DNA of 23,665 nucleotides, from IMG/VR virus record IMGVR_UViG_3300030419_006847, positions 1 to 23,665 of that record; one strand, given 5' to 3'. Shown one piece after another: positions 1 to 23,665 of the stretch (the stretch's first letter is position 1; each line of letters starts with the position of its first letter). Under the pieces are notes generated by a model. The model was not told the origin of the DNA and made no database searches. It was given only the letters and a program-made list of their open reading frames with translations. Position numbers and translations under genes: made by a program. The DNA comes from a virus.

Positions 1-1
1 A

Positions 2-190
2 AATACAAGCAGTATATATAAATATGTTAATAGTCATAGCAAAGAATATGGTTGTATAGTAAATCATGCAGGTTCATATGTGTGTACTGTAAATTACATA
101 GGACGTACTAAAGTACAAGGTTATACACAAGTATTAAACAAACGTGTGAATGTTGAGATTAATCTTAAGGAGGTTAATTTTCAAAAATAA
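2..190 (+). CDS. 3' end of an unrecognised gene (partial)
   Basis: The frame is open from base 2 to a TAA at 188-190 and gives 62 residues ending in INLKEVNFQK. The start lies outside the window. The fragment mixes hydrophobic, Thr and Tyr residues (SYVCTVNYIGRTKVQGYTQ) in a way that suggests short beta strands, but I recognise no family. It is followed by the long non-coding region, so this is the last gene of its unit. An open frame of this length is not by itself decisive in such AT-rich DNA; the steady codon pattern up to the stop makes a real gene more likely than not. Confidence 0.55.
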   Translation, partial: NTSSIYKYVNSHSKEYGCIVNHAGSYVCTVNYIGRTKVQGYTQVLNKRVNVEINLKEVNFQK

Positions 191-211
191 ATTTCTAATT
201 TTTTAAGTTGG

Positions 212-238
212 CATACGCTAGCGTAGCGTTAGCGTATG
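212..238. repeat. inverted repeat, 9-bp stem and 9-nt loop
   Basis: CATACGCTA (212-220) and TAGCGTATG (230-238) are perfect reverse complements around the loop GCGTAGCGT. It lies 22 bases after the stop of the partial gene, but no T-tract follows, so it does not look like a standard intrinsic terminator. A protein-binding site or RNA-stabilising hairpin is possible. Confidence 0.7.
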
Positions 239-508
239 TTAGCATCACGTCCGCGCCACATCCGCGTGCCGTCGACATATGCGCGCAATCCGCGGCGGGC
301 TTGGACCGATCCTCAGTTCGTATACGATCTTTCACCATCGAGCGTATATACGCATATAAAACATATACATAAAAACTTAATAATCACTTCATATTAAAGT
401 AACCGTCGTGGCCTCATGGGACTATATATATTCATGTAAAATAATTAAAATATGCAAGAAAGAAAAATCGATATAAGCGCCTACCTGTACATAATCATGA
501 TGTTATCC

Positions 509-539
509 GTATTTCTTGCGGCTGTATAGCCAGAAATAC
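509..539. repeat. bulged hairpin
   Basis: GTATTTCT (509-516) pairs with AGAAATAC (532-539), and inside it GGCT (520-523) pairs with AGCC (528-531) across a GTAT loop. A three-base TGC bulge sits on the 5' side. Twelve paired positions in a region with no gene suggest a structured RNA element or a binding site. Confidence 0.6.
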
Positions 540-612
540 CCATTTCATATAATAATATACAGATATTAAAAGAGAGATCTCTACGGATTTTTTGCGTCGA
601 GCCTCATATATA

Positions 613-646
613 CACCGGACACCGGACACCGTCACACCGTTCACCG
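613..646. repeat. five CACCG direct repeats, iteron-like
   Basis: CACCG occurs at 613, 620, 627, 635 and 642, giving a period of 7, 7, 8 and 7 bases. Short phased direct repeats like this are typical of protein-binding arrays such as origin iterons or operators, although the unit is shorter than most iterons. Confidence 0.6.
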
Positions 647-782
647 TGTATCTATCTATGTTTGGTTCGTCCGCCGTATATGTATCAGTATCGATTTTGA
701 TTTTTTAATGTCAGAGCGTATATATGTAGGATTGGCGGGGTAGTATAGAAGTTACGAAAAGGTTGCTAAAAAATTTTATTTG

Positions 783-1004
783 ATGGCAAAATCTAAAAAA
801 GTAGCTTCTCTTATTGCAAAGAAGCGCGAGATTTCGAAAGAAATTGAAAAACTGCAAGATAAATGTAGACACTTTAATAAATCTATAAAGTCTATCCCGG
901 AATCTGTGGATTCCACAACCTTTGTTATTAGATGGGTGTGTAATGATTGCGAAACAATTATAAAAATACCAAATGATGAAGAACTTAACAATTATTTAAA
1001 ATAA
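783..1004 (+). CDS. small protein with coiled coil and possible zinc site
   Basis: A 73-residue protein. I chose the ATG at 783 over the TTG three bases earlier. Residues 1-27 are Lys/Glu-rich and helical, probably a short coiled coil. C28 and H30, with the C53-x2-C56 pair, could make a four-ligand zinc site in a compact beta ribbon (VIRWVCNDCETIIKI). Its stop overlaps the next start in TAATG, so the two are probably translationally coupled. It is the first gene after the long non-coding region. I do not recognise the family; a small regulatory or nucleic-acid-binding role is only a guess. Confidence 0.75.
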   Translation: MAKSKKVASLIAKKREISKEIEKLQDKCRHFNKSIKSIPESVDSTTFVIRWVCNDCETIIKIPNDEELNNYLK

Positions 1005-1261
1005 TGGCTGAAAAAGATATTAAATTAAAACAAGTTTTAAAAAGATTCCCACCTGGAGATAGATGGACACCTACAGATGCAGAACAGCCTATATTTTCTT
1101 CATTAACTGAAGGAATAGAATGGGTTTTTCAAAACACACAAGAAAGAGATTATGTAATTAAAGCAGGAGACGGCAAAGTATTTATATATCATGAAAATGA
1201 TATAGTAGAACCAGAACCAGAACCACCAAAAAGATATAATTTATATGGAGAATATGAGTAA
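1004..1261 (+). CDS. hypothetical protein, 85 residues
   Basis: An acidic protein without a signal peptide or membrane segment. The middle (about residues 30-65, GIEWVFQNTQERDYVIKAGDGKVFIYHE) alternates helix and strand and looks like one small globular domain. The tail has a Pro/Glu run (EPEPEPP) and ends in YNLYGEYE. It starts inside the stop of the preceding gene and its end overlaps the next lipoprotein start, so it belongs to the same transcript. The function is unknown. Confidence 0.75.
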   Translation: MAEKDIKLKQVLKRFPPGDRWTPTDAEQPIFSSLTEGIEWVFQNTQERDYVIKAGDGKVFIYHENDIVEPEPEPPKRYNLYGEYE

Positions 1262-1772
1262 AATACTATTAATATTGTTATTAACATGTAGCTGCACATT
1301 AACTTCGTATACTACTGATCCCGTATATGAAGACCACCCACATACAACTGAAATATATTATAATGGAGTAGATATTTATTTTGGATATTATTCAGGATTT
1401 TATTACTACTATGGGGTACCTCATTATTATCCTTGGTGGTATTATTATTCATTTATTCCTCCTTACTATTATTATACACATTCTCATGTACATGTACATT
1501 GTGATAATGGGTATTTTGTATATGGGCATAGGGGTCCTAAAATTAATAATAATATTGCAAAAGATTTTAGACCAACTATTAAAGTAAAAAACAATAAAGA
1601 TAAATCATTTGTCTTTCCTAGAAATTGGAAATCAAATAATTCAACTAGAATAAATAAACAAAATTATAATATAAATAAACAAAATTATAATAGAACATTT
1701 AATAAAATAAAGGTTAACAATGGATCTACACGACCAAATAAGGCAACAACTACAAAAAGACCAAAAAGATAA
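1254..1772 (+). CDS. tyrosine/histidine-rich lipoprotein
   Basis: From the ATG at 1254 the product has 172 residues and opens with a short charged head and a hydrophobic run ending in Cys (MSKILLILLLTCSC), a lipoprotein-type signal with C12 or C14 as the lipidated residue. An upstream in-frame ATG at 1245 would put extra polar residues before the signal, so I prefer 1254. The mature part is remarkably aromatic: runs of Tyr and Trp (HYYPWWYYYSF, PPYYYY) followed by HSHVHVH. The C-terminal third is Asn/Lys-rich and contains a duplicated KQNYNIN unit. This would sit in the host envelope, possibly sticking to metals, sugars or other surfaces. I recognise no family. Confidence 0.75.
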   Translation: MSKILLILLLTCSCTLTSYTTDPVYEDHPHTTEIYYNGVDIYFGYYSGFYYYYGVPHYYPWWYYYSFIPPYYYYTHSHVHVHCDNGYFVYGHRGPKINNNIAKDFRPTIKVKNNKDKSFVFPRNWKSNNSTRINKQNYNINKQNYNRTFNKIKVNNGSTRPNKATTTKRPKR

Positions 1773-1941
1773 AGGATTTGGTGATACATTTGAAAGACTA
1801 ATGATATTTACAGGTATTAAAAGACTTGTAAAATGGGTATATGGGGATAAAGACTGTGGGTGTGATAGAAGGAAAGATTTATGGAATAAATGGTTTCCTT
1901 ATAATGATGAAGAGACGTCTTGTAACGAAGAAAAAAAATAA
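1720..1941 (+). CDS. small Cys-containing hypothetical protein
   Basis: A 73-residue protein whose first 53 bases overlap the lipoprotein gene in another frame. It has a polar helical head, a hydrophobic middle (FERLMIFTGIKRLVKWVYG) and then DKDCGCDRRKDLWNKWFPY. The close CxC pair followed by basic and aromatic residues looks like a conserved small phage domain rather than chance, but I cannot name it. It has no signal peptide. The next gene continues in the same reading frame immediately after its TAA stop. Confidence 0.65.
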   Translation: MDLHDQIRQQLQKDQKDKGFGDTFERLMIFTGIKRLVKWVYGDKDCGCDRRKDLWNKWFPYNDEETSCNEEKK

Positions 1942-1992
1942 ACATATGTATTTACGAAATCGAAGTCTAATCAAATCATTTATTATCAGAAA

Positions 1993-2373
1993 GTGCCCGA
2001 AAATATTAAAATTCTCCACGTCCTACCGTCGGGTACAAGACAATATAATATGCATGGGTGGGTAGCCCATAAAGATGACTTATGCATTGGACATATCTAC
2101 ATGTCAATTGAATCTAATAATAGGATAAAATTTCTAGATGCCTGGGTTCATGAAGATCATAGAAGGCAAGGAATATTTAGAAAGCTATGGGATATTCGTT
2201 GGAAATATGTTAATGAAAATTTTAAAGGATATACTACTTATGCCTGGGCTAAGCCAATGAGTCTACCCTTATTATTAGAAAAAGGATTTAAGGCAGGAGA
2301 TTCAAGCGTTTATGTAGAAATGGACGTAGAAGGATTTAAACCTACTGGTCCTCAATGTTTTGTATCATGTTAA
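1993..2373 (+). CDS. GNAT-family N-acetyltransferase-like protein
   Basis: The order of elements fits the GNAT fold: a strand ending in CIGHIYM, the central strand IKFLDAWVHEDH, the acetyl-CoA loop motif RRQGIFRKLW (the usual R/Q-x-x-G-x-G/A site, here with Phe at the last position), and a late ATTYAWAK-type strand leading to PLLLEKGFKAG. GNAT enzymes move an acetyl group from acetyl-CoA to an amine; the substrate here is unknown. The best conventional start is the GTG at 1993 (126 residues), but the frame is open back to 1942 with plausible coding (IIYYQKVPENIK), so the true start may be a non-ATG codon further upstream. The 3' end overlaps the rhodanese start. Confidence 0.75.
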   Translation: MPENIKILHVLPSGTRQYNMHGWVAHKDDLCIGHIYMSIESNNRIKFLDAWVHEDHRRQGIFRKLWDIRWKYVNENFKGYTTYAWAKPMSLPLLLEKGFKAGDSSVYVEMDVEGFKPTGPQCFVSC

Positions 2374-2663
2374 AAGAAATCACATCAGAAGAATTATTAA
2401 ATAAGGTATCAAGAGTCCAACTTATTGATATAAGAGAACCTTATGAATATGAAAATGGTCATATAGAAGGTAGTATTAACATTCCTATGGATGGTTTTTT
2501 AGAAAAATTAGACCAACTTGAAATAAACAAACAAATAATAATATATTGCAATACTGGTAGAAGAAGCAAACCTGTAGTATATATGGCATATAAACTACAT
2601 AATATAGCTTTATATAACTTAGAAGGAGGTTATAAAAATTTCTTAAAGACTTCTACAAAATAA
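2367..2663 (+). CDS. rhodanese-like sulfurtransferase domain protein
   Basis: A single rhodanese domain of 98 residues. The N-terminal LIDIREPYEYENGHIEGSIN is the CH2A-type signature of the family, and IIIYCNTGRRS carries the active-site loop with catalytic C61 followed by the C-x-x-G-R pattern. Such proteins carry a persulfide sulfur on Cys for transfer to acceptors in the cytoplasm. I chose the ATG at 2367, which overlaps the GNAT stop, over the ATG at 2355 because it begins at the usual family N-terminus (ITSEEL). Single-domain rhodaneses are commonest in cellular genomes, so this is probably an acquired host gene. Confidence 0.9.
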   Translation: MLKEITSEELLNKVSRVQLIDIREPYEYENGHIEGSINIPMDGFLEKLDQLEINKQIIIYCNTGRRSKPVVYMAYKLHNIALYNLEGGYKNFLKTSTK

Positions 2664-2711
2664 TTTGGAGAAGCAAAATATTTTTCGTATCTTATCGTAA
2701 AAGATAAAGTT

Positions 2712-3134
2712 ATGAAAAAATTATTAATACTACTCATTTTAATTGGTTGTGAAAAATATGAAATATATGATGATATTCATCAAGAATCTCTTTTACACAT
2801 ATATTCTGATTTACCTTACGAAAACGACATTTACATTTTTAATTACCCTGAAGGAGCTTCGAATAGTTACTTTAAAATCCATTATGATTCTCCCCCTCTT
2901 CAAAGAGTTTTTTGGGATTCTCCCGACCAATTTTATGTCATTATGTGGCAAGACACAATATGGACATCAGTAATAAACTACAGCACATATGCTAATGAAG
3001 AAGGATTAGGCCATCAGATGGTATATGTAAACCCCACATTAATAGGGGATACATTAAACCTTATAGGAGTAACTTCTTCTGAAAACTCTCCATTCATTAC
3101 AGTTGAAAAAGAAATTTTAGTAAAAATACAATAA
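2712..3134 (+). CDS. small lipoprotein
   Basis: A 140-residue product opening MKKLLILLILIGCEK, a lipoprotein signal with a lipobox (LIGC) and C13 as the likely lipidated residue. The mature part is rich in aromatic and polar residues with alternating strand-like stretches (DIYIFNYPEG, YVIMWQDTIW), suggesting a small beta domain. A 48-base gap with a weak hairpin precedes it, and the next gene starts one base after its stop. I recognise no family. Together with the lipoprotein at 1254 it shows that this phage adds several proteins to the host envelope. Confidence 0.8.
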   Translation: MKKLLILLILIGCEKYEIYDDIHQESLLHIYSDLPYENDIYIFNYPEGASNSYFKIHYDSPPLQRVFWDSPDQFYVIMWQDTIWTSVINYSTYANEEGLGHQMVYVNPTLIGDTLNLIGVTSSENSPFITVEKEILVKIQ

Positions 3135-3135
3135 T

Positions 3136-4896
3136 ATGAATAAAGGATCTAAATATTGGAATAAACACCCGTGGGAAAAATTTGATTTAATAGAATTAGC
3201 CCACACACAACGTAATATAACTAATTTTGTAAAAATACTTACGGGAGAAGAGATACCAGTTGAATTTACAACTACAGGCGATAGTATGACTGATGGTAAA
3301 TCAATCACTATATCATCAAAAATAACACAAAAAACATTAGATAGTATAATTGGATTAGCTTTACATGAAGGTGCGCATTGTACTTATACAAATTTTGATG
3401 TACCTAAAAAAATAGGTAATTTTTTATTAGAACGTAACTTAATACATGGTAAAGAAATAATATTATTATTACTTAATTTTGTTGAAGATAGAAGAATAGA
3501 TCAATTAGTTTATAATACAGCTCCCGGCTATCAAAGTTATTATAAAGCAATGTATGATAAATATTTTTATAATAGTACAGTTGATAATGGAATCCGAAGC
3601 AATAAATTTAGAATGGAAAATTGGGAATCTTATATATTTCGTATAATTAACATATTCAATAAAAATACAGATCTTACTGCTTTAGTTAAATTAAAAGAAA
3701 TATATGACATATTAGACTTAAAAAATATTAATAGACTTGAAAATACTTTAGACTCACTTAGAGTTGCATGTGAAATGTATAAATGTATTTATGACTATTT
3801 AACAACTTTAACAAGTAAAGAATATTTTAACCAATCATATAAAAATAAAAAAGATAATAACCCTAAAGGTGCATCTATAAAATCTTTAAAAAATCTCCTT
3901 AAAAAACAAGAAGATTTTACTATGGGAAAAACCCATAAACAAAAAATATCATCTTTACATAAAAATAAAATAAAAGCTATTAGTGAATCTCTTATTAAAG
4001 TAGAATTTATAACATCAGCTAATAAAAAAAGACCAGTTCATATAATGGAGGGCATTAGTGATGCATCTATAAATGAAAATTTATATGGCAAATTCCATTC
4101 ATTTAAATATACTAAAAATGATAATCTAATAGAACAAGGAATAATTAAAGGTAAAAGATTATTAAATAAATTACAAATCAGAAATGAACAGATAACTTCA
4201 ACATCTAAAAGATTAAAACAAGGTAAAATAGATCCTAGAAGAATATATGCTGCTAGTTTTGAAAATGATTTATTCTATAAAATGGATAAAGCAAATTACA
4301 AACCTATTAATTTAAACATATCAATTGATGGTAGTGGTAGTATGAGAGGTGACAAATGGGATCAAACACTAATTAATACTATAGCATTAGGTTATGTATC
4401 TCTTAATATGAATAATATTGATATATTAATATCTATTAGGACCACTGGAGATGCATATGATGGTTTTAGAAGTCAAGTACCATTATTAATTTTAGCTTTT
4501 GATAGTAAAAAACATACATTAAAAGATTTAAAAAAATTAAAATATTATCGTGAAAGCGGATTAACACCTGAAGGTATATGTTTAGAAACATTAAATATAC
4601 CTAATTCTTCATACTATTTAGATTCATATCTTATTAATATGAGTGATGGAATGCCTACATTTCTCGATTATAAAGGTGAAAAAGCAATATTAGATACAGC
4701 TAGAGTAATAAAAAATATTAAAAGGGGTGGGGTTAATATATTAAGTTATTTTATACAAGACGAATATAATGAAAAGGCATCAAATAATTTTAAACAAATG
4801 TATGGTAAAGATGCATCATTTATTAACATTAATAATATAAATGAAATAACTAAAACATTAAATCAATTACTATTAAAAAAAGAATTAGTATCATGA
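3136..4896 (+). CDS. VWA-domain protein with metallopeptidase-like motif (CobT-like)
   Basis: A 586-residue cytoplasmic-type protein with two recognisable parts. Near the N-terminus LALHEGAH (H77-E78-x2-H81) has the HExxH pattern of zinc metallopeptidases, and a later VEDRRIDQ could supply a further ligand. The C-terminal 200 residues form a von Willebrand A domain with an intact MIDAS site: D398-G-S400-G-S402, T477 in GLTPEG and D504 in MSDGMPT. This arrangement resembles the CobT-like and VWA-peptidase proteins seen in phages and bacteria, which usually work with a MoxR/CobS-type AAA ATPase; no such ATPase is in this window. The role may be remodelling or proteolysis of a host complex. It overlaps the next gene by ATGA. 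Confidence 0.8.
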   Translation: MNKGSKYWNKHPWEKFDLIELAHTQRNITNFVKILTGEEIPVEFTTTGDSMTDGKSITISSKITQKTLDSIIGLALHEGAHCTYTNFDVPKKIGNFLLERNLIHGKEIILLLLNFVEDRRIDQLVYNTAPGYQSYYKAMYDKYFYNSTVDNGIRSNKFRMENWESYIFRIINIFNKNTDLTALVKLKEIYDILDLKNINRLENTLDSLRVACEMYKCIYDYLTTLTSKEYFNQSYKNKKDNNPKGASIKSLKNLLKKQEDFTMGKTHKQKISSLHKNKIKAISESLIKVEFITSANKKRPVHIMEGISDASINENLYGKFHSFKYTKNDNLIEQGIIKGKRLLNKLQIRNEQITSTSKRLKQGKIDPRRIYAASFENDLFYKMDKANYKPINLNISIDGSGSMRGDKWDQTLINTIALGYVSLNMNNIDILISIRTTGDAYDGFRSQVPLLILAFDSKKHTLKDLKKLKYYRESGLTPEGICLETLNIPNSSYYLDSYLINMSDGMPTFLDYKGEKAILDTARVIKNIKRGGVNILSYFIQDEYNEKASNNFKQMYGKDASFININNINEITKTLNQLLLKKELVS

Positions 4897-5234
4897 GTGA
4901 AAATAGAGGAAGGCCTAAAGAAAATGTAGAAAAAAGAATGAAATTCACTGTAGACTATGGTGACTCTAGATGGCATTATGATTTAAATAAATGGCCTAAT
5001 GGACCTTATTTAGTAGAACAGCTAGACACAACATACGATAAACTTGAAAAATTATACAATAAATTAGAAAAATTAAAAGAACCTAAATATCATGAAAATG
5101 GAAGAAAAAAGCGAATCACTAAAGATTGTAAAAAAAAGATGGAATTGGCTGAGAAAAAATATTGGACAGAGCATTATAGACTTTTTCCAAATGAAAGACC
5201 AAAAAGAAGAGGAAGAAAGCCTACTAAACGATGA
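4893..5234 (+). CDS. basic protein with AT-hook-like motifs at both ends
   Basis: A 113-residue, strongly basic protein. The N-terminus has NRGRPKEN and the C-terminus RRGRKPTKR, both close to the RGRP/GRKP core of AT-hooks, which bind the minor groove of AT-rich DNA. Between them lies a globular segment (VDYGDSRWHYDLNKWPNGPYLVEQ) and a Lys/Glu coiled coil (about residues 48-90). It starts within the stop of the VWA gene (ATGA), so the two are probably translated together. DNA binding is inferred from the motifs; the family is not recognised. Confidence 0.7.
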   Translation: MSENRGRPKENVEKRMKFTVDYGDSRWHYDLNKWPNGPYLVEQLDTTYDKLEKLYNKLEKLKEPKYHENGRKKRITKDCKKKMELAEKKYWTEHYRLFPNERPKRRGRKPTKR

Positions 5235-5382
5235 AGAAGATATTGAATTACTTTTAGAAGAAGCTAATGCTTATGGCTTAAGAATAGAAGTAGAACAATG
5301 GGCTATACAGCTTCTTAAAGAAGATCCCGATCTTTCACGATTAGAGGCATATGTACGAGCATATAACGAATGGATTAAATGA
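5191..5382 (+). CDS. small acidic hypothetical protein
   Basis: A 63-residue protein, mostly helical and acidic, with the core ANAYGLRIEVEQWAIQLLKEDPDLSRLEAYVRAYNEWIK. The frame also opens at 5092, but that start would lie 143 bases inside the preceding gene and code for an unrelated Lys-rich head. The ATG at 5191 reduces the overlap to 44 bases and begins just before the conserved-looking part. Its stop overlaps the next start in ATGA. I recognise no function. Confidence 0.65.
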   Translation: MKDQKEEEESLLNDEEDIELLLEEANAYGLRIEVEQWAIQLLKEDPDLSRLEAYVRAYNEWIK

Positions 5383-5555
5383 TTATGTCAGCAGAAGATA
5401 CACTATGGTTTATATACGAAGAAGTTGAAAAAAGAGGTCTTCGTAAAAAATTTGATAAGCAAGTAAAAAAGATGGATACTCAAGAAAAACACAAATATAA
5501 AACTGTTCCTGAAGTATGGGAGTATGCATTAAATAAAATTAAAAATGGTCGCTAG
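5379..5555 (+). CDS. small hypothetical protein, overlaps the tmRNA acceptor piece
   Basis: A 58-residue frame starting in the ATGA overlap with the preceding stop (an alternative ATG lies at 5385). The product is basic and helical, MIMSAEDTLWFIYEEVEK at the start and VPEVWEYALNKIKNGR at the end, with coding character like its neighbours. The last codons and the TAG stop lie inside the predicted 5' part of the tmRNA acceptor segment, so the two genes share sequence or the RNA is cut from the mRNA. Unknown family. Confidence 0.6.
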   Translation: MIMSAEDTLWFIYEEVEKRGLRKKFDKQVKKMDTQEKHKYKTVPEVWEYALNKIKNGR

Positions 5556-5609
5556 TACTTATATTAGCTGCTTGTTTGGACCCGGGTTCGATTCCCGGCA
5601 TCTCCACTA
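5546..5609 (+). ncRNA. ssrA: permuted tmRNA, acceptor (3') piece
   Basis: This holds the 3' half of a tRNA-like domain. The T-arm is perfect: stem CCGGG (5582-5586), loop TTCGATT, stem CCCGG (5594-5598). It is followed directly by acceptor strand CATCTCC (5599-5605), discriminator A5606 and CTA, so CCA is not encoded and would be made by processing and CCA addition. No matching 5' strand lies upstream, which rules out an ordinary tRNA. The partner, GGGGATG, lies downstream at 5627-5633 and pairs in all seven positions, including a G3-U70 wobble, the alanine identity element. Upstream parts GGTC (5547-5550), CTTATATT (5558-5565) and CTTGTT (5571-5576) pair with GACC, GGTATGAG and AGCAAG in the coding piece as a P2-like helix. 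The 5' end is approximate. Confidence 0.88.
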
Positions 5610-5626
5610 AAAAATATTTACGATAT

Positions 5627-5848
5627 GGGGATGACTGGTTTTGACAGCAAGTAAGGGTATGAGGAAGACCAACGCAGTAACCGGCAAACAGGTTAACACG
5701 GCGATAGCAAGTATATTTGCTTCCTTATCAGCTATTAGATCTCTTTCACAAGAATCAGTAGTTGCTAAAGAGCAAGTATTTGCAATGGCTGCCTAGATAG
5801 GCACCCACGCCACACGGTAAACAAGGATCATGTCGTAAAAATCCTAGG
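5627..5848 (+). ncRNA. ssrA: permuted tmRNA, coding (5') piece
   Basis: It begins GGGGATGACTGGTTTTGAC, which matches the conserved 5' end of tmRNA (GGGGxTGA...GGxTTCGAC). The acceptor strand 5627-5633 pairs with 5599-5605. AGCAAG (5646-5651), GGTATGAG (5656-5663) and GACC (5667-5670) form the long helix with the acceptor piece. A hairpin TAACC/GGTTA (5678-5682, 5691-5695), enclosed by CGC/GCG, and the pair GATAGC/GCTATT (5703-5708, 5731-5736) lie where pseudoknot PK1 is expected. The tag frame follows at 5764. No T-arm or acceptor strand occurs after it, so the gene is not the usual one-piece form. A 17-base spacer (5610-5626) separates the two pieces and would be removed. The mature 3' end is estimated from the terminator. 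Confidence 0.88.
5764..5796 (+). other. tmRNA tag reading frame, peptide AKEQVFAMAA
   Basis: Ten codons and a TAG stop. The frame is preceded by AGTAGTT, comparable to the AATAGTC that places the resume codon GCA in Escherichia coli tmRNA, and here the resume codon is GCT (Ala). The peptide ends FAMAA, in line with the hydrophobic-x-Ala-Ala end of degradation tags such as ALAA, and its length of ten equals that of the E. coli tag. The frame also extends upstream, but the TAGTT context favours this start. Confidence 0.8.
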
Positions 5849-5874
5849 AGCAGCTCGAAAGAGCTGCTTTTTTA
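5849..5874 (+). terminator. intrinsic terminator after the tmRNA
   Basis: AGCAGCTC (5849-5856) and GAGCTGCT (5861-5868) form a perfect 8-bp stem with a GAAA tetraloop, followed by a run of T. It ends the tmRNA transcript and separates it from the outer-membrane protein gene. Confidence 0.93.
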
Positions 5875-5885
5875 TTTCTTTTTTC

Positions 5886-5897
5886 TATATTTATTAG
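5886..5897 (+). promoter_or_regulatory. candidate late promoter element TATATTTATTAG
   Basis: The same 12-mer occurs at 11570-11581, and close variants occur at 17284 and 20696, each in a short gap 10-18 bases before a gene start. Here it follows a terminator, where a new promoter is needed. It resembles the TATAAATA type of T4 late promoter, and a gp55-like sigma factor is encoded at 16526. The high AT content makes chance matches common, so this is tentative. Confidence 0.4.
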
Positions 5898-5911
5898 AAA
5901 AACTCATCATA

Positions 5912-6973
5912 ATGAAACATCTACTTGTTGCGCTATTGGCTTTTCCTTTCATCACATTAGGTCAAGCTGAAGATAAAAAATTTGACTTAAAAAAAGAAGT
6001 TAAAAAAGTATTTAAATTTTCAACATTTTATGGAGCTGTTAATGGCGGAACCTCAATATCAGACGATGATATATATTCTATTACAACGGGTCAGTTAAAC
6101 CAAGATATTATAGAAACACCTTTTGACTATTCAATTAAGTTTGGTGTAAGAAAAATTGCTAGATTTGGTTACCTACCTAAAGAAGCTTTTAAGAAAGGAA
6201 ATGAAAATTCATTTAGTGATGCCGCTACAATGGGTAAAGTAACAGGGTTTGAATTTTTATTTGAAGGTGAATATAAAAGACAACAAGGACTAACATTTCT
6301 TGATCAACATCATTTTTTAAGATATGTAGCAGACAAATGGTTAATAAAAGTAGAATACTACACTAATGGTTTTGCAGACATAGAATACTTTGAATCTACC
6401 CAAAGATATAGACATAAACTAAATAAAAAACTATCATTCAACTTAGGAGTAGTTCAGAGATTTGCTGAACCCTATGGTTTTGACCCTTTAGCAGACTGGA
6501 TTTTAGAAAACGGAAATTTACACTACACATACTTAGCATTACAAGAAGATTATAATATAGACCCCCTTACAGGAACTTATACAGACCCAGACGGAAATAT
6601 AGTAGCTACTTCTAATGAAGTATGGGAAGAAGTTGTTATACCTCAAGTTTTAGAGGGTTATGTTGAAAGTGAAAGAAATAAATTAGATAGAAATTTACAA
6701 CATTCACTTATTGTAGGTTTTGACTTTTATCATTATGATAAGAAATTTTGGTTACATTCATGGGGTAATTTAATGCCTTACCATTATAATGATGGAAACA
6801 AATATTCATATCATAATTTTAATGGAGGTCAATGGCTAGATTATTCTGGTGGGTTGATCTTTGGTTACTGGTTTAATAAAAATTTAGGTGCCTTTATTGA
6901 AGGTAAATATAATAAATATTGGAATAGAGAATGGCATAATTTTTCATTCGGGCTTAATTATAAAATATATTAA
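5912..6973 (+). CDS. predicted outer-membrane beta-barrel protein
   Basis: A 353-residue protein with a Sec signal peptide (MKHLLVALLAFPFITLGQAED; cleavage likely after about residue 18). The rest is rich in alternating aromatic/polar strands with charged turns (FEFLFEGEYKRQ, WLIKVEYYTNGFADIEYF, HSLIVGFDFYHYDKKFWLHSW), and it ends in the aromatic strand HNFSFGLNYKIY, typical of outer-membrane barrels. It opens a four-gene set of envelope and exported proteins just after the tmRNA terminator. Phage-coded outer-membrane proteins are uncommon; blocking the receptor against superinfection is a reasonable guess. I recognise no specific family. Confidence 0.75.
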   Translation: MKHLLVALLAFPFITLGQAEDKKFDLKKEVKKVFKFSTFYGAVNGGTSISDDDIYSITTGQLNQDIIETPFDYSIKFGVRKIARFGYLPKEAFKKGNENSFSDAATMGKVTGFEFLFEGEYKRQQGLTFLDQHHFLRYVADKWLIKVEYYTNGFADIEYFESTQRYRHKLNKKLSFNLGVVQRFAEPYGFDPLADWILENGNLHYTYLALQEDYNIDPLTGTYTDPDGNIVATSNEVWEEVVIPQVLEGYVESERNKLDRNLQHSLIVGFDFYHYDKKFWLHSWGNLMPYHYNDGNKYSYHNFNGGQWLDYSGGLIFGYWFNKNLGAFIEGKYNKYWNREWHNFSFGLNYKIY

Positions 6974-6977
6974 AAAG

Positions 6978-7262
6978 ATGGCAAAAGAACTAAACGAAGA
7001 CACATCCTTTAAGGTCAGTATAAAAACCCTAGGAGGTATAGCAGTATTTATTTTCACTATAGTGGGATTATGGTTTACACTTCAAGCAGATATTGCTGAA
7101 GCTAAAGAATTACCTTTACCCCCACCACAAGATGTAACGAGGATGGAGTTTGACATGAAGGACAAAAATATACGTCTAACTATCGAAAATACTCAAAAAG
7201 ATGTTGAAGAAATAAAAGAAGACCTTAGACGTATTGAAGACAAGATAGATCAATTAAAATAA
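6978..7262 (+). CDS. membrane-anchored coiled-coil protein
   Basis: A 94-residue protein from the ATG at 6978, four bases after the barrel gene; an earlier in-frame start at 6888 lies inside that gene and is unlikely. Residues 13-36 (about ISIKTLGG to FTLQA) form one transmembrane helix, followed by a Pro-rich linker (LPLPPPQD) and a C-terminal coiled coil with regular hydrophobic spacing (IENTQKDVEEIKEDLRR). The layout resembles small inner-membrane spanin or holin-accessory proteins, but nothing in the sequence proves a lysis role. Confidence 0.75.
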   Translation: MAKELNEDTSFKVSIKTLGGIAVFIFTIVGLWFTLQADIAEAKELPLPPPQDVTRMEFDMKDKNIRLTIENTQKDVEEIKEDLRRIEDKIDQLK

Positions 7263-7267
7263 AAAAA

Positions 7268-7603
7268 ATGAAAAAATTATTATTATTACTATTATTCCCT
7301 ATTCTAGCATACTCACAGTCACCTTGTGATGCCGACATATGCGTAGTACAATTTAATGCTGGGTGGAATTCAGCAAACGATGTAGAATGGGTAGAAAAAT
7401 TAAAAAATTGTGAAATACAATACATTGATATAGCAGCAGATGCCGCATCTCAAGCAGAATATGAAATAGTTGTTGTTCCTACAATTATTGTATTTAATGG
7501 TGATGAAGTTAAACGATTCCAAGCAGACATATCATTTGCTATGAAAGCAACTAGAGAAGAAGTACAAGAAGTAGTAAATGAAATTAAAATGGATGAATAT
7601 TAA
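7268..7603 (+). CDS. exported thioredoxin-fold protein lacking CxxC
   Basis: A 111-residue product with a Sec signal (MKKLLLLLLFPILAYSQS). The body follows the thioredoxin order: strand VVQFNAGWNSAND, helix, strand IQYIDIAAD, then VVVPTIIVFNGDEVKRFQA with the family's cis-proline and last strands. At the place of the usual W-C-x-x-C it has GWNSAND, so the redox cysteines are missing; only C20 and C25 near the new N-terminus and C51 in the strand region remain. It would not work as a standard disulfide enzyme and may instead bind or hold a partner, perhaps the Cys-rich protein encoded next. It lies between the membrane protein and the giant secreted protein. Confidence 0.7.
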   Translation: MKKLLLLLLFPILAYSQSPCDADICVVQFNAGWNSANDVEWVEKLKNCEIQYIDIAADAASQAEYEIVVVPTIIVFNGDEVKRFQADISFAMKATREEVQEVVNEIKMDEY

Positions 7604-7618
7604 AGAAATTAAAAGCGT

Positions 7619-10600
7619 ATGAAAAAGTTATTATTATTGGCATTATTGCCATTGTTTCTATTTTCTCAAGATACTTGGGTGAATGTAGAATTTCAGTTTG
7701 ACCAATATGCTGATGAAGTATCATGGTCATTATCTAATGATTATGGTGTAATTGCCTCAGGTGGTGATTATGAATATCAACAACCAAATGCATTTCATGT
7801 AATTGACTCTTTAGAATCAGGAAACTATACATTTGAATTATTAGATTCTTATGGGGATGGTTTGTCATGGCCAAATGATGGTTATTGTTTAGTATCAAAT
7901 GCATGTCAAGATACTTTATTTTTTGCTCAAGGAGATTATGGTATAGGTTTAATTGAGTCTTTAACAATAGCACCTTGTGCCCCTCCTGAACCTGCAGTCA
8001 TTGATTGTATGGATGAAAATGCCATCAATTATAATCCGGATGCGGATGTAAACGATTCAATGTTATGTGAATACCCTCCTTGTGAATCAATCGATAATAT
8101 TTATGTAGAACAACAATGTGATGGAGGTTCTGCACTTCTTTACTATAATTGGGATGCTTCAAATAATCCTAATTGTAATATAATCCAAATAACTTATGGT
8201 AGTGAAAATACTAATTCATATACTTTTGATACAGATATAGATAATGGTATATGGGGGGTTTATGCTGGTAATGGTCAAATGCCTCCTAATTGGGAAGATA
8301 ATTTTTACGCTCAATTTCTTACAGCAGATAGTTTAGCATCAGATACTATATTCTTTACTCCATATCCATGTACACAAGGATGTACAAATGAAGATGCTCC
8401 TAACTATAATCCATGGGCTACAGTAGATGATGGTTCTTGTGGGGGTCAATCATGTGATGCAGGATATACTTCATTAAAAATAAACATAACGTTAGACAAT
8501 TGGCCTAGTGAAACTGGTTGGTCATTTGTTAGTGGTGATGGTTCTATGGAAGTTCCGGATGGAACATATACTTATCAAGATGTAGGACAAACTTACACAT
8601 ACGATGTATGCGCATTAGAATCAGGATTTGAATTTATTATATCAGATACTTATGGAGATGGTATGGCGGGTTCAACTACAGGTGGAACTTTAGATGGTGA
8701 AGTTCTTATAACGGGATGTAATGGAGATACGATTACCACATTATCATCTGGTACTTGGTTAAATGCAAGTCAAGAAAATGTAGGTGTTGGTTTTGGTAGT
8801 GTAGCTTATTCAGGATGGCAAGAAGTTCCTGTATGTGTAGAATCTGAAGATGTATTAGGATGTTTAGATAGTGACTATCAAGAATTCAATCCAGAAGCAA
8901 ATGTAGATGATGGTACATGTTTAAATGAACATATATTTGGTTGTACAAATGAAAACGCATTTAACTATAATCCAGATGCAACACAAATGGAAATATATCC
9001 TAATTGTGATTATGAATTATGGATTGGTGATGCAGGAGCAGACGGATGGGGTAATTCATTTTTAGGAGTTGTTCAAGGAGACAATATGTGGTCATTTACA
9101 ATGGGACCAGGACAATATGAACAAACATTTCCCCTATGGTTAGAAACAGATAAGCCAGTCACATTTTATTATTTTGCCGTTGGTGGTACACAAACCCCAC
9201 CAGAAGAAGTAGAATTTCAAACACTACATAATTCATTTAAATTAACTAATGCAAATGGAGTTGTATTATTATATGAAGGATGGAATCCTTTTGCAGACAA
9301 TGGTCAAGGTGCACTTCAACCATTCCAGCCTCCATTCTTTCAAACATATTCAGCAATGCCCTTTTGTGGTACACTTTGTATCCCAACAGTTTTAGGTTGT
9401 ACAGATAGTACAGCATTTAATTATAACGAAGAAGCTAATACAGATGATGGTAATTGTATTCCGGTTGTTGAAGGTTGTACAAATGATTTGGCATTTAATT
9501 ATGATGAAAACGCTAATACGGATGATGGTTCTTGTGTTTCAGTAATTGTTGGGTGTATGGATGAAGAGGCCTTTAACTATAATGAGGAGGCAAATGTTGA
9601 TGATCCTGATTCATGTATCCCCGTAATTGAGGGTTGTATGGATGATACTCAATTTAATTATAATCAAGCAGCCAATACAGATGATGGATCTTGTGAACCT
9701 TTTGTCTATGGTTGTACAGATCCAACAGCTACAAATTATAATGAGGAAGCTAATACAGATAATTTTAGTTGTATACCTTTTATCTATGGTTGTACTGATC
9801 CAGCTGCATTTAATTATAATGTTTTAGCCAATACAGATGACGGCACATGTATAGCAGTCGTATTAGGTTGTACAGATACTTTAGCTATAAACACAGACAC
9901 GCTTGCAAACACTAATTTTGGTTGTATTTATCCTGTTCTGGGTTGTACCGATCCAACAGCATTTAATTATGATGTTAATGCAAACACAGATGATGGTAGT
10001 TGTGAAGCTGTAGTTATTGGGTGTACAGACCCAACAGCACTAAATACAGATACATTAGCAAACACAAATTCAGGTTGTATATATCCTATTCTAGGTTGTA
10101 CTGATCCATCTGCTTTTAACTACAATGTGTTAGCAAATACGGATGATGGAAATTGTATTGAAGTTGTTTTAGGTTGTACAGATACTTTAGCTATTAATAC
10201 TGATACATTAGCTAATACAAACTTTGGTTGTATATATCCTATTTATGGATGCACAGATCCAGCCGCTTTTAATTATAATGTTTTAGCCAACACAGATGAC
10301 GGAACCTGTACCCCTGTAGTTCTTGGTTGTACAGATACATTAGCAATAAACACTGATACGTTAGCAAATACCAACTTCGGGTGTATTTATCCTATTTTAG
10401 GTTGCATAGATCCTATAATGTTTAATTATGACGTTAACGCAAATACAGATGACGGGTCTTGTGTCCCTTTTATTTATGGTTGTACAGACCCAACAATGTT
10501 TAATTACGATATTAATGCAAATACGGATAATGGTAATTGTATAGCTTATGTATATGGTTGTACAGATAGCACAGCATTTAATTATGACCCATTAGCTAAT

Positions 10601-11551
10601 ACAGATAATGGATCATGTATTGCAGTTATAGAGGGATGTACCAATCCTATTGCGTTAAATTACAATGTAGATGCAAATATAGATGATTTCAGCTGTATAT
10701 TACCAATTTATGGTTGTACTGATAGTACTGCACTAAACTATGATGAGAATGCTAATGTAGACAATGGTTCATGTATTGCAGTTGTTGAAGGTTGTACAGA
10801 CCCAACTGCTCTTAATTATAATGAATTAGCTAACGTAGATGACTTCTCTTGTATATTACCTATTTATGGTTGTACTGACCCAGAAGCATTCAATTATAAT
10901 GAGCTAGCAAATGTTGATAATGAATCTTGTATACCTGTAGTATATGGTTGTACAGACGAAACAGCATTTAATTATAATTCAGATGCAAATACAGAAGATT
11001 TTTCTTGTATAGAAATTATTTATGGATGTACAGATGAAAATGCATTTAATTATGACGAAACAGCCAACACAGATAATGGTTCTTGTATAGAAATAGTAGA
11101 AGGATGTACTGATATAAATGCATATAATTATAATTCAGAGGCCAATACAGATAATGGAGGATGTGAATATGATGCAGGATGTAGTGGAGGACCAGGAGAA
11201 CCATATTGGTTACCAAATGAATGTTTTGAATGGGTAATAGAAATAGATACAGAATGTTGTACAGGTAATTGGAATGATTATTGTGTTGAACTATATAATT
11301 ATTGTGATCTAGGTTGGCCTATTGATCTATCAGAATTTTCTTCTGAATTATTAATATATCCTAACCCAGTAATTGACATATTAAATTCAAACAAAGAAAT
11401 TGACATAAAAATATATGATATGGTAGGAAATTTAGTTATTTCTAAAGAAAAAACAACACAAATAGACATGACTAAATTATCAAGCGGTGTATATAACTTA
11501 AATATATACCATGACAGTAAAATAATAAACAACAGAATTATAAAACAATAA
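7619..11551 (+). CDS. giant secreted repeat protein with T9SS sorting domain
   Basis: A 1310-residue protein. It has a signal peptide (1-16), then two related beta domains containing SYGDG or TYGDG (about 20-120 and 280-410), another beta domain (about 460-590), and 23 tandem repeats of 25-26 residues (593-1186) of the form GCTDPTAFNYNxxANTDDGSC, with four looser copies earlier. Next comes a Cys-rich module (1187-1230, ECCTGNWNDYC) and a C-terminal domain (1242-1310) with IYPNPV, IKIYDMVGNLV, LSSGVYNL and an IIKQ end, the hallmark of type A T9SS sorting domains in Bacteroidota. The protein should cross the outer membrane by the host T9SS and be released or anchored at the surface. The Asn/Asp-rich repeats may bind calcium and probably form a rigid disulfide-stapled stalk. 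Adhesion or surface shielding is inferred. Confidence 0.88.
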   Translation: MKKLLLLALLPLFLFSQDTWVNVEFQFDQYADEVSWSLSNDYGVIASGGDYEYQQPNAFHVIDSLESGNYTFELLDSYGDGLSWPNDGYCLVSNACQDTLFFAQGDYGIGLIESLTIAPCAPPEPAVIDCMDENAINYNPDADVNDSMLCEYPPCESIDNIYVEQQCDGGSALLYYNWDASNNPNCNIIQITYGSENTNSYTFDTDIDNGIWGVYAGNGQMPPNWEDNFYAQFLTADSLASDTIFFTPYPCTQGCTNEDAPNYNPWATVDDGSCGGQSCDAGYTSLKINITLDNWPSETGWSFVSGDGSMEVPDGTYTYQDVGQTYTYDVCALESGFEFIISDTYGDGMAGSTTGGTLDGEVLITGCNGDTITTLSSGTWLNASQENVGVGFGSVAYSGWQEVPVCVESEDVLGCLDSDYQEFNPEANVDDGTCLNEHIFGCTNENAFNYNPDATQMEIYPNCDYELWIGDAGADGWGNSFLGVVQGDNMWSFTMGPGQYEQTFPLWLETDKPVTFYYFAVGGTQTPPEEVEFQTLHNSFKLTNANGVVLLYEGWNPFADNGQGALQPFQPPFFQTYSAMPFCGTLCIPTVLGCTDSTAFNYNEEANTDDGNCIPVVEGCTNDLAFNYDENANTDDGSCVSVIVGCMDEEAFNYNEEANVDDPDSCIPVIEGCMDDTQFNYNQAANTDDGSCEPFVYGCTDPTATNYNEEANTDNFSCIPFIYGCTDPAAFNYNVLANTDDGTCIAVVLGCTDTLAINTDTLANTNFGCIYPVLGCTDPTAFNYDVNANTDDGSCEAVVIGCTDPTALNTDTLANTNSGCIYPILGCTDPSAFNYNVLANTDDGNCIEVVLGCTDTLAINTDTLANTNFGCIYPIYGCTDPAAFNYNVLANTDDGTCTPVVLGCTDTLAINTDTLANTNFGCIYPILGCIDPIMFNYDVNANTDDGSCVPFIYGCTDPTMFNYDINANTDNGNCIAYVYGCTDSTAFNYDPLANTDNGSCIAVIEGCTNPIALNYNVDANIDDFSCILPIYGCTDSTALNYDENANVDNGSCIAVVEGCTDPTALNYNELANVDDFSCILPIYGCTDPEAFNYNELANVDNESCIPVVYGCTDETAFNYNSDANTEDFSCIEIIYGCTDENAFNYDETANTDNGSCIEIVEGCTDINAYNYNSEANTDNGGCEYDAGCSGGPGEPYWLPNECFEWVIEIDTECCTGNWNDYCVELYNYCDLGWPIDLSEFSSELLIYPNPVIDILNSNKEIDIKIYDMVGNLVISKEKTTQIDMTKLSSGVYNLNIYHDSKIINNRIIKQ
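9395..11176 (+). repeat. 23 tandem coding repeats of about 78 bp
   Basis: Each unit starts with codons for Gly-Cys-Thr-Asp and ends at the codon for the second Cys plus four or five linker residues. Units 7, 9, 11 and 13 are a divergent subtype (AINTDTLANTNFGC, 25 residues) alternating with the main type, so units 6-13 look like a two-unit block copied several times. Third-position differences between copies show that the array is not all recent. Confidence 0.9.
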
Positions 11552-11569
11552 CGCCTTTTAAAAAAAATA

Positions 11570-11581
11570 TATATTTATTAG
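11570..11581 (+). promoter_or_regulatory. candidate late promoter element TATATTTATTAG
   Basis: An exact copy of the 12-mer at 5886, placed 18 bases before the start at 11600 in the gap after the giant gene. It is the natural place for a promoter for the following run of possible structural genes. Confidence 0.4.
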
Positions 11582-11599
11582 GGAATAAACAATATAAGA

Positions 11600-12799
11600 A
11601 TGCCAAACAATAAATATTACGGATACACTCCCAAGTATTCTAACGAAGAAAAACGATTAGATGCTTCTGCAGAATTTAACAATAGACTAGATAGAGTCAA
11701 TCCATATGAATTTAGAAAAGGTATGGATATTGAATTAGCTGAATTAGGATGTTCAAGATTAAGAGAATCTTCTAAAGAAGAAAGAGAAAAAGCAACAGAA
11801 AAAGTTCTTAAAAACTTAGAAAGTACCCCTAATTATTATACATCACTAATAACTTATGAATCTTTGTTTAAAAATGTTGAAGGAAGCAAACCTTCATTTT
11901 CAAATTGGATGAAAACTCAAGAAAATGTTAAAATGCAAGAAGTAAATAGAGGAGATAAAGACTCAAAGCATAAAGATGACAAAATGACTGAACCTAAATA
12001 CGATAAAAAAGAATATACTATTCCTTTAAAAACACAACAAAAGTTAAAAGAAAATAAACTTTCAAAATTAAAAAATGTCATCAAAGAAAGGATAAAAAAT
12101 ACTATTATAGAGCAATCAGCAAAGCAAGCCGCTATGGCGGACATAGAAGATGAAGAAGGAGCTCCTAAAAAAAGCAAAGGAAAGGGTAAAGCTAAAGCTA
12201 ATCAAAAAGAAAAACCTATAAGAAAAGATAGATTTGATAAAGAAGAAGAAGCAATAAAAGACATATTATTTAGAGTAGATGCTAAAGGTAAAAAACCTAA
12301 AGAAGAAGGAGATTATACAAAAGATGAACCTGCTCCAGGAAGTATGCTTGCTGTTAAAGATGAAATGCTGGATAAATATAAAGAATTAAAAGCAGATGAA
12401 ACTGACCCTAAACAAACATTAGAAGAATATAATAAACTTTTAGCTGAAAAAAATGAAGAATTCAAAGAAGCAATTGAAAAGTTTGTAGAAGAATTTAGTG
12501 GTAACGGTATTTCTATGGCAGATATATATGGAGATAAACTTTCGGATACAATTAAAAGCCTTCAAGAAAGACTTAAATTAGGATTAAATAAAGCAAGAGC
12601 GGGAGTAGAGGTAGAAGCAAGAGGAATGAGACGTGAAGTAGCTGAATCTCAAATGACACGTGAAGAAGCTCTTAGACTTCTTGAAATAGTTAAAGAAAAG
12701 GGAATCTCTTTAAGAGAAGGAACAGAAAATGTAAAAATATACTATGAAATAGCAAAAGCTGCTTATTTAGAAGGAGTAGCTAATGCGTTAAATTTATAA
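11600..12799 (+). CDS. charged coiled-coil protein, probable virion or assembly protein
   Basis: A 399-residue, Lys/Glu-rich protein without signal peptide or membrane segment. The N-terminus (NNKYYGYTPKYSNEEKRLDASAEFNN) looks ordered. Residues about 125-255 are low-complexity and charged, with an Ala/Lys/Gly run (KSKGKGKAKANQKEK). The C-terminal half is long helices (LKADETDPKQTLEEYNKLL, MRREVAESQMTREEALRLLEIVKEKGI). It begins the run of probable late genes and is followed within a few bases by the next gene. It might be a scaffold, internal head or tail-associated protein; no family is recognised. Confidence 0.65.
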   Translation: MPNNKYYGYTPKYSNEEKRLDASAEFNNRLDRVNPYEFRKGMDIELAELGCSRLRESSKEEREKATEKVLKNLESTPNYYTSLITYESLFKNVEGSKPSFSNWMKTQENVKMQEVNRGDKDSKHKDDKMTEPKYDKKEYTIPLKTQQKLKENKLSKLKNVIKERIKNTIIEQSAKQAAMADIEDEEGAPKKSKGKGKAKANQKEKPIRKDRFDKEEEAIKDILFRVDAKGKKPKEEGDYTKDEPAPGSMLAVKDEMLDKYKELKADETDPKQTLEEYNKLLAEKNEEFKEAIEKFVEEFSGNGISMADIYGDKLSDTIKSLQERLKLGLNKARAGVEVEARGMRREVAESQMTREEALRLLEIVKEKGISLREGTENVKIYYEIAKAAYLEGVANALNL

Positions 12800-12804
12800 A
12801 AGTT

Positions 12805-13047
12805 ATGATAAATTATTTAAAAAGGTTGTGGGATGCTCTATGGGCTAGAACAACCATAGATGAAAAAGCCGAAGCAGCATTAAAAGAAACAAAAACTAGG
12901 CTCAAAGCAATGAGAAAAGAGCTAGTAGATGTAAAAAATGCATTTAAAAACGTTGCAAACCAATCTAAAGATGTTTTTGATGCAGCAAAAGGAAAAAAAA
13001 GAAGAGGAAGAAAACCTCATTATAAAAACAAAAAGAAAAAAAACTAA
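12805..13047 (+). CDS. small helical protein with C-terminal AT-hook-like tail
   Basis: An 80-residue protein: an amphipathic N-terminal helix (MINYLKRLWDALWART), a long coiled-coil stretch (about 18-62), and the basic tail KKRRGRKPHYKNKKKKN. The RRGRKP motif is the same as in the 113-residue protein at 4893. It starts five bases after the preceding stop. A DNA-contacting structural or packaging role is possible but inferred only from the tail. Confidence 0.65.
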   Translation: MINYLKRLWDALWARTTIDEKAEAALKETKTRLKAMRKELVDVKNAFKNVANQSKDVFDAAKGKKRRGRKPHYKNKKKKN

Positions 13048-13072
13048 TAATAACTTGAAAAAATTCAAAAAA

Positions 13073-13639
13073 ATGACTGTAAAAGAACTAAAAAAAATCA
13101 TAGCCGAAGAATATAAATATTGGATGGCTGAACAGCCAGCAGACATGCCTGACCTACCAGGTATGCCCGGTGGTATGCCTGGAGGAGCGGGAGATGCTCC
13201 TAGTGTAGATGTAGGACCAGACGACATAGATGCAGGTACTGGAGACGATAGTGAAGATACTCTACGCCAAATATTTGATATGTTAAAAGATTACTTTGAA
13301 GGAGATAAAGAAGATGATGCTCCTAAAGGTGATGCTAAAGGAGGTGCTAAAGGAGGTGCTCCTAAAAAAGACGATGATAAAGACGATGATAAAGAAGATG
13401 ATAAAGACGATGATAAAGAAGATGATAAGGATAAAGCAACAAATGAAAGCAGATTAGCTAGAAAAAGAAGAATATCACGTCGAAAACTTAGAGAAAGTAA
13501 AAGAAAAAAACTAAAAAGAACTATCTCTAAATCTTCTAAATCAAAATTATTAAGAGAGTTTAAAAACCCAGCTAGAAAAAATACACGTGCGTCTAGTGCA
13601 GTAAAAAATCGTTTACAGAAACTAGCTAACATAAAATAA
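13073..13639 (+). CDS. acidic/basic low-complexity protein
   Basis: I chose the ATG at 13073 (188 residues); the same frame opens at 12938 inside the preceding gene, and a TTG at 13055 is also possible. The N-terminus MTVKELKKIIAEEYKYW is a short amphipathic helix of a kind seen at the start of several marine myovirus proteins. It is followed by a Gly/Pro/Met-rich linker (PDLPGMPGGMPGGAGD), an Asp-rich helix, a Gly/Lys run, and an Asp/Lys repeat (DDDKDDDKEDDK) that turns abruptly into an Arg/Lys-rich tail (RLARKRRISRRKLRESKRKK). The polarity switch suggests electrostatic binding to DNA or to a partner. Unknown family. Confidence 0.7.
   Translation: MTVKELKKIIAEEYKYWMAEQPADMPDLPGMPGGMPGGAGDAPSVDVGPDDIDAGTGDDSEDTLRQIFDMLKDYFEGDKEDDAPKGDAKGGAKGGAPKKDDDKDDDKEDDKDDDKEDDKDKATNESRLARKRRISRRKLRESKRKKLKRTISKSSKSKLLREFKNPARKNTRASSAVKNRLQKLANIK
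13365..13437 (+). repeat. Asp/Lys-coding direct repeats
   Basis: Short units of the type GATGATAAAGAC or GATGATAAAGAA repeat here and encode the DDDK/EDDK run. Such runs expand and contract easily by slippage, so length may vary between relatives. Confidence 0.8.
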
Positions 13640-13642
13640 CAC

Positions 13643-15172
13643 ATGACTCTTGATGAGTTATTATTAGAATGGTCATATAGATCAGAAAAGGGTTATCCAT
13701 CTTTGGATAATCCTTCTGATGTCTCTATACTTAAACAAATCTTAGAACAATTAGATTTACCCGCAAATGTTATTCTTAAAAGAATAGTTAAAGAAACCCC
13801 TCTCCAATCTAAAGATTTTGAAAGTAGTACAAATAACCAAGACACTAAATACAGAGGGGGAGATAGAGCCCACTTGTTTGTTGATAAAATTAATAATCAA
13901 GAAGAATTCGAGTTAAAAGATGGTTCAAAAGTCATTATAGATCCAGATGCTTCTATCCAAGCCATAGAACTTTTATTACAAAGAGAATATGGAAGAGATA
14001 TGATATTTTATGATATGGATGGGAATAAGTTATCCCTAAGTCAATTTGAAAAAACCCCAGAATTTGGTGGAGGTGCAGGAGCAGGTGGGGGGTCTGTTGA
14101 CACCCGAATAATGGAATCAGCACATTGCTATGCATGTGCTATTGCTTATTACATTAAACAAGGCCCCATTAATGAAGACGATTTGCTAGGGGCTACTAAT
14201 TCTGAACAATTTGCACAAGCTAAACAACACGTAGATGTTGATGCTGAACTTGATGAAATAGAAGAATTTTTTGATAGAAAACCTCAATGGTATAGCTCTA
14301 TTGTTAAAGCAACAAATAAAATATATTCATTATTTCCTAACAAAGACTATACATTCCATAGAAATTCAGAACAAGTGGAAATGTTATATAATGCTTGGAA
14401 AAATTCATTAGAAAGAGATGAAAAATCTATTGAATATTCAAAAATGAAAGACGATAAATGGAACCCAGCAGATATTTGGCTATTTAGCCCCAAAGCTACA
14501 GGCACCGAATGGTCAGGCAATTTAGAGGTATTAAATGGCCAAATTGCTGATTTTTATGAAGACGGAGATTTAATTGGGGTATCCTTAAAAATGATTAAGA
14601 AAAAAGATGATCCTGAAATTAAAACCTTTAATGATCCTGATATAGAAAAAGAAAATTATGAATATGAAGGATATAATAGTTCTCCAGGTTCAGCCAATTC
14701 AGAAATAAAATTTACAGGGGGAATAGCAGTAGCTAGAATGTTTTCAAAAACAAAAAATTTTAATATAGAGATTAAAGGTAAAGGGGCACAAGGAGGAAAA
14801 GCAGGAAAGGAAGCTATAGATACAATTTTAACAAGAAATGGATTAGGGGTTTTACCTGATAATAAAGAAGTAGAAGAAGCATTTACAGGTGAACTAAGTG
14901 AAGATTCCCCATTAAAGCCATATTATGACAAACTTTATTATCTATATGATAGATTTATAAAAAATATTGCTGTAGATAAATTTGCTGAACAATACCAGCA
15001 TGAAACACCAGCATGGAGAGTAGGAAAATTTTACAGTTTAACACTTATAGAAATGTTAGAAGATAACAAACCTAACCCTGCAAACGAAATAATAAATGAC
15101 ATTATGAGATATGCTTATTCATCAACTAAAGATTCTTCAAAGTTTATAAAAATATACGAACTATTAAAATAA
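13643..15172 (+). CDS. 509-residue protein with possible PD-(D/E)xK-type nuclease motifs
   Basis: The N-terminal part (LLLEWSYRSEKGYPSLDNPSDVSILKQIL as separate helices) resembles the start of marine myovirus virion proteins. In the middle, KWNPADIW (D277) is followed by a loop and GVSLK (S314-L-K316), and later by FNIEIKGKG (E376-x-K378). A conserved Asp followed by a strand ending in E/S-x-K is the layout of PD-(D/E)xK nucleases, but two candidate second motifs and no clear family make this tentative. A Gly-rich linker (GGGAGAGGGS, about 150) divides the protein. It overlaps no gene and follows the previous stop by three bases. A virion-carried nuclease or a structural protein are both possible. 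Confidence 0.65.
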   Translation: MTLDELLLEWSYRSEKGYPSLDNPSDVSILKQILEQLDLPANVILKRIVKETPLQSKDFESSTNNQDTKYRGGDRAHLFVDKINNQEEFELKDGSKVIIDPDASIQAIELLLQREYGRDMIFYDMDGNKLSLSQFEKTPEFGGGAGAGGGSVDTRIMESAHCYACAIAYYIKQGPINEDDLLGATNSEQFAQAKQHVDVDAELDEIEEFFDRKPQWYSSIVKATNKIYSLFPNKDYTFHRNSEQVEMLYNAWKNSLERDEKSIEYSKMKDDKWNPADIWLFSPKATGTEWSGNLEVLNGQIADFYEDGDLIGVSLKMIKKKDDPEIKTFNDPDIEKENYEYEGYNSSPGSANSEIKFTGGIAVARMFSKTKNFNIEIKGKGAQGGKAGKEAIDTILTRNGLGVLPDNKEVEEAFTGELSEDSPLKPYYDKLYYLYDRFIKNIAVDKFAEQYQHETPAWRVGKFYSLTLIEMLEDNKPNPANEIINDIMRYAYSSTKDSSKFIKIYELLK

Positions 15173-15228
15173 ATTTGGTTTTTTAAATTTCTTTTATTAT
15201 ATAATACTATTAACAAAAAAATATAATT

Positions 15229-15459
15229 ATGGCATACGGAATGCAATTACAAGCAGCCTTAGATAGGCTAGATCAATCTTTATTTAGATTACGTGAATTA
15301 ATTAAGAGAGGAGAAAATAAAGCCGCTATGGAATTTATGGAAAGAGGAGCTCTAAAAGATAGATATGATGAACTACAAAATATAATCACTATAGCAGGAG
15401 GACCTGGATCTTCTGGTTTAGGAGCAACAGGTACAGTACGAGGAGGAACTATTCGTTAA
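15229..15459 (+). CDS. small probable structural protein
   Basis: A 76-residue protein: residues 1-55 are helical (LQAALDRLDQSLFRLRELIKR), and the tail is Gly/Ser/Thr-rich and flexible (GGPGSSGLGATGTVRGGTIR). A 56-base AT-rich gap containing TATATAATAC precedes it and may hold a promoter. Small size and the neighbouring genes suggest a virion or assembly part; the family is not recognised. Confidence 0.6.
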   Translation: MAYGMQLQAALDRLDQSLFRLRELIKRGENKAAMEFMERGALKDRYDELQNIITIAGGPGSSGLGATGTVRGGTIR

Positions 15460-15473
15460 TAAAAAAATAGGTT

Positions 15474-16259
15474 ATGTTATCAGCAGAAAAAATCCAATCA
15501 AATTGGGATCGTTATTTAAACGAAATAAAAACAAATATATCTAAAGAACGAACAGATATATTAATTCCATTTTTAGAAAAATACCAAGAAAGAATGATGA
15601 TGATGCCTGCATCAAGTAAAAATTGGCACCATTCAGCATTTGCTGGTGGTTATGTTGACCATGTATTACGTGTATATGATTGCGCAAATGAATTATATAA
15701 AACGTGGAATAAAATGGGGGGCGATATATCCACATATACAATCGAAGAAATGCATTTCGTCGCTTTATTCCATGATTTAGGCAAGATGGGTCAACAAGAA
15801 GGCGAATATTATCAACCAAATGATTCCCAATGGCATATTGATAAATTAGGTCAAATTTATAAATTCAATACTGATATTCCTGCTATGAAAATACCAGAAC
15901 GATCTTTATTTTTATTACAAGAAATAGGATGTAAAGTATCTCAAAATGAATATATTGGTATTAAAATACATGATGGTTTATATGATGATTCTAATAAGTT
16001 TTACTTTATGTCTGGTATGAAAGAAACAAAATTACGTTCCCATTTACCTTTATTAATGCATCAAGCAGATCACATGGCAGCCCAGATTGAATTTGAGATA
16101 TGGAATAATGCAACAGATGCTGTTCCTAAACAATCAAAACCTAAAAATGGTTCTAAAGGAGATAAAACTATGAGAAATTCAAAAAAAATAAACACTAAAA
16201 ATAACCCGAATCTATCTAATGCCACTTTAGATGTTATAGATTCATTTTTTAAAGACTAA
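15474..16259 (+). CDS. HD-domain phosphohydrolase
   Basis: A 261-residue cytoplasmic protein with the HD-superfamily metal site: H52/H53 and H64 in HHSAFAGGYVDH, the H100-D101 pair in FVALFHDLGKMG, and the distal D199 in MHQADHMAAQ. HD proteins hydrolyse phosphomonoesters or phosphodiesters, often nucleotides or nucleic acids; in phages they are usually linked to nucleotide-pool control. The exact substrate cannot be read from sequence. The C-terminal 40 residues are Lys/Asn-rich and probably disordered. It sits four bases before a membrane protein and just upstream of the late sigma gene. Confidence 0.85.
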   Translation: MLSAEKIQSNWDRYLNEIKTNISKERTDILIPFLEKYQERMMMMPASSKNWHHSAFAGGYVDHVLRVYDCANELYKTWNKMGGDISTYTIEEMHFVALFHDLGKMGQQEGEYYQPNDSQWHIDKLGQIYKFNTDIPAMKIPERSLFLLQEIGCKVSQNEYIGIKIHDGLYDDSNKFYFMSGMKETKLRSHLPLLMHQADHMAAQIEFEIWNNATDAVPKQSKPKNGSKGDKTMRNSKKINTKNNPNLSNATLDVIDSFFKD

Positions 16260-16262
16260 ACT

Positions 16263-16517
16263 ATGGGATGGACAATATCAACAATAATACTTACTATAAT
16301 AGCAACATCAATGGGATTTGCTCTTAAAAATTTATTAAATAAAAACGAAAAATTAGAAGATTTTATTTCAAGACAAAGCGATGCTATCCAAGCATGTGAT
16401 CAAAGATTAAACCAAATTGATAGTAAAGGAATATTTTATGCGGATGATGAAATAGGGTGGTTTTTTAAAGAAATAAAAAAAATCCAAGAAGCATTAAATG
16501 AATTTACACTTAATTAA
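16263..16517 (+). CDS. small membrane-anchored protein
   Basis: An 84-residue protein. Residues 3-25 (WTISTIILTIIATSMGFALKNLL) form a single N-terminal transmembrane helix; the rest is a soluble helical domain (KLEDFISRQSDAIQACDQRLNQ) with an aromatic stretch (GWFFKEIKK). It lies between the HD protein and the sigma gene with gaps of a few bases. Related small proteins are common in marine myoviruses, but I cannot assign a role. Confidence 0.7.
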   Translation: MGWTISTIILTIIATSMGFALKNLLNKNEKLEDFISRQSDAIQACDQRLNQIDSKGIFYADDEIGWFFKEIKKIQEALNEFTLN

Positions 16518-16525
16518 AAATTTTT

Positions 16526-17275
16526 ATGCCTACTAAAATTAAAATAGAATCATGGGTTATTCCTCCTCCTAAAAGAAAAAGAGGAAGAAAAAGAACAAAA
16601 AAAAGATACTTTACTGAAGATACAGACTTAGCCATAAAACATTATTTAGCATCTTCAAACCAAGAGGAAAGAGATTACATATTTAAAACAAAAATACATT
16701 ATCCTTTTTATAAACTTGCAGAGAATCTTATTCATACTTTTAAATTTTATTATACTGAAGTAGATAATTTAGAAGATCTAAAACATGAAGTGATTTGTTT
16801 TTTATTAGAAAAATTAGATTATTTTAAACCTGAAAAAGGAACAAAAGCTTTTAGTTACTTTTCAATTGTAGGTAAAAATTACCTTATATTATATAATAAC
16901 AATAACTATAAAAAGAAAAAAGCTAAAGTAGACCTTTTAAAAGCAGATGAAGATGACGGTGTAATGCATCAGTTAGGTAGAGATGATAGAAAAAAAGATT
17001 TAAAGGATTTTATAGACTATTTTACTGAATATATTGATAAACATATGTTTTCTATATTTAAGAAAGATAATGATAGAAAAGTATGTGATGCTATTAATAT
17101 ATTATTTAAACGTAGAGAAAATTTAGAAATTTTTAATAAAAAAGCTTTATATATTTATATTCGTGAAATGACCTCCGTAGATACCCCTGTTATTACTAAA
17201 GTAACAAAAATATTAAAAAAACTTTATAAAAAACTCTACTCAGAATATATTGATACAGGATATGTAAAAATTTAA
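16526..17275 (+). CDS. 55: late-promoter sigma factor, gp55-like
   Basis: A 249-residue protein. About residues 35-120 read as a sigma-70 region 2: a helix with KIHYPFYKLAENLI, then LEDLKHEVICFLLEKLDYFKPEKGTKAFSYFSIVGKNYLI, where the F-x-P-x-K-G-x-x-A-F/Y-S-Y-F pattern is the region 2.2-2.4 core also found in T4 gp55 and in general sigma factors. The C-terminal part has further helices (TKVTKILKKLYKKLYSEY) but no clear region 4, as expected for the gp55 type. In T4, gp55 directs host RNA polymerase to TATAAATA late promoters together with the sliding clamp. The N-terminus bears a basic KRKRGRKRTKKR segment resembling an AT-hook, which is unusual for the family as I know it. Confidence 0.85.
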   Translation: MPTKIKIESWVIPPPKRKRGRKRTKKRYFTEDTDLAIKHYLASSNQEERDYIFKTKIHYPFYKLAENLIHTFKFYYTEVDNLEDLKHEVICFLLEKLDYFKPEKGTKAFSYFSIVGKNYLILYNNNNYKKKKAKVDLLKADEDDGVMHQLGRDDRKKDLKDFIDYFTEYIDKHMFSIFKKDNDRKVCDAINILFKRRENLEIFNKKALYIYIREMTSVDTPVITKVTKILKKLYKKLYSEYIDTGYVKI

Positions 17276-17283
17276 CTCCTTCC

Positions 17284-17295
17284 ATATTTATAATA
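17284..17295 (+). promoter_or_regulatory. candidate late promoter element ATATTTATAATA
   Basis: Located in the 30-base gap between the sigma gene and the first gene of the baseplate run, ten bases before the ATG at 17306. It shares ATATTTAT with the elements at 5886, 11570 and 20696. Confidence 0.35.
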
Positions 17296-17305
17296 AAACA
17301 ATAAT

Positions 17306-17680
17306 ATGGATTCATTAAACCAAATAATATTCGATGATAAATCTTTTTCTGATCTATTAAAAGAAATTCATAAAAACCAAAGCAAAAAATCAAAACAACT
17401 AGCTTCTTTAATAGCTGAATTACGTCCCCTTATTACCTCTTTAGGAGATGCTACTGTAGTAGTACCTTTAATTAAAGAATACATGGAAATCAGCGTTAAA
17501 AATGACGATCAGTTAATAAAAATGGCCGCCATAGTACAACGTTTATCTACAGGAGCTTCAAACAGCGGAGATGGGGGATTGCTAACAGAAGAAGAAATGG
17601 AACAACTCCAAAACGTAGCAGAAGAAATATCAAAAACAGTAGAGAAACCTAAACAAATAGAATCACCAGATGTTCACTAA
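17306..17680 (+). CDS. helical structural or assembly protein
   Basis: A 124-residue, all-helical, mildly acidic protein (FSDLLKEIHKNQSKKSKQLASLIAEL; LLTEEEMEQLQNVAEEIS) with a hydrophobic central region (VVVPLIKEYMEISVK). No signal peptide. Its 3' end overlaps the gp5-like gene by 11 bases, so it is read with the baseplate genes and is likely a virion part or a chaperone for one. The family is not recognised. Confidence 0.65.
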   Translation: MDSLNQIIFDDKSFSDLLKEIHKNQSKKSKQLASLIAELRPLITSLGDATVVVPLIKEYMEISVKNDDQLIKMAAIVQRLSTGASNSGDGGLLTEEEMEQLQNVAEEISKTVEKPKQIESPDVH

Positions 17681-18350
17681 AATAAAAGCAGTAAGAGTAC
17701 AAGAATTAATACTATCAGGGTCATCAGATCGAATAGGTAGTATTCGATATAATGACATAAATGATGGAAAGCCTATAGATACAAATTCTCTAAGAATAGC
17801 CAGACCACTACATTCCAATATTTCACATTATCCGGTAGTTAACGAAATAGTATATTTAGTAGCAGGTCCTAAAGAAGACTATAATTTTAGTGCAGGTATT
17901 AGACATTATTATCTCCCTCCTCTTAATATATATAATTCTGTAAATCATAACGCTCAGCCTAATGAGCTTACTCTAGATGAAATAGCAAATAAATCTGAAG
18001 TAGGTTTAAATTCTTTTTTTAAATCTAATGCAAGAATAAAACCCTTACAACCTTATGATGGAGACATAAATATAGAGGGAAGGTATGGTAATTCTATTAG
18101 ATTTGGATCTACTAAAAGTGGGTCTCACCCCAATAATTGGAGCAATGAGGGATCTAACTTTAATCCTATTACTATCATAAGAAACGGACAATCGGGAAGT
18201 GAAAACCCTACTCAAAACCCTTATATATTAGAAGACATAAACCACGATGATTCAAGCATATATTTATGTTCAAACCAACAAATAACTAATTTTCAAAAAT
18301 CAGGCATAGAAATTAAACATATCGAATTGTCTTATAAACATATGTTATGA
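17670..18350 (+). CDS. baseplate hub/spike protein, gp5-like OB domain
   Basis: A 226-residue protein. The first 90 residues form beta strands (AVRVQELILSGSSDRIGSIRY; NEIVYLVAGPKED) that fit the oligosaccharide/oligonucleotide-binding barrel of phage hub proteins. The second half has GDINIEGRYGNSIRFGS, then ITIIRNGQSG, then ILEDINHDDSSIYLCSNQQI, a pattern I associate with gp5-type baseplate hub proteins of marine T4-like phages. No lysozyme domain is inserted, unlike T4 gp5; a separate M15 peptidase is encoded two genes downstream. It overlaps the upstream gene and is two bases from the next. Confidence 0.7.
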   Translation: MFTKIKAVRVQELILSGSSDRIGSIRYNDINDGKPIDTNSLRIARPLHSNISHYPVVNEIVYLVAGPKEDYNFSAGIRHYYLPPLNIYNSVNHNAQPNELTLDEIANKSEVGLNSFFKSNARIKPLQPYDGDINIEGRYGNSIRFGSTKSGSHPNNWSNEGSNFNPITIIRNGQSGSENPTQNPYILEDINHDDSSIYLCSNQQITNFQKSGIEIKHIELSYKHML

Positions 18351-18351
18351 A

Positions 18352-18630
18352 ATGAATAAAAGAGAATTAAACATATCATCTAAAAAACTATATTCTGACT
18401 CTACAGAAGATAAAATTTTAAAATCCCCTCCTGTAATTCCTGATAGGGGGGTTAAAGCCATATTCGATTTAAAAACTATCCAAGAAACAGACGTAGCTTA
18501 TTATGATATAGCTCCTACAGAAAATAATGCTATTACATCAGATAAAAACATTACGATAAACACTTATCAAGATATAGCTTTACATTCAGGTGAAGGTGAA
18601 CAAAAAATGGGAGAAATTAATGACATATAA
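18352..18630 (+). CDS. small probable baseplate protein
   Basis: A 92-residue protein, largely extended (PPVIPDRGVKAIFDLKTIQETD), with few helices, squeezed between the hub gene and the peptidase gene with gaps of one and eleven bases. Its ITSDKNITINTYQDIALHSG segment resembles the strand-rich repeats of spike proteins. The role is inferred only from position. Confidence 0.6.
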   Translation: MNKRELNISSKKLYSDSTEDKILKSPPVIPDRGVKAIFDLKTIQETDVAYYDIAPTENNAITSDKNITINTYQDIALHSGEGEQKMGEINDI

Positions 18631-18641
18631 TATTTTATAAA

Positions 18642-19250
18642 ATGGCTGATAGAGTAGTAAACCCCACCCAACAAGAAAATATAGGATATTTTACCTTAAA
18701 CCAATGTATTTCTTCAAATATAGCACGATCAAATCAAATAGATAATGTTCCTGGATGTGATTATCATTATGATGAATATAAAGACCCAAAACTAAGAAAA
18801 GACCAAATAATCCTTAATCTACATAAATTATTTAAACACTGTATAAATCCTATTTATAGAAAATATGGAAGAAGTTTAGGATTAACCTCTGTTTATAGAA
18901 ATAAACAAATAAATAGATTATTAGGAGGGGTACCAAACAGCCAACATATATATGGGTATGCCGCAGATATAGTGCTTACTGACGGGAGACCAACACTAGA
19001 ATTATTTAACTGGTGTCGTATAAATCTTCCTCAATACCATCAATTGATATGGGAGTATCCTGAAAGAGAAAGTTTTAATAGTAATGATATTAGAGGGTCA
19101 TTTTCTTGGATTCATATTTCTTATATAGAAGGAAGTAATTTTAAAGAACACTCTGTATCTTCAAAAGATCCAAAAATCCACGAAACCTATAAAGATGAAG
19201 ATACTTATCATATAGGCAATTTTACCCATAAAATTTCAACACTAAATTAA
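18642..19250 (+). CDS. M15-family peptidase, probable tail-associated lysin
   Basis: A 202-residue protein with the zinc site of M15 peptidases (D-Ala-D-Ala carboxypeptidase/VanY type): S100-Q-H102-I-Y-G-Y-A-A-D109 gives the His and Asp ligands and W156-I-H158 the second His; TSVYRNKQINRLLGG before it is the usual lead-in helix and E/Y-rich part. These enzymes cut peptide cross-links of peptidoglycan. There is no signal peptide and the gene sits within the baseplate block, so it is more likely a cell-puncturing part of the tail, replacing the lysozyme of T4 gp5, than a free endolysin; both remain possible. Confidence 0.85.
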   Translation: MADRVVNPTQQENIGYFTLNQCISSNIARSNQIDNVPGCDYHYDEYKDPKLRKDQIILNLHKLFKHCINPIYRKYGRSLGLTSVYRNKQINRLLGGVPNSQHIYGYAADIVLTDGRPTLELFNWCRINLPQYHQLIWEYPERESFNSNDIRGSFSWIHISYIEGSNFKEHSVSSKDPKIHETYKDEDTYHIGNFTHKISTLN

Positions 19251-19255
19251 TTAAT

Positions 19256-19732
19256 ATGAGTTTTATACCAGAAAATCCTAATACATATCAAGGAAACCAA
19301 GTAATTATCAATTCAGATAGATTAGTATTTAATGCTAAAGAAGACTCTATACTTTTATATTCAGATAAAGCTATAGGTTTTTCTACAAAAGGAAACTTTC
19401 ATTTTGATACAGATAATTCAGAAAATACTAAATTTATAGTAAATGCTCCTAATATATATCTAGGGATAAAAAACCTTAGCACAGGGGCTTTACCTACAGA
19501 ACCTGCTGTTTTAGGGTATAGATTAGAGTCTTTATTGGATGACTTATGTGATTTTTTAGAATTATTTTTAACAGATGCTTGCTTTAATATATCTGGTATA
19601 GTTACACCCCATGGTACCCCTACAGGAATGAATCCTGAAAATTTTGGAGTTTTAGATGAAAGAACTAAAGATTTAAATGAAATAAGAAAAAAATTAAAGA
19701 GTATAAGAAGTAGAAACACAAAACTAGTATAA
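19256..19732 (+). CDS. spike-like beta-structured baseplate protein
   Basis: A 158-residue protein. The first 70 residues are regular short strands (NQVIINSDRLVFNAKEDS, ILLYSDKAIGFSTKGNFHF, KFIVNAPNIYLG) like the beta-helix or needle part of membrane-attacking spikes such as the C-terminal part of gp5. The middle is helical (RLESLLDDLCDFLELFL) and a Pro/Gly/His loop (IVTPHGTPTGMNP) follows, before a basic helical tail. It begins five bases after the M15 gene, so hub, peptidase and spike are encoded as separate neighbours. Confidence 0.6.
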   Translation: MSFIPENPNTYQGNQVIINSDRLVFNAKEDSILLYSDKAIGFSTKGNFHFDTDNSENTKFIVNAPNIYLGIKNLSTGALPTEPAVLGYRLESLLDDLCDFLELFLTDACFNISGIVTPHGTPTGMNPENFGVLDERTKDLNEIRKKLKSIRSRNTKLV

Positions 19733-19733
19733 T

Positions 19734-20669
19734 ATGTCTAATCGAGCTATAAGAAATATAATTAGAATAAGCATAAGTAGAATATTACCTGAAGCTAAAA
19801 AGAAATTAGATGAAGAAGGGAGAAAAAAGATTGATGAAATTATGTCTGAAATATCCTCTCCTTCTGAAATTCAAAAACTTTTAGGAGCAGATATAGATGA
19901 TGATTCTTGTTCTTTAGAGGGAAGAGATAAATTTCATGAAAAGGCAGAAAAATTAAAAAAACAACTAGATGACTTAGAAAAGCTAGCTATTAAGGGAAAA
20001 GAAGCAGTTCAAGAAATAGCAGACAAAATAGCTCCTCTTAGTGATAAATTAGATCCTCCTGAAAATGAACTTAACCCTGTATCTAAAATAGATAAAATAA
20101 CAGAAACCATAAACCCTCTACTGGACATATTACAAAAAGTAATAATAATAGCTCCTGCCATATTGGCAGCATCTTCAGGACCTGCAGCAAATGGAGCTGT
20201 AATAGCAGCAACCAATAACAATGTAAATCTTGCAAAAACAAAAATAGATGAATACGTTAACTTATTTACTTCTATACCTAGACTCTTAGATAAATATAAA
20301 AAAATGGCAAATTCAATAGTTATGAAAATAATAAGCCTAAAAGATAAAATTGATGAAGCTATAGCCCAAATAGACCAACTAAGAATGTTTATAATATTCT
20401 TAGAGAGCAAATTTGAAAGCGATTGTAACGATTTCTTTGCTAATCCTAATCCTCCTATAGCAGAACCCCCTATAGTACCTATTCCTCTTACTCTAGAAGA
20501 CATAATAGCTCAGTTTGAAACACTTTATGGTGATTTATTAAATGATTTAATACTTCAGGGGGATCAAATAGCAATTAGAAGAGTATTTGTATTAGGTGAA
20601 GATTTTGAAAGAATTAAAAACAAAATAGGAGACGTTAAATATACGTCTGTTCGTAAAATTAATCCATAA
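19734..20669 (+). CDS. long helical baseplate or tail protein
   Basis: A 311-residue protein. Two coiled-coil parts (about residues 60-100 and 170-235) flank a hydrophobic Ala-rich middle (IIIAPAILAASSGPAANGAVIAA, split here by Gly/Pro) that could cross or touch a membrane. A Pro-rich linker (NPNPPIAEPPIVPIPL) precedes a C-terminal helical and strand domain. It follows the spike gene by one base. A membrane-touching role during DNA entry is conceivable; the family is not recognised. Confidence 0.6.
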   Translation: MSNRAIRNIIRISISRILPEAKKKLDEEGRKKIDEIMSEISSPSEIQKLLGADIDDDSCSLEGRDKFHEKAEKLKKQLDDLEKLAIKGKEAVQEIADKIAPLSDKLDPPENELNPVSKIDKITETINPLLDILQKVIIIAPAILAASSGPAANGAVIAATNNNVNLAKTKIDEYVNLFTSIPRLLDKYKKMANSIVMKIISLKDKIDEAIAQIDQLRMFIIFLESKFESDCNDFFANPNPPIAEPPIVPIPLTLEDIIAQFETLYGDLLNDLILQGDQIAIRRVFVLGEDFERIKNKIGDVKYTSVRKINP

Positions 20670-20695
20670 TTTTTTTATAAGAAACAAACTAAATT

Positions 20696-20707
20696 TATAT
20701 TTATAAC
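20696..20707 (+). promoter_or_regulatory. candidate late promoter element TATATTTATAAC
   Basis: It lies in the 49-base gap before the gene at 20719, twelve bases from its ATG, and matches ten of the twelve bases of the element at 5886 and 11570. Confidence 0.4.
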
Positions 20708-20718
20708 AAACAAATAAT

Positions 20719-21177
20719 ATGAAAGCAAAAACATTTGAAAATTTACTTAGAAAAGTAGTTAGAGAAGAAATTGATTATGCGTTACGTAGAGAGATAAAAT
20801 CACTTAAGGAAGACTTAAGAGATGAAATTACTCCAAGAATCATAGAAAGTAATCAAAATTCTATTAAAGAATCTAAAACCCCTAATTCTTCTTTAAAAGA
20901 AACAATTATGGGTAAAAACCCCATAAGAAAAAAACAAAACCAAAAACCTAAAAAATTTGTAAGTAATGGAACTTTAAATGACTTACTTAATGAAACAGCA
21001 CAAGGAGATACTAATTTATCAGGAGGAAGTAGTTCCCCTGTAAGTCTGTCTGAACCTTTTGCTTCGGGTGACCCAATGCCTATGGAAACAGCAGGTCTAC
21101 CCCCTTCTGTAGCAGATGCTATGACAAGAGATTATAGTGGTCTAATGGAAGCAATAGATAAGAAAAAAGGAAAATAG
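20719..21177 (+). CDS. helical structural protein upstream of gp25
   Basis: A 152-residue protein with an N-terminal amphipathic helix (TFENLLRKVVREEIDYALRR) of the same style as the start of the 188-residue protein at 13073, followed by a flexible basic section and a Gly/Ser/Pro/Met-rich tail (SGGSSSPVSLSEPFASGD). The following gp25 gene starts three bases after its stop, which places it in the wedge transcript. It may be a virion part that docks through its N-terminal helix. Confidence 0.65.
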   Translation: MKAKTFENLLRKVVREEIDYALRREIKSLKEDLRDEITPRIIESNQNSIKESKTPNSSLKETIMGKNPIRKKQNQKPKKFVSNGTLNDLLNETAQGDTNLSGGSSSPVSLSEPFASGDPMPMETAGLPPSVADAMTRDYSGLMEAIDKKKGK

Positions 21178-21180
21178 TAT

Positions 21181-21588
21181 ATGCCTATAATACAAGGAAT
21201 AAAAAGAGTTAACCCTTTAGATCTTAACAAAAATGTTACGATAGGGGTTGCTTTTCCTTTAGATGAAACAAACATGTTTCAGGGCACTCAAACTGTTAAA
21301 GAACAAATAAAAGCTAACCTATTAAATCTCTTATTAACAGTTCCCGGAGAAAGAGTAAATATACCTTTTTATGGGATAGGAATAAAAAGTTTATTATTTG
21401 AACAACAAATAGATCAAGAATCTTTACATATTTCTATTCAGAAACAAATAAACAGATTTGTACCTAATATAACTTTACAAAATGTATCATCAGGATTATC
21501 AGAAGACCAACATACGTTATTTGTTAGTTTAACATATAGATATAATCTAGATAGTTCTAGCGATTCAATACAATTAAATTTTAGCTAA
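21181..21588 (+). CDS. 25: baseplate wedge protein gp25-like
   Basis: A 135-residue protein of the GPW/gp25 family, close to the usual length (about 130). It has the opening strand NVTIGVAFPLDE, the helix TVKEQIKANLLNLLLTVPGERV with the family's E-P-R core region in the form GER, then FYGIGIKSLLFEQ and the C-terminal strand TLFVSLTYRYNL. gp25 sits at the junction of baseplate and sheath and helps start sheath assembly. It overlaps the gp6 gene by one base (TAATG), the same neighbour relation as in other T4-like phages. Confidence 0.9.
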   Translation: MPIIQGIKRVNPLDLNKNVTIGVAFPLDETNMFQGTQTVKEQIKANLLNLLLTVPGERVNIPFYGIGIKSLLFEQQIDQESLHISIQKQINRFVPNITLQNVSSGLSEDQHTLFVSLTYRYNLDSSSDSIQLNFS

Positions 21589-23477
21589 TGGCATATTCAA
21601 AAGTATCAAATAAAAATCAAGATAAAGATGTTAAATATCTAAATAAAGACTATAATAGTTTTAAAGAACAATTAGTAGAATTTGCAAAAATATATTTCCC
21701 TGATAATTTTAACGATTTTAGTGAAGGTAATCCAGGAATGATGTTTTTAGAGATGGCCGCTTATGTAGGAGATGTTTTATCATTCTATACAGATACACAA
21801 TTAAGAGAATCTTTCTTATCTTTAGCCCAAGATAAAGAAAACTTATATAATTTAGCTTACGCTATGGGATATAAACCTAAAACAACAACAGCAGCTAGCG
21901 CAGATTTAGATATTTCTCAATTAGTCCCTTCAGACTCAACCAATAACTATGAACCTGATTGGGATTATGCTTTAACTATAAACAAAAATTCAATATTTAA
22001 GTCAACAGAAGGTACTGCGTTTTATATAACTAAAGATGCAAGGTTTGATTTTTCTTCTTCTTTTGAACCTACAGTAACAAGCATATATCAATATGATGCC
22101 AATAATAATCCCGAATATTATTTATTAACAAAAACAGTTCCTGCTATTTCGGGAGAAACCAAATCACAAACTTTTGATATAGGAGGAGCTGAAAAACATT
22201 TGACTCTTAACTTATTTGATAAAAACATAATCTCAATAGAATCTATTACAGATTCAGACGGAAACACATGGAATGAAGTACCATTTTTAGCCCAGGATAC
22301 TTATTTTGAAGAAGTACAAAACTTAGCTGCTAATGACCCTAAACTCCACCAATATAATAATCAAACTCCCTATCTTTTAAAGCTAAAAAGAACCTCAAAA
22401 AGATTTATAACTAGAGTAAAACCTGATGATAGTATAGACATTCAGTTTGGAGCAGGTATAAGTAGTAAAACAGATGAACAAATAATACCAAACCCCGACA
22501 ATATAGGTTTAGGAATCAAAGATGGAAGAAGTAAACTAGACACAGCATATGATCCTTCAAATTTCTTATATACTAGAGCTTATGGAGAAGCCCCCTCTAA
22601 TACAACATTAACTGTAAAATATCTTGTAGGAGGAGGACTAAGAGCTAATGTTAATAGTAATACAATAAATCAAGTTGAAACTCTACTTCTTACCAACAAA
22701 CCCAACTTAAATCAAGGTATGTTACAATTTTCTAAAGGTTCTGTAACAAGTACTAACACTGAAGCTGCTAGAGGGGGAGGAGCAGGAGAATCTCTTGAAG
22801 AAGTAAGAATGAATACTATGGCTCATTTCGGAGCCCAACAAAGAACAGTAACTAGAGATGATTATATCATTAGAACATTATCTATGCCCCCTCAGTTTGG
22901 TAGGGTAGCTAAAGCATATATAATGCAAGATGATCAAACATCACCACTAACAACAGAACCCCATAGAATACCTAATCCTTTAGCACTCAATTTATATACT
23001 TTAGGATATGATGCTAATAAATACCTAACAACATTAAATACAGCTACTAAAAATAACTTATCAACATATTTAGAACAATATAGAATGTTAACAGACGCTA
23101 TCAATATTAAAAATGCTTTTGTAATAAATTTTAATATTGAATTTGAGATAACTGTTTTTAAAAACTATAATAATGAAGAAACTTTACTAAGTTGTATTAG
23201 TGAAATAAAAGATTATTTTTTAATTGACAAATGGCAAATTAATCAACCTATATCTATTTCTGAAGTTCAAAATCTAATAGGATCCGTAAGAGGAGTACAA
23301 ACAGTAGAAAGTCTTATATTTAACAATAAAAGTGGCAATGTTTCAGGTTATTCACAATATAAGTATAATTTTAATAAAGCTACTAAAGATGGAATAATAT
23401 ACCCCTCAATGGACCCTAGCATTTTTGAATTAAAATACCCAAACAGAGATATTAACGGAAGAGTAACAACATATTAA
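21588..23477 (+). CDS. 6: baseplate wedge protein gp6-like
   Basis: A 629-residue protein, near the 630-660 usual for T4-like gp6. The N-terminus (YLNKDYNSFKEQLVEFAKIYFPDNFNDFSEGNPGMMFLE, given in parts) is the typical lead: a helix, then the FSEGNPGMMFLEMAAYVGD box in which the tail of J-type baseplate proteins is conserved. The middle includes beta domains with the motif IQFGAGI, and the segment GGGAGESLEEVRMNTMAHFGAQ with QRTVTRDDY marks the Baseplate_J core. gp6 dimers form the inner ring joining wedges around the hub. Start in TAATG with gp25 and a one-base gap to the next gene. Confidence 0.92.
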   Translation: MAYSKVSNKNQDKDVKYLNKDYNSFKEQLVEFAKIYFPDNFNDFSEGNPGMMFLEMAAYVGDVLSFYTDTQLRESFLSLAQDKENLYNLAYAMGYKPKTTTAASADLDISQLVPSDSTNNYEPDWDYALTINKNSIFKSTEGTAFYITKDARFDFSSSFEPTVTSIYQYDANNNPEYYLLTKTVPAISGETKSQTFDIGGAEKHLTLNLFDKNIISIESITDSDGNTWNEVPFLAQDTYFEEVQNLAANDPKLHQYNNQTPYLLKLKRTSKRFITRVKPDDSIDIQFGAGISSKTDEQIIPNPDNIGLGIKDGRSKLDTAYDPSNFLYTRAYGEAPSNTTLTVKYLVGGGLRANVNSNTINQVETLLLTNKPNLNQGMLQFSKGSVTSTNTEAARGGGAGESLEEVRMNTMAHFGAQQRTVTRDDYIIRTLSMPPQFGRVAKAYIMQDDQTSPLTTEPHRIPNPLALNLYTLGYDANKYLTTLNTATKNNLSTYLEQYRMLTDAINIKNAFVINFNIEFEITVFKNYNNEETLLSCISEIKDYFLIDKWQINQPISISEVQNLIGSVRGVQTVESLIFNNKSGNVSGYSQYKYNFNKATKDGIIYPSMDPSIFELKYPNRDINGRVTTY

Positions 23478-23478
23478 G

Positions 23479-23665
23479 ATGGCACATTATTTTATATTTC
23501 CTGAAAAAGACACAACCCTATACAGTCATCCTGACAGATCAAAAATGAATGCAGGAAACGATGAAGTTTTAGAACTTGTAAAAGAAAAAGGATCCTCAGA
23601 CCAAAATCACCACCCTTCAAGAATTTTAATTCAGTTTAAAAATGAAGAAATTACTAATGCTCTGT
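23479..23665 (+). CDS. start of a structural gene downstream of gp6 (partial)
   Basis: The frame starts at 23479, one base after the gp6 stop, and runs off the window after 62 codons. The opening MAHYFIFPEKDTTLYSHPD and later NAGNDEVLELVKEK with SRILIQF look like the beta-sandwich seen in DNRLRE-type modules of phage tail and baseplate-associated proteins (a strand with T/S-x-Y, then NxGxDE-LEL, then R-x-L-I-x-F). Its place after gp6 fits a wedge or fibre-attachment protein. Length and full domain content are unknown because the gene is cut. Confidence 0.7.
   Translation, partial: MAHYFIFPEKDTTLYSHPDRSKMNAGNDEVLELVKEKGSSDQNHHPSRILIQFKNEEITNAL

Follow-up and report, generated by a model that had tools for sequence, protein, structure and literature searches.

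A circularly permuted, two-piece tmRNA gene occupies positions 5546–5873 (+ strand) of the window, by which we mean the whole stretch of 23,665 nucleotides analysed here, part of a 46-kb IMG/VR virus record. The Rfam model tmRNA_permuted (RF04321) matches it over its full length (model 1–213, window 5547–5796) at 81.7 bits (cut-off 47, E 1.6e-14), and ARAGORN returns a single tmRNA*, that is, the permuted type; both searches confirm what a sequence-only reading of the window had proposed. Permuted tmRNAs of phages are a known kind. What is new is a Bacteroidota-type branch of them, with a likely separate origin, tRNAs in the spacer and long tags. We consider it likely that the gene encodes a Bacteroidota-type permuted phage tmRNA that is processed into two pieces, rescues ribosomes together with host SmpB and was permuted separately from the forms already described.

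The acceptor piece comes first (5546–5609, + strand; its 5′ end at 5546 is a putative, provisional boundary). It holds one strand of each of three joining helices, the T-arm and the 3′ acceptor strand, and it is recovered by RF04321, kept in 14 relatives and marked by covariation. The T-arm (5582–5598) consists of a 5-bp stem, CCGGG/CCCGG (5582–5586/5594–5598), two of whose five pairs covary, and the loop TTCGATT. The 3′ strand of the acceptor stem, CATCTCC (5599–5605), is invariant in the 14 relatives and pairs with 5627–5633, G3–U70 included, which is the marker pair of alanine RNAs. Read from the sequence, the T-stem and the 7-bp acceptor helix are both perfectly paired, and T-arm and acceptor in this geometry are expected 0.05 times per simulated window, against one observed. 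A discriminator A (5606) and a tail with CTA at the CCA-equivalent positions (5607–5609) are followed by a 17-base spacer (5610–5626), presumably cut out of the mature RNA, the length of which differs among relatives; the seven acceptor positions pair over it, as had been described. The coding piece opens with the GGGGATG 5′ acceptor strand, the D-loop region and the second strands of the joining helices, a segment (5627–5682) that runs to the proposed resume codon and is backed by RF04321 and by covariation. The tRNA-like domain (T-arm, G3–U70 acceptor stem and D-loop) is in this way assembled from two pieces, and the downstream piece holds a tag frame with its stop. An intrinsic terminator lies 3′ of the coding piece, at about 5846–5873 (+ strand; 5846–5871 in the comparison with the earlier description, which also placed it after the tag), and a T-arm of the expected form is absent within 700 bases downstream of the tag, in line with the same description. 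Upstream, a 58-aa open reading frame (5379–5555, + strand) runs with its last codons and TAG stop into the first bases of the acceptor piece, which thereby supplies the stop codon; the same KNGR ending with its stop can be read in two relatives (L285 and L096).

Related viral contigs were gathered through neighbour genes and the 5′-end motif, and 14 distinct window-type genes were aligned with spacer and tag removed. Besides the acceptor stem, three helices connect the pieces (5546–5550/5667–5671, 5558–5565/5656–5663 and 5571–5574/5648–5651), and the alignment shows that they are real. The full structure of 29 pairs in five helices (the three joining helices, the T-stem and the acceptor) is paired in 99.5% of cells across the 14 sequences; slid versions of the same structure reach just 42.7–50.2%. 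Both sides have changed in 11 of the 29 pairs, giving 43 compensatory cells against a shuffled mean of 10.7, and compensatory changes occur in four of the five tested helices, including all three non-acceptor helices that join the pieces. The outer helix, for example, is GGUC/GACC in some relatives and GACC/GGUC, GAUC/GAUC or GAAUC/GAUUC in others. The acceptor stem is uninformative either way because it is invariant in the 14 relatives. Variation between relatives, which would have counted against the gene had it been uncompensated, is thus compensated, and a survey of relatives found the permuted order in many separate viral records. Among 50 whole viral records searched, 20 exceed the RF04321 cut-off, two of which are the phages Melnitz and HTVC008M.

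The proposed tag frame, GKQVNTAIASIFASLSAIRSLSQESVVAKEQVFAMAA, spans 37 residues (5683–5793, + strand) and ends at TAG (5794–5796). It opens at GGC 5683, the putative resume codon, in the same context as in sister genes, and stays open through to the stop; tags of the sister genes have ten residues, GxQVExAMAA, likewise begin at a GGC codon and have the GxQV start and the AMAA end in common with the long frame. Seven genes, the window gene among them, have tags of exactly 37 residues. Pooled pN/pS of the long tag is 0.75, and by composition a frame of 29 codons would stay open with a chance of 12%, so what speaks for the long tag is its unvarying length and the ends common to these genes, not strong codon selection. 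ARAGORN reports a 10-aa tag, AKEQVFAMAA, which is probably a mere tail of the 37-aa tag: relatives have the GKQV start as well, and the short reading was therefore rejected as the complete tag. The window gene and that of a further relative, L392, have tags of 36–37 aa in which two unrelated inserts lie between the common ends GKQV and MAA. After the tag, a pseudoknot may form at 5814–5845 (+ strand) from the stems ACGG/TCGT (5814–5817/5833–5836) and AGGAT/ATCCT (5824–5828/5841–5845). The second stem covaries at all five pairs; the knot itself is put forward as a prediction because its first stem (ACGG/UCGU) is nearly invariant.

The idea that permuted tmRNAs are rare in phages did not hold. 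They have been published before: 53 of 133 phage tmRNA structures in the Melnitz paper are two-piece, 50 of these 53 being aquatic (PMC9004378), and 11,946 permuted sequences are listed overall (Nawrocki 2025, PMC11915505). In IMG/VR viral contigs we found at least 190 distinct candidates that have the permuted order and a D-loop, a few of which were already in our set of relatives. At least 130 of the candidates are of a proteobacterial type, with an encoded CCA, TTCGAC and tags such as ANDxxxALAA. Genes of the window type mostly lack CCA and have TTTGAC, traits that are associated among the matches listed (Fisher p 2.7e-15); some members of the window family (L293 and others) nonetheless encode CCA.

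Rfam models of the known permuted lineages place the window gene apart from them. None of alpha_tmRNA (RF01849), beta_tmRNA (RF01850) and cyano_tmRNA (RF01851) finds a match in the window at its gathering threshold, and the best of them at E up to 1 is beta_tmRNA, with 61.2 bits against a cut-off of 84. The relatives likewise pass no lineage model. Published phage tmRNAs pass alpha_tmRNA (L281 and L282) or beta_tmRNA (L314 and L315). The standard tmRNA model (RF00023) is not the best clan model for the window, in which a downstream T-arm, as the standard order requires, was not found within 700 bases of the tag. The window gene shares gene order, T-arm, acceptor, D-loop and tag frame with RF04321 (PMC11915505) and exceeds its curated cut-off. 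The seeds of that model are alpha, beta and cyano sequences, whereas the window family is Bacteroidota-type, and the model scores the window gene at 81.7 bits compared with 103–118 bits for the proteobacterial-type phage genes L314, L315 and L317. Methylophilales phage Melnitz and Pelagibacter phage HTVC008M (PMC9004378) resemble the window in being marine myophages with a permuted tmRNA, but theirs passes alpha_tmRNA, encodes CCA and has AND/ANF...ALAA tags and an irregular T-loop. The genes of Stenotrophomonas (L315) and Alcaligenes (L314) phages also have the permuted order; unlike the window gene, they pass beta_tmRNA, encode CCA, have a longer spacer and TTCGAC and carry AND-containing tags.

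The probable host points in the same direction as the gene type. A Bacteroidota host had been suggested from the sequence, and this is supported as probable by a Por_Secre_tail (T9SS sorting) domain encoded in the window and by a window gp6 that is 48% identical to gp6 of Flavobacterium phage immuto. We infer that the window probably belongs to a T4-like phage infecting Flavobacteriales, marine Bacteroidota. The window gp6 is also 45% identical to gp6 of PP395634.1 (Microcystis phage Mel-JY01), the recorded host of which is a cyanobacterium. Positions 7619–11551 encode a secreted protein of 1310 aa that has a T9SS sorting domain and many repeats of the form GCTDPxAFNYNxxANTDDGSC.

We searched host genomes with RF04321, using 395 Bacteroidota and 396 Flavobacteriales genomes, partly shared (around 790). 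One match exceeded the cut-off, in a Flavobacteriales genome (G244). Its permuted tmRNA, with the tag GKVIQMNNAPVRLAA, adjoins tRNA-Met and tRNA-Ile in a prophage region (G244:C1:966100-998500; L312 and L313) with genes for RIIA, primase, helicase, DNA polymerase and integrase. The same genome retains a standard ssrA with the tag GEDNYALAA, so a Flavobacteriales prophage region bears the permuted form and its host the standard one. A search of 17 virus records, many of which are fragments, turned up no SmpB gene, and one is present in the G244 genome; the phages therefore presumably use host SmpB.

The features of the window gene recur in standard one-piece tmRNAs of Bacteroidia, which share with it GGGGATGACTGGTTTTGACAGCAAG, CTTGTTTGGAC, the usual lack of an encoded CCA and a glycine resume codon. 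They differ in their standard order, length (about 390 bases), far longer pre- and post-tag stretches and tags such as GEDNYALAA. In a standard gene from Aureibaculum (L262), the first 25 bases and CTTGTTTGGAC are identical to those of the window gene. The motif GGGGATGACNGGNTTTGACAG occurs in genomes mostly of Bacteroidota, and 102 of 120 stretches with it have the standard order and none the permuted order, the rest being cut off or unclear. A search of genome contigs for the permuted pattern, limited to spacers of 6–36 bases and the window D-loop, gave no matches, and none of the plasmids searched yielded an alpha-type gene.

A larger tree, with 109 rows and 65 columns of the tRNA-like domain, included no cyanobacterial permuted reference, and the alpha references and three long-branch rows were left out. 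Because the sampled Bacteroidota loci were the best-scoring ones and leaned to other classes, 20 lower-scoring genes were added. The window family falls with four other permuted phage genes in a branch with support of 100/98, in a run in which the bootstraps had not settled. This branch also contains 20 standard-order Bacteroidota and four standard-order phage tmRNAs, and the 30 sampled CCA-encoding permuted phage genes lie outside it (65 columns). An AU test weakly rejects a tree that unites all permuted genes in one clade (p 0.025 with 109 rows and 65 columns; 0.047 in an earlier 84-row tree), with p values near 0.05 and groups picked after first looks at the data. Identity comparisons of tRNA-like domains are biased by unequal group sizes and were not used as proof, and the domain could have converged under selection by host AlaRS, SmpB and CCA enzyme. 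The gene type nevertheless points to Bacteroidota, for which the tree gives support short of proof. The four other permuted genes of the branch (L294, L298, L299 and L300) come from other phage groups and have spacers of 59–138 bases; tags in three of them start with GKT or GNV. The phage tmRNAs L109, L120, L121 and L123, in standard order, have ARAGORN tags of 19–26 aa and the same Bacteroidota-type 5′ end.

The sequence-only reading had left two routes to such a gene, a separate permutation and the movement of a permuted gene between phyla. The tree and the lineage models favour the former over transfer of a proteobacterial gene, with modest statistical power. Marine phages might have brought in a permuted tmRNA of proteobacterial or cyanobacterial origin, its tRNA-like domain later adapting to Bacteroidota hosts. 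In favour of this, viral contigs commonly contain permuted tmRNAs of proteobacterial type, beta_tmRNA scores highest of the lineage models (61.2 bits) and Melnitz shows that such genes occur in phages whose hosts lie outside the gene's lineage (PMC9004378), but every window-type gene scores under the beta cut-off of 84, the tree groups these genes with Bacteroidota standard genes, and their tag, D-loop and CCA features differ from the proteobacterial type. We regard transfer as unlikely. Independent permutation in Bacteroidota phages, apart from permuted tmRNAs of the alpha, beta and cyano kinds, is the best reading, short of proof.

An intact tRNA-Ala(TGC) lies within the spacer in three relatives (L288, L291 and L507). 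That of L288 matches Flavobacteriales tRNAs at up to 96% identity, and cyanophage tRNA-Ala genes also reach 90%. A tRNA-Ala inside the spacer of a permuted tmRNA has been called a unique case, in a nominally archaeal MAG (PMC11915505). Compared by description alone, that permuted tmRNA (GCA-2688965) resembles those of L288, L291 and L507 in the intact spacer tRNA-Ala and differs from the window relatives in its source. With a tRNA-Ala between the two pieces, a single precursor would give the tRNA and both tmRNA pieces. We lean, by a narrow measure, towards the fuller claim that permutation arose independently in Bacteroidota phages, outside the three known lineages, in a form that tolerates a functional spacer tRNA-Ala and tags of about 37 aa.

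We hypothesize that the gene is transcribed as one precursor in which the acceptor piece precedes the tag-coding piece, and that host RNase P and tRNA 3′-end enzymes would remove the spacer from it. The acceptor piece would then receive CCA, and the acceptor stem and the three further helices would hold the pieces together. Host AlaRS could charge the molecule with alanine and host SmpB bring it to stalled ribosomes, where a tag ending in AMAA would be added and the ribosome freed. The phage may benefit as infection leaves many broken mRNAs. The molecule might instead be a decoy, its tRNA-like domain titrating SmpB or blocking host trans-translation while the tag frame goes unused; phage DS6A is reported to have a tag-less tmRNA, and such a molecule to inhibit host tmRNA (PMC4131195, PMC11915505). 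Here, however, the tag frame is kept, with 37 aa in seven genes and GxQVExAMAA in many others, and a stop and a conserved stem follow, which makes a decoy improbable. A standard-order tmRNA or tRNA remnant mistaken for a permuted gene, a reading invited by T-arm and acceptor sequences that are common and tRNA-Ala-like, is refuted by the compensatory pairing between the pieces and almost certainly wrong, as the T-arm was not found within 700 bases downstream and the same order recurs in many separate viral records.

If tmRNA was permuted anew in phages of hosts with the one-piece form, the split form evolves more easily than thought, and phages are one venue for it. A single cell would in that case contain the one-piece tmRNA of the host and the two-piece tmRNA of the phage, so that the two could be compared directly with SmpB held constant, and the spacer tRNA-Ala would offer a natural way to test how the pieces are excised.
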